Shown one piece after another: positions 1-64,000 of a DNA stretch of 64,000 bases. The stretch is from an uncultured Eubacteriales bacterium (lineage in GTDB: Bacteria > Bacillota > Clostridia > Christensenellales > Aristaeellaceae): assembly GCA_902765735.1 (NCBI GenBank), contig CACXBB010000001.1, forward strand, positions 1 through 64,000, read 5' to 3'. Under the pieces are notes generated by a model. That model was given only the letters and a program-made list of their open reading frames with translations. It had not been told where the DNA came from and did no database searches. Position 1 is the stretch's first letter, and the number at the start of each line of letters is the position of its first letter. The position numbers and the translations under genes were made by a program.

Positions 1-1
1 C

Positions 2-2056
2 CAGGGCGGTCCCGGCGGCCAGCGCCCCGCGGGCGGCTTCGGCGGCGGACGCGGCGGCTTCGGCGGCCGCAAGGGCCCGGACCTTCAGCCCTCCGTGGAG
101 AAGGAGCGCGTGTCCAACTACGATCCCAACAAGAAGCAGTACGTGCGCCAGACCGACCCCGAGCGCAACCGCAATACCGGCCGCGCGGCCCAGAAGCAGC
201 GCGGCGGCGCGAGCAACCTCAACAACTACGACGATGAGTTTGTGAGGAATCGCAAGAAGCAGAAGAAGGCGGCCCAGAAGACCTTCATCGAGCCCACCCG
301 GATCGACAAGGCCTACATGACCGCCGAGACGATCACCGTGCGCGACCTGTCCGAGCGCATCGGCAAGCCCGCGGGCGAGATCATCAAGAAGCTGATGATG
401 CTGGGCATCATCGCCACCATCAACAACGAGCTGGACTACGACACCGCCGTACTGGTGTGCACCGAGTTCGGCATCGAGCTGGAGATGAAGCTGCAGGAGA
501 CCGCCGAGGACGCCCTGGAGAACGAGAACGTCGAGGACGCCGAGGAGGATCTGGTTACCCGACCGCCGGTCGTGACCATCATGGGCCACGTCGATCACGG
601 CAAGACCTCGCTTTTGGACTATATCCGCAAGAGCCGCGTCACCGCGGGCGAGGCGGGCGGCATCACCCAGCACATCGGCGCGTACACCGTCGAGCTGGAC
701 GGCCGCAAGATCACCTTCCTGGACACCCCCGGCCACGAGGCCTTCACCTCCATGCGCCTGCGCGGCGCCCAGGCGACCGACATCGCCGTGCTGGTGGTGG
801 CCGCGGACGACGGCGTCATGCCGCAGACCATCGAGGCCATCAACCACGCCAAGTCCGCCGGCGTTCAGATCATCGTGGCCATCAACAAGATGGACAAGCC
901 CACCGCCAACCCGGAGCACGTCAAGCAGCAGCTCACGGAGTACGACCTGGTGACCACCGAGTGGGGCGGCTCCACCGAGATGGTGCCCGTGTCCGCCGTC
1001 ACCGGCGAGGGCGTGGACGACCTGCTGGAGACCATACTGCTCACCGCCGACATCGAGGACTACCGCGCCAACCCGAACCGCAAGGCCCGCGGCATCATCA
1101 TCGAGGCCAAGCTGGACAAGGGCCGCGGCCCCGTGGCCACGGTGCTGGTGAAGAACGGCACGCTGAACGTGGGCGACGCCATCGTGGCGGGCACGGCCTA
1201 CGGCCGCGTGCGCGCCATGGTCAACGACGTGGGCGAGCGCGTGAAGAGCGCCGGACCCTCCGAGCCTGTGGAGGTCATCGGCTTCAACGACGTGCCCGAC
1301 GCCGGCGACCAGATCACCGCCGTGGACGACGAGAAGCTCTCCCGCCAGGTGGCCGAGGAGCGCAAGGACAAACTGCGCGCCGCCCTCATCAAGACCCAGA
1401 CCAAGACCACCCTGGACGACCTGTTCAGCCAGATCTCCGCGGGCGAGATCAAGGACCTCAACATCATCATCAAGGCCGACGTGCAGGGCTCCGTGGAGGC
1501 CGTGCGCCAGAGCCTGGAGAAGCTGTCCAACGACGAGGTGCGGGTGCGCTGCATCCACGGCGCGGTCGGCGCGATCAACGAGTCCGACACGCTGCTGGCC
1601 TCCACCGCCAACGCCATCATCATCGGCTTCAACGTCCGCCCGGACAGCAACGCCCGCGATATGGCCGAGCGCGAGAAGATCGACATCCGGCTCTACCGCG
1701 TGATCTACCAGGCCATCGAGGACGTCGAGAACGCCATGAAGGGCATGCTGGCCCCGAAGTTCAAGGAGGTCCTGCTGGGCCACGCGCAGGTGCGCCAGAC
1801 CTTCCGGGTTTCCGGCGTCGGCACCATCGCCGGCTCCTACGTCACCGACGGCAAGATCGCGCGCAACGCCCAGATCCGGCTGCTGCGCGACAATATCGTC
1901 ATCCACGAGGGCAAGATCGACTCCCTCAAGCGCTTCAAGGACGACGCCAAGGAGGTCAATACCGGCTATGAGTGCGGCATTGGCATCGAGAATTACAACG
2001 ACATCAAGGAAGGCGACGTCATCGAGTGCTTCGTGATGGAGGAGATCGAGCGGTAA
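2..2056 (+). CDS. infB: Translation initiation factor IF-2 (5' end cut by window)
   Basis: IF-2 is the GTPase that delivers fMet-tRNA to the 30S subunit and promotes subunit joining. The frame is open to the left edge, so the N-terminus is missing; the first visible codons encode a Gly/Arg-rich linker, usual for the variable N-terminal part of IF-2. A short IF2_N-like helix region follows, then the G domain with P-loop GHVDHGKTS, the DTPGHEAF switch and the NKMD specificity motif, and then the beta-barrel, IF2 and C-terminal domains. The GTG at 95 is internal to the real gene and is not the start. An inverted repeat lies between its stop and rbfA, with which it is normally co-transcribed. Identification is certain from the G motifs and overall length. 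Confidence 0.97.
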
Positions 2057-2076
2057 CCCCGGTTAGAAGAAAAATG

Positions 2077-2108
2077 CGGCGGGCGTTTCGTCTGGGAAAC
2101 GCCCGCCG
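2077..2108. terminator. 12-bp hairpin between infB and rbfA
   Basis: A perfect 12-bp stem (2077-2088 with 2097-2108) with an 8-nt loop sits between infB and rbfA. On the plus strand no T-tract follows, so strong termination of the infB transcript is not expected. Read on the minus strand it is followed by a T-rich run. It could act as a partial attenuator, an RNA-processing site or a 3'-end stabiliser. Confidence 0.5.
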
Positions 2109-2138
2109 TGAAGTGATTGTGGAAAGTGGAGGCAACCT

Positions 2139-2504
2139 ATGGCATCATTTGACCGCATCGACCGCATCTCCCAGGAGTGCCACAAGGCCATCGACCGGAT
2201 CATCCGCGACGAGCTGAACGATCCGCGCATCGGCGGCACCTGGTCCATCGTGCGGTGCGAGGTGACCCGCGACCTGCGCTACTGCAAGGTGCGGGTGAGC
2301 ATATTGGAGCAGGACAGGCGCAAGGACATGATGACCGCGCTGAAGAAGGCGGCGGGCTTTGTGCGGCGCGAGCTGGGCCGCAACGTGGACCTGCGCTACG
2401 TGCCGGAGGTGCTCTTTGAGCTGGATACCAACATCGAATACGCGGCCCACATCAACCAGCTGTTGAAGGAGACGCAGAAGCATGACGAAGCGCGTGACGA
2501 CTGA
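2139..2504 (+). CDS. rbfA: Ribosome-binding factor A
   Basis: RbfA is a small KH-fold protein that binds the 30S subunit and helps the 5' region of 16S rRNA mature. The 121-residue product has the family's usual length and opening (DRIDRISQECHKAI), the conserved basic and hydrophobic pattern around residues 40-75, and the central V-R-R-E-L-G segment. The ATG is preceded by GGAGG at good spacing. It lies just after infB, the classic infB-rbfA order, and overlaps the next gene (nrnA) by 23 nt, indicating translational coupling. Confidence 0.95.
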   Translation: MASFDRIDRISQECHKAIDRIIRDELNDPRIGGTWSIVRCEVTRDLRYCKVRVSILEQDRRKDMMTALKKAAGFVRRELGRNVDLRYVPEVLFELDTNIEYAAHINQLLKETQKHDEARDD

Positions 2505-3492
2505 GGCGCTGGCCGACTGGCTCAGGGAGCGCGACGACGTGGCGCTGTTCGGGCACATAAGCCCCGACGGCGACGCCGTGGGCTCGACCCTGGGGCTGTG
2601 GCACGCGCTCAAAGCCATGGGCAAGCGGGCGGTGGTCTGCCTGCCCGGGGGCGTGCCGGGGCTGTACGCCCACCTGCCCGGGGCGGAGGCGGCGGTCGAT
2701 ACGGACGCGCCGCTGCCCTTTGTGCCGCAGACCGCCTTCGCCGTGGACGTGTCCGACCTGCCGCGCCTGGGCGAGGCGGGCATCCGGGCGTTTGAGGCGT
2801 GCCCCTTTCAGGCGGTGCTGGATCACCACGGCACCAACGAGGGCTTCGGCCAGCTGATGCTGCTGGATGAGAAGGCCGCAGCCGCGGGCGAGCTGGCCGT
2901 GGCACTGATCGGGGCCATGGGCATTACGCTGACGCGGGAGATGGCGGAGTGCCTGTTCGTGGCGATCTCCACCGACTGCGGACACTTCAGCTACATCAAC
3001 ACCCGGCCCCAGACCTTCGAGGCGGCGGCCAGGTGCGCCGCGGCGGGCATCGACATCGAGGAGATCACCTCCCGGCTGTACCGCACCCGGTCCTTCGCGC
3101 GGACGAAGCTGCTGGGGCTGGTGCTGGCGGGACTGCGGGTGTCCGAGGACGGGCGGATGGCCTGGGCGAGGCTCACCGAGGACATGCTTCGTCAGGCCGG
3201 GGCGCTGCCGGAGGACAACGAGGGCATCGTCAACTACCTGCTGGAGATCGAGGGCGTGCGGTTTGCCGTGCTGGCCAACGAGCGCGGCGGGCAGACCAAG
3301 CTGTCCCTGCGCTCCAAGCCGCCTCTGGACGTGGCCGCCAACGTGGCCGTGCCCCTGGGCGGCGGCGGACACGCCTGTGCCGCCGGGGTCACGCTGGACG
3401 CCGACGTGGACGAGGCGATCCGCCGGGCGCTGGTGCTCGCGGAGGTCGCGCTCAGGGGGGACTCTGTCCCCCCTGAGAACCCCCCTGCTTAG
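2482..3492 (+). CDS. nrnA: DHH/DHHA1 bifunctional oligoribonuclease/pAp phosphatase
   Basis: NrnA-type enzymes degrade short oligoribonucleotides and dephosphorylate 3'-phosphoadenosine 5'-phosphate in the cytosol using Mn2+. The N-terminal DHH domain shows HISPDGDAVGS at about residue 25 and the DHH triad (DHHGTN) at about 114-116. The C-terminal DHHA1 domain shows GGGGHACAAG at about residue 293. Length (336 aa) and position after rbfA and before truB match the usual Firmicutes order. The last residues (SVPPENPPA) and the stop codon are encoded by a hairpin-rich repeat, so the original C-terminus was probably altered by repeat insertion. Confidence 0.93.
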   Translation: MTKRVTTEALADWLRERDDVALFGHISPDGDAVGSTLGLWHALKAMGKRAVVCLPGGVPGLYAHLPGAEAAVDTDAPLPFVPQTAFAVDVSDLPRLGEAGIRAFEACPFQAVLDHHGTNEGFGQLMLLDEKAAAAGELAVALIGAMGITLTREMAECLFVAISTDCGHFSYINTRPQTFEAAARCAAAGIDIEEITSRLYRTRSFARTKLLGLVLAGLRVSEDGRMAWARLTEDMLRQAGALPEDNEGIVNYLLEIEGVRFAVLANERGGQTKLSLRSKPPLDVAANVAVPLGGGGHACAAGVTLDADVDEAIRRALVLAEVALRGDSVPPENPPA

Positions 3493-3616
3493 GGGATTGA
3501 ATCCCCTAAGAACCCCCGGTCGCGCTGCTGACGCAGCGCCTGGGAAAGTAAAAATAGATGGGATTCTTAAGGGTCAATGACCCTTAAGCGGGGTCCCGGG
3601 GGCAGCGCCCCCGGGC
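3463..3616. repeat. Hairpin-rich intergenic repeat (family D)
   Basis: A run of short palindromes between nrnA and truB. It includes a hairpin with arms 3566-3576 and 3578-3588 (arm CTTAAGGGTCA) and another with arms 3595-3603 and 3607-3615 (arm CCCGGGGGC, loop AGC). A related block with a CTCAGGGGC/GCCCCTGAG hairpin abuts the 3' end of uvrB. The repeat supplies the stop codon of nrnA and ends just before truB, so it may influence both transcripts. Confidence 0.7.
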
Positions 3617-3638
3617 GTAACCCCCTGCGTGATTACAC

Positions 3639-4541
3639 ATGAACGGATTCTTGATCGTAAACAAGCCCACGGGCCGGACGTCGTCGGACGCGGTGGTATT
3701 CGTGCGCAAGCGCCTGCCGCGGGGCACGGCGGTGGGCCACGGGGGCACGCTGGACCCGGAGGCGTCGGGGGTGCTGCCGGTGTGCGTGGGCAGCGCCACG
3801 CGGCTGTTCGACTACATCATCGACAAGCAAAAGACCTACGTGGCGCGGCTGAAGCTGGGCGTCGAGACGGACACCCAGGACGCCACGGGGCGGGTGGTCG
3901 CTACGATGCCCGTCACCGCGGGGGAGACCGAGGTGCGCGCCGTGCTCAAGGACTTCATCGGGGAGATCGAGCAGGTCCCGCCGATGTACTCCGCATTGAA
4001 GCGCGACGGCCAGAGGCTCTACAAGCTGGCCCGCAGGGGCGAGACGGTGGCGCTGGAGCCCCGCAAATGCCGGGTGGACGACATCGAATACCTGGGATAC
4101 GAGGGCGACGACACCCACCTTCTGCGGATCAAATGCGGCAAGGGCGTGTACATCCGCACGCTGTGCCACGACATCGGCCGGGCGCTGGACTGCGGGGGCC
4201 ACATGCTGACCCTCGAGCGCACCGCGGCGGGGATCTTCCGCATCGAGGACGCGCTGACGCCGGAGCAAATCGACGCGCTGGCCCGCGAGGGGAAGCTGGA
4301 ATCGGCGCTGCTGCCGCTGGATCAGCCGCTTGAGCACCTGCCTGCTGTGCGAGTGGGGGATCAGTGCCGCCACGCGGTCAAAAACGGCAACCCGCTCAAA
4401 GCCCAGTGGCTGGACGCGCCGGCCCCGGCGTGCGACGCCGTGCGGGTGTACCTGAACGACGCCTTCGCCGGCATCGGCCAGCCCCAGCCGGACGGAAGCG
4501 TGAAATTCAAGGCCATGCTATACAGGGAGGATGACCCATGA
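3639..4541 (+). CDS. truB: tRNA pseudouridine(55) synthase
   Basis: TruB isomerises U55 in the T-loop of elongator tRNAs to pseudouridine. The 300-aa product has the family opening (GFLIVNKPTGRTSSDAV), the catalytic motif GGTLDPEASGVLPV with its Asp at about residue 44, and the KTYVARLKLGVETDTQDATG segment. A C-terminal TruB/PUA-like tail is present. No clear Shine-Dalgarno lies before the ATG; the upstream bases belong to a hairpin-rich repeat. The stop overlaps the next ATG by 4 nt (ATGA), so the FAD-synthase gene is translationally coupled, as in many truB-ribF pairs. Confidence 0.96.
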   Translation: MNGFLIVNKPTGRTSSDAVVFVRKRLPRGTAVGHGGTLDPEASGVLPVCVGSATRLFDYIIDKQKTYVARLKLGVETDTQDATGRVVATMPVTAGETEVRAVLKDFIGEIEQVPPMYSALKRDGQRLYKLARRGETVALEPRKCRVDDIEYLGYEGDDTHLLRIKCGKGVYIRTLCHDIGRALDCGGHMLTLERTAAGIFRIEDALTPEQIDALAREGKLESALLPLDQPLEHLPAVRVGDQCRHAVKNGNPLKAQWLDAPAPACDAVRVYLNDAFAGIGQPQPDGSVKFKAMLYREDDP

Positions 4542-5104
4542 GGATTATCTACGATGAAATCGCCTTTCTGGAGGAGGCCAGCGTCGCGGCGCTGGGCATG
4601 TTCGACGGCGTGCACATCGGCCATCAGGAGCTGATTCGCAACGCGGTGACGCTGGCGAAGTCCATGAACGCCCGCAGCGTGGTCTGCACCTTCGACCGGC
4701 ACCCGCTGTCGGTGCTCAGGCCGGACCGCGCGCCGAAGCCGCTGCTGACCCTCCAGCAGAACCTGCTGAAGTTCGAGCGCCTGGGGGCCGACTACGCGCT
4801 GGTGAAGGCGTTCACCCCGGAGTTCGCCGCCACCGAGCCCGAGGACTATATCCGCCAGCTGGTGGAGCGCATGCGCGTGAAGGCCATCGTGGTGGGCGAA
4901 AACTACACCTTCGGCGCGCACGGGCGCGGTAACGCAGAGCTGATCCGCAAGATGGCGGGCGAGCTCAACTACCGCGCGCTGGTGGTGGCCCCGGTGATGG
5001 ACGGCAACGTCATGGCGTCCTCCACCTACGTGCGGGCGCTGCTGGCGGTGGGGGAGACCGCCCACGCGCACCGGCTTATGGACATACCGGTGAACAGAGG
5101 ATGA
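4538..5104 (+). CDS. ribF: FAD synthetase (FMN adenylyltransferase domain only)
   Basis: This matches the N-terminal half of RibF, the nucleotidyltransferase that makes FAD from FMN and ATP. Visible motifs are GMFDGVHIGHQ (nucleotide binding), TFDRHP, and SSTYVRALL near the end. Standard RibF is about 310 aa and carries a C-terminal riboflavin kinase domain; this product is 188 aa and stops right after the adenylyltransferase fold, so the kinase domain is absent. The ATGA overlap with truB and a GGGAGG ribosome-binding site support the start. After the stop comes an AT-richer tract and the rpsO promoter, with no leftover kinase ORF. Confidence 0.88.
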   Translation: MRIIYDEIAFLEEASVAALGMFDGVHIGHQELIRNAVTLAKSMNARSVVCTFDRHPLSVLRPDRAPKPLLTLQQNLLKFERLGADYALVKAFTPEFAATEPEDYIRQLVERMRVKAIVVGENYTFGAHGRGNAELIRKMAGELNYRALVVAPVMDGNVMASSTYVRALLAVGETAHAHRLMDIPVNRG

Positions 5105-5145
5105 CGGCGCTTCCTTAAGTTTCTGAAAAAAACACCTTTTCGCCG

Positions 5146-5174
5146 TTTACAAACATTGCCCCCTGTGCTACAAT
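5146..5174 (+). promoter_or_regulatory. Sigma-A-type promoter of rpsO
   Basis: TTTACA (5146-5151) and TACAAT (5169-5174) are separated by 17 bp, close to the vegetative consensus. They lie about 105 bp upstream of the rpsO start in an AT-rich island. Confidence 0.75.
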
Positions 5175-5189
5175 ACATTTTGTGGCAGA

Positions 5190-5280
5190 ATGATATCTGA
5201 CCACACGCCGCCTGCCCGGTTTGCCGAAGACTCCGACGGCCTACCTGGCTTGCGGGCAATAGAAAGAGGAGGAATACCCC
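5190..5280 (+). promoter_or_regulatory. Structured rpsO leader, candidate S15 autoregulatory element
   Basis: The transcript leader can fold into nested stems: TGCCCG (5213-5218) with CGGGCA (5253-5258), enclosing GCCG (5223-5226) with CGGC (5237-5240). The AGAGGAGGAA ribosome-binding site follows directly. S15 represses its own translation through leader structures in many bacteria, so a similar role is plausible here; it is inferred from position and pairing only. Confidence 0.4.
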
Positions 5281-5535
5281 ATGACCAAGCAGGAAATCAT
5301 TTCCACCTACGGCCGCCACGAAGGCGATACCGGCTCCCCCGAGGTTCAGATCGCGCTGCTGACCGAGCGCATCAACCACCTCAACGAGCACCTCAAGGTG
5401 CACAAGAAGGACCACCACTCCCGTCGCGGCCTGCTGCTGATGGTCGGCCAGCGCCGTGGTCTGCTGGACTACCTCAAGAGCACCGACATCGAGGCCTATC
5501 GTGCCCTGATCGCCAAGCTGGGCCTGCGCAAGTAA
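5281..5535 (+). CDS. rpsO: 30S ribosomal protein S15
   Basis: S15 binds 16S rRNA helices 20-22 early in assembly of the small-subunit platform. The 84-aa product aligns along its whole length with the family: [49 protein letters not shown] and the closing LGLRK. AGAGGAGG precedes the ATG. It has its own strong promoter, a structured leader and a following hairpin, so it probably forms a separate unit ahead of pnp, the usual rpsO-pnp order. Confidence 0.98.
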
Positions 5536-5564
5536 GCGCCCACCCGAGTACCAGTATTGTTTCG

Positions 5565-5595
5565 CGCCGCCGCTTCGGCCTGCCGAGCGGCGGCG
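5565..5595 (+). terminator. Probable rpsO terminator hairpin
   Basis: A GC-rich stem pairs 5565-5578 with 5583-5595, with one bulged base and a 4-nt loop. It is followed by a moderately T-rich stretch. It lies about 30 nt after the rpsO stop and would end or slow transcription before pnp. Confidence 0.55.
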
Positions 5596-5641
5596 TCGTT
5601 CGGATTGTTGATGGATGGAGTCAGTCAACGGTCCCATGCGG

Positions 5642-5689
5642 TGTGCGGACGCCAGGATGCGGGATCGCCCGCAGGCGCGCGTCTGCACA
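5642..5689 (+). other. Stem-loop in the rpsO-pnp gap
   Basis: An imperfect long stem (TGTGCGGACGCC at 5642-5653 against the segment ending 5689) encloses a perfect GCGGG/CCCGC hairpin (5659-5663 with 5668-5672). In other bacteria the pnp leader carries an RNase III-cleaved stem used for autoregulation; this structure is in the equivalent place, but the role is inferred. Confidence 0.35.
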
Positions 5690-5691
5690 TC

Positions 5692-5805
5692 GTGAACCTC
5701 TTCCGTCACGGCCTGCGGCCGTGCCACCTTCCCCTGAAGGGGAAGGCTGTGAACCTCTTCCGTCACGGCCTGCGGCCGTGCCACCTTCCCCTAAAGGGGA
5801 AGGCT
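5692..5805. repeat. Two tandem copies of family A repeat (57-nt period)
   Basis: Two 57-nt units (5692-5748 and 5749-5805) differ at one visible base. Each contains CCTCTTCCGTC, an inner inverted repeat and the palindrome CTTCCCCTGAAGGGGAAG. They sit in the pnp leader, about 55 nt upstream of its start. The same unit recurs at 9.4-9.7, 28.2, 45.1 and, as a tail fragment, 49.2 kb. Confidence 0.85.
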
Positions 5806-5858
5806 TATCATCGGTATCAATGAAAGTCAAGATAGAGAAACCCAAGGAGGGTAACGCA

Positions 5859-8051
5859 ATGTTCAAGAGCTATTCCATGGAACTGGGCGGGCGGACGCTC
5901 ACCCTAGAGTTCGGCAAGTACGCCGAGCAGGCCAGCGGCGCGACCTTTGTGCGCTATGGCGAGACCTGCGTGCTGGTCACGGCGACCGTGGCCGACACCC
6001 CGCGCCCGGGCATCGATTTCTTCCCGCTGAGCGTGGACTTTGAAGAGAAGCTGTATTCCGTAGGCCACATCCCCGGCTCCTGGAACCGCCGCGAGGGCCG
6101 TCCGGCCGAGAAGGCCATCCTCACCAGCCGCCTGATCGACCGCCCCCTGCGCCCGCTGTTCCCCAAGGGCATGCGCCACGACGTGGCCGTGGTCTGCACG
6201 GTGATGAGCGTGGACCAGGACAATATTCCCGATATTCCCGCCATGATCGGCGCCTCTGCGGCGCTGTCCGTCAGCCAGATCCCGTGGGCCGGCCCCATCG
6301 GCGCGGTGAACATCGGCTATGTGAATGAAGAGTACGTCGTGAACCCCACCGTCGCCCAGCGGGCAGAGAGCCTGCTCAACCTGACCGTCGCCGGCACCTC
6401 CGAGGCCGTCTTGATGGTCGAGGCCGGCGCGAAGGAGGTCTCCGAGGAGGTCATGCTGGGCGCGATACTGTTCGCCCACGAGGAGATCAAGAAGATCGTG
6501 GCCTTCATCGCCGACATCCAGGCCGAAATCGGCAAGGAGAAGAAGGAATTCCCGCTGCAGCTCCCCGGCGAGGACGTCAAGGCCGCCGTGCGGGAGTACG
6601 CGCTTCCCAAGGTGGAGTGGATGTTCGAGACCTTCGAGCGCGCCGAGCGCAACGCCCGCGAGGAGCAGGTCAAGGCCGAGGTCGCCGAGCACTTCGCGGA
6701 GCAGTTTGAGGGCCGCGAGCAGGAGGTGGCCGACGCGCTGTACGGCGTGCAGAAGGAGGTCATGCGCCGCCACATCATCGACAAGGGCGTGCGTCCCGAC
6801 GGCCGCAAGCTCACCGAGGTGCGCCCCATCTGGTGCGAGGTCGGCGTGCTGCCTCGTCCCCACGGCTCCGGCGTGTTCACCCGCGGCCAGACCCAGGTCA
6901 TGACCGTGGCCACCCTGGCCCCGATGTCCGAACAGCAGATCATCGACGGCATCGGCACCGAGGACCGCAAGCGCTACATGCACCACTACAACTTCCCGGG
7001 CTACTCCACCGGCGAGGCCAAGCCCGCCCGCAGCCCGGGGCGCCGCGAGATCGGCCACGGCGCGCTGGCTGAGCGCGCGCTGCTGCCGATGATCCCCTCC
7101 GTGGAGGAGTTCCCCTACTGCCTGCGGCTGGTGAGCGAGGTCATGAGCTCCAACGGCTCCACCTCCCAGGCCTCCGTGTGCGGCTCCACCCTCGCGCTCA
7201 TGGACGCGGGCGTGCCGATCAAGCGCCCCGTGGCCGGCGTGGCCATGGGCCTCATCAAGGACGTTGAGAACACTGGCAAGGTGGCCGTGCTGACCGACAT
7301 CCAGGGCCTCGAGGACTTCCTGGGCGACATGGACTTCAAGGTGGCAGGCACCGCGCAGGGCATCACCGCCATCCAGATGGACATCAAGATCAAGGGCATT
7401 GACGAGCAGATCCTCAGGCAGGCGCTGGCCCAGGCCTACGACGGCCGCATGCACATCCTGGGCAAGATGCTCGAGGTGCTGCCCGCGCCCCGCGAGGAGC
7501 TTTCCAAGCACGCGCCCAAGATCGTCCACTTCATGATCAACCCCGAGAAGATCGGCGAGGTGGTGGGCCCCCGCGGCAAGACCATCAACAAGATCATCGA
7601 GGACACCGGCGTGAAGATCGACATCGAGGACGACGGCAGCGTGTTCATCGCCACCGAGGACTCCGAGGCCGCGAAGAAGGCCCGTCGGATCATCGAGGGT
7701 ATCGCCAAGGACCTGCAGGTGGGCGACGTGTTCACCGGCAAGGTCGTGCGCATCATGTCCTTCGGCGCGTTCGTCGAGTACGCGCCCGGCAAGGACGGCA
7801 TGATCCACATCTCCAAGCTGGACAACAAGCGCGTGGAGAAGGTGGAAGACGTGGTCAACATCGGCGACGAGCTGGAGGTCCGCGTGGGCGAGATCGACAG
7901 CCAGGGCCGCGTGAACCTGGTCCGCAACGACATCGTGTACGACGACGACTCCATGCCCGTGCGCCGTCCCCCGCGCCGCGACGGCGACCGCGGCGGCCGC
8001 GGCTTCGGCGACCGTCCCCGCGGCGACCGCCCGCCGAGGCGTCGTGACTGA
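5859..8051 (+). CDS. pnp: Polyribonucleotide nucleotidyltransferase (PNPase)
   Basis: PNPase is the phosphorolytic 3'-5' exoribonuclease of RNA turnover. The ATG at 5859 is preceded by CAAGGAGG and gives 730 aa, the usual length; the frame stays open upstream to 5190 but that extension is repeat-derived. Domains in order are RNase PH 1, an alpha-helical linker, RNase PH 2 (from about residue 310, with GRREIGHGALAERAL), KH (VVGPRGKTINKIIEDTG, about 567) and S1 (GKVVRIMSFGAFVEY, about 625). The C-terminal tail is Arg/Gly/Asp/Pro rich and probably disordered. It follows rpsO, the typical order, and ends in a hairpin terminator. Confidence 0.97.
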   Translation: MFKSYSMELGGRTLTLEFGKYAEQASGATFVRYGETCVLVTATVADTPRPGIDFFPLSVDFEEKLYSVGHIPGSWNRREGRPAEKAILTSRLIDRPLRPLFPKGMRHDVAVVCTVMSVDQDNIPDIPAMIGASAALSVSQIPWAGPIGAVNIGYVNEEYVVNPTVAQRAESLLNLTVAGTSEAVLMVEAGAKEVSEEVMLGAILFAHEEIKKIVAFIADIQAEIGKEKKEFPLQLPGEDVKAAVREYALPKVEWMFETFERAERNAREEQVKAEVAEHFAEQFEGREQEVADALYGVQKEVMRRHIIDKGVRPDGRKLTEVRPIWCEVGVLPRPHGSGVFTRGQTQVMTVATLAPMSEQQIIDGIGTEDRKRYMHHYNFPGYSTGEAKPARSPGRREIGHGALAERALLPMIPSVEEFPYCLRLVSEVMSSNGSTSQASVCGSTLALMDAGVPIKRPVAGVAMGLIKDVENTGKVAVLTDIQGLEDFLGDMDFKVAGTAQGITAIQMDIKIKGIDEQILRQALAQAYDGRMHILGKMLEVLPAPREELSKHAPKIVHFMINPEKIGEVVGPRGKTINKIIEDTGVKIDIEDDGSVFIATEDSEAAKKARRIIEGIAKDLQVGDVFTGKVVRIMSFGAFVEYAPGKDGMIHISKLDNKRVEKVEDVVNIGDELEVRVGEIDSQGRVNLVRNDIVYDDDSMPVRRPPRRDGDRGGRGFGDRPRGDRPPRRRD

Positions 8052-8069
8052 TTCGAGTGCATAACCCCC

Positions 8070-8100
8070 GAAATGGACATACTGACGGTATGTCCATTTC
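8070..8100 (+). terminator. pnp terminator hairpin
   Basis: A perfect 12-bp stem (GAAATGGACATA at 8070-8081 with 8089-8100) has a 7-nt loop and a T-rich continuation, about 20 nt after the pnp stop. The in-frame ATG at 8073 lies inside this hairpin and is therefore not taken as the start of the next gene. Confidence 0.6.
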
Positions 8101-8126
8101 ATGTTCATTTCCAAAGGAGCCAAACT

Positions 8127-9374
8127 ATGATATTCGACCAATTCACCCTGCCCAACGGGCTTAAGATCATCGGCGAGCGGATCGACCACTTCCGCTCGGT
8201 GTCGGTGGGCCTGTGGCTGGGGGCGGGTTCCCAGTACGAGCTGCCGGGGGAGGCGGGGCTGTCCCACTTTCTGGAGCACATGGTGTTCAAGGGCACCGCG
8301 AGGCGCACCGCCCGGCAGATCGCCGAGGAGATGGACGCCGTGGGCGGGCAATTGAACGCCTTCACGGCCAAGGAGTGCACCTGCTTTTACGCCAAGGTGG
8401 TGGACGAGCACCTGCCCCTGGCGATGGACGTGCTCTCCGACCTGGTCACCGCCCCGGCCTTCGACCCCGGGGAGATGGAGAAGGAGAAGGGCGTGGTGAT
8501 CGAGGAGATCAACATGGCCGAGGACACCCCGGAGGACGTGGTGTTCGAGCTTCTGATGCTGGCTCATTACGGCGACCAGCCGCTGTCCAGGCCCATACTG
8601 GGCACGGCAGACCGCATACAGGCGTACCGCAGCGACGACCTGCGGGCCTACTGGGGCAGGATGTACCGCCCCCAGAACGCCGTGCTGGCCCTGGCGGGCA
8701 ACTACGACTGGGACCGCGTGAAGGATATGGCGCTTGGGTTGCTGGGCGACTGGCAAAGCGAGGGCCTGGAGCGCCGGGCGTATGCCACCGTGCCCGCAAA
8801 GCCCGCGCTGCTGACCCGCGAAAAGGATATCGAGCAGACCCACATCTGCCTGGGCTATCCCGGCGTGGCCACCGGCGACGATAAGGGCTTCGAGCTGTCT
8901 ATATTCAACAGTGCCTTCGGCGGGGCGATGTCCTCTCGGCTGTTTCAGAAGATCCGCGAGGACAGCGGCATGGCGTACAGCGTGTACAGCTGCCCCAACG
9001 CCTACACCGATACCGGCATGCTGGCCGTGTACGCCGCCACCAGCCCTGAGGCCGCCAACGAAGTGATCGACATGATCCGCGCCGAGGCTGAGTCCATCGC
9101 CGAGACCGGCATGACCCGGGAGGAGTTTCAGATGGCCCGGGAACAGATGAAGGCCGGGTATATCATGGGGCTGGAGTCCACCTCCGCGCGGATGCAGGCC
9201 AACGGGCGGCGGCTGCTTCTGACGAACATGACTCGCACCGAGACCGAGACCATCGACCGCATCAACGCCATCGACTTCGATGCCGCCAACGCCCTCATGC
9301 GCGAGCTGCTCACCGCGCCGTTCTCCGTGGCGCTGGTGGGCAAGGGCGTCATGGAGATCGCAGATAAGATATGA
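8127..9374 (+). CDS. M16 family zinc peptidase (pitrilysin-like)
   Basis: Cytosolic M16B-type peptidases such as B. subtilis MlpA cleave small peptides or processed precursors. The product is about 415 aa from the ATG at 8127, which has AAAGGAG upstream. The inverted zinc motif HFLEH is at residues 47-51, and a Glu-rich segment (KGVVIEEINMAEDTPEDVV) about 75 residues later supplies the third zinc-ligand region. The C-terminal inactive-half features are also visible (SGMAYSVYSCPNAYTDTG). Genes for this family often follow pnp in Clostridia. The substrate cannot be told from sequence. Confidence 0.92.
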   Translation: MIFDQFTLPNGLKIIGERIDHFRSVSVGLWLGAGSQYELPGEAGLSHFLEHMVFKGTARRTARQIAEEMDAVGGQLNAFTAKECTCFYAKVVDEHLPLAMDVLSDLVTAPAFDPGEMEKEKGVVIEEINMAEDTPEDVVFELLMLAHYGDQPLSRPILGTADRIQAYRSDDLRAYWGRMYRPQNAVLALAGNYDWDRVKDMALGLLGDWQSEGLERRAYATVPAKPALLTREKDIEQTHICLGYPGVATGDDKGFELSIFNSAFGGAMSSRLFQKIREDSGMAYSVYSCPNAYTDTGMLAVYAATSPEAANEVIDMIRAEAESIAETGMTREEFQMAREQMKAGYIMGLESTSARMQANGRRLLLTNMTRTETETIDRINAIDFDAANALMRELLTAPFSVALVGKGVMEIADKI

Positions 9375-9379
9375 GAGAA

Positions 9380-9723
9380 CAGAGTGCAGTTTTGGAGGAA
9401 ATCCTGCGGATTTCTTTTGATTGGAAGGGATGACCTCTTCCGTCAACGCTTCGCGTTGCCACCTTCCCCTAAAGGGGAAGGCAGAACCTCTTCCGTCAAC
9501 GCTTCGCGTTGCCACCTTCCCCTGAAGGGGAAGGCAGAACCTCTTCCGTCAGCCCTACGGGCTGCCACCTTCCCCTAAAGGGGAAGGCAAAGGGTAGCGC
9601 ATCCAAAAGCCTTCCCCTTCAGGGGAAGGTGGCTGGCCGCAGGCCAGACGGAAGAGGTCGTCCCCGTTCTCAGCAGTAAATAAAAACAAATCCCGAAGGG
9701 ATTTGAACCAAAACTGCACTCTG
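9380..9723. repeat. Composite MITE-like element with terminal inverted repeats
   Basis: This fills most of the 392-bp gap after the M16 gene. The ends are a perfect 16-bp inverted repeat: CAGAGTGCAGTTTTGG at 9380-9395 and its complement at 9708-9723. Each end is followed inward by a small hairpin (GAAATCC/GGATTTC on the left, CAAATCCC/GGGATTTG on the right). Inside are three direct 50-nt family A units at 9433-9482, 9486-9535 and 9539-9588 (period 53) and one inverted unit at 9609-9658. CACTCTG-type tandem bases continue to about 9741. No ORF is visible in it. Confidence 0.85.
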
Positions 9724-9766
9724 CACTCTGCACTCTCCACTCTGAAACCATCACAGGAGGTAGTGT

Positions 9767-10699
9767 ATGGCCTTCAAGGATTTGATGAACAACTACTACT
9801 ACGGCAAGCAGGGCAAGGCGGACATGACCGTGGCGGACCTTCCGGCGAACCGCCGGCAGCTCTTCGGCACGGTGCTGAAGGTGCGCTGGACGCAGATGAT
9901 CGGGGTGAACCTCTTGTACCTGATCATCTGGATCCCCGCCATCATCTGGACGATCATGAACCTGATGCTGTTGAACAGCGCCCAGCTCACCGACGCCGGG
10001 ACGTTCACCCGCGCCGACGTGCTCAGCGTGATCTCCACGTGGCTTCTCATCATGATCCCCTGCATCGCCATCACCGGCCCGTTCAACGCGGGGGTGACCT
10101 TCGTGCTGCGCAACTGGGCCCGGGACCAGCACAGCTTCATATTGAGTGATTTTAAGGATGCCGTCAAGGATAACTGGAAGCAGGCGCTGCCGGTCAGCTT
10201 CATCAGCGGCGTCATGCCGTTTGTGGTGTTCATGGCGGTGCAGTTCTACGGGGAGATGGCAAAGTCCTCGCCGGTGTTCATGCTGCCCATCGCGCTGGTG
10301 ATACTGATGGGCGCGCTGTGGTCCATGGCCACCATGCTGATGTACGACATGATGGTCACCTACACCCTCCGGCTTCGCGACATCATTCGCAATTCCATAC
10401 TGCTGACCGTCGGCAAGCTGCCGTATGCGGTGCTCTTCAAGCTGCTCACGCTGCTTCTGCCGATACTGGGGCTGATCGTATCCGAGATCGCCCCGGCCTC
10501 CATGGGCTATGTGGTGCTGGCGCTGAGCATACTGTACGCGCTCATCATGCCCACGTTCAACAAGCTGCTGACCGTGTCCTACGCCAACTGGCTGTGCGAG
10601 ACCTACATGAACCCCAAGATCGAGGGCGCGCAGACCAACATCGGCCTGCGGCCCGAGAACTGGGACGACATCGAGTACCGGCCGGAAGACGACGAATGA
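9767..10699 (+). CDS. DUF624/YesL-like integral membrane protein
   Basis: The 310-aa protein has about six hydrophobic segments (near residues 45-70, 85-115, 140-165, 170-195, 215-245 and 250-275). A soluble N-terminus begins MAFKDLMNNYYYGKQGK, and the tail is acidic (ENWDDIEYRPEDDE). The layout resembles the DUF624 (YesL) family of unknown function, often found near sugar-transport or regulatory genes. An AGGAGG site precedes the ATG. The stop overlaps the U32 gene start, so the two are translationally coupled. The family call rests on topology and composition rather than a strict motif. Confidence 0.65.
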   Translation: MAFKDLMNNYYYGKQGKADMTVADLPANRRQLFGTVLKVRWTQMIGVNLLYLIIWIPAIIWTIMNLMLLNSAQLTDAGTFTRADVLSVISTWLLIMIPCIAITGPFNAGVTFVLRNWARDQHSFILSDFKDAVKDNWKQALPVSFISGVMPFVVFMAVQFYGEMAKSSPVFMLPIALVILMGALWSMATMLMYDMMVTYTLRLRDIIRNSILLTVGKLPYAVLFKLLTLLLPILGLIVSEIAPASMGYVVLALSILYALIMPTFNKLLTVSYANWLCETYMNPKIEGAQTNIGLRPENWDDIEYRPEDDE

Positions 10700-11922
10700 T
10701 GACGCGCCCTGAGCTTTTAGCCCCCGCGGGGGACATGGAGCGCCTGGAGACGGCGCTGCGCTTCGGCGCGGACGCGGTGTATGTGGGCGGGCCGAGGCTT
10801 CAACTGCGCGCGGGCAGCGCGGGCTTCTCCATGGAGGACCTGGCCCTGGCGGCAGAGCGCGTCCACGGGGCGGGACGGAAGCTGTACGTCGCCGTCAACG
10901 CCTTTCCCGACAACGCCGAGGTCGCGGAAATCGGGGACTACGCCCGGGCGCTTCTGGACATCGGCGCGGACGCCGCCATCGTGGCGGACCTGGGGGCCAT
11001 CGCCGCCATCCGCGCCGCCGCGCCCGCGCTGGACGTACACGTGTCCACCCAGGCCAACTGCGTAAACTACATGGCCGCACGGGTCTATCACGACATGGGC
11101 GCCACCCGGGTGGTGCTGGGTCGGGAGATGACGCTTGAGCAGATCGCGGAGCTGCGGGCCAAGACGCCGAAGGATCTGGAGCTGGAGGCGTTTGTCCACG
11201 GCGCGATGTGCATGGCGTACTCGGGCCGCTGCATGATCAGCGCCTACCTTACGGACCACAGTGCCAACCGCGGGGCCTGCACCCAGTCCTGCCGCTGGCG
11301 CTATCACCTGACGGAGGAAAAGCGCCCCGGCGAGTTCTTCCCCGTGGAGGAGGACGACAGGGGCACGACGATACTGTCCTCCTTTGACTTGAACTGCCTG
11401 GACTTCCTGGACCGGATCGTGGATGCCGGGGTGACCTCCCTCAAGATCGAGGGGCGCATGAAGTCGCCCTACTACGTGGCTACGGTGGTCAACGCCTACC
11501 GGCGGCGCATCGACGATCTGCTGACCGGCGCGGCGACGCCCGAGCGCACCGCCCTCTTGCAGCGGGAACTGAATGCCGCCAGCCACCGCGCCTACGCCAG
11601 CGGCTTCTACTTCGGCGCGATGAAGAAGCATGCGCCGGAGGACGGCACCTATCTTCAGGACTGCGCCTTCGTGGGCATCGTGAGGGACAGGCTGCCAGGG
11701 GGCCGCGTCCGCGTGGAGCAGCGCAACCGCATATCGGACGGGGACGTGATCGAGGTGCTGTCGCCGAACAGCCTCGAGGTTCAGTTTATCGCAAGGAACA
11801 TGACAGACATCGGCGGCGGCCCGCTCGAGGTCGTGGCCGTGCCCCAGACCCTGTTCGACATGGACGCCCCGGAGGGGGTCGGCGCGGGGGATATACTGCG
11901 CGTGAGAAATCATAAGCAATAG
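10696..11922 (+). CDS. U32 family peptidase / tRNA or rRNA hydroxylation protein
   Basis: The product of about 408 aa carries the complete U32 signature EAFVHGAMCMAYSGRCMIS at about residues 165-183, plus the downstream Cys pair in RGACTQSCRWRY. These four Cys suit an iron-sulfur site. Proteins annotated as U32 peptidases include TrhP and RlhA, which act in prephenate-dependent hydroxylation of tRNA U34 or of 23S rRNA, so peptidase activity is doubtful. The N-terminal part is TIM-barrel-like (PELLAPAGDMERLETALRFGADAVYVGG). Two consecutive ATGs (10696 and 10699) are possible starts; both overlap or abut the previous stop. The patatin gene follows closely. Confidence 0.88.
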   Translation: MMTRPELLAPAGDMERLETALRFGADAVYVGGPRLQLRAGSAGFSMEDLALAAERVHGAGRKLYVAVNAFPDNAEVAEIGDYARALLDIGADAAIVADLGAIAAIRAAAPALDVHVSTQANCVNYMAARVYHDMGATRVVLGREMTLEQIAELRAKTPKDLELEAFVHGAMCMAYSGRCMISAYLTDHSANRGACTQSCRWRYHLTEEKRPGEFFPVEEDDRGTTILSSFDLNCLDFLDRIVDAGVTSLKIEGRMKSPYYVATVVNAYRRRIDDLLTGAATPERTALLQRELNAASHRAYASGFYFGAMKKHAPEDGTYLQDCAFVGIVRDRLPGGRVRVEQRNRISDGDVIEVLSPNSLEVQFIARNMTDIGGGPLEVVAVPQTLFDMDAPEGVGAGDILRVRNHKQ

Positions 11923-11934
11923 AAGGTGATCGGT

Positions 11935-13203
11935 GTGAAGCGTGCGTTGGTACTGTGCGGCGGGGGGTCCCGCGGAGCCTATGAGATCGGCGCGTGGGGC
12001 GCGCTAAGGGAGCTGGGCGTTCGGCTGGACGGGGTGTACGGCACCTCCATCGGCGCGCTGAACGCGGCGCTGGTGGCCCGGGGCGACCTGGAGGCGGCGC
12101 GGCGCGTGTGGCTGAACATCTCCATCAAGAACATCATGGCGGTGGAGGACCCGGAGGACTTTGCCATCGGGCACATGGTGGCCAACAAGCGGGACGTGAT
12201 CCCCTTTCTGGTGGAGAACGCCAAGCACCTGCGCATGGACATCACGCCGCTTCAACAGCTGGTGCGGCAGGAGTGCGACGAGCCCCGCATCCGCGCTCGG
12301 GGCATGGGGCTGGGGGTCATGACCTTCAAGGTGCCCCAGATGCAGGGGTGCCCGATGTACTTAAGGGACATGAAGCCGGGCATGCTGCCGGACTGGGTGA
12401 TCGCCTCGGCGTCGTGCTTTCCGATCTTCCCGGCGAAGGTGATCGACGACCAGCGCTACATCGACGGCGGCTACTGCGACAACCTGCCGCTGGACATGGC
12501 GCTCGCGGACGGGGCCGACGAGGTGGTGGCCGTGGAGCTGCACCCCTACCTGACCCACCCGGAGTACGCGCGGCTGCCGTGGCTTACGATCATCAAGCCC
12601 CGGCACAACCTGGGGGGCTTCCTGGATTTCAACCCCAGGCTGATGGCCCGCAGCCTGCGCATGGGCTACCAGGACGCCATGAAGCGCTACGGGCGCTTCG
12701 ACGGCTGGCTGTACACCTTCCGGCAGGTCAACGCACTGGCGGTGGCGCGGCCCGCACGGCACTACCTGGCCCGGCTGACCCGGTTCGACGCCGAATTCAT
12801 GCGCCGGGGCTCCCTGCGCACCGGCCAGCCGGTGAACGCGCCGCTTTTGACCGCGCTGGAGGCGGAGACGGCGTTCGAGAAACTCGATTGGAAGGACGTG
12901 TGGCTGCGCGGGCTCGAGCTGTGCGCCGAGGTCATGGGCTACCGGGAGGACGCCATCTACGACGCCGAGGTGCTGATCAGACAGATCCGCCGCTACTGCG
13001 ACGGCGCGCCCCTGCCCGAGAAGCTGGGCGACGCCGCGCTGCATGCGGCGTGGAAGCAGGGCCCGCGGCAGACCTTCGCCACCCTGACCCGCTGGCTCAT
13101 CGCCAATGGGGACTTCCCCAAGGAACTCTGGCACCGGCTGGGCGAGCTGCCGAGGGAGACCGCTGGGGCGATGTTCATGGCGGAGACGGGAAAGTCTTTA
13201 TAA
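11935..13203 (+). CDS. Patatin-like phospholipase
   Basis: Patatin-fold enzymes are Ser-Asp dyad acyl hydrolases. The GTG at 11935 is chosen because AGAAGG lies 8 nt upstream; an earlier GTG at 11926 overlaps that site. Motifs are the oxyanion loop GGGSRG (residues 9-14), the nucleophile elbow GTSIG with Ser38, and the DGG dyad motif (DGGYCDN) near residue 177. The protein is 422 aa, with an added helical C-terminal half of unknown role. No signal peptide is seen, so it is probably cytoplasmic. It closes the DUF624-U32-patatin run and is followed by a repeat element. Confidence 0.9.
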   Translation: MKRALVLCGGGSRGAYEIGAWGALRELGVRLDGVYGTSIGALNAALVARGDLEAARRVWLNISIKNIMAVEDPEDFAIGHMVANKRDVIPFLVENAKHLRMDITPLQQLVRQECDEPRIRARGMGLGVMTFKVPQMQGCPMYLRDMKPGMLPDWVIASASCFPIFPAKVIDDQRYIDGGYCDNLPLDMALADGADEVVAVELHPYLTHPEYARLPWLTIIKPRHNLGGFLDFNPRLMARSLRMGYQDAMKRYGRFDGWLYTFRQVNALAVARPARHYLARLTRFDAEFMRRGSLRTGQPVNAPLLTALEAETAFEKLDWKDVWLRGLELCAEVMGYREDAIYDAEVLIRQIRRYCDGAPLPEKLGDAALHAAWKQGPRQTFATLTRWLIANGDFPKELWHRLGELPRETAGAMFMAETGKSL

Positions 13204-13227
13204 TGCCTATCCTGGGTAAAAAAGGCT

Positions 13228-13557
13228 CTTCACGGACACCTGTGGGAAAGAACTCCCTCCGTCACCGCTTCGCGGTGCCACCTCCCTCTAAGAGGGCAAC
13301 TCCCTCCGTCTCGGCTACGCCGAGCCACCTCCCTCTAAGAGGGCAACTCCCTCCGTCTCGGCTACGCCGAGCCACCTCCCTCTAAGAGGGAGGCTATGGG
13401 TTCGCTGCCAAAAGGCCCCCGTCATGGCCCCCTCTCCGAGGGGGCTGTCAGCGAAGCTGACTGGGGGAGTGAAGGGGGCTGTCAGCGAAGCTGACTGGGG
13501 GAGTCTGGCACGTAGCGCCTGAGGGAGTTCATTGTTATCCACCAACAAAACATGAAG
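13228..13557. repeat. MITE-like element, family B, long copy
   Basis: Three direct 47-nt units (13251-13297, 13298-13344, 13345 to about 13395) share ACTCCCTCCGTC and CCACCTCCCTCTAAGAGGG. An oppositely oriented block to about 13530 contains GAGGGGGCTGTCAGCGAAGC twice. The outer ends resemble each other in inverted orientation (left CTTCACGG...TGTGGGA; right the complement of TTCATGTTTTGTTGGTGGA). The 17.3-kb copy has matching ends. It fills the 423-bp gap before spoIIR; no gene is seen inside. Confidence 0.8.
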
Positions 13558-13626
13558 AAAAGAAAAACTGCATAATTATCGCCAAAAATGCCGACGATAG
13601 GAACATATTCCCTGTGAACAGGAGGA

Positions 13627-14136
13627 ATGGTTCTGAATCGTCGGTTTTTTATTGTGTTGATACTTATGCTGGCGCTGGCATATCCGGCGCGGGCGGCGTC
13701 AGGGGACTACGTGCGGCTGCACGTGGTGGCGGCGGACGATTCCGCGCCGGCCCAGGCGCTGAAGCTCGAGGTGCGGGACGCGGTGCTTGCGTGCGCCCGC
13801 GAATTGCTCAGGGACGCGGGGGACGCGGAGTCGGCCTGGCGGATCGTCGTGGAGAATGTCGATGCATTGGAGGCCGCCGCCCGGCGGGTCGCCGGGGACG
13901 CGCACTGCGAGCTCGGGGTGTTCGCCTTCCCAGAGCGCGTCTACGGCGGCATGGTGGTGCCCGCGGGGGACTACCGCGCCCTGCGCGTGGTGATCGGTGC
14001 GGGGCGGGGACACAACTGGTGGTGCGTGCTGTACCCATCGCTGTGCTATCCGGAGGCGTGGGTGGAGGGCGACGGCGCGCTCTACTCCTCAGTGTGGCGG
14101 TGGCTTCAGGCGCTGTTCGGGGGTGATCGGAGGTGA
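13627..14136 (+). CDS. spoIIR: Stage II sporulation protein R
   Basis: SpoIIR is secreted from the forespore and triggers SpoIIGA to process pro-sigma-E in the mother cell. The 169-aa product has an N-terminal signal segment (FFIVLILMLALAYPARA) and then the family hallmarks: RLHVVAADDSAPAQALKLEVRDAVL and the conserved GRGHNWWCVLYPSLCY near residue 130. GGAGG lies unusually close to the ATG at 13627, so a slightly later start is possible. It overlaps the sleB region and forms an apparent spoIIR-sleB-ypeB operon. Confidence 0.92.
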   Translation: MVLNRRFFIVLILMLALAYPARAASGDYVRLHVVAADDSAPAQALKLEVRDAVLACARELLRDAGDAESAWRIVVENVDALEAAARRVAGDAHCELGVFAFPERVYGGMVVPAGDYRALRVVIGAGRGHNWWCVLYPSLCYPEAWVEGDGALYSSVWRWLQALFGGDRR

Positions 14137-14144
14137 GGCGGGCG

Positions 14145-14804
14145 ATGATCGTGATGCTGATACTGATGCTGCTGATCGCGCCCGCGGCCCGGGCGGCGAC
14201 GGTGCTGGACGTGGGGTCCAGCGGCGATGACGTGAAGAAGGTGCAGCGCAAGCTGATCGACTGGGGGTATCTCGACGGCACGGCGGATGGCCGGTACGGT
14301 GCGAAGACCCAGGCGGCGGTGAAGGCGTTCCAGCGCAAGAACGGGCTGTCGGCGGACGGCCGGGTGGGGGCCAGGACCGCCGCGGCCATGGGCGTCACCC
14401 TCTCCGGCGGCGCGTCCTCGGGCGGCAGCGCGGCGGCGTCGGCGTCCATCATCTCCGCCGACCACCGGCTGCTGTCGAAGCTGGTGTACGCCGAGGCCCG
14501 GGGCGAGAGCTACAAGGGCCAGGTGGCGGTGGCGGCGGTGGTGTTGAACCGGGTGGCCAGCGCCTCCTTTCCCAACACCATCTCGGGCGTGATCTACCAG
14601 TCCGGGGCGTTCACCTGCGTGAGCAACGGCACCATCAACAACACCCCGGACGCCACCGCCATCCGCGCAGCGCGGGACGCGCTGAACGGCTGGGACCCCA
14701 CCGGCGGGTGCCTGTACTACTACAACCCGAAGAAGACCAACGACAAGTGGATTCGCACGCGGACGGTGAAGACCGTCATCGGGAACCACCGCTTTGCGGT
14801 TTGA
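14145..14804 (+). CDS. sleB: Spore cortex-lytic enzyme SleB
   Basis: SleB is a lytic transglycosylase deposited in the dormant spore that degrades cortex peptidoglycan on germination. The product has a signal peptide (MIVMLILMLLIAPAARA), one PG_binding_1 domain (VGSSGDDVKKVQRKLIDWGY to about residue 75), a Ser/Ala/Gly linker and a Hydrolase_2 catalytic domain with the probable catalytic Glu in VYAEARGE. ATG 14145 is preferred because GGAGGTGA ends 8 nt upstream; GTG 14133, which overlaps the spoIIR stop, is the alternative. It is directly followed by ypeB, its usual partner. Confidence 0.93.
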   Translation: MIVMLILMLLIAPAARAATVLDVGSSGDDVKKVQRKLIDWGYLDGTADGRYGAKTQAAVKAFQRKNGLSADGRVGARTAAAMGVTLSGGASSGGSAAASASIISADHRLLSKLVYAEARGESYKGQVAVAAVVLNRVASASFPNTISGVIYQSGAFTCVSNGTINNTPDATAIRAARDALNGWDPTGGCLYYYNPKKTNDKWIRTRTVKTVIGNHRFAV

Positions 14805-14817
14805 GGAGGTGCGGGAT

Positions 14818-16149
14818 ATGCAGATCATAGGGGACATCCGGGACCGGGACTGGCAGAAGGCGGGGCTGGTGATGCTGGCAATGCTGCTCACAGCCGTGCT
14901 GGCCTTCGCCGTGGCGCAGACCCGGGCGCTCAACGCCGCCAACGCCCGCATCGACGCCATGGTGCAGAAGGCGTTTTACGAGACCTGCGAGCTTACCGAG
15001 GGCATGGCGGTCAATTTTCGCAAGCTGCTGGTGGCGGGGGAGCGGGGTCAGATGCAGGCGCTTTTAAACGAGACGGCGCTTCAGACCCAGGGCGCGATGA
15101 GCGACCTGGCGCTTTTGCCGCTGGGGCAGGAGACGGTGTCGGCCACGCTCAAGTTCATCAACCAGGCGGGGGACTTCGCCCGGGCGCTGTCGGTGAAGCT
15201 GGGCAACGGCGGCATGCTGACCGAGCAGGACCACGAGACGCTCCAGACCCTGTCCGAGACAGCGGCGGGCTTCTCGGTGAGCCTGGCGCGGCTGCTGGAC
15301 CGCTACGAGAAGGGGGAGGCGGTGTTCGACGGGGCGCTGGAGGCGACGGGGCAGGAGAACCTCGCGCCGATCACCAATCCCGCGGGGGAATACCCGGTGC
15401 TTCTGTACGACGGGCCCTTCTCCGACGGGCGCTCCGACGGCGACTTCAAGACCCTCGAGGGGCTTTCGACGGTGGACGAGCCCACCGCCCGGCAGCGCCT
15501 GACGGCCTTCCTGGGCCAGCAGGTCCGCGACATAGAGCTGACCGGGGAGGGCAGCGTGCCGGTGGACTGCTATGAATACAGCCTGCAGATGGGGGACTAT
15601 CGCCTGAGCGCCGGGGTCACCAAGGCCGGGGGCGAGGTGCTCTACCTGCTGTGCGACTCGGACGTGGGGGACGTGAACATCACCCAGGACGCCGCCGTGG
15701 ACGCCGCGCGGGCCTTCCTGCTGGCCCGGGGCTACGGCGCCATGGAGATGAGCTATATGAGCCTGTTCGACGGCATACTGACGGTAAACTTCGCCGCCGT
15801 GCAGGATGGGGTGGTGCTCTACCCCGACCTGGTGAAGGTGCAGGTGTCCATGCGGGACGGCGCGGTGATCGGGCTGGAGCCCGCGGGCTATCTGATGAAC
15901 CACGTGCAGCGGGTGATCGAGATCCCCAAGATCACCGAGGAGGAGGCCCTCGCGCGCATCGGCAGCGCGCTGACCGCCGAGGGCGCGCGGCTGTGCGTCA
16001 TTCCCGAAAACGACGCTGAATACCTGTGCTATGAGATCCCGGCCACCGACGGTGTGGGCAGCTTCCTGGTGTACATCGACGCCATGACCGGCGTGGAGCG
16101 GGAGCTGATGCAGGTGGTCACCGACGGCTCGGGTTCCTTTGTAATGTGA
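14818..16149 (+). CDS. ypeB: Germination protein YpeB
   Basis: YpeB is needed for SleB to be retained in the spore. From ATG 14818 (GGAGGT 7 nt upstream) the product is 443 aa, close to the family's length of about 450. It has one N-terminal membrane segment (AGLVMLAMLLTAVLAFAVAQ, about residues 13-32), a helical middle region and C-terminal PepSY-like repeats (VAAARAFLL-type and EEALARIGSALT segments). The sleB-ypeB pairing supports the call strongly. Both are normally expressed in the forespore under sigma-G, whose gene is at 44.2 kb. Confidence 0.92.
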   Translation: MQIIGDIRDRDWQKAGLVMLAMLLTAVLAFAVAQTRALNAANARIDAMVQKAFYETCELTEGMAVNFRKLLVAGERGQMQALLNETALQTQGAMSDLALLPLGQETVSATLKFINQAGDFARALSVKLGNGGMLTEQDHETLQTLSETAAGFSVSLARLLDRYEKGEAVFDGALEATGQENLAPITNPAGEYPVLLYDGPFSDGRSDGDFKTLEGLSTVDEPTARQRLTAFLGQQVRDIELTGEGSVPVDCYEYSLQMGDYRLSAGVTKAGGEVLYLLCDSDVGDVNITQDAAVDAARAFLLARGYGAMEMSYMSLFDGILTVNFAAVQDGVVLYPDLVKVQVSMRDGAVIGLEPAGYLMNHVQRVIEIPKITEEEALARIGSALTAEGARLCVIPENDAEYLCYEIPATDGVGSFLVYIDAMTGVERELMQVVTDGSGSFVM

Positions 16150-16242
16150 TGGGGGCGCGCGATGATGACGACTATGACGGTTTCACCCCAGGCATCGCAT
16201 CCGCATACGATGGGACATGTGATGTATGCGGAGCGTGATAAC

Positions 16243-16596
16243 ATGATTTCCCGAGGCGACCTGTACAGCGCCTGCCTGGACCCCGTGGTGGGCTCGGAGC
16301 AGGGCGGCATCCGCCCGGTGCTGGTGATACAGAACGATGTGGGCAACCGGTACAGCCCCACCGTGATCGTGCTGGCCGTGACGGGTCAGCTCAACAAGGC
16401 GCGGCTGCCCACCCACGTGCCCATCGAATGCGAGGGCACCGGGCTGGTCAAGGACAGCGTGGTGCTGGCCGAGCAGATCCGCACCCTCGACAAGCGCAGG
16501 CTCCGGGAGCGCATCGGCACCCTCCGGCCCGAGGTCATGGCCCGGGTGAGCGAGGCGGTGAAGATTTCGCTGGGGTTTGCGACGGGGGCGAATTGA
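16243..16596 (+). CDS. ndoA: EndoA/MazF-type mRNA interferase
   Basis: The PemK/MazF toxin cleaves single-stranded mRNA at short motifs. The start at ATG 16243 gives 117 aa beginning [22 protein letters not shown], very close in length and pattern to B. subtilis Ndo[10 protein letters not shown], the [16 protein letters not shown] segment and [15 protein letters not shown] are conserved. The frame is open to 16162 but that part has no family similarity. Only 93 bp separate it from ypeB, and no ribbon-helix-helix antitoxin gene is adjacent. Confidence 0.92.
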
Positions 16597-16643
16597 TGGG
16601 GCGGGGATTGGAACGGAGAGGGATTAGGGAATAGGAATTGCGG

Positions 16644-16815
16644 AGAGGGAACAGGGAACAGGGAACAGGGAACAGGAATAGCCGCTACCGCGCGGATTAT
16701 CCGTAGGGACGCCATTCATGGCGTCCGCGAATACCTCCGTAGGGGCGGCGACGCGCCGCCCGCTCGAACGGAACCATGGATTCGTATTGGGCGGGCGCCG
16801 CATCGGCGCCTCTAC
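16644..16815. repeat. Heptamer tandem repeat plus family C palindromes
   Basis: GGGAACA is repeated about four times (16644-16677). Next comes GAATAGCCGCTACCGC, then family C palindromes: GGACGCCATTCATGGCGTCC (near 16707-16726), a GGGCGGCG/CGCCGCCC hairpin and GGGCGCCGCATCGGCGCC (to about 16815). The order matches the block at 60.4-60.7 kb. It occupies most of the 313-bp gap between the convergent ndoA and ACT genes; the remaining bases to 16909 show no gene. Confidence 0.75.
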
Positions 16816-16909
16816 GATGGGAACGGGTTCCGGACGATGACAATCGTCCCTGTGCAGCATCGTGTTTACTGAATACTGAAGTCCAATGTGTGTTTCAAAT
16901 ACTGACAGC

Positions 16910-17278
16910 TCACGCCTCGATCTCGTACCCCGCCCGTTTGAGCGCCTCCAGCGCCCTGTCGAGGTTCTCCGCCTTCACGAGGATGTAATCGGTATCATAG
17001 GTCGATAAGGCGAAAATGCCGATGCCGTTTTCCGCCAGTACAGCGGACAGCTTTGACAGTATGCCGATGAGAGAAAAGTCCAGCGGGCCCTGTATGCGGA
17101 AGGCGCGCCAACCGTCGTCGCGGGCGAGCGCGTTCTCCGGCACATCCTGCGTTCTGCACACCAGCGACAGTTCCTCGTCGGTCTTCCCGATGAAGCAGAT
17201 ATCGGCGCTCAGGTCGATATCTCTCATCGAGGCTGCTTTGCAAACCGTCAGCGCGTGCGGCAATCTCTGCAGCTTCAC
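16910..17278 (-). CDS. ACT domain protein
   Basis: The 122-aa protein has the pattern of small tandem-ACT proteins: SLVCRTQDVPE in the first half and IQGPLDFSLIGILSKLSAVLAENGIGIFALSTYDTDYILVKAENLDRALEALKRAGYEI in the second. ACT domains bind amino acids or related effectors. The GTG start has AAAGGAGGG 8-9 nt upstream. It lies on the minus strand downstream of rlmH, separated by a repeat element, and is convergent with ndoA. The exact ligand is unknown. Confidence 0.82.
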   Translation of the reverse strand: MKLQRLPHALTVCKAASMRDIDLSADICFIGKTDEELSLVCRTQDVPENALARDDGWRAFRIQGPLDFSLIGILSKLSAVLAENGIGIFALSTYDTDYILVKAENLDRALEALKRAGYEIEA

Positions 17279-17298
17279 GGGCTGAGCCCTCCTTTATT

Positions 17299-17523
17299 GG
17301 CTCTTTACAGATACTTGTGGGATACCGACTCCCTCCGTCTCGGCTACGCCAAGCCACCTCCCTCTAAGAGGGAGGCTATATAGCCGTTTTCACCGCCAAA
17401 AGGCTCCCGTCATGGCCCCCTCTCCGAGGGGGCTGTCAGCGAAGCTGACTGGGGGAGTGAAGGGAGCTGGCGCGTAGCGCCTGAGGGAGTCTCTTCTCAA
17501 TCCTACAATAAAAACGTGAAGAA
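17299..17523. repeat. MITE-like element, family B, short copy
   Basis: This has the same ends and internal blocks as the 13.2-13.6 kb element but one 47-nt unit (from about 17328) instead of three. It also has the GAGGGGGCTGTCAGCGAAGC block and the GCGCGTAGCGCCTGAGGGAG tail. Left end CTTTACAG...TTGTGGGA and right end TACAATAAAAACGTGAAG form imperfect terminal inverted repeats. It lies between rlmH and the ACT gene. Confidence 0.8.
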
Positions 17524-17528
17524 CCCCT

Positions 17529-18005
17529 TTATTTGTGATACGGCTCCCCGGTGCGGATGCGCTCGGCGCGATAGAGCTGCTCCAGCAGTATCACGCGCAT
17601 GAGGCCGTGGGGAAAGGTGAGGTTGGAGAAGGACAGCCGGAGGTCGGCGCGGTGAAGCACCGCGTCGGAGAGGCCGTTGGAGCCGCCGATGACGAACACG
17701 TTGCGCCGACCGTCGCCGGAGAGGCCGGTGAGCAGGCGCGAGAGTTGCACGGAGTCCGGCGCGTAGGCCCGTATGCACAGGGCGATCACCCGGTCATTGG
17801 GGCGGACGTGCTTTAAAAGCGCCTGCCCCTCCTTATCCATGATCTGCCGGAGCTGGGCGTCGCTGGCCTTTTCCGGGGCGGGCAGGTCGTCCACCTGTAT
17901 GATATCGTATTTGCCGTAGCGGGACAGGCGCTTCAGGTATTCCGCGCAGCCCTGTTGCTGCCACTTTTCTTTAAGCCTGCCCACGCAGAGTATGGTTCCG
18001 TTCAC
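17529..18005 (-). CDS. rlmH: 23S rRNA pseudouridine(1915) N3-methyltransferase
   Basis: RlmH is the SPOUT methyltransferase that modifies pseudouridine 1915 in helix 69 of 23S rRNA. The product is 158 aa from a GTG immediately after the stop of the upstream CPBP gene, matching the family's length of about 159. FVIGGSNGLSD (the SAM-binding knot loop) and LSFSNLTFPHGLMRVILLEQLYRA are diagnostic. The longer frame upstream overlaps the CPBP gene and is not used. The gene ends at the border of the family B repeat. Confidence 0.95.
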   Translation of the reverse strand: MNGTILCVGRLKEKWQQQGCAEYLKRLSRYGKYDIIQVDDLPAPEKASDAQLRQIMDKEGQALLKHVRPNDRVIALCIRAYAPDSVQLSRLLTGLSGDGRRNVFVIGGSNGLSDAVLHRADLRLSFSNLTFPHGLMRVILLEQLYRAERIRTGEPYHK

Positions 18006-18007
18006 CC

Positions 18008-18952
18008 TCACACCCCCATGAGCACCAGCGTGCAGGTCGCCGCGAACACCACGCCCAGCGCGATCAGCAGCGCCCGCTCGCCTGTGCGAAGGGGCTCGCG
18101 GATGCGGGGCACCGCCTTTATGCCCAGTGCCCGGCGGCGGCGGTCCAGCGTGCGCAGCAGCAGAAACAACAACAGCGCCGCCAGCGCGACGTCCACGGCC
18201 ACGGAGGCCGCCAGCGCCGCGCCGGAGGCGGTATTGGCGGCGTCGCTCCCGGCGGCGGGCAGCAGGTACAGCGATAGCAGTATCAGGGTGTTGTACACCG
18301 TGTGGTAGGCGATGCCGGCGTAGAGCGAATCCAGCGCGAACACCAGAAACGCCGAGGTCGCCCCCACCAGCAGGTAGGCGGGCAGGCCGTACACATTGCC
18401 GTGCATCAGCGCGAATATGACCGAGGACACCCACACCGCGAGTCGCGTGCCCCGGCTTTCAAAGGCAGAAAGCACGAACCCGCGGCACAGCAGCTCCTCA
18501 AATATGGCGGGGATGGCCGCCGAGTGGAGCACGGCCAGCATGAGCCCCCGAGAGGAAGCGATCTCCACGGATACCTCGGGCTCGTGCAGGCCGACGGCGT
18601 TCAGGAGCATCGCCCACGCGGCGTCCAGGGCGCTGGCCAGGTAGACGCTCAGCATCGCCGCGAGGATCACCGCCAGCGTGGTCAGCGGCGGCATCGGGTT
18701 GAGCCGCATAGACGCCGACAGCCCCGGCCGTCTCACAGCGTACAGCGCGACGGGCAGCGCCACGAAGGGCAGGTAGTACAGCGCGTCGAACAGGAATTCC
18801 CGCCCGGCCTGGTCCTGAAGCGACAGGCGCGCGGCCAGCAGGCTGGCGATCCACAGCCCCGCGGTGGCGATGAGCGCCACGGCCGCGGCGGCGAAGATCG
18901 TCGGGCGCGGGCGCTCAACAAGCGTCCCCAGGGCGTTTTCCCGATTCGCCAT
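18008..18952 (-). CDS. CPBP family intramembrane glutamic endopeptidase
   Basis: A polytopic membrane protein (314 aa, about eight hydrophobic helices) of the CPBP/Abi family related to Rce1-type proteases. The diagnostic EExxxR motif is seen as EELLCRG, followed by FALMHGN and the third motif around GIAYHTVYN. The substrate is unknown; members act in immunity to bacteriocins or in protein processing. It sits tightly between ychF (3-nt gap) and rlmH, so it is likely co-transcribed with both. Confidence 0.9.
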   Translation of the reverse strand: MANRENALGTLVERPRPTIFAAAAVALIATAGLWIASLLAARLSLQDQAGREFLFDALYYLPFVALPVALYAVRRPGLSASMRLNPMPPLTTLAVILAAMLSVYLASALDAAWAMLLNAVGLHEPEVSVEIASSRGLMLAVLHSAAIPAIFEELLCRGFVLSAFESRGTRLAVWVSSVIFALMHGNVYGLPAYLLVGATSAFLVFALDSLYAGIAYHTVYNTLILLSLYLLPAAGSDAANTASGAALAASVAVDVALAALLLFLLLRTLDRRRRALGIKAVPRIREPLRTGERALLIALGVVFAATCTLVLMGV

Positions 18953-18955
18953 GGT

Positions 18956-20053
18956 CTACACGTTGAACCGGAACAGCGTTACGTCGCCGTCCTTCATCAC
19001 GTAGTCCTTGCCCTCGGAGCGGATCAGCCCCTTCTCCTTGCAGGCGGCCATGCTGCCCTCGCGGATGAGGTCGTCATAGGGCACGATCTCCGCGCGGATG
19101 AAGCCCCGTTCGAAGTCGGAGTGGATCTTGCCCGCGGCCTGGGGGGCCTTGGTGCCGTTTTCGATGGTCCAGGCGCGCACCTCCTTGGGCCCGGCGGTCA
19201 GGTAGCTGATGAGCCCCAGCAGCCGGTAGCCCAGCACCACCAGCCGGTCCAGGCCGGATTCGCCGATGCCCAGGTCGTCCAGGAACATCTGCTTCTCGTC
19301 GGGCTCCATCTGGGAGATGTCCTCCTCCACCTGGGCGCAGATCACCAGCACCTCCGCGCCCTCGGCGGCGGCGATTTCCTTGACCGGCCTGACCAGCGGG
19401 ATGCTGTCCTCGTCCTTACCCAGGTCCGCCTCGCCGATGTTGGCGGCGTAGATGACCTTCTTCATGGTCAGCAAAAACCAGTCGTGCACGGCGGCGCGCT
19501 GGTCCTCATCCAGCGGCGCGGTGCGGGCGGGTTTGCCGGCGTTTAAGTGCTCCAGCACGATCTTGCCCGCCTCGGCCTCCACCGCGTACTTCTTTTCGCC
19601 CTTCTTGAGCATGGCGGCGGCCTTCTCGGCGCGCTTGGTGACGGTCTCGATGTCGGCCAGGATGAGCTCTGTGTTGATCACGTCGATGTCCCGGGCGGGG
19701 TCCACGCTGCCGTCCACGTGGATCACGTTTTCGTCCTCAAAGCAGCGCACCACGTGCACGATGGCGTCCACCTCGCGGATGTGCGAGAGGAACTTGTTGC
19801 CCAGGCCCTCGCCGTGGCTCGCGCCCTTCACCAGGCCCGCGATGTCCACGAATTCCAGCGTGGCCGGGGTGTACTTCTCAGGATGGTACATTTCCGCCAG
19901 CACGTCCAGCCGCCTGTCCGGCACCGCCACGATGCCCGTGTTCGGCTCGATGGTGCAGAAGGGATAGTTCGCCGCCTGCGCGCCCGCGCAGGTGATGGCG
20001 TTGAACAGCGTGCTCTTGCCCACGTTCGGCAGGCCCACGACGCCTAATTTCAT
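18956..20053 (-). CDS. ychF: Ribosome-binding ATPase YchF
   Basis: YchF is an Obg-family P-loop protein that prefers ATP over GTP and binds ribosomes. The 365-aa product has GLPNVGKST at residues 7-15, the G3 region [19 protein letters not shown], an altered G4 motif (NIGEADL instead of NKxD) typical of YchF, a coiled-coil insert around 130-200 and the C-terminal TGS domain ending [17 protein letters not shown] precedes the ATG. It begins about 45 bp after the large GGDEF gene on the same strand. Confidence 0.97.
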
Positions 20054-20098
20054 AGGTTCTCACATCTCCTTGTTTTCAGATAATTTTCGCAAAATCTA

Positions 20099-23000
20099 TT
20101 ATAATTCATAGAAGGCACACAGCTGCCGCGGGTCGTCCTTCACCCTTTCCGCGGCGATGTTCGCGCGGATGAACCGCTCCTCGATATCCGCCTCCTGCCG
20201 CGCGTCGGCGAACACGCCGAACCTCAGGCTGATCCGGCGGGCTGTCTCCTGGTCGGCGAACACATCGTTCGTGAAATCGCGCAGAAGCTGCTCAAAGTCG
20301 TCCCGATGCGGGCAGTACAGCAGGAACGTGTCGCCGCCCTGCCTGCACCCGATGCCGCCGGTCCTGCGGGCGAGCTTCAGTATGCCGGCGCCGATGCTCC
20401 GCAGCACGAGATCGCAGAACTGCCGCCCGTACCGCTCGTTGAGCGCGTGGAACTGGTTGACGTCGCAGACGACCGCGTCCAGCTCGGTATCCCTGTAGAT
20501 GTGATCGAGGCGGCTGACGTAGCGGAAGAAGTAGTCCCGGTTGAGAAGCCCCGTCAGCTTGTCGCGCTCGGTGTGGCGGATCAGGTCGCGGTTCTCGGAC
20601 AGCTCGATGCACTTGGCGATGCGGGCCTTGACGATCTCGATGTCCGGGTACGGCTTGGGGATGAAGTCCATGGCGCCGATTTTGAGGCAGTCCAGCTCCG
20701 CCTTCTGATCGACGGTCAAAAAGACCACCGGGATGGACATGAGGTCCTCGTCCACCTGCATCTCCGCGATGACCTCGCGCCCGGTCATCTTGGGCATCTG
20801 CAGGTCGAGCAGCAGAAGGTCGATCTCGTCCCTGTGGCTGCGCAGCACCTCCAGGGTCTCCACGCCGTCGGCGGCGTAGAGTATGTCATACTCGTCCTCG
20901 AGGAACTCTCCCAGCATGTCGCGGCTCATCTCGACGTCGTCGGCGATCAGTATACACTTGCGCACGTGGATGACGGGGATGTCCTCGTTGTCGAGATCGG
21001 TGTCGATCCGGACCTCCTCTGACGTAAGGGCGTCCTTCATGAGCTGCTTTTTCTCATACATGGCCTTGTCGGCCTCCTCGAAGACGCTCAGGAGGTTGGG
21101 GTGCCTGTCCCTGTCGAACTCCATCATGCCGGCGGCGATGGTCTCCCCGATTTTGGCCTTCGAGCGATCCTCCGGCATGGCGTTGACCTGCTCCATCAGG
21201 GTCTTTCGCCAGGCGTAATCCTTCCCGGACAGCAGCGCGACGAACTCGTCGCCGCCGATGCGGAACACAGGGCTGTGGCTGAAGATGCCGCAGATCTTCG
21301 CGCAGGCCTTGCGGATGTAGGCGTCGCCCTCCTTGTGGCCGTAGAGGTCGTTGACCGCTTTCAGGTTGTTGACGTCGCACACCACGACGGCGAAGGGCTC
21401 CTGCTCGCCCTGCGCGATCTTGGTGTCGATCTTCTCCTCCCACTGGGTGTAGGCGTGCTTGTTCTTGATGCCCGTCAGGGAATCCACGCTCGCCATCCTC
21501 CGGGCCACCGACAGGTTCTGGGCGTACTCCATCTCCCGGCGGATCTGGGCGTCCACGTCCATCACGCCGATGATCAGCAGCGGCTTGCCCTCCTCCTCGA
21601 TCCTGGCGGCCTGGAAGCGCACGTAGGCGGCTTTGTCGCCCCGCATCAGGCGGTAGGACAGTGCAAACATGCCGTCCCGCTCGATGGTCGCGAGCACGTT
21701 CTCCCGGGTGATCTGCGAGACGACCAGCGGGAGGTCCTCGGGATGGACCATGCGAAGGCTGTTCTTGCCAACGGACCGGAAGAAATCGGTGCCCTGCTTG
21801 GCGATGCCGTAGCCCTCGTAGCCCCTGGAGGAGCTGAACTCGGTGTAACCCTCGGTTTCGGGATCGACGTAGTACAGCACGATCAGGTTCCCGCTCAGGG
21901 CGCTCAGGCGCATGTAGGTCTTCTTTTCCTCCTCGGCGCGCTCCGCGGCCATGCGGTCTTTGACCTGCGTGTCCACATTGCTCACGCCGATGATGATGTG
22001 CCGGTCGTCCCCGGTGATCCGGGTCGCCTTCATGCTGACGTAGGTCGGAACGCCGTCGATCAGCAGGCGGTAGTGGAATATGAACGCGCCGTGCTTTTCG
22101 ATCGCGCCGAGCAGCTTCTCCTTGTCGAACGCCTCCATGAAGTGATCCAGGTCCTCCTCGTAGATGTAGGCCCGGGCGTTCTCCTTGCTCTGGGTGAAGA
22201 AATCGGTGCCGCGCCTCTCGTTGGAGCGCTTTCCCTCCTCGGTCCAGGCGCCGTATTCGATATAGTCGCCCGTCTCCACGTCCACATAGTACAGGTCGAA
22301 GTAGTCCTCGGACAGGGCGTCGACCACGTTTTCATAGATGGCGCTGGTGGTCAGCGCCTCCTGATAGGCCGCCTTCGTCAGGTCGCTCTCCCGCCGCATC
22401 TGCTCAAGCTCCGTGACGTCCATGCTCATGCCGAGCAGGCACTTCTTCCCGGCGGAATCGTAGAACTTCATCTTCGTCGTGTGGAATTTGCGCGGGTGGC
22501 CCGCCGCATCGACGACATCCTCATAGAATACCAGCGGCGCATCCACCGAGAGCGCCTTTTTGTCGTCGCTCACAAAGTGCCTGGCCGTCGCGGGATCGAA
22601 GATCTCATAGTCCGTCAGGCCGATCATCTCCGCGGGGGAAGCCTTGTGCCCGAACTCCGCGAACGCCTGGTTGCAGGCGAGGTACACGCCGGTTTCCGCG
22701 TCCTTGGAGAAATTCAGGCCCGGCATGTTGTCGAACAGCGCGCTGACCGATTCCTTCAGCTCGGCGATCGTCTCCGCCGCGTGCGCGGCGTTCTCGGCGG
22801 TGACCATCCCCTTGAGATAGTCCTGCATGGCCTCGCTCATCTGGGTGACGGCCTTCGACAGCGTCTCCACCTCGTTGCCGGTGTCCAGCGGCGGCACGTC
22901 GATCACCAGCGCTTCGGGGTCCCTCTGGTTTTTGCACTTCGAGGCGAATTCCACGACGCTGGCCTCGAGGCGCTCGATGGGCTTGATCACGTTGCGCTCG

Positions 23001-23674
23001 GTCCACATGAAGAACAGCGTGATGAACCCGGCCCCGAGCAGCAGTATCAGCCCCAGCCACCTGAGTATGCCGTTGCGCAAGGTCGTGTGGATCTGGGCGA
23101 TGTCCACGTCCACGCACAGCGCGGCGACGCGGTTGCCCTGGGAGTCGTACAGCGGCAAAAGGCCCGTGTAGTCGTCTCCCCACTGGCTGATCTCCTCAAA
23201 GAACGAGAGCTTTCCGGACTGATAGGCCCTGAGATACTTTCCCGCCGTCTCCGGGGAATAGGAATCCCCGGTCAGCATGTTCAGGTGCACCAGCTGGTCC
23301 GCCAGGTTTTCGTATTCATATTGGCTGACGCCCGCAATGACGTTTCGGATATTGTCGGTCGGCTCGGTATTGAGCGGCTCGATGACGTAGATGAAATGGA
23401 TGTCCAGGCGGTCCCTGAACTGATCCAGAAGGGTCTGGAGCGCACGGTATTTCTCCGATTCCACGCCAGTGCGCATGCACTCCGCCAGATCGTCCGCGTC
23501 GATGTCCGCCGAGACGTAGTGCAGTATGCTTTCGATGTACGCCTCGTAGCGGGCATACAGCATCCTTCGGTCGCTGTAAAGCTGGGTGATGCCCAGTATG
23601 ACGCAAAGTACCAGTATAAACGCGATCGTTCCGATTAGAATGCTTCTGTTCAGAGGCTTTCTGTTTCTGATCAT
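20099..23674 (-). CDS. Membrane PAS-GGDEF-REC-degenerate GGDEF protein
   Basis: A predicted cyclic-di-GMP signalling protein of about 1191 aa. ATG 23674 is preferred because GAGG lies 9 nt upstream, over a TTG five codons earlier. Rough layout: TM 11-34, an extracytoplasmic sensor 35-200, TM 201-224, a HAMP-like linker, a PAS domain about 305-425, two copies of a PAS-like module (about 455-575 and 590-710), GGDEF with intact RIGGDEF near 807, a receiver domain with phospho-Asp in LLLLDLQMPKMTG near 953, and a second GGDEF-like domain with RQGGDTF near 1111. Diguanylate cyclase activity is expected from the first GGDEF; the second is probably inactive or regulatory. No EAL domain is present. 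It is transcribed away from csoR. Confidence 0.88.
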   Translation of the reverse strand: MIRNRKPLNRSILIGTIAFILVLCVILGITQLYSDRRMLYARYEAYIESILHYVSADIDADDLAECMRTGVESEKYRALQTLLDQFRDRLDIHFIYVIEPLNTEPTDNIRNVIAGVSQYEYENLADQLVHLNMLTGDSYSPETAGKYLRAYQSGKLSFFEEISQWGDDYTGLLPLYDSQGNRVAALCVDVDIAQIHTTLRNGILRWLGLILLLGAGFITLFFMWTERNVIKPIERLEASVVEFASKCKNQRDPEALVIDVPPLDTGNEVETLSKAVTQMSEAMQDYLKGMVTAENAAHAAETIAELKESVSALFDNMPGLNFSKDAETGVYLACNQAFAEFGHKASPAEMIGLTDYEIFDPATARHFVSDDKKALSVDAPLVFYEDVVDAAGHPRKFHTTKMKFYDSAGKKCLLGMSMDVTELEQMRRESDLTKAAYQEALTTSAIYENVVDALSEDYFDLYYVDVETGDYIEYGAWTEEGKRSNERRGTDFFTQSKENARAYIYEEDLDHFMEAFDKEKLLGAIEKHGAFIFHYRLLIDGVPTYVSMKATRITGDDRHIIIGVSNVDTQVKDRMAAERAEEEKKTYMRLSALSGNLIVLYYVDPETEGYTEFSSSRGYEGYGIAKQGTDFFRSVGKNSLRMVHPEDLPLVVSQITRENVLATIERDGMFALSYRLMRGDKAAYVRFQAARIEEEGKPLLIIGVMDVDAQIRREMEYAQNLSVARRMASVDSLTGIKNKHAYTQWEEKIDTKIAQGEQEPFAVVVCDVNNLKAVNDLYGHKEGDAYIRKACAKICGIFSHSPVFRIGGDEFVALLSGKDYAWRKTLMEQVNAMPEDRSKAKIGETIAAGMMEFDRDRHPNLLSVFEEADKAMYEKKQLMKDALTSEEVRIDTDLDNEDIPVIHVRKCILIADDVEMSRDMLGEFLEDEYDILYAADGVETLEVLRSHRDEIDLLLLDLQMPKMTGREVIAEMQVDEDLMSIPVVFLTVDQKAELDCLKIGAMDFIPKPYPDIEIVKARIAKCIELSENRDLIRHTERDKLTGLLNRDYFFRYVSRLDHIYRDTELDAVVCDVNQFHALNERYGRQFCDLVLRSIGAGILKLARRTGGIGCRQGGDTFLLYCPHRDDFEQLLRDFTNDVFADQETARRISLRFGVFADARQEADIEERFIRANIAAERVKDDPRQLCAFYEL

Positions 23675-23844
23675 GATCGTAAACCTCAAATGCTTTTTTG
23701 CGTATAATTCACCAGTTAACTCTATTATACTACATTATGCCGCTGCGCGCCACCATTTTTTTCAAATCAGTCGGGCTTTCAGAACGGCGGAGCATTTTTG
23801 TCGATCATTCTCGGCCTGATCGTGTTAAATATGGGTTTTTGCCC

Positions 23845-23873
23845 TTGACAAATACCCGGCTGGGGTATATACT
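23845..23873 (+). promoter_or_regulatory. csoR-copA promoter
   Basis: TTGACA (23845-23850) and TATACT (23868-23873) are spaced by exactly 17 bp, the strongest consensus promoter in the window. It is overlapped by a CsoR-like operator. Confidence 0.85.
23852..23868. promoter_or_regulatory. CsoR operator 1 (within the promoter spacer)
   Basis: ATACCCGGCTGGGGTAT fills the spacer and touches the -10 box. Its TACCC...GGGTA symmetry matches known CsoR operators. Bound CsoR would block RNA polymerase until Cu(I) releases it. Confidence 0.75.
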
Positions 23874-23888
23874 GATGGTATACGACGG

Positions 23889-23905
23889 ATACCCCACAGG
23901 GGTAT
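23889..23905. promoter_or_regulatory. CsoR operator 2 (downstream)
   Basis: ATACCCCACAGGGGTAT is a perfect 17-nt palindrome, 21 bp after operator 1 and just ahead of the csoR ribosome-binding site. A second site on the same face could tighten repression. Confidence 0.75.
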
Positions 23906-23922
23906 TGAGGGAGGCGCGCGAT

Positions 23923-24225
23923 ATGCCGGAGACCCATTGCCATGCCGGACGGAAGAAGGTTCGGGACGAGAGGGAGCACCGCGACCTGATGAACCGTTTG
24001 AAGCGGATCGAGGGGCAGGTGCGGGGCTTGCAGCGCATGCTGGATGAGGACGCCTACTGCCCGGACATACTGACCCAGGCGTCGGCGGTCAATTCGGCGC
24101 TAAACAGCTTTTGCCGGGTGCTTTTGACCAGCCATCTCAAGACCTGCGTGTCGGAGGACATCCGCGCGGGCCGTGAGGACACCATGGACGAGCTGATGGA
24201 CACGCTGCAAAAGCTGATGAAGTGA
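23923..24225 (+). CDS. csoR: Copper-sensing transcriptional repressor CsoR
   Basis: CsoR is an all-helical Cu(I)-responsive repressor of copper-export genes. From ATG 23923 (GAGGGAGG 8 nt upstream) the product is 100 aa, the family size. The Cu(I) ligand triad Cys46-His71-Cys75 is intact, in YCPDIL and SHLKTC. The helix-1 segment [18 protein letters not shown] is typical of the family. The frame is open farther upstream, but that part overlaps the promoter and operators. It is followed after 10 bp by copA, giving an autoregulated csoR-copA operon. Confidence 0.95.
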
Positions 24226-24235
24226 GGAAATGCGT

Positions 24236-26761
<2,526 letters not shown>

Positions 26762-26775
26762 TCCACAGAAACAGC

Positions 26776-26803
26776 GTTCCGCCGCCCGGTCGGGCGGCGG
26801 AAC
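26776..26803. terminator. Terminator between copA and the MBL gene
   Basis: A stem of at least 12 bp (arm GTTCCGCCGCCC, 26776-26787, against 26792-26803) with loop GGTC is followed by ATCTTTGTTT. It lies between convergent genes and could serve both. Confidence 0.7.
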
Positions 26804-26811
26804 ATCTTTGT

Positions 26812-27747
26812 TTACGCTTTGTTGAACTTCGATTTCGGCTGCTTGCAGCGCGGGCACTTCCAGTCCTCGGGCAGATCGTCGAAGGCGACACCGTCGTGCT
26901 CGGCGGGGTCGTACACGTAGCCGCACACGGAACAGATGTACTTGCCGGTGGCCTGCGCGGCGGCGATTTCCGTCGGCGGGATGCTCTCGGGCGGGTTGTC
27001 GAGGTCGACCACGGCCTTGTTCTCCAGGTTCTCGACCCCCAGCGGCGTGTGGGTGGAGAGGTACACCGTCGGATGCGCGGCGATGAATGCCCGCACCTTT
27101 TCGAGGGTCGCCCGCGCGGCGGCCACGTCCTCGAACACCACGGACAGCTTGTTTGCGTACAGCGCCTCGTCGGTGTAGGTCACGTCGCCGTGGATCATGT
27201 AGAACAGCCCGCCGTCCTCGACGATCACGATGCTGTTGCCCGTGGTGTGCCCCTTCGCCGGGAGGTAGACAATGCCGTCGGCGATCCTCTCTGAGGCCTC
27301 GAAGTTGTAATACGGGCCGTCCTTGAAGGTCACCGCCCGCACGTTGGGCAGGGCCTTCAGCTCGTCGCTGGCGGCCTCCTCGGGGGAGGCATAGATCACG
27401 GCGTTCGGGAACGCCTTCAGGAGCCCGGTGTGGTCGGCGTGCTTATGGGTGACCAGTATCTTCGATACGTTCCCGGGCCCGTAGCCCAGCGCCGCCAGCG
27501 CGGGCAGGTAGTCCTGAATGCGCGCGCCCATGTAGATGGGGGTCTTTGCGTCGGGCACCTGGTTTGGCACGCCGTCGGGCATGCCGGTGTCCACCAGGAT
27601 CACCTCGCTGCCGGTGTCGATGACGTAGTTTTGAAGGCTGGAGCGGTAGCGCACGGTGGGGTCGAGCCCCTCCATGTCCTCGCCGCCCATGGCGAAGGGC
27701 TGGAGCATGTAGCCGTTTGCATAGAGTTTGACCGCCTGGATCTTCAT
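26812..27747 (-). CDS. MBL-fold hydrolase fused to a C-terminal rubredoxin
   Basis: The 311-aa protein has a metallo-beta-lactamase domain (about 1-255) with the zinc/iron motif HKHADH at 101-106, [16 protein letters not shown] and [10 protein letters not shown] short linker then leads to a complete rubredoxin (about 268-311) with Cys pairs in [10 protein letters not shown] and [10 protein letters not shown]. The MBL part resembles lactonase-type enzymes more than flavodiiron proteins, because no flavodoxin domain is present. The fused rubredoxin suggests an electron-transfer or metal-sensing role in oxygen defence, but the reaction is not evident. GAGGAGG precedes the ATG. A consensus promoter lies upstream. 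Confidence 0.87.
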
Positions 27748-27812
27748 GGATATGACCTCCTCGCAATGATGATCGGCAAGAGTGCTTTACAACGGGAGAT
27801 GTTTCTGTTAAT

Positions 27813-27841
27813 AGTGTAACGGAAAACACGGGGGATGTCAA
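27813..27841 (-). promoter_or_regulatory. Promoter of the MBL-rubredoxin gene
   Basis: On the minus strand TTGACA (complement of 27836-27841) and TACACT (complement of 27813-27818) are spaced by 17 bp, about 65 bp upstream of the start codon. Confidence 0.7.
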
Positions 27842-27867
27842 TACAATGTACAGGGAGGCGATCGCGC

Positions 27868-28224
27868 ATGACGATCATTACCATAATACTGGCGACGCTG
27901 GTGGCGCTGGAGTTCTTCTACATCATGTATCTGGAGACCTTCGCCACGACCTCGGACAAGACCTCCAGGGTGTTCGGGATGAGCCGGGACGAGCTGGCGC
28001 GCAAATCGGTCAACACGCTGTTCAAGAATCAGGGCGTCTACAATGGGCTGCTGGCCGTGATGATATTGCTAGCCGTCTTTGTGTTCGCCAGCAAGACCGC
28101 CGTGATGGTGCTCATGGGGTACATCGTGCTGGTGGCGGTGTACGGCGGGATCACGAGCAACCCGAAGATCATCTTTATGCAGGGCGGGCTCGCGATCCTG
28201 ACGCTGCTCTCCGCGGTGTTCTGA
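27868..28224 (+). CDS. DUF1304 family small membrane protein
   Basis: From ATG 27868 (GGGAGG 9 nt upstream) the product is 118 aa with four hydrophobic helices. An Asn/Gln-bearing FKNQGVYNGLLAV segment in the middle is typical of the DUF1304 family. The biochemical role is unknown. It is transcribed divergently from the MBL-rubredoxin gene and followed by a degenerate repeat and the tRNA-Ala promoter. Confidence 0.82.
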   Translation: MTIITIILATLVALEFFYIMYLETFATTSDKTSRVFGMSRDELARKSVNTLFKNQGVYNGLLAVMILLAVFVFASKTAVMVLMGYIVLVAVYGGITSNPKIIFMQGGLAILTLLSAVF

Positions 28225-28232
28225 AACGGGGG

Positions 28233-28316
28233 ACCTCTTCCGTCACGCTTCGCGTGCCACCGTTCCGGGGGCCTGCCGGCCCGTTCTCGCTGAAAACAGT
28301 CCACTGGACTGTTTTC
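28233..28316. repeat. Degenerate family A fragment and palindrome
   Basis: ACCTCTTCCGTCACGC (from 28233) begins a family A unit that decays after GCCACC (about 28262). An 11-bp perfect hairpin follows, with arm GAAAACAGTCC (28292-28302) pairing with 28306-28316. This hairpin may end the DUF1304 transcript. With the tRNA gene it accounts for most of the 356-bp gap before the EAL gene. Confidence 0.6.
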
Positions 28317-28356
28317 CGGGCGCTCGAACCTAATCTGCGCATGCCGCAAAAAGGTC

Positions 28357-28385
28357 TTTACAAACCGCGGCCTTCATGGTATAAT
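28357..28385 (+). promoter_or_regulatory. tRNA-Ala promoter
   Basis: TTTACA (28357-28362) and TATAAT (28380-28385) with a 17-bp spacer, 20 bp upstream of the tRNA 5' end. Confidence 0.8.
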
Positions 28386-28405
28386 CTTCTACGTTGTCAA
28401 GGCGC

Positions 28406-28479
28406 GGGGCATTAGCTCAGTTGGCTAGAGCGCTACACTGGCAGTGTAGAGGTCACGAGTTCGAGTCTCGTATGCTCCA
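28406..28479 (+). tRNA. tRNA-Ala (anticodon GGC)
   Basis: The cloverleaf is clear. The acceptor stem GGGGCAT/ATGCTCC has one G-U pair, the D-arm has AGCTCAGTTGGCTAGAGC, and the anticodon stem CTACA/TGTAG carries loop CTGGCAG with anticodon GGC at 28440-28442. The T-arm contains GAGTTCGAGTCTC. The discriminator is A and the 3' CCA is not encoded. It reads GCC codons, frequent in this GC-rich genome. It has its own promoter and terminator. Confidence 0.96.
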
Positions 28480-28485
28480 CTTGAG

Positions 28486-28510
28486 CCGGATCGGAAGGTC
28501 CGGTTTTTTT
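28486..28510 (+). terminator. tRNA-Ala rho-independent terminator
   Basis: The 7-bp stem CCGGATC/GGTCCGG (one G-U pair) has a GGAA loop and is followed by seven T residues (28504-28510). Confidence 0.9.
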
Positions 28511-28524
28511 GTGCGTTTTTGGGT

Positions 28525-28553
28525 TTGCAAACAGCGGCGATATATGATATAAT
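28525..28553 (+). promoter_or_regulatory. Promoter of the EAL protein gene
   Basis: TTGCAA (28525-28530) and TATAAT (28548-28553) with a 17-bp spacer, about 28 bp before the first ATG. Confidence 0.7.
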
Positions 28554-28580
28554 GGTTAAAATTGGGAGAAGCTTATACGC

Positions 28581-31500
28581 ATGATACGGGATGCGCCCAG
28601 ATTAAATCCGGAAGGCAAGGCAGAGGTCATGAAACGATACGAGTTCACGAAAGATCAACTGACGTTCATCGAGGCGATGCGGCAGCCCTTTGTCGTATGC
28701 CAGCTTATGGATCGGAGAGTCGTGGCCCTCGCCGTATCGGACGGATTTTGCAAGCTGTTTGGCTATCGGGACCGTACGCAGGCGTATGCCGATATGAATC
28801 AGAACATGTACAAGGACGTCCATCCTGACGACGCCGCGCGTTTTACCAGCGCGCTTTTGCAGTTCGTCACCGAGGGCGGCAGGCTCGAGGTGATCTACCG
28901 GACGCGGAAGAAGGACGGCCCCGGATACACGGTGATCCACCTGGTCGGCGAGCACGTGTATACGGAGGACGGCGCGCACCTGGCCCACATCTGGTACACG
29001 GAGGAGGGCGACTACAGCGACAAAACCGGCACGGGGCTCAACAATACCCTGAACAGGGCGCTTCACGAGGGGAGCATCGTCAAGGCCAACCGCTACGACG
29101 CCCTGACCGGGCTGCCGAATATGTCGTATTTCTTTGAGCTGGCGGAGATCGGCCGGCTGACGATGCTTGCGCACGGAGGGCTTCCGGCGCTTCTGTACAT
29201 CGACCTGAGCGGCATGAAGCACTACAACCACAAGTTCGGGTTCGCCGAGGGCGACAAGCTGCTCAAGTCGTTCTCGACGCTTCTGAGCAACATCTTCCAT
29301 ACGGAAAACTGCTGTCATGTCGGCGCCGACCGCTACGCCGCCATCGCCGACGAGAACGACCTCGAGGCGCTGCTCGACCGGCTGTTCAGGGAGTGGCGGC
29401 AGATGAACGTGCGGCAGCACCTGCCCATCTGCGTCGGCGTCTACCCGAACCGGATCGAGGTGGTCCCGGTGGGCACGGCCTATGACCGGGCGAAGATCGC
29501 CTGCGACGCGCTCAAGGGCGCCTACGCCTCGACCTACAAGGTCTACGACAGCGCGCTGAGCGAGGGGATCGCCAAGCATCAGTACGTGCTTGAGAACTTT
29601 GACCGCGCGCTTGCCGAGAACTGGATACAGGTCTACTACCAGCCCATCATGCGGGCCATCAACGGCAAGGTCTGCGACGAGGAGGCCCTGGCGCGATGGA
29701 TCGACCCGGTCAAGGGCTTCCTGTCCCCGGCCGACTTCATACACTATCTCGAGGACGCCGGCCTGATCTACAAGCTGGACCTGTATGTGCTGGAGAGGGT
29801 GCTGAAGGACATCCACATCAAGGAGGCCGAGGGCTTTTACATCGTGCCGCACTCCGTCAACCTGTCCCGCTCCGACTTCGACGCCTGCGACATGGTGGAG
29901 GAGATCCGGCGGCGCGTGGACGCGGCGGGCGTTGCCCGGGACCGGATCAGCATCGAGATCACGGAGAGCGTCATCGGCAGCGACTTTGAGTTCATGAAGG
30001 CGCAGGTCGAGCGCTTCCAGGCGCTGGGCTTCCCGGTGTGGATGGACGACTTCGGCAGCGGGTATTCGTCGCTGGACGTATTGCAGAGCATCAAGTTCAA
30101 CCTGCTGAAATTCGACATGGGCTTCATGCGCAGGCTGGACGAGTCCGACGGCAGGATCATACTGACCGAGCTGATGAAGATGGCCTCGGCGCTGGGCGTG
30201 GACACGATCTGCGAGGGCGTGGAGACGGAGGATCAGGTGCACTTCCTCCAGGAGATCGGCTGCTCCAAAATGCAGGGGTTCTATTTCAGCAAGCCCAATC
30301 CCATCGACTACGCCCTCGAGTACCACCGGGCGCACAGGCTGACCGGCTACGAAAACCCCGGGGAATCCGCCTACTACGAGTCGATCTGCGGCCTGAACCT
30401 CTACGATATCAACGTCATCGCCCGGGAGGAGAAGGGCTCCCTGCAGAACACCTACACCACGCTGCCCATGGGCATCATCGAGGTCAAGGGCGACAGCACG
30501 CGCTTCGTGCGTACCAACCAGTCCTACCGCGACTTCTTCCGGCGCTTCTTCGGGATGGACCTTTCGGGCCTGGGATCGGAGTTCGTCAAGTACGACGCCG
30601 CCTTCATGCACAATGTGGTCAGGACCTGCTGTGAGCAGGGCATCCGCACCTTCTATGACGAGAAGATGCCGGACGGCTCCATCGTGCACTCCTTCGCGCG
30701 GCGCATCGGCGTCAATCCGGTAACCGGGACCATCGCCGTCGCCGTGGCCGTGCTGTCCATCCGGGAGCCCAAAGAGAAGCTGCTGGTCGAGCAGATCCTC
30801 ACCGTGATCGAGCAGTTCGGCGAGCACATGCCCGGCGGGTTCTTCATCTACAAGGCGGACGCGAACGAGGAGCTGCTCTACGCCAACAAGGCCGTCTGCG
30901 ATATCTTCGGCTGCGACAGCCTGGAGGAGTTCAAGGCGCTGACCGGCTTCACCTTCCGGGGCATGGTCCATCCCGACGACTACGACAGGATCACCGCCTC
31001 GATCATGGATCAGGTCGAGGGGAGCCAGGCCGACCTCGACTTCGTGGAATACCGGATCATCCGCAAGGACGGCCAGACCCGCTGGATCGACGATTACGGC
31101 CACTTTGTCGAATACGACGACCAGACCAGCCTGTACTACGTGTTCATCTCCGACATCACCGACAAGTACGAGCAGGCGGAGTCCGACAGGGCCCTGCGCG
31201 CCGCCGTCATCGAGGCGCTGACCAAGCCCTACGACTCGGTCTGGCTCATCACCGACGTGGAGACGGAGAAGTTCGAGCTGTTCCGGATCGACCCGGAGAT
31301 GGAGCACCTCATGCCGGCCAACGTCGCCGTGATGATCGAGAAGTTCTCCCAGGCCTTCGCCTTCTATTCGAAGCTGGTGCTGGAGGAGGACCGGCAGCGC
31401 TTCCTGGAGGGCGTCGCGCCGGAGAGCATCGTCAAAAACATCGAGAACCGGCTGAGCTACTCCGTGCCCTTCCGCAGGGTCTTTGACGATGGGATTCGCT

Positions 31501-32024
31501 ACTACCGGGTGGTGTTCGCCAAGCTCGATCTGCCCGGCGGCAAGACCGGCATCGTGTGCGGCTTTAAGAATGTCGATGAGGAGGCGCGCAGGGATCGGGA
31601 GATCCAGCATTCCCTCGACCAGCGCGCCGCCGTCATCGAGGCCCTCACCCGCGCCTACGACTCGGTGTGGCTCATCACCGATATGGAGACCCAGCGGTTT
31701 GAGCTCTACCGTGTGGACGAAAAGATGGCCCACCTCATGCCCGCCCAGGCCGCCGCGAAGATCACCCGCTTCACGGATGCCTTCGCCTTCTATTCGAAGC
31801 TGGTGCTGGAGGAGGACCGGCAGCGCTTCCTGGAGAGCATTGCCCCCGAGAACATCATCCAAAATACCCGGAATAAACTCATCTACTCCGTGCCCTTCCG
31901 CCGCGTGTTCGAGGATGGGATACGCCACTATCGCGTGGAGTTCACCCGTATGGAGCTGGATAACGGCGAGGTCAATATCGTGACCGGGTTTAAGGATGTG
32001 GACGATGAGGTGCGCCCGATGTGA
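28581..32024 (+). CDS. PAS-degenerate GGDEF-EAL-PAS protein with two C-terminal repeats
   Basis: A soluble multidomain protein (1147 aa from 28581; ATG 28629 is also possible). An N-terminal PAS domain precedes a GGDEF domain whose signature is degraded to VGADRYA near residue 249, so it is probably an allosteric or inactive domain. The EAL domain (about 340-590) keeps the phosphodiesterase motifs: DEEALARW near 368, NLSRSDF, EITES, DDFGSGYSSLDVL near 488, EGVET near 544 and QGFYFSKP. After it come an unassigned segment, a PAS domain (about 735-870) and two similar units of about 135 aa (about 874-1010 and 1015-1147) sharing FAFYSKLVLEEDRQRFLE and YSVPFRRVF. Expected activity is cyclic-di-GMP hydrolysis. 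Confidence 0.88.
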   Translation: MIRDAPRLNPEGKAEVMKRYEFTKDQLTFIEAMRQPFVVCQLMDRRVVALAVSDGFCKLFGYRDRTQAYADMNQNMYKDVHPDDAARFTSALLQFVTEGGRLEVIYRTRKKDGPGYTVIHLVGEHVYTEDGAHLAHIWYTEEGDYSDKTGTGLNNTLNRALHEGSIVKANRYDALTGLPNMSYFFELAEIGRLTMLAHGGLPALLYIDLSGMKHYNHKFGFAEGDKLLKSFSTLLSNIFHTENCCHVGADRYAAIADENDLEALLDRLFREWRQMNVRQHLPICVGVYPNRIEVVPVGTAYDRAKIACDALKGAYASTYKVYDSALSEGIAKHQYVLENFDRALAENWIQVYYQPIMRAINGKVCDEEALARWIDPVKGFLSPADFIHYLEDAGLIYKLDLYVLERVLKDIHIKEAEGFYIVPHSVNLSRSDFDACDMVEEIRRRVDAAGVARDRISIEITESVIGSDFEFMKAQVERFQALGFPVWMDDFGSGYSSLDVLQSIKFNLLKFDMGFMRRLDESDGRIILTELMKMASALGVDTICEGVETEDQVHFLQEIGCSKMQGFYFSKPNPIDYALEYHRAHRLTGYENPGESAYYESICGLNLYDINVIAREEKGSLQNTYTTLPMGIIEVKGDSTRFVRTNQSYRDFFRRFFGMDLSGLGSEFVKYDAAFMHNVVRTCCEQGIRTFYDEKMPDGSIVHSFARRIGVNPVTGTIAVAVAVLSIREPKEKLLVEQILTVIEQFGEHMPGGFFIYKADANEELLYANKAVCDIFGCDSLEEFKALTGFTFRGMVHPDDYDRITASIMDQVEGSQADLDFVEYRIIRKDGQTRWIDDYGHFVEYDDQTSLYYVFISDITDKYEQAESDRALRAAVIEALTKPYDSVWLITDVETEKFELFRIDPEMEHLMPANVAVMIEKFSQAFAFYSKLVLEEDRQRFLEGVAPESIVKNIENRLSYSVPFRRVFDDGIRYYRVVFAKLDLPGGKTGIVCGFKNVDEEARRDREIQHSLDQRAAVIEALTRAYDSVWLITDMETQRFELYRVDEKMAHLMPAQAAAKITRFTDAFAFYSKLVLEEDRQRFLESIAPENIIQNTRNKLIYSVPFRRVFEDGIRHYRVEFTRMELDNGEVNIVTGFKDVDDEVRPM

Positions 32025-32079
32025 CGCCCTCGCCGCCTGTCGGGGCGAACAGCTGCGCCGCGACATAAGGAAGCAAACG

Positions 32080-32110
32080 AAAAGGGAGCAATCCCATCGG
32101 AATCACTCCC
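32080..32110 (-). terminator. Minus-strand terminator downstream of the rubrerythrin remnant
   Basis: Read on the minus strand, GGGAGTGATTCC pairs with GGGATTGCTCCC through nine Watson-Crick and three G-U pairs around a GAT loop, then TTTTCG follows. On the plus strand the same positions would be C-A mismatches, so the element serves the rubrerythrin-direction transcript. Confidence 0.7.
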
Positions 32111-32134
32111 CGGAAAGCCTTGCTATGTGGGATT

Positions 32135-32200
32135 TTACTTCCCGAAATACCTCTCCAGCAATCCCTTGAACGCCTTGCCGTGCCTGGCTTCGTCCCAGAC
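32135..32200 (-). pseudogene. Duplicated 3' end of the rubrerythrin gene
   Basis: Reading on the minus strand, about 20 codons encode [19 protein letters not shown] and a stop. This is nearly identical to the C-terminus of the intact rubrerythrin ([19 protein letters not shown]) 240 bp away. Nothing resembling the rest of the gene precedes it; the 49-codon membrane gene lies between the two copies. The native terminator seems to follow this remnant, suggesting it is the original gene end left after an insertion that supplied a new end. Confidence 0.8.
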
Positions 32201-32207
32201 AATTCAA

Positions 32208-32357
32208 TTATGCGTGCCAAAAATGGTTGGGGCTGAATGTGTAGTATATGAGGAAAGGAATGCCAATCCCGAAACAGGATAGTAGCAACCAGAGTATCAA
32301 ACTATGCCCTTTTTGCATACGAACATAGTTAGCTCCATCATGCGACGTTCTTGCCAT
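32208..32357 (-). CDS. Small hypothetical membrane protein (49 aa)
   Basis: The frame MARTSHDGANYVRMQKGHS, one hydrophobic helix (LILWLLLSCFGIGIPFLIYY), then FSPNHFWHA and stop. AAAGGAGG lies at ideal distance upstream of the ATG, just after the rubrerythrin stop. The KGHS-helix-YY-S-NH-WH pattern recalls tiny membrane proteins I associate with actinobacterial and clostridial phages; this recollection is not proof. Base composition is clearly more AT-rich than the neighbours. It lies between two copies of the rubrerythrin 3' end. Confidence 0.7.
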   Translation of the reverse strand: MARTSHDGANYVRMQKGHSLILWLLLSCFGIGIPFLIYYTFSPNHFWHA

Positions 32358-32372
32358 ATGTATCTTCCTCCT

Positions 32373-32918
32373 TTACTTCCCGAAATACCTCTTCAGCAGC
32401 CCCGCAAACGCCTTGCCGTGCCTGGCTTCGTCGCGGGCCATCTCGTGGACGGTATCGTGGATGGCGTCGAGGTTCAGGGCCTTGGCTCGCTTGGCGAGGT
32501 CGGTCTTACCGGCGGTGGCGCCGTTCTCGGCCTCCACGCGCATCTTGAGGTTCTTCTCGGTGGAGTCGGTCAGCACCTCGCCCAGCAGCTCGGCGAACTT
32601 GGCGGCGTGCTCGGCCTCTTCGAACGCGGCGGTCTTCCAGTACTCGCCGATCTCGGGATAGCCCTCGCGATAGGCGACGCGGCTCATGGCCAGGTACATG
32701 CCCACCTCGGAGCACTCGCCGTTGAAGTTGGCGCGCAGGTCAGCGATGATGTCCTCGGGAGCGCCCTGCGCCACGCCGACGACGTGCTCAGCCGCCCAGG
32801 ACATCTCCGCGGACTGCTCGATGAACTTGGAGGCCGGCGCCTTGCAGACGGGGCAGAATTCGGGGGCCGCTTCGCCCTCGTACACATAGCCGCACACGGA
32901 ACAGACAAACTTCTTCAT
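32373..32918 (-). CDS. rbr: Reverse rubrerythrin
   Basis: Rubrerythrins reduce hydrogen peroxide with electrons from rubredoxin or NAD(P)H in anaerobes. In this 181-aa protein the rubredoxin-like iron site (Cys6-Cys9 and Cys22-Cys25) is N-terminal and the di-iron four-helix domain follows, the order of the reverse rubrerythrin group. Di-iron ligands are visible in [26 protein letters not shown] and [19 protein letters not shown] precedes the ATG and a consensus promoter lies upstream. The 3' end is duplicated downstream. Together with the MBL-rubredoxin gene it forms an oxidative-stress neighbourhood. Confidence 0.95.
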
Positions 32919-32966
32919 GGGGATTACCTCCTCTTATTGATTCGATAGGATAATGATCCTGTCACT

Positions 32967-32995
32967 ATTATATAACAAAAATCCTGTTTTGTGAA
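32967..32995 (-). promoter_or_regulatory. Rubrerythrin promoter
   Basis: On the minus strand TTCACA (complement of 32990-32995) and TATAAT (complement of 32967-32972) are 17 bp apart, about 50 bp from the start codon. AGGAT/ATCCT symmetry downstream of the -10 box might be an operator, but no known consensus is matched. Confidence 0.7.
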
Positions 32996-33014
32996 TCACC
33001 CCGCACAAATTTAT

Positions 33015-33043
33015 TTGCTTATAGTTGCCGCGTGTGCTATAAT
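33015..33043 (+). promoter_or_regulatory. nudC promoter
   Basis: TTGCTT (33015-33020) and TATAAT (33038-33043), 17-bp spacer, about 32 bp before the start codon. Confidence 0.65.
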
Positions 33044-33074
33044 CAATTCAACGACGACGGGGGAGGGGCCATCC

Positions 33075-33911
33075 ATGATCCAGGACATCCATCCGCACAA
33101 GCTGCACAACGAATTCATACCGGACCGGCCGCTGGACGCAGACGGGCTGCTTTTTGTGTTCCGCGGGCCGGAGGTGCTCTGCCGCGTGGCGGAGGACGCC
33201 GTGATATTGCCTCGAGTGCGGGAGATTGGCGGACTGTCGGCGTACCGCTTCCTGTTCACGCTGGACGAGACGCCCTGCTTCTGGGGCATGGACGACATGG
33301 ACGCCGCCCCGGAGAGCTGGGCGTTTGTGCCGGTTCGCGGCCTGCGCAACCGGGCCACGGGGCCGCGGGAGCTGATCTTCTCCGCGTGGACGGCCTTCCA
33401 ATTGGTCAACTGGTATCGGGACAACCGCTTCTGCGGGCGCTGCGGCGTCGAGACCCGGCCCGCGGAGGACGAGCGCGCCATGCTCTGCCCGAACTGCGGC
33501 CGGCGCATCTATCCGCGGATCATCCCGGCGGTGATCGTGGGGGTGACGAACGGCGAAGAGATCCTCATGACCAAGAACAAGGGGCGCGACATTCCCTTCT
33601 ACGCCCTGATCGCGGGGTTCACCGAGATCGGCGAGACGCTGGAGGAGTGCGTGGCGCGGGAGGTCATGGAGGAGGCCGGGCTGAGGGTCAAGAACATCAG
33701 GTACTACAAGAGCCAGCCCTGGGCCATCGTGGACGACCTGCTGGCGGGCTTCTACTGCGATGTGGACGGCTCCACCGAGATCCACATGGACGCCCACGAG
33801 CTCAAGGAGGCCGTGTGGACGCACCGGGAGGACGTGGTCGGCCAACCCAACGATTTCAGCCTCACCAATGAGATGATGATGGTGTTCAAGGCGGGGAAGG
33901 AGCCGAGGTGA
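33075..33911 (+). CDS. nudC: NADH pyrophosphatase / RNA-decapping Nudix hydrolase NudC
   Basis: NudC hydrolyses NAD(H) and removes NAD caps from RNA. From ATG 33075 (GGGAGGGG upstream) the product is 278 aa. A zinc ribbon with four Cys (FCGRCG and LCPNCG, about residues 121-143) precedes the Nudix box GFTEIGETLEECVAREVMEEAGL (about 178-200). SQPWAIVDDLLAGFY contains the SQPW motif that marks the NADH-pyrophosphatase group. The N-terminal domain is the variable NUDIX-like part. It is convergent with pgi and separated from it by a strong shared hairpin. Confidence 0.92.
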   Translation: MIQDIHPHKLHNEFIPDRPLDADGLLFVFRGPEVLCRVAEDAVILPRVREIGGLSAYRFLFTLDETPCFWGMDDMDAAPESWAFVPVRGLRNRATGPRELIFSAWTAFQLVNWYRDNRFCGRCGVETRPAEDERAMLCPNCGRRIYPRIIPAVIVGVTNGEEILMTKNKGRDIPFYALIAGFTEIGETLEECVAREVMEEAGLRVKNIRYYKSQPWAIVDDLLAGFYCDVDGSTEIHMDAHELKEAVWTHREDVVGQPNDFSLTNEMMMVFKAGKEPR

Positions 33912-33916
33912 CCCTC

Positions 33917-33964
33917 CATATGAAAAAGGACCTTCGCGTTCGGGCGAAGGTCCTTTTTCATATG
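33917..33964. terminator. Bidirectional terminator between nudC and pgi
   Basis: A perfect 21-bp stem (33917-33937 with 33944-33964) with a 6-nt loop has an A-run on the left arm and a T-run on the right (core AAAAAGGACCTTCGC), so it can end transcripts from both sides. Confidence 0.9.
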
Positions 33965-33969
33965 TTCTT

Positions 33970-35553
33970 TCAGATCCCCAGCAGGTCGCTGTAAGCCTTC
34001 AGCGCGCCGTCGGTATCGTGGGCGAGCACGCGCTTGGCGAGCACCTTGCCCAGCTGCACGCCCTCCTGGTCGAAGCTGTTGACGTTCCAGCAGAAGCCCT
34101 GGAACATCACCTTGTTCTCGAAGTGAGCCAGCAGCGCGCCCAGGGCCTCGGGGGTGAGCTGCTCGCCGACGATGATGCTGGAGGGCCGTCCGCCGGCGAA
34201 GGCCTTGTTGGGGTTGTCGTCCTTCTTGCCGCAGGCGAAGGCCATGATCTGGGCGGCCACATTGGCGCACAGCTTCTGCTGGCTGGTGCTGCCCTGGATG
34301 ACCACGTCCATGCCGGCCTGGTTCTTCTTAAAGCCCACGAACTGCAGCGGCACGATGTCGGTGCCCTGGTGCAGAAGCTGGTAGAAGGAGTGCTGGCCGT
34401 TGGTGCCGGGCTCGCCGAAGATCACCGGGCCGGTGGCGTAGTCCACGGGTTCGCCGAAGCGGTTGACGGACTTGCCGTTGGACTCCATGTCGAGCTGCTG
34501 CAGGTGCGCCGGGAAGCGGCTCAACGCCTGGGAGTAGGGCAGCACGGCGGTGGCGGGGTAGCCCAGCACGTTGCGCTCGTACACGCCGATCAGCGCGTCG
34601 AGCATGGCGGGGTTTTTGAGGAGGTCGGGGTTCTTGGCGGTCTCGTCGGCGGCGTGCGCGCCGTTCAGGAAGCGCTCGAACACCTCGGGACCGAAGGCCA
34701 GCGACAGCACCACGCCGCCCACGCAGGAGGTGGAGGAGTAGCGACCGCCGATGTAGTCGTCCATGAAGAAGGCGGCCAGGTAGTCGGAGGACTTCGCCAG
34801 CGGCGAGGTCTCGCTGGTGACGGCCACCATGTGCTTCGAGGGGTCGAGCCCCGCGTTCTTGAGGGCGTCCTTCACGAAGGACTCGTTGGTCAGGGTCTCC
34901 AGCGTGGTGCCGGACTTGGACACCAGCACGAACAGCGCCCGGGACACGTCGATGCACTTGAGCACCGCCGCGGCGTCGTCGGGGTCCACGTTGCTGATGA
35001 ATTTCGCTTCCATCTTAAAGGCGTCGTTCTGCCTGGCCCACTGCTCCAGCGCCAGGTACATGGCCCGGGGGCCCAGGTCGCTGCCGCCGATGCCGATCTG
35101 CACCACGGTGGTGAACTTCTCGCCCTTCGCGTTGGTGATCTCCCCGGCGTGGACCCGCCTGGCGAAGGCCGCGGCCTTCATCTGCTGGGAGACGTAGAAG
35201 TCCCGCTTGTTCACGCCGTCGGCCACCACGTCGTCGCCGAGCTGGCCGCGGGTGAGCTGGTGCAGCACCAGCCGCTTCTCGCCAGTGTTGATGACCTCGC
35301 CGTTGTACAGCGCGGCGAACTTGTCGGTGAGCTGGGCCTCGTCGGCCAGCGCCTTCAGGGCGTCGAGCACCTCGCCGTCCACGCTCCGGGCGGCGTAGTT
35401 GAACTGAAGGCCGCCCGCCATGGGCGCGGCATACTGCGCCACGCGCTGCGCGCCGTTTTCGCCGGCCATCGCCTCCGCCAGGTTCACGCGGCCCTTCAGC
35501 CCCTTCAGCTTGCCGTATGCGGACAGGGTATCCAGATTCTTCCAGGAAATCAT
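33970..35553 (-). CDS. pgi: Glucose-6-phosphate isomerase
   Basis: Pgi interconverts glucose 6-phosphate and fructose 6-phosphate in glycolysis. The 527-aa product has the sugar-phosphate motif VQIGIGGSDLGPRAMYLAL, VSKSGTTLETL, the GGRYSSTS segment and a Glu/His-rich active-site region (FGEPGTNGQHSFYQLLHQG) near residue 385. The length lies between the short Bacillus and long E. coli forms. A promoter with TATAAT lies upstream and a shared hairpin ends it. It is transcribed divergently from the liv operon. Confidence 0.96.
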   Translation of the reverse strand: MISWKNLDTLSAYGKLKGLKGRVNLAEAMAGENGAQRVAQYAAPMAGGLQFNYAARSVDGEVLDALKALADEAQLTDKFAALYNGEVINTGEKRLVLHQLTRGQLGDDVVADGVNKRDFYVSQQMKAAAFARRVHAGEITNAKGEKFTTVVQIGIGGSDLGPRAMYLALEQWARQNDAFKMEAKFISNVDPDDAAAVLKCIDVSRALFVLVSKSGTTLETLTNESFVKDALKNAGLDPSKHMVAVTSETSPLAKSSDYLAAFFMDDYIGGRYSSTSCVGGVVLSLAFGPEVFERFLNGAHAADETAKNPDLLKNPAMLDALIGVYERNVLGYPATAVLPYSQALSRFPAHLQQLDMESNGKSVNRFGEPVDYATGPVIFGEPGTNGQHSFYQLLHQGTDIVPLQFVGFKKNQAGMDVVIQGSTSQQKLCANVAAQIMAFACGKKDDNPNKAFAGGRPSSIIVGEQLTPEALGALLAHFENKVMFQGFCWNVNSFDQEGVQLGKVLAKRVLAHDTDGALKAYSDLLGI

Positions 35554-35588
35554 ATTGAATCATCCTTTCGCGGTTTCTTGATGTCACC

Positions 35589-35618
35589 ATTATACCAAAG
35601 CGGCGGGGGATTTGTCCA
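35589..35618 (-). promoter_or_regulatory. pgi promoter
   Basis: On the minus strand TGGACA (complement of 35613-35618) and TATAAT (complement of 35589-35594) are 18 bp apart, about 36 bp upstream of the start codon. Confidence 0.6.
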
Positions 35619-35664
35619 GTCCATGAAATAACCAAAAATACGCGAAAATGCACGCTTGCCGCGC

Positions 35665-35693
35665 TTGACAACAATATGATGTAAAGGTATATT
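35665..35693 (+). promoter_or_regulatory. liv operon promoter
   Basis: TTGACA (35665-35670) and TATATT (35688-35693), 17-bp spacer, about 70 bp upstream of livJ. Confidence 0.75.
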
Positions 35694-35764
35694 AACGATT
35701 AACGATACGTGTATGCCTGTTTATGTATGCCGTAGCGTGAATCTTAGTTGGGAGGAATCCGAAT

Positions 35765-36901
35765 ATGAAGTTCACCAAGGCTCTCGCTGCAATGATCCTC
35801 GCCATCGTGATGGTCGTGGGTCTGGCCTCTGCCGCCATGGCCGAGGATACGCTGAAGATCGGCGTCATCGGCCCCTTCACCGGCGCCGCCGCCATCTACG
35901 GCAACGCCTGCAAGTACGGCGCGCAGGTCGCCGCCGAGCAGATCAACGCCCAGGGCGGCGTTCAGATCGAGCTGCTCAACGAGGACGACGAGCACGATCC
36001 CGAGAAGTCCCTCAACGCCTATAACAACGTGCTTGACAACGGCGCTCAGATGATCGCCGGCACCACCACCACCACTCCCTGCATCGCCGTGGGCGCCCAG
36101 GCCAACGAGGATCGCGTGTTCATGCTGACCCCCTCCGCCTCCTCCCCCGACGTGACCGCGAACAAGGACAACGTGTTCCAGGTGTGCTTCACCGATCCCG
36201 CCCAGGGCACCGCCTCCGCGCAGTACATCAAGGAGCATGAGCTGGCCACCAAGATCGCCATCATCTACAACAACGCCGACGCCTACTCCACCGGCATCTA
36301 TCAGACCTTCGTGGACGAAGCGCCCGCGCTGGGCCTGGAGATCGTCTCCACCACCACCTTCACCGACGAGACCACCGACTTCTCCGTGCAGGTTTCCGAT
36401 GCGAAGGACGCCGGCGCCGACCTGGTGTTCCTGCCCATCTACTACACCCCCGCTTCCATGATCCTGCAGACCGCCAAGACCATGGACTACGCGCCCGTGT
36501 TCTTCGGCGTGGACGGCATGGACGGCATCCTGACCATGGAGGGCTTCGACGCCTCCCTGGCCGAGGGCGTGTTCATGCTGACCCCCTTCTCCGCCGATGC
36601 CGGGGACGAGGCTACCAAGGCCTTCGTTGCCCGCTATCAGGAGATCACCGGCGAAATCCCGAACCAGTTCGCCGCCGACGCCTATGACGCCGTCAACGCG
36701 CTCTACACCGCCAGCCTGAACGCCGGCATCACCGGCGATACCTCCGCCGAGGACGCCTGCGAGCTGCTGATCGAGCAGTTCAAGACCCTCCAGGTGGATG
36801 GCCTGACCGGCAGCATGACCTGGGACGAGACCGGCGCCGTGACCAAGACCCCCACCGCCGTCATCATCAAGGATGGCGCCTACGTGGGCTTCAACGGCTG
36901 A
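35765..36901 (+). CDS. livJ: Branched-chain amino-acid-type ABC substrate-binding protein
   Basis: The extracytoplasmic receptor of a HAAT-family importer for Leu/Ile/Val or related amino acids. The 378-aa product has a signal peptide ending SAAMA before ED at residue 27, then the Peripla_BP_6 fold: LKIGVIGPFTGAAAIYGN, the ligand-contact loop GTTTTTPCIAV, and DAYSTGIYQTFVDEA. There is no lipobox Cys after the signal segment, so it would be released rather than lipid-anchored, unusual for a Gram-positive importer. It heads livJHMGF; the 306-bp gap to livH contains a hairpin and a repeat that may lower downstream expression. Confidence 0.93.
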   Translation: MKFTKALAAMILAIVMVVGLASAAMAEDTLKIGVIGPFTGAAAIYGNACKYGAQVAAEQINAQGGVQIELLNEDDEHDPEKSLNAYNNVLDNGAQMIAGTTTTTPCIAVGAQANEDRVFMLTPSASSPDVTANKDNVFQVCFTDPAQGTASAQYIKEHELATKIAIIYNNADAYSTGIYQTFVDEAPALGLEIVSTTTFTDETTDFSVQVSDAKDAGADLVFLPIYYTPASMILQTAKTMDYAPVFFGVDGMDGILTMEGFDASLAEGVFMLTPFSADAGDEATKAFVARYQEITGEIPNQFAADAYDAVNALYTASLNAGITGDTSAEDACELLIEQFKTLQVDGLTGSMTWDETGAVTKTPTAVIIKDGAYVGFNG

Positions 36902-36915
36902 TCGATTTCGCGTTT

Positions 36916-37050
36916 CCCGGGGCTGCTTCAATACGGATCAACACTGGGCGATTCGTCGTAGGGGCGGCATTCATGCCGCCCGCGGACGCCATGAATGGCG
37001 TCCCTACAGTCGATCGCATCGCATTGTCGTCGTTTGGAGGCAGCCCCGGG
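36916..37050 (+). terminator. livJ-livH intergenic hairpin with a repeat in its loop
   Basis: CCCGGGGCTGC (36916-36926) pairs perfectly with 37040-37050. The 113-nt loop contains a family C repeat. The stem probably protects the livJ mRNA 3' end or partly terminates transcription, as often seen after binding-protein genes. A second stem (GGGCGATG/CATCGCCC near 37086-37107) follows before livH. Confidence 0.55.
36958..37007. repeat. Family C palindromic repeat
   Basis: Two adjacent palindromes, GGGCGGCATTCATGCCGCCC and GGACGCCATGAATGGCGTCC, bounded by GTAGG and CCTAC. Relatives occur at 16.7, 40.8, 45.2, 49.3, 58.0 and 60.6 kb. Confidence 0.85.
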
Positions 37051-37207
37051 ACATGCCTTAATCAAGGTATGATGTGGTTGTACACGGGCGATGCTCTCAT
37101 CGCCCACCCGTACACAACGGTTTGGAGGTAACTGACGATTGTCAACAGAAGGGACTGCTGGCGATGGTCAGTTACCTTATAATCATTTATTTGAGGAGTT
37201 GGATGAC

Positions 37208-38092
37208 ATGGTATCGTTCCTGCGATTCCTGATCAACGGAATCAGCCTGGGCAGCGTGTACGCCATCATCGCGCTGGGATACACGATGGTCTATGGCATC
37301 GCCAAGATGCTGAACTTTGCCCACGGCGACGTGATCATGGTGGGCGCGTACATCGCGTTCTGCGCGATGCAATACCTGAACCTGCCGCCGCTTTTGTCGG
37401 TGCTGTGCGCCATGCTGGTCTGCACGTGCCTGGGCGTGATCATCGAAGGGCTGGCCTACCGACCCCTCAGGCAGGCGCCCAAGCTGGCGGTGCTGATCAC
37501 GGCCATCGGCGTGAGCTACTTTTTGCAGAACACGGCGCTGCTCATCTGGAGCTCCAACCCCAAGGTGTTCCCCTCCGTGTTCAGCGTGGGCCAGATCAAG
37601 CTGTTCGACGGCAACCTGGTGATCTCCTCGGAGACCATACTGACCATCGCCGCCAACATCGTGATCATGGTGGCGCTGACGCTGTTCACCGGCCGCACCA
37701 AGATGGGCAAGGCCATGCGCGCGGTGTCGGAGGACAAGGGCGCGGCGGAGCTCATGGGCATCAACGTCAACCGCACTATCTCCCTGACCTTCGCCATCGG
37801 CTCGGCGCTGGCGGCCGTCGCGGGCGTGCTGCTGTGCTCGGCGTACCCGACGCTCCAGCCCACCACCGGCTCCATGCCCGGCATCAAGGCGTTCACGGCG
37901 GCGGTGTTCGGCGGCATCGGCTCCATCCCCGGGGCGATGATCGGCGGGCTGCTGCTGGGCATCATCGAGATCCTGGGCAAGGCCTACATCTCCACGGAGC
38001 TGGGCGACGCGCTGGTGTTCGCGGTGCTCATCATCGTGCTGCTGTTCAAGCCCGCGGGTCTGCTGGGCAAGCCCGTGAACGAGAAAGTGTGA
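37208..38092 (+). CDS. livH: Branched-chain amino-acid ABC permease LivH
   Basis: One of two membrane subunits of the importer. From ATG 37208 (GAGGAG 9 nt upstream; the frame is open earlier without homology) the protein is 294 aa with about eight helices. Family motifs are ISLGSVYAIIALGYTMVYG, MLNFAHGDVIMVGAY and the cytoplasmic coupling segment FTGRTKMGKAMRAVSEDKGAAELMGIN near residue 158-185. The Gly-rich FGGIGSIPGAMIGGLLLGIIE helix is also typical. It abuts livM. Confidence 0.95.
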   Translation: MVSFLRFLINGISLGSVYAIIALGYTMVYGIAKMLNFAHGDVIMVGAYIAFCAMQYLNLPPLLSVLCAMLVCTCLGVIIEGLAYRPLRQAPKLAVLITAIGVSYFLQNTALLIWSSNPKVFPSVFSVGQIKLFDGNLVISSETILTIAANIVIMVALTLFTGRTKMGKAMRAVSEDKGAAELMGINVNRTISLTFAIGSALAAVAGVLLCSAYPTLQPTTGSMPGIKAFTAAVFGGIGSIPGAMIGGLLLGIIEILGKAYISTELGDALVFAVLIIVLLFKPAGLLGKPVNEKV

Positions 38093-38102
38093 GGTGCGGT
38101 GT

Positions 38103-39149
38103 ATGAAACTGAAAAAGAGTACGGTCAACAACCTCATATCCTTCGGCATCGTCATCATCGCGTTCATCGTGTGCCAGTCCATGATCTCCACCGGCATGAT
38201 GAAGCGCTCCCTGCGGGGGCAGATGATCCCGATCTGCGTCTACATCGTCATGGCCGTGTCGCTCAACCTGGTGGTGGGCATCTCAGGCGAGCTCTCGCTG
38301 GGTCACGCGGGGTTCATGTCCATCGGCGCGTTCTCGGGCATCATCGCCTCGGCCTGGCTGCGGGCGGCCTTCGGGCTTGAAAACGAGCTCGTACGGCTGA
38401 TCCTCTCCATGATCGCCGCGGGCGTGATGGCCGGCGTTTTCGGCGCGCTGATCGGCATTCCCGTACTGCGCCTGCGGGGCGACTACCTGGCCATCGTGAC
38501 GCTGGCCTTCGGCGAGATCATACGCAACGTTTTAAACTGCCTGTACTTCTCGCTGGACGGCAAGCGGCTGCACGTCGCCTTCAACAACCCCAACGTGCCC
38601 GGCACGATACTGCTCAACGGCCCCAACGGCGCCAAGGACGTGGCCAAGATCGCCACCTTCCCGGCGGGCTTCGTGCTGATACTGTTTACGCTCTTCGTGG
38701 TGATGAACCTGATCAACAGCCGCTCCGGCCGCGCGATCATGGCGGCGCGGGACAACCGCATCGCCGCCGAGGCCATGGGCATCAACGTCACCAAGTACAA
38801 GATGATGGCCTTCGTCACCGCCGCGGTACTGGCGGGCATGGCGGGGGCGCTGTACGGCCTGAGCATGGCCACGGTGACCGCCTCGAAGTTCAAGTTCGAC
38901 ACCTCGATACTGGTGCTGGTGTTCGTCGTGCTGGGCGGCATCGGCAATATCTGGGGCTCCATCATCGCGGCGGCGCTTCTGACCGTGCTGCCCGAACTGC
39001 TCAGGGCCTTTGCCGATTACCGCATGCTGATCTACGCCATCGTGCTGATACTGGTCATGCTGGTGACCAACAATCCCACCATGCGGGCGCTGCTCGGCAA
39101 GCTGGTCCCCCGCAGGAACGGCCGGCAGAAGGGAGGCGCGGCGGCATGA
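38103..39149 (+). CDS. livM: Branched-chain amino-acid ABC permease LivM
   Basis: The second permease, 348 aa from ATG 38103 with GAGGTG at good spacing. About nine helices are seen. Markers are MAVSLNLVVGISGELSLGHAGFMSIGAF, LRGDYLAIVTLAFGEI and the coupling segment RSGRAIMAARDNRIAAEAMGIN. The C-terminus is basic (PRRNGRQKGG). The last codons overlap livG by 4 nt. Confidence 0.95.
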   Translation: MKLKKSTVNNLISFGIVIIAFIVCQSMISTGMMKRSLRGQMIPICVYIVMAVSLNLVVGISGELSLGHAGFMSIGAFSGIIASAWLRAAFGLENELVRLILSMIAAGVMAGVFGALIGIPVLRLRGDYLAIVTLAFGEIIRNVLNCLYFSLDGKRLHVAFNNPNVPGTILLNGPNGAKDVAKIATFPAGFVLILFTLFVVMNLINSRSGRAIMAARDNRIAAEAMGINVTKYKMMAFVTAAVLAGMAGALYGLSMATVTASKFKFDTSILVLVFVVLGGIGNIWGSIIAAALLTVLPELLRAFADYRMLIYAIVLILVMLVTNNPTMRALLGKLVPRRNGRQKGGAAA

Positions 39150-40003
39150 GTGAAACCGTGAAGCGCAGACAGAACACCAAGATGGTGCCCGCCCCGAGCC
39201 ACGGCATCATCCCCGAGCGCGACCTGTACGATTCCCCCGTGCTGGAGGCCCGGCACCTGGGCATCGAGTTCGGCGGTTTAAAGGCCGTGGACGACTTCAA
39301 CCTCGTCATCGGCAAGACCGAGATCGCCGGCCTGATCGGCCCCAACGGCGCGGGCAAGACCACCGTGTTCAACCTGCTGACCAAGGTGTACCAGCCCACC
39401 ATGGGCTCCATCATGCTAAACGGGCGCGACATGCACGGCATGAACACCGTGCAGGCCAACAAGCTGGGCATCGCCCGCACCTTCCAGAACATCCGACTGT
39501 TTGACAACATGACCGTGGAGGACAACGTGCGCATCGGCTTGCACAACCAGATCAGCTACGGCATGTTCTCCGGCATCTTCCGCCTGCCGGCCTACTGGCA
39601 GGGCGAGAAGCGCCAGCACGAAAAGGCCATGGAGCTTCTGAGCATATTCGACATGCAAGACATGGCGAAGGCCCAGGCGGGCTCGCTGCCCTACGGCGCG
39701 CAGCGGCGTCTGGAGATCGTGCGCGCGCTGGCCACGAAGCCGTCGCTTCTGTTGCTGGACGAGCCCGCGGCGGGCATGAACCCCCACGAGACCGAGGAGC
39801 TGATGAACAACATCGCCCGCATCCGTGACCAGTTCCACATCGCCATCATGCTGATCGAGCACGATATGAACCTGGTCATGGGCGTGTGCGAGGGCATCTG
39901 CGTGTTGAACTACGGGCGCATCATCGCCAAGGGCACCCCGGACGAGATACAGTCCAATCCCACGGTCATTGAAGCCTATCTGGGCAAGAAGAAGGAGGGG
40001 TAA
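39146..40003 (+). CDS. livG: ABC transporter ATPase LivG
   Basis: One of the two ATPases energising the importer. The 285-aa product has Walker A GPNGAGKT, the Q-loop region GIARTFQNIRLF, the signature-like LPYGAQRRLEI typical of the LivG group, and Walker B LLLLDEPAAGMNPHE followed by the H-loop IEHD. About 30 N-terminal residues precede the usual start of the domain. The start overlaps livM (ATGA). Confidence 0.96.
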   Translation: MSETVKRRQNTKMVPAPSHGIIPERDLYDSPVLEARHLGIEFGGLKAVDDFNLVIGKTEIAGLIGPNGAGKTTVFNLLTKVYQPTMGSIMLNGRDMHGMNTVQANKLGIARTFQNIRLFDNMTVEDNVRIGLHNQISYGMFSGIFRLPAYWQGEKRQHEKAMELLSIFDMQDMAKAQAGSLPYGAQRRLEIVRALATKPSLLLLDEPAAGMNPHETEELMNNIARIRDQFHIAIMLIEHDMNLVMGVCEGICVLNYGRIIAKGTPDEIQSNPTVIEAYLGKKKEG

Positions 40004-40005
40004 GC

Positions 40006-40731
40006 ATGAGTGAGAATGTCGGGACGCCCCTTCTCAAGGTGGAGGACATCCACGTCTACTACGGCTCCATACACGCCATCAAGGGCATATCCTTCGAGGT
40101 CAACGAGGGCGAGATCGTCACGCTGATCGGCGCCAACGGCGCAGGCAAGTCCACCACGCTGAACACCGTGTCCGGGCTGTTGAAGCCCCGCATGGGCATG
40201 ATCTCCTTCAAGGGGGAGAGCATCGTGGGCATCGGCGCGAACCGCATCGTGGGGAAGGGCATGGCGCTGTGCCCCGAGGGGCGGCGCGTGTTCCAGCAGA
40301 TGACCGTCCGGGAGAACCTCGAGATGGGCGGCTTCTCCCGCCCCAAGGAGGAGATCCCCGCCTCGCTGGAGGACGTGTTCCAGCGCTTCCCGAGGCTGAA
40401 GGAGCGCGAAAAGCAGGTCGCGGGCACGCTGTCCGGCGGCGAGCAGCAGATGCTGGCCATGGGCCGCGCGCTGATGAGCAAGCCCAAGCTGCTGATGCTG
40501 GACGAGCCCTCCATGGGCCTGGCCCCGATATTGGTGGAGCAGATCTTCGACATCATCAAGGAGCTGCACGCCGCGGGCGTCACCATACTGCTGGTCGAGC
40601 AGAACGCCCAGATGGCGCTGTCCATCGCCGATCGCGCCTACGTGCTGGGCACCGGCAAGATCACCATCTCCGGCACCGCCGGGGACGTGCTCGCTGACGA
40701 CCGCGTCCGCGCGGCGTACCTGGGCGGGTGA
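40006..40731 (+). CDS. livF: ABC transporter ATPase LivF
   Basis: The second ATPase (241 aa): Walker A GANGAGKST, Q-loop and CPEGRRVFQQMTVRENL, signature LSGGEQQMLAMGRALM, Walker B LLMLDEPSMGLAP and H-loop VEQNAQMAL. All are typical of LivF. AGGAGGGG precedes the ATG 2 nt after livG. It ends the operon; family C repeats fill the space before the convergent DUF1846 gene. Confidence 0.96.
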   Translation: MSENVGTPLLKVEDIHVYYGSIHAIKGISFEVNEGEIVTLIGANGAGKSTTLNTVSGLLKPRMGMISFKGESIVGIGANRIVGKGMALCPEGRRVFQQMTVRENLEMGGFSRPKEEIPASLEDVFQRFPRLKEREKQVAGTLSGGEQQMLAMGRALMSKPKLLMLDEPSMGLAPILVEQIFDIIKELHAAGVTILLVEQNAQMALSIADRAYVLGTGKITISGTAGDVLADDRVRAAYLGG

Positions 40732-40772
40732 GGCAAACGAGGAGAACCTAATCGATCGAGTGTACGCAAATT

Positions 40773-40852
40773 GTAGGGGCGGCGATGCGCCGCCCGCCGT
40801 GAAGGTACGTTGTGTATCGTACCCGGGCGGGCGCCGCATCGGCGCCCCTACG
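40773..40852. repeat. Family C palindromic repeat pair
   Basis: GTAGGGGCGGCGATGCGCCG at one end and GGGCGCCGCATCGGCGCCCC at the other, separated by about 30 bp. The downstream bases (GAATCTGTATGCGTTTTG) resemble those after the copies at 45.2 and 60.6 kb, so the element extends beyond the palindromes. It lies in the 172-bp gap between convergent genes. Confidence 0.8.
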
Positions 40853-40903
40853 CATGTTATATGAATCTGTATGCGTTTTGAGACAGTCCTGTCCGTCTGT
40901 GTG

Positions 40904-42388
40904 TTATTTGTGGTAAAGCCGCTTCGTTTCATACGTCGGCTCGCAGGTGATGTTGACGCCCAGCTTGCCGAACATGCCCTCGTCCACCTGGGAGAGTATC
41001 ACGGTGGAGTGGGCCTCGCAGCCCCTGAGGTCGCTCAGCGCGTCCATGGCCTTCTCGGCGTTTTGGTCGGTGGCGGCGCAGATGGCCAGGGCGACCAGCG
41101 TCTCGTCGGTATGCAGCCGGGGGTTGCGGTTGCCCATGTGCTCCACCTTTAAGTGGTTGATGGGCTCGATGACGGTGGGGGAGATGAGTTTGATCTCATC
41201 CGGGATGCCCGAGAGCATCTTGAGCGCGTTGAGCAGGCAGGCGGAGGAGGCGCCCAGCAGCGACGAGGTCTTGCCGGTGACGATGGTGCCGTCGTTGAGC
41301 TCCAGCGCCACGGCGGGCTCGCCGGTCCTGTGGGCCACCGCCAGCGCGGGCGCCACGGTGGAGCGGTCGGCGAGGTCCAGGTTCTGGGAGCGCATCAGCA
41401 GGTCCAGCTTCTGAAGCTCCGCCTCCGAGGCGTGGCCCTGTTTGACCGCGCAGGCCGTGCGGTAGTAGCGGCGGATGATCTCCTGCCGCGAGGCCTCGCA
41501 GCACACCGCGTCGTCCACGATGGACATGCCCGCCATGTTGACGCCCATGTCCGTGGGGCTCTTGTAGGGGCACTCGCCGTAGATGCGCTCGAATATGGCC
41601 CGCAGCACCGGGAAGATCTCGATATCGCGGTTGTAGTTGACCGCCTTCCTGTCGTAGGCCTCCAGGTGGAAGGGGTCGATCATGTTCACATCGTTCAGAT
41701 CGGCGGTGGCGGCCTCGTAGGCCAGGTTCACCGGGTGCTTGAGGGGCAGGTTCCAGATGGGGAAGGTCTCGAACTTGGCGTAGCCCGCCTTGACGCCGCG
41801 CCGGTGCTCGTGGTAGAGCTGGCTCAGGCACGTGGCCATCTTGCCGCTGCCCGGGCCGGGGGCGGTGACCACCACCAGGGAGCGGGTGGTCTCGATGTAC
41901 TCGTTGCGGCCAAAACCCTCGTCTGAGACGATCAGCGGCACGTTGGCGGGGTAGTCATGTATGCGGTAGAGCCGGTAGACCCGAAGCCCCATGCCCTCCA
42001 GCCGGGCCTTGAACAGGTCCGCGCCGGGCTGGCCGGTGTACTGGGTGATGGCGACGGCGCCGACGTAGAGCCCGAAGTCCCGGAAGACGTCGATCAGGCG
42101 GATGACGTCCATGTCGTAGGTGATGCCCAGGTCGCTGCGCACCTTGTTCTTCTCGATGTCGTTGGCATTGATGGCGATGACGATCTCCGCCTGGTCCTTC
42201 AGCTCCAGCAGCATGCGGATCTTGTTGTCGGGCTGAAAGCCCGGCAGCACGCGGGAGGCGTGGTAGTCGTCGAACAGCTTGCCGCCGAACTCCAGATACA
42301 GCTTGCCGCCGAAAAAGTCGATGCGTTCGCGGATGCGGGTCGATTGAAGCTGAATGTATTTCCGACTGTCAAATCCAATCCTGTTCAT
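40904..42388 (-). CDS. DUF1846 family protein
   Basis: A 494-aa protein starting MNRIGFDSRKYIQLQSTRI; ATG 42388 is preferred because AGGAGG ends 6 nt upstream, over the ATG at 42394. It matches the DUF1846 (UPF0371) family found widely in Firmicutes. Strong segments are YLEFGGKLFDDYHASRVLPGF, VVTAPGPGSGKMATCLSQLYHE (P-loop-like) and NLPLKHPVNLAYEAATADLND. Function is not established; a nucleotide or phosphate-binding role is suggested by the Gly-rich loop. It is divergent from the FGGY kinase gene. Confidence 0.9.
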   Translation of the reverse strand: MNRIGFDSRKYIQLQSTRIRERIDFFGGKLYLEFGGKLFDDYHASRVLPGFQPDNKIRMLLELKDQAEIVIAINANDIEKNKVRSDLGITYDMDVIRLIDVFRDFGLYVGAVAITQYTGQPGADLFKARLEGMGLRVYRLYRIHDYPANVPLIVSDEGFGRNEYIETTRSLVVVTAPGPGSGKMATCLSQLYHEHRRGVKAGYAKFETFPIWNLPLKHPVNLAYEAATADLNDVNMIDPFHLEAYDRKAVNYNRDIEIFPVLRAIFERIYGECPYKSPTDMGVNMAGMSIVDDAVCCEASRQEIIRRYYRTACAVKQGHASEAELQKLDLLMRSQNLDLADRSTVAPALAVAHRTGEPAVALELNDGTIVTGKTSSLLGASSACLLNALKMLSGIPDEIKLISPTVIEPINHLKVEHMGNRNPRLHTDETLVALAICAATDQNAEKAMDALSDLRGCEAHSTVILSQVDEGMFGKLGVNITCEPTYETKRLYHK

Positions 42389-42505
42389 AACCATCCTCCT
42401 CGCGCGTCTGAGGCAAACACAATACAGAAATCATTATAGCAAATTCCGGCAGGATACGTCATTACAAACGGATTAAAAATGCTGTCATATTTTTTCCGCG
42501 ACTAC

Positions 42506-42534
42506 TGGTCAATGGACAGAAAACATGATATAAT
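42506..42534 (+). promoter_or_regulatory. Promoter of the FGGY kinase gene
   Basis: TGGTCA (42506-42511) and TATAAT (42529-42534), 17-bp spacer, about 48 bp upstream of the ATG. The segment ATGATATAATGGTTAA is shared with the promoter of the EAL gene. Confidence 0.6.
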
Positions 42535-42582
42535 GGTTAAGAAGAGGTTTTACCCGGATGCAGATAAGGAGGTTGACATACC

Positions 42583-44184
<1,602 letters not shown>

Positions 44185-44202
44185 TCGTCCCCAAAGGCAT
44201 AC

Positions 44203-44246
44203 AAAACCTCCGCACAGGCAATACTTGCCTGTACGGAGGTTTTTTC
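44203..44246 (+). terminator. Terminator-like hairpin containing the sigG ribosome-binding site
   Basis: The stem runs from 44203 to 44221 against 44225 to 44243, with one internal mismatch and loop TAC; its T-run sits on the right arm. The right arm contains GGAGG (44235-44239), 8 nt before the sigG ATG. The element can therefore act both as terminator of the kinase transcript and as a structure hiding the sigG ribosome-binding site in read-through mRNA. Confidence 0.7.
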
Positions 44247-44247
44247 T

Positions 44248-45021
44248 ATGGCATTGAACAAGGTTGAAATCTGCGGCGTGGAGACCTCGACGCTGCCCAC
44301 GCTGTCCCACGAGGACATGCAGGCGCTGATGCGGCGGGCCCACGAGGGCGATGGCGAGGCGCGCAAGGCGTTGATCCAGGCCAACCTGCGGCTGGTGCTC
44401 AGCGTGATCCAGCGCTTTCACAACCGGGGCGAAAACATGGACGACCTGTTCCAGGTGGGCTGCATCGGCCTGATGAAGGGGTTGGACAACTTCGACATGA
44501 GCCTGAATGTGCGGCTGAGCACCTATTGCGTGCCCATGATCATCGGCGAGATCAGGCGGTACCTGCGGGACAACAACGCCGTCAGGGTGTCGCGCTCCAT
44601 GCGGGACACGGCCTACCGGGCGCTCAGGACCCGGGAGGCGCTCTCCACTCAGAGCGGGCGGGAGCCCACCACCGCCGAGATCGCGAAGGAGATGAAGCTG
44701 CCCGAGGAGGAGGTGGTGCTGTCGCTGGAGGCGATACAGGACCCGGTGTCGCTGTTCGACCCCGTGTACCAGAACAACGGCGACGCCGTGTACCTGGTGG
44801 ACCAGCTCAGGGACGAGCGGGTCAGCGAGGAGGAGTGGGTGCGGGACCTGTCCATCAACCACGCCATGGCCCACCTCCAGGACCGGGAGCGGCATATCAT
44901 CCGCCAGCGGTATTTCCAGGGACGGACACAGATGGAGGTCGCCGATGAGATCGGCATCTCCCAGGCGCAGGTGTCGCGGCTGGAGAAAGCCGCGCTGCAG
45001 CAGATGAGGAAGTATATTTAG
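44248..45021 (+). CDS. sigG: RNA polymerase sporulation sigma factor sigma-G
   Basis: Sigma-G directs late forespore gene expression, including sleB-type genes. The 257-aa product begins with the sigma-G signature NKVEICGVETSTLPTLS. Region 2 (NLRLVLSVIQRFHNRGENMDDLFQVGCIGLMKGLDNFD), region 3 and region 4 with the helix-turn-helix TQMEVADEIGISQAQVSRLEK are complete. The usual spoIIGA-sigE neighbours are not present here. The GGAGG site is inside a hairpin shared with the upstream kinase terminator. Confidence 0.95.
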   Translation: MALNKVEICGVETSTLPTLSHEDMQALMRRAHEGDGEARKALIQANLRLVLSVIQRFHNRGENMDDLFQVGCIGLMKGLDNFDMSLNVRLSTYCVPMIIGEIRRYLRDNNAVRVSRSMRDTAYRALRTREALSTQSGREPTTAEIAKEMKLPEEEVVLSLEAIQDPVSLFDPVYQNNGDAVYLVDQLRDERVSEEEWVRDLSINHAMAHLQDRERHIIRQRYFQGRTQMEVADEIGISQAQVSRLEKAALQQMRKYI

Positions 45022-45204
45022 GGAGTAGGGAGTAGGGAGTAGGGAGTAGGGAGTAGGGAGTAGGGAGTAGGGGCTACGACCTCTTCCGTCAGCCCTTCGG
45101 GCTGCCACCTTCCCCTGAAGGGGAAGGCTTTTGGGAGCGTAGCCTTTGCCTTCCCCTTCAGGGGAAGGTGGCAGCATCCTTTGATGCTGACGGAAGAGGT
45201 CGTA
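45021..45204. repeat. GGGAGTA tandem repeat and inverted family A pair
   Basis: The heptamer GGGAGTA is repeated about seven times from the sigG stop to 45071. Then come a direct family A unit (45079-45127) and an inverted one (45148-45200), flanked by CTACG and CGTA. The structure is like the 9.4-kb composite element, with a tandem tract at one end. It lies between convergent sigG and uvrA. Confidence 0.85.
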
Positions 45205-45214
45205 CCCGTCGGAC

Positions 45215-45233
45215 GGGCGCCGCATCGGCGCCC

Positions 45234-45237
<4 letters not shown>
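45215..45237. repeat. Family C palindrome at the uvrA stop codon
   Basis: GGGCGCCGCATCGGCGCCCC followed by TAC. The uvrA stop (complement of 45234-45236) lies within this element. Confidence 0.8.
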
Positions 45238-48065
<2,828 letters not shown>

Positions 48066-48075
48066 GATAACGCTC

Positions 48076-49143
48076 CTAACGATGAATGGGTCTGTAATCG
48101 AAGGTCTCGTCGATGCGGCACAGGAATTCGGCGATGAGCGCGACGCAGTGCTCGATGTCCCGCCAGCTGCCCACCTCCACGGAGGAGTGCATGTAGCGCA
48201 GGGGGACGGACACCAGCGCCACGGGCACGCCCGAGCCGGTCTTTAAGGCGGTGTCGCCGTCGGTGTGGGTGGGGCCGCCGGCCACCTCGTACTGCAGGGG
48301 GATGCCCTTCTCGGCGGCGATCTGCTCAAACAGCCGGTTCATGGCCTTGTTGGTCATGCCGCTTCTGCACAGCACCGGGCCGCCGCCCAGCTTGACCTCG
48401 CCGTTCAGGCCGGGGTCGCCGCCGGGGGCGTCGCTGGCCCAGGTGACGTCCACGATGATCGCGCAGGAGGGCTTCACGTTGGCGGCGGCAAAGTACGCGC
48501 CCCGGCCCGTGGTCTCCTCGCCCACGACGGTGTTGGCGTGGATGCCGCAGGTCGCGCCGCGCTCCGCTGCCTGCTTCGCGGCCTCGAGGATGATGAAGGC
48601 CCCGGTCTTGTCGTCCAGCGCCCGGCCGCAGAAGCGGTCGTTCAGAAGCGCGCGCACCTGCGTGTCCGCGCAGACGGAATCGCCCACGCCCACCAGCGCG
48701 GCGGCCTCCTCCCGGCTGTCCGCGCCGATGTCGATCAGCAGGTCCGAGTCCTTCATCTCTTCCTTCCTGAGAAGCGCGTCGTCCACCGCGCCCACGCCGT
48801 CCACCTTGCGGCAGACGGTGCGCCCGTCCTCAATGACCTCGTGGATGATCTGCATCGGCGCGCCGACGTACAGCTTCGGGCGCACGACGCCCGCCTTCTG
48901 CACGTGGACGAAGCCCTTGTCGTCGATGTGGGTCACCCGGAAGCCGATCTCGTCCATGTGGCCGCACAAAAGCACCCGGCAGGCGGCGTCCGGGTTCACC
49001 ACGGAGATGGCGTTGCCCACCGCGTCCACGTACTGCTCGTGGGCGAAGGGGCGGGCGAACTCCAAGGCGTTTAACTGGTTGGCCTCCTCGTTGCCGCTGA
49101 CGGAGACCGTGTTCAGAAGCTGCAATAGAAATTCTCTGTCCAT
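48076..49143 (-). CDS. M42 family aminopeptidase
   Basis: M42 enzymes are large cytosolic metallo-aminopeptidases or glucanase-annotated relatives. The 355-aa product carries the metal-site motifs [10 protein letters not shown] (about residue 60), ALDDKTGAF (about 172), [20 protein letters not shown] and YMHSSVEV near the end. All zinc or cobalt ligands and the catalytic Glu pair appear present. It lies between uvrB and uvrA on the same strand, probably co-transcribed with uvrA. Substrate preference cannot be read from the sequence. Confidence 0.93.
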
Positions 49144-49177
49144 GCTTTCTTACCTCGTCGTGTTATTCCGGATGCTG

Positions 49178-49405
49178 CCGGCGCTTCCGCAAGGCGGAGT
49201 AGCGCCGGTGCGTAAAGGGGAAGGCTAAGCAACCCCTCCGCCTAGCTATGCTCGGCACCTCCCCTTACACAGGGGAGGCTGGGCGGGCGCCGCATCGGCG
49301 CCCCTACGGAGGTCGTTGCTGCACCCTGCGCCGCCTGCGGCGCGAATGGGGGTTTCAAGGGGACACAGTCCCCTTGGCGGGGTTCTCAGGGGCAGCGCCC
49401 CTGAG
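49178..49405. repeat. Mosaic of repeat fragments between uvrB and the M42 gene
   Basis: In order: an interrupted hairpin (49178-49208); a family A tail (GGGGAAGGC to about 49227); a CCTCCCC/GGGGAGG block; a family C palindrome (49284-49308); and family D palindromes ending with CTCAGGGGC/GCCCCTGAG (49385-49405). It fills the 264-bp gap. On the minus strand the last hairpin lies right after the uvrB stop and could act in 3'-end formation. Confidence 0.75.
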
Positions 49406-49407
49406 CG

Positions 49408-51429
49408 TCAACCCGGGTTCCGGTGCGTCATCTTCTCCCGCCGCTTGCGCCGCTGGCGGGATTGCTCCTGCGTAGCCATAACCTTTTCGCCCTTCAGGGC
49501 CAGCATCTGGTCGCGGTACTTGGCGGCCTTCTCGAAGTCGAGGTTGTTGGCGGCCTGGAGCATCAGTTCCTCGATGCGCTCGATAGCCATCTGGCGCTCG
49601 GTCTCGTCCATCGCGGGGCCCGCGGTGTCGTCGGCGGCGCGGGTGACCTCCATGAGCTCCCGGATGGCGCTGCGCACGGTCTGCGGCGTGATGTGGTGCG
49701 CCTCGTTGTAGGCCTGCTGGATGGCCCGGCGGCGGTTGGTCTCGGTGATGGCGCTGAGCATGGACTCGGTCATGTCGTCGGCGTACATGATCACCCGCCC
49801 GTCCACGTTGCGCGCGGCGCGGCCGATGGTCTGTATGAGCGAGGTCTCCGAGCGCAAAAAGCCCTCCTTGTCGGCGTCCAGTATGCACACCAGCGACACC
49901 TCGGGCATGTCCAGGCCCTCCCTCAACAGGTTGATGCCCACCAGCACGTCGAACTCCCCGGTCCGAAGCCCGCGGATCAGCTTGATGCGGTCCAGCGTTT
50001 CGATGTCGGAGTGCAGATACTCCACCCGCACGTCCAGCTCCCGCAGGTACTGGGTCAGGCTCTCGGCCATGCGCTTGGTCAGCGTGGTTACCAGCACGCG
50101 CCCGCCCTGCGCCGTGACCTTGTTGATCTCGCCCACCAGGTCGTCCACCTGCCCGGTGGCGGGGCGGACGACGATCTCCGGGTCGATCAGCCCCGTGGGG
50201 CGGATGATCTGCTCCACCACCTGCCCGGCCCGGGACAGCTCGTAGTCCCCGGGGGTGGCGGAGACGTAGATCACCTGGTTGGCCCGCTGCTCAAACTCGT
50301 GGAACTTCAGGGGCCGGTTGTCGAAGGCGGCGGGCAGGCGGAAGCCGTAGTCCACCAGCGCGCGCTTGCGGGCGAAGTCGCCGTTGTACATGCCCCGGAT
50401 CTGCGGCACGGTGACGTGGGACTCGTCGATGAAGATCAGGAAGTCCTTCGGAAAGTAGTCCATCAGCGTGAACGGCGCCTCCCCGGACTGCCGCCCGTCG
50501 AAGTAGCGGGAGTAGTTCTCGATGCCGCTGCAATAGCCCAGCTCGCGCATCATCTCGATGTCGTAGTGCACCCGCTGCTCCAGCCGCTGGGCCTCCAGCA
50601 GCCGGTCCGCGGCGCGGAAGTCCTCGAGACGCAGCGCCAGGTCCTCCTCGATCTGGGCGATGCAGCGGTCCAGCTTGTCCTTGGAGGTGGCGTAGTGGCT
50701 GGCAGGGAAGATCATCACGTGGTTCATGTACCGAAGGGCCTTGCCCGTCACCATGTCGATCTCGGAGATGCGCTCGATCTCGTCGCCAAAGAACTCCACC
50801 CGCACGCCCTTCTTCTCGGAGGCCGCCGGGATGATCTCCACCACCTCGCCCCGCACCCGGAACGTGCCGCGCTCCGGCTCGAAGTCGTTGCGGGTGAACT
50901 GTATCTCCACCAACCGCCGCAGAAGGTCGTCCCGGTCGATCACCTGCCCCTCCCGAAGCGACACGGACAGGTCCTCGTACTCCTCCGGGCTGCCCAGGCC
51001 GTAGATGCAGCTTACCGACGCCACGATCACCACGTCCCGCCGCTCCGAAAGCCACGCCGTGGCGCTGTGGCGCATGCGGTCGATCTCGTCGTTGACGGAG
51101 GAGTCCTTCTCGATGAAGGTGTCCGACGAGGGGATGTACGCCTCGGGCTGGTAATAATCGTAATAGGAGACAAAATACCCCACCGCGTTCTCCGGGAAGA
51201 ACTCCCGGAACTCCGCCGCCAGCTGCGCCGCCAGCGTCTTGTTGTGGGCGATGACCAGCGCGGGACGGTTGGCGTTTTTGATGATGTTCGCCATGGTGAA
51301 GGTCTTGCCCGAGCCCGTGACGCCCAGCAAAACCTGATGCTTCAGCCCCTTCTGAAGCCCCTGCGTCAGCGCCTCGATGGCCTGGGGCTGATCCCCCGTG
51401 GGCGCGTAATCCGAATGCAGCTTGAACAC
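49408..51429 (-). CDS. uvrB: Excinuclease ABC subunit B
   Basis: UvrB is the helicase-like subunit that verifies lesions and recruits UvrC. The start is the GTG at 51429: AAGGAGG lies 8 nt upstream and the product then begins [17 protein letters not shown] as in the family. The earlier in-frame ATGs overlap the promoter. The 673-aa product has Walker [10 protein letters not shown], the beta-hairpin region [30 protein letters not shown], the helicase C domain with QTIGRAARN, and a C-terminal UVR motif ([23 protein letters not shown]). A LexA-like box lies upstream. Confidence 0.97.
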
Positions 51430-51454
51430 AGCGAACACCTCCTTCATATTCCCC

Positions 51455-51483
51455 ATTATAGCACCAATGATTTATAATGAAAA
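51455..51483 (-). promoter_or_regulatory. uvrB promoter
   Basis: On the minus strand TATAAT (complement of 51455-51460) and TTTTCA (complement of 51478-51483) are 17 bp apart, 26 bp upstream of the GTG start. Confidence 0.6.
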
Positions 51484-51498
51484 CACCGCGCGAAAACT

Positions 51499-51512
51499 TA
51501 AACATGTGTTCG
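51499..51512. promoter_or_regulatory. LexA/DinR-like SOS box
   Basis: TAAACATGTGTTCG matches the Gram-positive consensus CGAAC-N4-GTTCG at all but the first two positions. It is 16 bp upstream of the uvrB -35 box and 25 bp upstream of the rnfC -35 box. SOS control of uvrB is common, which supports the assignment. Confidence 0.5.
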
Positions 51513-51536
51513 ATTGTATCTTTTACCGGCTTTCGC

Positions 51537-51565
51537 TTTACAAAAGTCACATTCTATGTTACTAT
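51537..51565 (+). promoter_or_regulatory. rnf operon promoter
   Basis: TTTACA (51537-51542) and TACTAT (51560-51565) with a 17-bp spacer. A 120-nt leader follows before rnfC; no clear regulatory structure or leader peptide is recognised in it. Confidence 0.65.
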
Positions 51566-51685
51566 ATATGTAAGACAATGCGGAGGGTCCGCGAGGGGAT
51601 ATCGGGTTTGGGAAGACATGATATGATTGCCTTCTTTATTATGTATTTTTGGAGAATAAACATCGACGGAAAGGGGTAGAAGACG

Positions 51686-53035
51686 GTGAGAAATACATTT
51701 CGCGGCGGCGTGCACCCGGCTTACCACAAGGAACTGAGCCGGGAGCAGGCGCTGCGTCCGTTCGAGGCGAAGGGGGAGATGGTCTATCCGCTCGCCCATC
51801 ACATCGGAAAGCCCGCGAAGCCCGTGGTCAAGAAAAACGACCCGGTGCTGGTGGGCCAGCGAATCGCCGAGGCGGACGGCTACGTGTCCGCCAACATATT
51901 CAGCGCCTGTTCCGGCAAGGTGAAGGCGGTGGAGAAGCGCCGCACCCTGTCGGGCGCCATGCAGGAGTGCGTGGTGATCGACAACGACGGCCTGTACACG
52001 AAGGCGGAGGGCTTCGGGACCCGCGAGGACGTGTCGGGGCTCACCAATCAGGAGATCGTGGACCGCGTGCGCGATGCGGGCATCATCGGCCTGGGCGGCG
52101 CGGGCTTCCCGACCCACGTGAAGCTCTCGCCGAAGGCGCCGGACGATATCAAATACGTCATCGCCAACGGCGCGGAGTGCGAGCCCTACCTCACCTGCAA
52201 CGATCAGCTGATGCGCACCCAGGCGGACGCCATCGTGGAGGGCCTGGAAATTATGCTCCGGCTCTTCAAGAACGCCCACGGCGTCGTGGCCATCGAGGAC
52301 AACAAGCCCGTGGCCATCGCCGCCATGATCCAGGCGGCCCAGGGCCACAGCCGCATACGGGTGCTGTCGATGAACACGAAGTACCCGCAGGGCGGTGAGA
52401 AGAGCCTGATCAGCGCCATCGCCGGCAAGGATTATCCCGCCCGGATGCTGCCCGCGGACGTGGGCTGCATCGTGGAGAACGTGGGCACGATCCTCGCCAT
52501 ACAGCGCGCGGTGGTGTTCAGGGAGCCGCTTTACACGCACTGCTTCACCCTCACCGGCGACGCGGTGAAGAACCCCGGCAACTACATGGTGCCGGACGGG
52601 GCGAGCTTCGCGGAGCTCGTGGAGTATTCCGGCGGGCTCAAGGAAGGCGTGACGCTCAAAAAGGCGCTGGCCGGCGGCCCGATGATGGGCATCGCCATGG
52701 CGTCGCTGGACGTGCCGATCCAGAAGATGAACAACGGCCTCACGCTGCTCACCGACGATCCGGCGGAGCTGGCGGAGGCGCAGATGACCGCGTGCCTGCA
52801 CTGCGGGCGCTGCACCACGGTCTGTCCGCTGGGGCTCATGCCGCAGCTCATGGCCGACGCCATCGTGGACAAGGACATGGACCGCTTCGAGAACAGGCTC
52901 TACGGCCTGGAGTGCATGCAGTGCGGCAGCTGCAGCTATATCTGCCCTGCCAAGCGCCCGCTGACGCAGATGTTCAAGCAGGCCAAGGGCGAAATCATGG
53001 CGCGCAAACGCGCGGAGGCGGGAGGTAAAAAATGA
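51686..53035 (+). CDS. rnfC: Rnf complex subunit RnfC
   Basis: RnfC is the peripheral NADH-side subunit of the ion-pumping ferredoxin:NAD oxidoreductase. The 449-aa product starts at a GTG (FRGGVHPAYHKELS). It contains the FMN/NADH-binding Gly-rich loop GIIGLGGAGFPTHVKL (about residue 131), the NGAECEPYLTCND motif and two 4Fe-4S clusters in the C-terminal part (CLHCGRCTTVCP and CMQCGSCSYICP). It leads a tightly spaced cluster rnfC-DG-E-A-B with 4-nt overlaps. Confidence 0.96.
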   Translation: MRNTFRGGVHPAYHKELSREQALRPFEAKGEMVYPLAHHIGKPAKPVVKKNDPVLVGQRIAEADGYVSANIFSACSGKVKAVEKRRTLSGAMQECVVIDNDGLYTKAEGFGTREDVSGLTNQEIVDRVRDAGIIGLGGAGFPTHVKLSPKAPDDIKYVIANGAECEPYLTCNDQLMRTQADAIVEGLEIMLRLFKNAHGVVAIEDNKPVAIAAMIQAAQGHSRIRVLSMNTKYPQGGEKSLISAIAGKDYPARMLPADVGCIVENVGTILAIQRAVVFREPLYTHCFTLTGDAVKNPGNYMVPDGASFAELVEYSGGLKEGVTLKKALAGGPMMGIAMASLDVPIQKMNNGLTLLTDDPAELAEAQMTACLHCGRCTTVCPLGLMPQLMADAIVDKDMDRFENRLYGLECMQCGSCSYICPAKRPLTQMFKQAKGEIMARKRAEAGGKK

Positions 53036-54606
53036 ACAACGCATTGAATCTGTCCTCCGGCCCGCACATTCGGGATAAATGGACGACGCCGTATATCATG
53101 CACGTGGTGTCCCTGTCGCTGTTGCCGGCGACCATCGTGGGCGTGTGCGTGCACGGGCTGAACGCGCTGATGGTGGTGCTGGCGTCGGTGTTTACCGCGG
53201 TGGCGTCGGAGTTCGCGTTCGACAAGCTGTGCCACAAGCCGGACACCTGGAAGGACGGCAGCGCCATCGTGACGGGCCTGATGCTGGCGCTGTGCCTGTC
53301 CCCGGACTGCCCGCTGCACCTGCCCGTGATCGGCGCGATGTTCGCCATACTGGTGGTGAAGTGCTGCTTCGGCGGCCTGGGCAAGAACTTCCTGAACCCG
53401 GCGCTGGCGGCCCGGTGCTTCCTGCTGATCTCCTTCGGCACCAGCATGACCCGCTTCACCGTGGACGGCGTCTCGACCGCGACCCCGGTGGCGGAGCTCA
53501 TACAGGGCAAGGCGGTCAACATCACCAGCATGTTCCTGGGCACGGCCCCCGGCGTCATCGGCGGCAGCGCGCTGGCGCTGTTGATCGGCGGACTGGTACT
53601 GTGGTCGCTGGATATCATCCACGGCGAGATCTGCTTCTCGGTGCTGGGCGGCTTTACGCTGTTCATCGGGCTGTTTGGCGGCCAGGGCTTTGATCCCAAG
53701 TACCTCGCCGCGAACATCTGCGGCGGCGGCGTGATCATGGCAGCCTTCTACATGGCCACCGACTACACCACCTCCCCCGTCAGCCGGCTGGGCCAGATGA
53801 TCTACGGCCTGACCATCGGCGTGCTGGGCGGCATCTTCCGCCTGTACGGCGGCTCGGCGGACTCCTTCAGCTACTCGGTGATCTCCGCCAACCTGCTGAC
53901 CCCCGTGATCGACATGAACATCTTCCCGAAGCCCTACGCCTTCCGGAAGAAGTCCGTGCTCACCCGCGGCAACATCGGCGTGGGCGACCTGATCAGCCGC
54001 GTGCCCAGGCCGGTGGTGGTGCTGACCACCATCACGATCATCGCGGGCCTGGCCTTAAGCGGCGTGTTCTCCATGACCAAGGACACCATCGAGAACCAGA
54101 AGCTGGCGGCCAACCTGGCCTCCTTCCAGGTGGTCGTGCCCGAGGCGGAGAGCTTCAAGTCCGACGAGACCATCGACCAGGCCATCGCCGATCTGAACGG
54201 CGGGGTGTACGGCTCGGACTTCGGGCGCGCGTACATCAACGAGGCCTATGTGGGCGTGGACGCCGCGGGCGAGACCGTGGGCTACGTGATCCGCGCCACC
54301 TCCTCCGACGGCTTTGACGGCGACGTCTCCATGGCCGTGGGCCTGAACGCCGAGGGCGCGATCAACGCTATCGACTTCACGACCCTCAACGAGACCCCCG
54401 GCATGGGCATGCGCGTGGCCGATCCGGAGTTCAAGGATCAGTTCAACGGCAGGGCCGTGAGCAAATTCACCCTGAACAAGGCCGGCGGCAGCACGGAGGA
54501 GGACCAGATCGACACCGTCTCCGGCGCGTCCACCACCTCCGGGGCCGTGGTCAACGCCGTGAACGCCGCGCTGGACTTCTTCAACACCACGGTGAAGGGA
54601 GGCTGA
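53032..54606 (+). CDS. rnfD: Fused RnfD-RnfG subunit of the Rnf complex
   Basis: One 524-aa frame covers two subunits. Residues 1 to about 312 are RnfD, with about ten helices and the covalent-FMN motif DGVSTAT at 145-151. After a cytoplasmic-looking linker (RKKSVLTRGNIGVGD) comes a helix at about 326-345, then the RnfG FMN-binding domain with SGASTT at 497-502, where the last Thr is the expected flavin site. Normally these are separate genes in the order rnfD, rnfG. No stop or start signal is visible at the junction, and the fusion keeps both flavin motifs. It overlaps rnfC by 4 nt. Confidence 0.93.
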   Translation: MNNALNLSSGPHIRDKWTTPYIMHVVSLSLLPATIVGVCVHGLNALMVVLASVFTAVASEFAFDKLCHKPDTWKDGSAIVTGLMLALCLSPDCPLHLPVIGAMFAILVVKCCFGGLGKNFLNPALAARCFLLISFGTSMTRFTVDGVSTATPVAELIQGKAVNITSMFLGTAPGVIGGSALALLIGGLVLWSLDIIHGEICFSVLGGFTLFIGLFGGQGFDPKYLAANICGGGVIMAAFYMATDYTTSPVSRLGQMIYGLTIGVLGGIFRLYGGSADSFSYSVISANLLTPVIDMNIFPKPYAFRKKSVLTRGNIGVGDLISRVPRPVVVLTTITIIAGLALSGVFSMTKDTIENQKLAANLASFQVVVPEAESFKSDETIDQAIADLNGGVYGSDFGRAYINEAYVGVDAAGETVGYVIRATSSDGFDGDVSMAVGLNAEGAINAIDFTTLNETPGMGMRVADPEFKDQFNGRAVSKFTLNKAGGSTEEDQIDTVSGASTTSGAVVNAVNAALDFFNTTVKGG

Positions 54607-54610
54607 CGGT

Positions 54611-55294
54611 ATGAACAAGTATGTTGAACGCCTGTACAACGGGCTCGTCAAGGAAAACCCGACGCTGATACTGATGCTGGGCATGTGCCCCACGCTGGCG
54701 GTTTCCACCCGCGCCATGAACGGTATCGGCATGGGCCTGTCCACCACGGCGGTGCTGATACTGTCCAACGTGGTGATCTCCCTGCTTCGCAAGGTGATCC
54801 CCGACGAGGTGCGCCTGCCCGCCTACATCGTGGTGGTGGCTTCGCTGGTGACGGTGACGGAGCTGTTGATCGAGGCCTACCTGCCCTCGCTGTACGCGGC
54901 CCTGGGCATCTATATCCCGCTGATCGTCGTGAACTGCATCATACTGGGCCGCGCAGAGGCCTACGCCAACAAGCATACCCCGGGGCTCAGCTTCATGGAC
55001 GGCCTGGGCATGGGCCTGGGCTTCACCATCGCGCTGACCCTGGCGGGCCTGTTCCGCGAGGTGCTGGGCAACGGCACCGCCTTCGGCATTCAGGTGTTGC
55101 CCGCCAGCGTCGAGCCCATCGCCATTTTCATACAGCCTCCGGGGGCGTTCCTGGTGATCGCCGCCATCATTGCGGTCCAGAACGCCATCGGCATCAAGAC
55201 CCGCCAGCGCAAGCTGGTGGAGGGCGGCTGCAGCGGCGTGTGCGCCACCTGCTCCGCCCAGTGCGGCATGAATGAGGAGGTGTCGGCCAAGTGA
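54611..55294 (+). CDS. rnfE: Rnf complex subunit RnfE
   Basis: An integral membrane subunit (227 aa, six helices) related to NqrD. Recognisable segments are NPTLILMLGMCPTLAVSTRAMNGIGMG, VNCIILGRAEAYANK and DGLGMGLGFTIALTL. Cys26 in the first helix is the conserved position for the intramembrane iron-sulfur cluster shared with RnfA. A C-terminal tail rich in Cys (CSGVCATCSAQCG) follows the last helix. GGAGG precedes the ATG, and the stop overlaps the rnfA GTG. Confidence 0.95.
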   Translation: MNKYVERLYNGLVKENPTLILMLGMCPTLAVSTRAMNGIGMGLSTTAVLILSNVVISLLRKVIPDEVRLPAYIVVVASLVTVTELLIEAYLPSLYAALGIYIPLIVVNCIILGRAEAYANKHTPGLSFMDGLGMGLGFTIALTLAGLFREVLGNGTAFGIQVLPASVEPIAIFIQPPGAFLVIAAIIAVQNAIGIKTRQRKLVEGGCSGVCATCSAQCGMNEEVSAK

Positions 55295-55872
55295 ACACCA
55301 GCTTGATCATGATCGTGATCGGCGCCGCGCTGATCAACAACGTGGTGCTCAACCAGTTCCTGGGCATCTGCTCCTTCCTGGGCGTGTCCAAGCAGATGAA
55401 GGCATCCGCCTCGCTGGGCATGGCGGTGGTGTTCGTCATCACCATCGCCTCCGCCGTGGCCAACCTGCTCTACGACTACGTGCTGAACCCGCTGGGCCTG
55501 GACTTTATGAAGACCATCGTGTTCATACTGGTCATCGCCGCGCTGGTGCAGATCGTGGAGATGTTCTTAAAAAAGACCTCCCCGGCGATCTACAAGGCGC
55601 TGGGCATCTACCTGCCGCTGATCACCACAAACTGCGCGGTGCTGGGCGTGGCGCTGACCAACGTGCAGAACGGCTACAACTTCCTGGAGAGCATACTGGC
55701 CGGCTTCGGCACGGCGGTGGGCTACACGCTGGCCATCGTGCTGCTGGCGGGCATTCGCTCCCGCATTCACGAGGAGGATATCCCCGCACCCCTGCGCGGC
55801 GCGCCCATCGTGATGATCTCCGCGGCGCTGATGTCCATTGCGTTCATGGGCTTCTCCGGCCTGTCGTTCTGA
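55291..55872 (+). CDS. rnfA: Rnf complex subunit RnfA
   Basis: The NqrE-like membrane subunit, 193 aa with six helices in inverted symmetry to RnfE. Markers are NNVVLNQFLGICSFLGVSKQ (with the conserved cluster Cys), the second Cys in YLPLITTNCAVLGVAL, and GTAVGYTLAIVLLAGIRSRI. It starts at a GTG overlapping rnfE by 4 nt and ends 13 bp before rnfB. Confidence 0.96.
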   Translation: MNTSLIMIVIGAALINNVVLNQFLGICSFLGVSKQMKASASLGMAVVFVITIASAVANLLYDYVLNPLGLDFMKTIVFILVIAALVQIVEMFLKKTSPAIYKALGIYLPLITTNCAVLGVALTNVQNGYNFLESILAGFGTAVGYTLAIVLLAGIRSRIHEEDIPAPLRGAPIVMISAALMSIAFMGFSGLSF

Positions 55873-55885
55873 GGGAGGTGCGGAC

Positions 55886-56689
55886 ATGCAGATCATCATT
55901 GTAACCACCATCGTCATCGCACTGGTCGGCGTCATCGTGGGCGCGGGACTGGTGTATACGGGCAATAAGTTCCACGTCGAAGTGGACGAGCGGGAGGCCG
56001 CCGTGCGCGAGGTCCTGCCCGGCAACAACTGCGGCGCCTGCGGCTTCGCGGGCTGCGACGCCATGGCGGCGGCCATCGCCAAGGGGGAGGCTCCGGTGAA
56101 CGGCTGTCCCGTGGGCGGCGCGCCGGTGGCCAAGCAGATCGGCGAGATCATGGGCACCTCCGCCGACGCCGCCGAGCGCAGGGTCGCCTTCGTGCGCTGC
56201 AAGGGCTCCTGCGAGGTCACCCACAACCAGGGCAACTACATCGGCATCAACGACTGCCGCGCGGCGGCGCTGTCGGGCATCAACGTTACCGAGTGCGACT
56301 ACGGCTGCATGGGCTTCGGCACCTGCGCCCAGGTCTGCCCGCAGGACGCCATCAACGTGGTGGACGGCGTGGCGGTGGTCAACCGGGCCCGCTGCGTGGG
56401 CTGCGGCCTGTGCGTGAAGGCCTGCCCGAAGCACCTGATCGAGCTGGTGCCCGAGTCCAAGCGCGTGATCGTTCAGTGCTCCAACCGGGACAAGGGCCCC
56501 ATGGTGAAGAAGGTGTGCAAGGCGGGCTGCATCGGCTGCGGCATCTGCCAGAAGCAGTGCGCCTTTGACGCCATCCATGTTGCCGACAACCTGGCCGCCG
56601 TCAACTATGAAAACTGCGTGCAGTGCGGCAGGTGCGTATCGAAGTGTCCGGCCAAGGTCATCACCGAACCGGAGAGCGTTTCCGATTGA
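55886..56689 (+). CDS. rnfB: Rnf complex subunit RnfB (polyferredoxin)
   Basis: RnfB accepts electrons from reduced ferredoxin. ATG 55886 follows GAGGGAGGTG. The 267-aa protein has one N-terminal helix (IIIVTTIVIALVGVIVGAGLVY), an Fe-S domain (LPGNNCGACGFAGCDAM...NGC) and ferredoxin-type clusters in its C-terminal part: CMGFGTCAQVCP, CVGCGLCVKACP, CIGCGICQKQC and CVQCGRCVSKCP. This is the last Rnf gene; nrfA follows after 18 bp. Confidence 0.96.
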   Translation: MQIIIVTTIVIALVGVIVGAGLVYTGNKFHVEVDEREAAVREVLPGNNCGACGFAGCDAMAAAIAKGEAPVNGCPVGGAPVAKQIGEIMGTSADAAERRVAFVRCKGSCEVTHNQGNYIGINDCRAAALSGINVTECDYGCMGFGTCAQVCPQDAINVVDGVAVVNRARCVGCGLCVKACPKHLIELVPESKRVIVQCSNRDKGPMVKKVCKAGCIGCGICQKQCAFDAIHVADNLAAVNYENCVQCGRCVSKCPAKVITEPESVSD

Positions 56690-56707
56690 TATGAGGGAGG
56701 GAGAACC

Positions 56708-57988
56708 ATGGAGAGAAAGCACTACATCAGACTGATCGCCTCGGCGGTGGTCGTGGTGGCTGCGGTGGTCTTCCTGGGCGGTATCGCCGGCGGCAGCGTG
56801 ATGTACCACATGGACAGCCGCGGCGACATGGGCCCGCTCACCCGGGAGGACATCGTCTACCTCGATGTCGAAGCCCCCGAGGCCACCAGCAAGGACGGCA
56901 CCGTCAATGCTCAGGACTGGGCGTCCGTCTACCCGTACATCAGCGTAAGCTGGGGCAACAACAGGGACAACAGCTATGTGACCGACTATTTGGAGCAGGA
57001 CCCGTACCTGGTCAACATCTACGAGGGCTACGGCTTTGCCAAGGACTACGGCAGCGCCCGCGGCCACGAGTACTGCCTGGAGGACGTGCACAAGACCCAG
57101 CGCCCCCACGCCAAGGCCAACTGCCTGACCTGCAAGACCCCCAACTTCGCCAAGCTGGTCAACGACCAGGGCGTGAGCGCGTACTCCATGCCCTTTGAAG
57201 AGGCGGAGGCCCTGATGGAGGAGAGCGTGAGCTGCTACACCTGCCACGCCAACGAGGCCGGCAAGGGCGGCGTGCGCGTGGTGACCCACTCCTACGTCAA
57301 CAAGGCCCTGGGCGACAACGTGAGCGCCATCGACCCGTCCAACATGGCCTGCGGCCAGTGCCACATCGAGTACTACTTCACCCCCGAGGACTCCGAGACC
57401 ATGATGCCCTACCACAGCGTGGAGGAGATGACCCCGGAGGCCATACTGGCCTACTACGACGAGCTCGGCTTCAAGGACTGGGTGCAGGAATCCACCGGCA
57501 CGCCGCTTCTGAAGGCCCAGCATCCCGAGTTTGAGACCTTCCTGCAGGGCAAGCACGCCGCGTTTTTGAACTGCGCCGACTGCCACATGCCCATCGAGAT
57601 GGCCGACGACGGCACCGTGTACCACAGCCACACCCTCGTGAGCCCCCTGGAGAACGACACGCTGCTTCAGACCTGCGCCAAGTGCCATGCCGATACCGAC
57701 ATGACCAAGCTGGTGAAGGGCATCCAGGAGCGCGTCACCGCCCGCGAGACCGAGGTCGGCAACAAGCTGTCCGAGTTCAAGACCGCGCTGGCCGAGGCCG
57801 TCACCGAGGGCAAGAAGTCCGAGGAGGAGCTGGACGCCATCCGCAAGCTGCACCGCGAGGCCCAGTGGTTCTTTGACTTCTGCTACGTCGAGAACGCCGA
57901 GGGCGCGCATAACTCTGAGCTGGCCATGCGCTGCCTGGATACCTCGGAGAGCAAGATCGCCGAGGCCATGGCGCTGCTCGAGGCCTGA
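56708..57988 (+). CDS. nrfA: Pentaheme cytochrome c nitrite reductase NrfA, membrane-anchored
   Basis: NrfA reduces nitrite to ammonium with six electrons outside the cytoplasmic membrane. In the 426-aa product an N-terminal helix (about 9-33) without a clear cleavage site would anchor it. Five heme sites are visible: the catalytic CLTCK at 139-143, with the Lys ligand specific to NrfA, and CYTCH 176-180, CGQCH 215-219, CADCH 289-293 and CAKCH 323-327. CGQCHIEYYF holds the calcium-site and catalytic Tyr, and KAQHPEFETF and HSHTL carry expected His residues. GGGAGG precedes the ATG. It directly follows rnfB, and no nrfH is present. Confidence 0.96.
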   Translation: MERKHYIRLIASAVVVVAAVVFLGGIAGGSVMYHMDSRGDMGPLTREDIVYLDVEAPEATSKDGTVNAQDWASVYPYISVSWGNNRDNSYVTDYLEQDPYLVNIYEGYGFAKDYGSARGHEYCLEDVHKTQRPHAKANCLTCKTPNFAKLVNDQGVSAYSMPFEEAEALMEESVSCYTCHANEAGKGGVRVVTHSYVNKALGDNVSAIDPSNMACGQCHIEYYFTPEDSETMMPYHSVEEMTPEAILAYYDELGFKDWVQESTGTPLLKAQHPEFETFLQGKHAAFLNCADCHMPIEMADDGTVYHSHTLVSPLENDTLLQTCAKCHADTDMTKLVKGIQERVTARETEVGNKLSEFKTALAEAVTEGKKSEEELDAIRKLHREAQWFFDFCYVENAEGAHNSELAMRCLDTSESKIAEAMALLEA

Positions 57989-58005
57989 ACTCCGATCGAC
58001 GCACA

Positions 58006-58026
58006 GGGGCGGCATATCGCCGCCCC
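58006..58026. repeat. Family C-like hairpin between nrfA and resB
   Basis: GGGGCGGC (58006-58013) and GCCGCCCC (58019-58026) with a 5-nt loop, followed by TTGAATTGT. It may weakly terminate the nrfA transcript or be a trimmed family C repeat. Confidence 0.55.
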
Positions 58027-58051
58027 TTGAATTGTATTATATGATAACGCC

Positions 58052-59335
58052 ATGAAGAAGATATGGAAATTCCTGTCCTCGATGAGATTCGCCATCATAC
58101 TGCTCGCGGTGCTGGCGCTGGCGTGCTCGGCGGCAAGTTTGATCACCCAGGGGCAGAGCTACGAATGGTACGCCCGGCAGTACTCCGAGCGCACCGCGGC
58201 GCTGATCGTGGCGCTTCATCTGGACGACGCCTTTCACAGCGCGTGGTTTCTGCTCATCAACGCCTTTCTGTGCGTGAACCTGCTGTTCTGCAACCTGCTG
58301 AGGCTGCCGCAGCTCATCGCGCGCACGAAGGCCGAGGCGGACCCCGCCCGGGCCCTCGAGACGGAGGGCGCGGCGCAGGCCGGCCCGGTGCGCGACCCCG
58401 GTCGCGTGTTCAGACGCCTGCGCATGCCGAATCCGGTCAGCACCGCCACGGCGGACGGCCGGGAGGCGCTGTTCAGCTCCGCGCACCGCGCGGGGCTGTG
58501 GGGCGCGTGGGTGTGCCACTTGGGCATACTGCTGCTGATACTGGGCTTCGGCCTGGGCCAGATGACCCAGAAGCAGTACACGGTCTACGGCGTGCCGGGG
58601 CAGACCCGGCCCATCGGGGACACAGGCTACCTGCTGACCATCGACGACTTTGAGGTGGGCCTGCGCCCGGACGACACCGTGGAGCAGTACACCGCCGCCA
58701 TCACCGTCCGGGACGTGGACGGCAGGGGCAGCCAAAGCGCGACCGTCTCCGTCAACAACCCGGCCTCCCTGTACGGCATGAAGTTCTACCAGAACTCCAC
58801 CGGCTGGGCGGCGCGGATCAATGTCCAGAAGGACGGCGCGCCGCTCCAGGACGAGGTGGTCTGCGCCGGGGAATACCTGATCGTGAAGGACAAGCCCGAC
58901 CTGGTGGTGTTCTTCAGCGCCTTCTACCCGGACTACGTGCTGACCCCCGGGGTGGGGCCGTCCACCGCCACCGGCGCGCTGAAGAACCCGGCATACCTGT
59001 ATCAGGTGTACTACAGGGAGCAGCTGCTGGGCATGAACGTGCTGATGCCGGAGGAGGAGCTGACCATCGACGAGTACACCGTCACCTTCACTGACCCGCA
59101 GAACTACACGCTGATACAGATCAAGGCGGATCACTTCACGTGGCTGGCGCTCATCGGCGGGCTTTTGACGATGCTCGGCCTGATACTGGCCTTCTACGTG
59201 CAGCCCGCGAGGGTGTGGGCCGTGAAGAATGATGTGGGCTGGACGATCCACGGCACGTGCCGCAAGGGCGGCGCGCTGTTCAGGGACCGGCTGATCGAGG
59301 CCGCAAGGGAGGAGGGCGCCGATGCTTCAAGTTGA
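58052..59335 (+). CDS. resB: Cytochrome c biogenesis protein ResB/Ccs1
   Basis: ResB is half of the system II cytochrome c synthetase that moves heme outward and attaches it to CxxCH motifs. The 427-aa product begins IWKFLSSMRFAIILLAVLALACSAASLITQ, as in the family, with further helices at about 67-85, 150-170 and 370-390 and a large external domain between the last two. No Shine-Dalgarno is visible before ATG 58052; the upstream bases are AT-rich. It overlaps ccsA by 14 nt. Confidence 0.9.
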   Translation: MKKIWKFLSSMRFAIILLAVLALACSAASLITQGQSYEWYARQYSERTAALIVALHLDDAFHSAWFLLINAFLCVNLLFCNLLRLPQLIARTKAEADPARALETEGAAQAGPVRDPGRVFRRLRMPNPVSTATADGREALFSSAHRAGLWGAWVCHLGILLLILGFGLGQMTQKQYTVYGVPGQTRPIGDTGYLLTIDDFEVGLRPDDTVEQYTAAITVRDVDGRGSQSATVSVNNPASLYGMKFYQNSTGWAARINVQKDGAPLQDEVVCAGEYLIVKDKPDLVVFFSAFYPDYVLTPGVGPSTATGALKNPAYLYQVYYREQLLGMNVLMPEEELTIDEYTVTFTDPQNYTLIQIKADHFTWLALIGGLLTMLGLILAFYVQPARVWAVKNDVGWTIHGTCRKGGALFRDRLIEAAREEGADASS

Positions 59336-60137
59336 AAACACGCTGTTCACCGTCGTGATGCTGACCTACTTCGCGGCGATGATACTCTACTTCGCGTTCA
59401 TCGCCGTCAAGCGGGACGGCCTGGCGAGGGTGGCGCTGATCCTCCAGTCGGCGGGCTTCGTGCTGCACACGGCGGCGCTCATCTGCCGCGGCATCGGCGC
59501 GGGCCGCCTGCCCATGACCAATCAGTACGAGTTCGCCACGGCCTTTGCCTGGGGGCTTTGCCTGGTGAGCCTGATCTTCGTGGTGCGGTTCAGATTCCCC
59601 GTGCTGGGGGCCTTCGCCGCGCCGGTGATCTTCCTGATCATCGGCTACGCCGCCATGCAGAGCCGCGAGGTCAAGGCGCTGATGCCCGCCCTGCGCTCCA
59701 ACTGGCTGGGCTTCCACGTCTCCACCGCCATCATCGCCTACGGGGCCTTCGGGGTGTCGTTCGTGCTGTCGGTCATATTTCTCTTAAGGGACCGCATGAA
59801 GGCCCAGGGCTTCCTGGACCAGCACATCCCGAATAAGGAGAAGCTGGACCTCATAAGCTATCGCAGCGTGTCGCTGGGCCTGCTGTTTCTGACCTTTACC
59901 ATACTCACCGGCGCGATCTGGGCGGAGCGGGCCTGGGGCAGCTACTGGTCCTGGGACCCCAAGGAGACCTGGTCGCTGGTGACCTGGATCATCTACGCGA
60001 TGTATCTGCACCTGCGCATCCGCCGCGGCTGGAACGGCCGGGCGGCGGCGATCTTCGCGGCGGTGGGCTTCGTGTGCGTGATGTTCACCTATATCGGTGT
60101 CAACGTGCTGCTGCCCGGCGTCCACAGCTACGCATAG
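59322..60137 (+). CDS. ccsA: Cytochrome c biogenesis protein CcsA/ResC
   Basis: The heme-handling half of the system II synthetase. The 271-aa protein has eight helices and the WWD-domain signature WGSYWSWDPKETWSLVTW near residue 208-225. Conserved His are seen in the N-terminal helix pair, in SNWLGFHVSTA and in the last periplasmic loop (PGVHSYA). GGAGG lies inside the resB end, so the two are coupled. With resB it would mature the five hemes of NrfA; the unusual CxxCK heme may need a dedicated factor elsewhere. Confidence 0.94.
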   Translation: MLQVENTLFTVVMLTYFAAMILYFAFIAVKRDGLARVALILQSAGFVLHTAALICRGIGAGRLPMTNQYEFATAFAWGLCLVSLIFVVRFRFPVLGAFAAPVIFLIIGYAAMQSREVKALMPALRSNWLGFHVSTAIIAYGAFGVSFVLSVIFLLRDRMKAQGFLDQHIPNKEKLDLISYRSVSLGLLFLTFTILTGAIWAERAWGSYWSWDPKETWSLVTWIIYAMYLHLRIRRGWNGRAAAIFAAVGFVCVMFTYIGVNVLLPGVHSYA

Positions 60138-60149
60138 GAGGGGCGCGTC

Positions 60150-60407
60150 ATGCGATCATTCATGTATACCATCAAGGTGCCCGTGGGGCTGCACGCCCGC
60201 CACGCGGGACTGCTGGTGAAGGCGGCCAGCCTGTACCAGTCCGCGGTGACCGTCTCCCGGGGCGATAAGTCCGCCGACGGGAAGCGCATCCTTGGGCTGA
60301 TGGGGCTGGGCGTCAGGCAGGGCGACGTCATCAGGGTCGATATCGACGGCCCGGATGAGGATGTCGCTGCCCTGAGGATCAAGGCGTTTTTGTGGGAGAA
60401 CTTTTGA
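60150..60407 (+). CDS. HPr-like phosphocarrier protein
   Basis: An 85-aa protein of the PTS HPr fold. Numbering matches HPr exactly: VGLHARHAG puts the phosphorylatable His at position 15 and Arg at 17, but the usual Pro18 is His. At position 46, where Gram-positive HPr has the Ser targeted by HPr kinase, there is Arg (DGKRILGLMGLGV). It can therefore perhaps accept phosphate from enzyme I but not be controlled by HPr kinase. TAGGAGGGG precedes the ATG. It is the last gene of the Rnf-NrfA-Ccs cluster and ends in a strong terminator. No other PTS gene is nearby. Confidence 0.85.
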   Translation: MRSFMYTIKVPVGLHARHAGLLVKAASLYQSAVTVSRGDKSADGKRILGLMGLGVRQGDVIRVDIDGPDEDVAALRIKAFLWENF

Positions 60408-60441
60408 GAAAAGGGGATTTGCGGAGGCAAATCCCCTTTTC
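60408..60441 (+). terminator. Terminator of the Rnf-NrfA cluster
   Basis: A perfect 15-bp stem (GAAAAGGGGATTTGC, 60408-60422, with 60427-60441) around loop GGAG. The T-run is on the right arm, immediately after the stop of the HPr-like gene. Confidence 0.9.
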
Positions 60442-60736
60442 AGGGAACAGGAAACAGGGAACAGGGAACAGGGAACAGGAAACAGGGAACAGGAAACAGG
60501 GAACAGGAATAGTGGCTGCCGCCTTCTGAAAACGTCATCAGCTTGTGGATCGCTATGGGGGAGAATGAATCCGGCGATTATCGTAGGGACGCCATTCATG
60601 GCGTCCGCGAATACCGCGACCACCGTAGGGGCGGCGTATCGCCGCCCCTACGCATGTTTCGTGAATATGTATGCACAGAGAAAGAGTGGTTGCGGTATCA
60701 GCGCGGCAGCGGCATTTCCTGTTCCCTGTTCCCTCC
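60441..60736. repeat. Composite element: GGGAACA tandem tract, family C palindromes, inverted end
   Basis: GGGAACA/GGAAACA heptamers run from about 60441 to 60508, then GAATAGTGGCTGCCGCC. Family C palindromes occupy 60583-60652. At the right, GGCAGCGGCATTTCCTG followed by TTCCCTGTTCCCTCC (to about 60736) is the inverted counterpart of the left end. The block with the 20-nt palindrome GGACGCCATTCATGGCGTCC is shared with 16.7 kb. It fills most of the 387-bp gap; no gene is seen. Confidence 0.8.
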
Positions 60737-60741
60737 AAAAT

Positions 60742-60782
60742 CGCGCAAGCGGCTGTCCCATCACGGGACAGCCGCTTGCGCG
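60742..60782 (-). terminator. Terminator of the SDR gene
   Basis: A perfect 18-bp stem (60742-60759 with 60765-60782; core GCAAGCGGCTGTCCC) and a 5-nt loop. On the minus strand it follows the SDR stop and continues into ATTTTGG. Confidence 0.8.
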
Positions 60783-60794
60783 GTTATTGTGGTC

Positions 60795-61670
60795 TCAGTT
60801 CAGCATCACCTGGCCGCCGGTGACGGGGATAGCCTGGCCGGTCTCGTACTTCTGCTCGACGCAGTAGAATATGGCCTTGGCCACGTCGGCGGGGAAGCAG
60901 CCCCGGTTCATGGGCACCTTGGCCATGTAGTACCTGCGCACGTCTTCCACGGTCTTTGCGCCGGGCACCTTGCCGGCGTGCAGGTACTGCACAAACAGGC
61001 CGCGCTCCGGGTCGGACCACAGCGGGCCGTCCAGGTAGTTGCCGGGGCAGATCGCGTTGACCTTGATGTTGAAGGGGCACAGCTCCAGCGCGAAGGACTG
61101 TGTCAGGCCGATGCCGCCAAATTTGGACCCGGCGTAGGCGTAGTTGTTTTTGCTGCCCTCCAGGCCGGACTTGGAGTTGATGGTGATGATATCGCCGAAC
61201 CAGCTGTTGTCCGCGGCGTACTGGGCCTCCATGATGGCCACGGCGTACTTGGCGCACAGGAAATAGCCGGTGTAGTTGATGTTGGTGACAAAGTCAAACG
61301 CCTTTTTCTCGAGCTCCAGTAGGTTGCCGGCCTTGGCCACGCCGGCGTTGGACACCAGTATGTCCAGGCCGCCGAAGCGCTCCACGGTCTGCTGCACCAT
61401 GCGCGCCACGCTCTCCTCGTCGGTGACATTGACCTCCACCGCGCAGGCGTTCGCGCCCAGCTCCTCGGCCACGGCCTGGGCTCCGGGCAGGTTCATGTCC
61501 GCGATGACCACCGCGCAGCCTTCCCGGTACATCTCCTCGGCGATGCCCTTGCCGAAGCCCTGGGCCGCGCCGGTCACGATGGCGATCTTGCCCGCCAGCC
61601 GGCCGCTGGTCGCGGGGCGCCTGTGGATGTTTTCCTTTGCGATCTCGATCCATTTGCTCATGTCAACCAT
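60795..61670 (-). CDS. SDR family oxidoreductase, sorbitol-6-phosphate dehydrogenase-like
   Basis: A short-chain dehydrogenase of 291 aa; ATG 61670 is chosen because GGAGG lies 10 nt upstream. The NAD(P) motif TGAAQGFGKG, SNAGVAKAG and the catalytic set with Ser in TINSKSGLEGSKNNY and YAGSK are present. The stretch INSKSG-GSK-N-Y-FGG-GLTQS and the ending GQAIPVTGGQVMLN closely resemble SrlD, the sorbitol-6-phosphate 2-dehydrogenase. An N-terminal extension of about 28 residues precedes the Rossmann fold. No sugar PTS genes are beside it, so the substrate is uncertain. It follows the lipoprotein gene by 24 bp. Confidence 0.85.
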   Translation of the reverse strand: MVDMSKWIEIAKENIHRRPATSGRLAGKIAIVTGAAQGFGKGIAEEMYREGCAVVIADMNLPGAQAVAEELGANACAVEVNVTDEESVARMVQQTVERFGGLDILVSNAGVAKAGNLLELEKKAFDFVTNINYTGYFLCAKYAVAIMEAQYAADNSWFGDIITINSKSGLEGSKNNYAYAGSKFGGIGLTQSFALELCPFNIKVNAICPGNYLDGPLWSDPERGLFVQYLHAGKVPGAKTVEDVRRYYMAKVPMNRGCFPADVAKAIFYCVEQKYETGQAIPVTGGQVMLN

Positions 61671-61694
61671 GAAAACCAATCCTCCGATCCGTAA

Positions 61695-63581
61695 TTATTG
61701 CTTGATTTTCTTTGAATATTTGGAGAACAGGAAGCTCTGGAACTCCACGCCCGCCACGCCGTCGGGGCTCTGATAGCCCATGGCCTTCTGGGCGTCGATG
61801 ACGGCCTGCCGCGTGGCCTCGTTGTAGGTGCCGATGCTGCTCTGCACGTCCTCGCGCTTCAACAGGTTCAGCGAGAACAGCTGCTGCTGCAGGCGGGACA
61901 CGGCGTCGCCGGTGCTGCCCAGGCTCAGGGACTGGAAGGCCTGCGGCACGTTGTAGAAACGCACGGTGGGGCCGGGGGCCGCCTTGCTGTAGATGTAGCG
62001 CTGCAGCGACGCGGACGCCTCGCCGGTGGGCGTGACGCCGATGGCCGACTGGAACGCCAGCACCGCCTGGCGGGTGGCCTCGTCGTAGGTCTTGGTGGCG
62101 GTGAGGCTGTAGCCCAGCTTGATCAGCCGGTTTTGCAGGTCCCGCACCGCGTTGCCCGTGGCGCCCAGGGCCAGGTTGAAGTAGAGCGTGTCGCCCTCCG
62201 GGGTGGGCTCCGGCGAGGGCTCCGCGGAGGCGATGGGCGACAGCCCCTGGGTCTGCGCGTAGGTGAGGGCGGTGTCGCTGAACAGCGTGGCCTGCAGCCA
62301 GGCGGAGGCCAGGCCGTCCACGTCCATGCCGTTGGACTGCTGGTAGAGCTGCACGGCGCTGATGGTGGCGTTGCCGTACTGGCCGTTGGGGTTGCCGTTG
62401 GCGTAGCCCAGCTGCACCAGGCGGCGCTGGAGGTTCAATACCGCCTCGCCGCTGTCGCCGGGGCTCAGGTTCTGGTATTCGGTGTCCGCGGTCTCCCCGC
62501 CGAAGCTGGGGGCGCTGTCGGAGAACAGGAACGCCTGCATCTCCTCGTTCAGCGTGCCGCCGGGCTCGCGCCCGATGGCGGACAGGAAGCGGTTCACCGC
62601 CGCGATGGTGGCGTTGTCGAACACGCCGGTGTCGCCGCCCGCGGCCATGTAGCCCAGCGCGATCAGGCGCTGCTGGATGCGCACGACCTCCGGGTCGGCG
62701 TTGCCGATGGGCCGCTGGATGCCGCCGTCGTCGTCCTTGCGGCCGATGACGTCCTCCATGGTCTGTATGGCGTCCTCGTCCACCTCCGACGCCTCGGGGG
62801 TGCTGGTGGGCAGGGGCTGCACGGAGGCATCGTAGTGCAGCGCGTCCTCAGAGTAGAGCTGCCGCTGCATGTTGACGTCCGCCACGTCGCTGGGCATGAT
62901 GCCGTACATCTGATAGAATAGCCGCACGCACAGCGCGGTCTGGTCGTCGTAGGCGCCGGTCAGGTCGGTGATGGGGTAATCGAGGTTCTTGAGCCTCTGC
63001 TGCAGCGCGTACACGGAGCTGCCGACGGTGCCGGGGCGCAGCACGGCGTACTGGGAGACCACGGCCTCGTTGTAGGCTGCGCTGCCGTAGGCCGGCGCGG
63101 TGGAGGCGAACAGCCGAAGCTGCAGCTTCTGGGTGGCGACGCCGGTCTGCATGGTGCCGTAGGTCTGCTCAAAGCGCCGCACGGCGGCCTCGGTGTCCAC
63201 GTCGAACAGACCGGTGATCTCCCCGCTGAAGTAGCCCAGCTCCTTTAAGCGGGATTGCAGCGCCTGCACGGCGATGCCGTTGGAGCCCAGGGTTAGGCTG
63301 CGGTACTCGGTCTGCTGCTCCTCGTCCCGGGCGGACTGGAAGCTGCCCTCGATGATGGAGGCGTCGTTGAGGGTCACGTTGCCGTCCTGGTCGATGACGA
63401 TGGGGTCCGGCACGTTCAGGTATTCCGGCAGCGGCGTGGCCGTGGCGTAGGGCACGGAGATGTCCACGGTGTAGTTCGCCTCGGTGTCCAGGAAGTTCTC
63501 GTCCACCACGCCGCATCCGGGCAGCGCAAACACAGCGCCCGCCACCAGCGCGCTCAGCACAGCGATCTTCCAGTTCCGCAT
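61695..63581 (-). CDS. Lipoprotein with six peptidoglycan-binding repeats
   Basis: ATG 63581 has GGAGG 7 nt upstream. The 628-aa product has a lipoprotein signal (AVLSALVAGAVFALPGC) with lipobox Cys near residue 23. Six PG_binding_1-type units follow, each shaped as LGSxGxAVxxLQxRLxxLGY...G.yd..T..AV..FQ: about residues 95-142, 185-232, 290-335, 378-425, 470-515 and 552-600. Linkers rich in Pro/Thr/Ser/Glu separate them. No catalytic domain is present, so it probably binds cell wall or cortex as a scaffold. Confidence 0.88.
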   Translation of the reverse strand: MRNWKIAVLSALVAGAVFALPGCGVVDENFLDTEANYTVDISVPYATATPLPEYLNVPDPIVIDQDGNVTLNDASIIEGSFQSARDEEQQTEYRSLTLGSNGIAVQALQSRLKELGYFSGEITGLFDVDTEAAVRRFEQTYGTMQTGVATQKLQLRLFASTAPAYGSAAYNEAVVSQYAVLRPGTVGSSVYALQQRLKNLDYPITDLTGAYDDQTALCVRLFYQMYGIMPSDVADVNMQRQLYSEDALHYDASVQPLPTSTPEASEVDEDAIQTMEDVIGRKDDDGGIQRPIGNADPEVVRIQQRLIALGYMAAGGDTGVFDNATIAAVNRFLSAIGREPGGTLNEEMQAFLFSDSAPSFGGETADTEYQNLSPGDSGEAVLNLQRRLVQLGYANGNPNGQYGNATISAVQLYQQSNGMDVDGLASAWLQATLFSDTALTYAQTQGLSPIASAEPSPEPTPEGDTLYFNLALGATGNAVRDLQNRLIKLGYSLTATKTYDEATRQAVLAFQSAIGVTPTGEASASLQRYIYSKAAPGPTVRFYNVPQAFQSLSLGSTGDAVSRLQQQLFSLNLLKREDVQSSIGTYNEATRQAVIDAQKAMGYQSPDGVAGVEFQSFLFSKYSKKIKQ

Positions 63582-63611
63582 GACGTTTCCTCCGAAGTAA
63601 ATCATATTTCT

Positions 63612-63640
63612 ATTCTATACCAACCGCAGTTAAAATACAA
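63612..63640 (-). promoter_or_regulatory. Promoter of the peptidoglycan-binding lipoprotein gene
   Basis: On the minus strand TTGTAT (complement of 63635-63640) and TAGAAT (complement of 63612-63617) are 17 bp apart, about 31 bp from the start codon, in an AT-rich patch. Confidence 0.6.
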
Positions 63641-63686
63641 TACCATTAATTATAAGTTTGGTGGTCGTGCTTGGGACAATATCTTG

Positions 63687-64000
63687 TCATTCGGCGCGCT
63701 TCAGGGCGTACACGTCCACGCCCCCCTCGGAGAACACCAGCGCGCAGTTCTCGGCGTACCAGTCCTCGTCCACGGTGAAGGCGGCGCGCTCGTGGCTGGA
63801 AATGTAGGCGTAATCGACGCCGTACTCCTCAAACAGCGCCGCGCACTCCGCGGGCTGCTCCAGCATGCGCTGCTCGTCGTAGCGCTGGCGGCTGTAATCG
63901 ATGCCGTGGAAGTACAGGTAGCTGCCGGTGCCGCACACGATGTCCCGCCCGGTCAGCGCGGCCACGGCGTTGTTGTGCTGGTCGCCGGTCAGGAACACGG
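63687..64000 (-). CDS. C-terminal part of a membrane protein (cut by window edge)
   Basis: The frame is open to the right edge, so only the last 104 residues or so are visible. They include LTGDQHNNAVAALTGRDIVCG, FHGIDYSRQRYDEQRMLEQ and FEEYGVDYAYISSHE. This pattern resembles the soluble C-terminal tail of large polytopic membrane proteins of the glycosyltransferase-39/YfhO type, in which a residence or wealth of helices would lie upstream outside this window. The GTG at 63998 is probably internal. Identification is tentative. Confidence 0.5.
   Translation of the reverse strand, partial: VFLTGDQHNNAVAALTGRDIVCGTGSYLYFHGIDYSRQRYDEQRMLEQPAECAALFEEYGVDYAYISSHERAAFTVDEDWYAENCALVFSEGGVDVYALKRAE

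Follow-up and report, generated by a model that had tools for sequence, protein, structure and literature searches.

The window, a 64,000-nt stretch of contig CACXBB010000001.1 from an uncultured Eubacteriales bacterium of the gut, carries nine collinear genes on the plus strand, for which open reading frames and family searches agree: rnfC, an rnfD-rnfG fusion, rnfE, rnfA, rnfB, nrfA, resB, ccsA/ccsB and an HPr gene (Table 1). This bears out the first-pass annotation, which had described a one-strand cluster of Rnf, NrfA and cytochrome c maturation genes. Many long ORFs also cross the cluster in other frames and were taken as GC-rich shadow frames. An HPr gene behind ccsB is found elsewhere only in L031 and L032, the nearest relatives of the window.

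Table 1. Features of the rnf-nrfA region, in window coordinates
Feature	Position	Strand	Basis or remarks
Promoter-like sites before rnfC	51537-51565, 51613-51642	+	consensus scan only
rnfC	51686-53035	+	NADH/FMN and two 4Fe4S; TIGR01945, E 2.4e-143
rnfD-rnfG fusion	53032-54606	+	PF03116, aa 7-302; PF04205 FMN_bind, aa 427-515
rnfE	54611-55294	+	TIGR01948, E 1.1e-73; C-terminal CX3CX2CX3C tail
rnfA	55291-55872	+	TIGR01943, E 3.1e-78
rnfB, ferredoxin-side Fe-S subunit	55886-56689	+	TIGR01944, E 1.3e-32
nrfA, ammonia-forming cytochrome c nitrite reductase, probably TM-anchored	56708-57988	+	PF02335, E 9.4e-80
Palindromic hairpin between nrfA and resB	58006-58026	+	
resB, cytochrome c maturation	58052-59335	+	PF05140, E 3.6e-48
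ccsA/ccsB, cytochrome c maturation	59322-60137	+	NCBIfam CcsB, TIGR03144, E 7.4e-81
HPr-like gene	60150-60407	+	PF00381, E 2.2e-24
Terminator-like hairpin behind HPr	about 60408-60441	+	15-pair stem, z -5.8

A consensus scan of 50.5-62 kb gives six promoter-like matches over both strands, against 2.3 expected. The two on the plus strand both lie 5' of rnfC, where a promoter for the cluster had been claimed, and none of the matches in this interval lies directly before nrfA. The gap between rnfB and nrfA is 18 nt and contains a purine-rich, RBS-like stretch. A strong terminator had also been assigned to the end of the cluster. A strong hairpin does exist at 60624-60652, but its palindrome recurs between nrfA and resB, and the hairpin behind HPr is the better candidate. 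Since a hairpin precedes resB and the resB RBS is weak, co-transcription of nrfA with resB-ccsA appears less certain than that of rnf with nrfA.

NrfA and the Rnf subunits

The window NrfA appears to be an ammonia-forming nitrite reductase with an intact predicted active site. It has the catalytic CxxCK haem (CLTCK) and the four CxxCH haems (CYTCH, CGQCH, CADCH and CAKCH) that had been claimed for it. Across 100 NrfA loci the lysine of the active-site haem is always kept, and the tested haem Cys and His positions are kept in 99-100. The Arg that we take to be catalytic is kept in 99 loci; the presumed catalytic Tyr and His and the presumed calcium-site Glu, Lys and Gln are kept in all 100. The Gln and His were placed on the E. 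coli numbering via alignments in which 2rf7 (Q263E) and 4wjy (H264N) differ. The predicted structure (AlphaFold, 81 alignment rows) has a pLDDT of 89.2 and supersedes a poor earlier model from 17 rows (pLDDT 62.6). In a Foldseek comparison with solved structures the best match is 2rdz (E 7.3e-22, TMq 0.76), ranks 1-23 are all NrfA, and the D. vulgaris NrfA 2j7a is among the fold matches. Residues 3-25 form an N-terminal helix in this model, in line with the proposed N-terminal anchor, and NrfA is probably anchored in the membrane.

Rnf subunits C, D, G, E, A and B are all encoded, with D and G fused. The fusion has flavin sites in both its RnfD part (DGVSTATP) and its RnfG part (SGAS). In 60 relatives the flavin-site residue of RnfD is always Thr and that of RnfG is Ser (43) or Thr (17). 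All 60 also keep the eight cluster cysteines of RnfC, the 25 cysteines of RnfB, and the two cysteines each of RnfA and RnfE for the membrane [2Fe2S]. The RnfE tail is strict in 68 of the 79 loci having a complete ORF.

Gene linkage and fusions in relatives

A survey of the rnfB-nrfA junction, which the first-pass annotation had proposed, finds rnfB upstream of nrfA on the same strand in 84 of 100 distinct NrfA loci. The other 16 are either cut by contig ends, with less than 2 kb of contig upstream (nine), or unlinked (seven), which puts nrfA away from rnf in 7 of 91 resolvable loci. The full rnfC-DG-E-A-B set precedes nrfA in 74 of the 100 loci, which argues that the linkage is more than chance. 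DG-fused Rnf (E < 1e-200) occurs in 31 of 120 genomes, and 29 of these 31 have NrfA. G022 and G062 were set aside as counter-examples of DG-type Rnf without NrfA, since their contigs end inside rnfB or about 0.2 kb behind it. Five genomes examined out of the seven with unlinked nrfA have DG-fused Rnf elsewhere; G047 and G066, also with unlinked nrfA (NrfA 42-48% identical), gave no DG-fused Rnf match. G008 has NrfA and only a weak RnfDG match.

In L033 and L035 the interval from rnfB to nrfA contains small ORFs that are TA-like as judged by reading the sequence alone; other small ORFs occupy it in L036. Since these small genes separate rnfB from nrfA, nrfA may be under its own promoter in the three loci. 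A separate FMN protein had been considered for these gaps and was rejected, as they carry the small ORFs instead. Rnf and NrfA distances have a moderate correlation (r 0.62), which indicates no more than operon co-inheritance.

Two kinds of fusion go beyond the first-pass annotation. In 14 of the 100 loci the reading frame of NrfA also encodes FMN-binding domains, and rnfB runs in frame into nrfA in two. The 14 exclude L046 (contig cut) and L058 (broken frame), although these two carry the FMN label on the NrfA tree because of their linker repeats. On this tree there are two state changes for the FMN fusion and two for the RnfB-NrfA fusion. Pfam sees FMN_bind in nine of ten tested NrfA fusions; it has no match in L054 (motifs DAITSAS and DAITSSS), which a model built here from the fused proteins does match. 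The motif D-x-x-[ST]-[GS]-[AVS]-[ST] is present in all 30 FMN domains of ten fused loci. Several FMN domains are found on the NrfA of L044 (up to five, N-terminal), L048 and L050, and their genomes (G009, G010 and G007) have ApbE. A separate FMN_bind flavoprotein gene lies between rnfB and nrfA in three loci (by Pfam on two). At this position L122, L152 and L155 have a flavinylated fumarate-reductase-like enzyme (FMN_bind and FAD_binding_2), and in L149 such an enzyme forms one protein with NrfA.

No FMN domain is present on the NrfA of the window itself. ApbE is present in 30 of 32 NrfA-bearing genomes; the window's own assembly (G000) gave no match, although 26 of 27 same-genus relatives have one. 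Multi-flavinylated proteins are recognized by more than one FMN_bind domain with an ApbE motif together with a genomic ApbE, and neither was found for the window NrfA and G000.

Proposed electron path and alternatives

The fusion of NrfA to flavin domains or to an Rnf subunit in relatives makes direct electron flow from the Rnf flavin to nitrite probable, and supports the earlier suggestion that Rnf flavins could pass electrons to NrfA. The cluster is quite probably a quinone-independent respiratory module that takes ferredoxin or NADH electrons from Rnf through covalent flavin and NrfA to nitrite. Reduced ferredoxin, or NADH via RnfC-RnfD run backwards, would reduce Rnf, and the electrons would move on to the FMN that is bound covalently to the RnfG part on the outer side. 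From there they would enter the membrane-anchored pentahaem NrfA, which would reduce nitrite to ammonium, with ResB-CcsA attaching the haem. In one clade of relatives the extra covalently flavinylated domains on NrfA would act as a wire. Both this path and nitrite as the physiological substrate are what we infer from sequence. Counting against the proposal are the seven unlinked nrfA loci, the missing or weak DG-type Rnf matches of G047, G066 and G008, the lack of an FMN domain on the window NrfA and of an ApbE match in G000, the small ORFs between the two genes in L033, L035 and L036, the merely moderate correlation of distances, the NrfA-ResB-CcsB clusters of other Clostridia and the very small fitness role of the D. 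alaskensis cytochrome described below.

In the part of PMC11889175 that concerns this step, Na+ pumping by the A. woodii Rnf is placed at RnfA/E before RnfG, and not at RnfD; a branch at RnfG could therefore leave pumping intact. By analogy, sodium pumping is likely retained here; at RnfA/E it would lie upstream of the branch point and make the chain energy-conserving. It is an even question whether rnfCDGEAB-nrfA goes further and forms one supercomplex, a whole anaerobic respiratory chain that would act as a sodium-motive ferredoxin:nitrite (ammonium-forming) oxidoreductase with no quinone or soluble outer carrier. Such a complex would occur widely among uncultured Clostridia of the ruminant gut. 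NrfA would dock next to the RnfB and RnfG anchors, and in one clade as many as five covalent flavins would provide the wiring.

A conventional quinol chain, with nrfH and quinone genes missed through incomplete assemblies, is extremely improbable. The genomes are drafts, the window's own assembly is 96.7% complete and has the missing ApbE match noted above, and the search for PF03264 (NrfH/NapC/CymA) had a single positive control, E. coli. PF03264 is nevertheless absent from the window's own genome, from all 120 related genomes (own included) and from 50 further NrfA-bearing genomes, in agreement with the reported lack of an NrfH-type quinol dehydrogenase in the cluster; an nrfH elsewhere in the genome, which the first-pass annotation had named as counter-evidence, was thus looked for and not found. 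With three empty surveys, loss of NrfH through incomplete assembly was judged unlikely. UbiA-type quinone prenyltransferases above cut-off occur in 3 of 82 NrfA-bearing genomes (0/32 among the 120 and 3/50 others) and not in the window's own genome, against 14 of 14 control genomes. Their near absence supports the quinone independence that had been suggested. Rather unlikely, though far from negligible, is that the same wiring serves to detoxify nitrite, NO or hydroxylamine or to act as a sink for ferredoxin electrons, with no useful ion gradient. Neighbouring genes of the FMN_bind/FAD_binding_2 type point to Rnf as the donor of more than one outer reductase, and NO is also reduced by NrfA enzymes. 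So is hydroxylamine (PMC12780646, in the portion on NrfA). The six-electron active site of NrfA is conserved, which speaks against this purpose, and a ferredoxin-fed sink would still pump, since Rnf is an ion pump that pumps before RnfG (PMC11889175).

It is unlikely that Rnf and NrfA are merely co-regulated neighbours, with NrfA fed by another membrane donor such as an unrecognised cytochrome b, hydrogenase or formate dehydrogenase. NrfA-ResB-CcsB clusters without rnf or nrfH neighbours occur in other Clostridia (L209-L212), so another NrfA donor may exist; nrfA is unlinked in seven loci, and DhcA of Desulfovibrio alaskensis is a precedent (PMC4215793, in the extract on this operon). The in-frame RnfB-NrfA fusions at two places in the tree and the FMN_bind fusions at two argue against this, as does the DG-fused Rnf still present in the five unlinked genomes examined. 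The cytochrome could also be an extracellular conduit through which electrons from Rnf reach flavins, iron or other cells, nitrite reduction being a side reaction. MmcA of Methanosarcina acts so (PMC11024163, in the section on MmcA), and the NrfA of L044, whose N-terminal FMN domains number up to five, looks wire-like. A mere conduit would not need the catalytic Lys-haem, Arg, Tyr, His and calcium-site residues found in 99-100 of 100 loci, and this role is very unlikely.

Comparison with known systems

Meheust et al. 2021 (eLife, PMC8238504, Figure 6H) have one sentence on multi-flavinylated, multi-haem RnfG proteins in Christensenellales. Like the FMN_bind-NrfA fusions, these belong to an Rnf cluster and combine several FMN-binding and multi-haem domains in one protein, and a second electron exit from Rnf is also proposed there. 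They are probably the same proteins. The paper also suggests that the genus studied here belongs to Christensenellales. The main text of that paper does not contain 'nrfA' and uses 'nitrite' twice, both times for NapH-like clusters with NirS. The proteins are named RnfG, whereas here RnfG is distinct from them, being joined to RnfD, and the multi-haem portion is NrfA with its catalytic residues. Most loci here are unfused, and the present analysis adds the RnfB-NrfA fusions and a survey of quinone genes. For the 2021 proteins this would mean a likely catalytic function and a substrate that can be tested.

In Methanosarcina acetivorans the rnf operon likewise includes the gene of a multi-haem cytochrome, MmcA, which accepts electrons from Rnf (PMC11024163). 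MmcA differs from NrfA in being heptahaem, in its kinship with octahaem tetrathionate reductases, and in passing electrons to methanophenazine or outer acceptors; the cytochrome of the present cluster is a predicted terminal nitrite reductase, and a membrane carrier is not evident. DhcA of D. alaskensis is also a cytochrome co-transcribed with rnfCDGEABF. It is decahaem and encoded by the first gene, unlike NrfA, and in the extract of PMC4215793 considered here it has almost no fitness role and no demonstrated part in Rnf electron flow. The NrfHA complexes of Sporomusa ovata and Desulfovibrio vulgaris have a homologous NrfA but, unlike the cluster here, an NrfH partner. In S. ovata rnf is at its own locus and is unaffected by nitrate (PMC12780646, in the portion on rnf). 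Flavinylated fumarate-reductase-like enzymes (FMN_bind and FAD_binding_2) are similar in being outer reductases with a covalent-flavin domain, but their active site has a flavin and not a haem. No description of an Rnf-NrfA module was found in the literature searched, which included few subscription journals and no supplements.

If the proposed path from Rnf to NrfA is true, the respiratory chain would consist of two linked modules, an ion pump and a terminal reductase, and would work without a quinone pool in bacteria otherwise taken for fermenters. In the rumen, reduction of nitrite to ammonium competes with methane formation for electrons and removes a toxic intermediate, and for this reason unrecognised nitrite reducers would matter there. 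A ruminant host or gut compartment is named in the record titles of 30 of the 79 named loci.

Linkage of nrfA to the rnf genes

The nine genes named in the first-pass annotation were recovered at their positions as ORFs with family matches, with RnfD and RnfG fused into a single polypeptide (PF03116 followed by PF04205). NrfA (426 aa) has, as had been read, a CxxCK motif (CLTCK), four CxxCH motifs and a hydrophobic N-terminal helix. A solved NrfA ranks first for a profile of 17 relatives (3ubr, E 4.8e-66), and the predicted model (81 alignment rows, pLDDT 89.2) matches E. coli NrfA 2rdz with a TMq of 0.76. The haem lysine, the catalytic Tyr and His, and the calcium-site Glu, Lys and Gln are invariant in the 100 distinct loci listed, and the catalytic Arg is present in 99 of them.

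These loci (L-numbers) come from 120 genomes (G-numbers; the own genome, G000, and 119 relatives, 32 of the 120 carrying NrfA) and from scanned contigs of named genomes, represented by the best 79 of 519 confirmed loci; the pooled 111 fell to 100 once duplicates were removed. Since the scan retains the closest relatives, the sample is skewed to near kin. In the survey of the rnfB-nrfA junction, rnfB lies upstream on the same strand in 84 of the 100, with rnfC, DG, E, A and B all visible in 74. Nine of the remaining 16 have less than 2 kb of contig upstream, and in seven (L060, L061, L153, L168, L172, L176 and L179) nrfA is truly apart. A DG-fused Rnf lies elsewhere in all five unlinked genomes reached (L153, L168, L172, L176 and L179), one only partly visible at a contig end; the genomes of L060 and L061 (G066 and G047) gave no DG-fused Rnf match. 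Three of the five (Rnf loci L205-L207) have before rnfC a gene resembling FMN_bind plus FAD_binding_2, the Pfam check covering L205. resB accompanies nrfA in 98 loci and ccsB in 91. Small ORFs occur between rnfB and nrfA in three loci (see table), some putatively toxin-antitoxin-like as named by reading the sequence.

The correlation between Rnf distances and NrfA distances is moderate (r 0.62, 60 loci, reached by 0 of 1000 permutations), as is expected of any co-inherited operon; the same loci give 0.65 for Rnf-CcsB, 0.69 for RnfC-RnfDG and 0.46 for NrfA-CcsB. Across the class NrfA is rare: 5 of 391 genomes carry it, counting the own one. Five outgroup loci were taken from the other four genomes, and four of them (L209-L212, from other Clostridia) have no rnf or nrfH neighbours within 10 kb around NrfA-ResB-CcsB, apart from a stray rnfB-like stretch (38%) in L210. 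In the fifth, L213, a small haem protein is encoded upstream.

Fusions of NrfA to flavin domains and RnfB

FMN-binding domains lie within the NrfA reading frame in 14 of the 100 distinct loci listed. Thirteen belong to the window's own genus (13 of its 27 NrfA-bearing genomes, own included), and the fourteenth, L149, has the order FMN_bind-FAD_binding_2-NrfA. Pfam sees FMN_bind in nine of ten fusions tested. Ten loci examined for their motifs carry two to five N-terminal FMN domains per protein, with one C-terminal domain in addition in L048, and their flavin motifs, frequently SGVT, are similar to the [S/T]GA[S/T]-like ApbE site described in PMC10979944. Linker repeats of the DISRFxRPRP or AMKYMRxRPAF type join the FMN and NrfA domains, for example in L044 and L049. 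A separate FMN_bind flavoprotein gene stands between rnfB and nrfA in L122, L152 and L155 (by Pfam in L122 and L152), and the L122 interval also holds tatC.

In L163 and L166 the rnfB stop codon is missing and the frame continues into nrfA. An internal start with RBS-like bases lies inside this frame, so NrfA may also be translated on its own. On the NrfA tree, made by a quick method that leaves 32 of 97 forks open and gain indistinguishable from loss, the FMN fusion changes state twice, the RnfB fusion twice and linkage four times. One locus, L114, encodes two complete NrfA domains in a single protein.

Redox partners and proposed electron route

The cluster had been said to lack an NrfH-type partner, and this holds genome-wide: PF03264 has no match in the own genome, in the 120 genomes or in 50 further NrfA-bearing genomes (those of 50 of the best 79 of 519 confirmed named loci), E. 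coli being the only control to match. UbiA is required for menaquinone, whichever the pathway. The proposed check for quinone genes found no UbiA (PF01040) in the own genome, and all 14 controls matched. UbiA exceeds the cut-off in six of the 120 genomes, none NrfA-bearing, and matches weakly below it in four more, one of them (G027) NrfA-bearing. Three of the 50 (G125, G517 and G527) are above the cut-off and one further match is weak.

ApbE is present in 101 of the 120 genomes. Among the 32 with NrfA, only the own assembly and G011 gave no match; since 26 of 27 same-genus relatives of G000 have ApbE, its absence from G000 is probably an assembly gap. The RnfD and RnfG flavin sites of G000 would require ApbE. 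The own genome has one Rnf and 11 FMN_bind matches, one being its RnfG.

Electrons may branch off at RnfG towards NrfA. In A. woodii, according to PMC11889175, Na+ transport is driven when the RnfA/E [2Fe2S] becomes reduced; electrons afterwards go from RnfG to RnfD, which is outside pumping, and RnfB and RnfG interact through their anchor helices. Because pumping at RnfA/E precedes RnfG and does without RnfD, a branch at RnfG could leave pumping intact, and fusion to RnfB would place NrfA close to RnfG; both points are drawn by analogy with A. woodii. Speaking against such a link, the D. alaskensis cytochrome DhcA, whose gene is co-transcribed with rnf, had next to no role in fitness.

The coupling of Rnf to a cytochrome is already known, given PMC8238504, PMC11024163 and PMC12174285 as far as their text was available. 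In those portions, PMC8238504 describes Christensenellales RnfG proteins with several flavin sites and a multi-haem domain and mentions nitrite only for NapH-like clusters with NirS, PMC11024163 states that Bacteria using Rnf between ferredoxin and NAD have no MmcA (the Methanosarcina multi-haem cytochrome), and PMC12174285 names only the archaeal cytochrome. The accessible literature on Rnf, NrfA, flavinylation and rumen nitrite yielded no identification of an Rnf cytochrome as NrfA, no unfused rnf-nrfA operon, no RnfB-NrfA fusions and no quinone-gene survey.

Accessory features

The HPr gene behind ccsB is common only to the window and its two nearest relatives, and is probably incidental to the cluster. 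Since HPr-like genes also precede rnfC in L165 and L171, an HPr gene has joined Rnf clusters at either end.

RnfE ends in a cysteine tail. Of the 79 loci in which the ORF is complete, 68 have it in the strict form, among them the window; the spacing is looser in most of the 11 others, which include one mis-assigned and one masked ORF. The solved RnfE structures 7zc6 and 9eri are too short for such a tail, and it is absent from L205, L206 or the ApbE-linked second Rnf of L101-L104. The tail is probably cytosolic because KTRQRK precedes it, and may form an additional site for an Fe-S cluster or a metal. L101-L104 are a distant second Rnf-like locus with several FMN_bind stretches, and ApbE matches fall in the same stretches. 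A palindrome recurs in the window, with eight matches on both strands versus 0.3 expected.

Coordinates of features in the window and in related loci
Locus	Positions	Feature
Window	55229-55264	RnfE C-terminus, cysteine tail CX3CX2CX3C
Window	58006-58026, 60628-60648, 16742-16762, 40776-40796	Palindrome GGGGCGGC-N4-CGCCGCCCC
L165	4543-4767	HPr-like gene directly before rnfC, ~40% identical to window HPr
L171	4491-4718	HPr-like gene directly before rnfC, ~40% identical to window HPr
L033	16020-16912	Small ORFs between rnfB and nrfA
L035	8185-9241	Small ORFs between rnfB and nrfA
L036	8598-9286	Small ORFs between rnfB and nrfA
L114	10001-12433	811-aa protein with two NrfA domains
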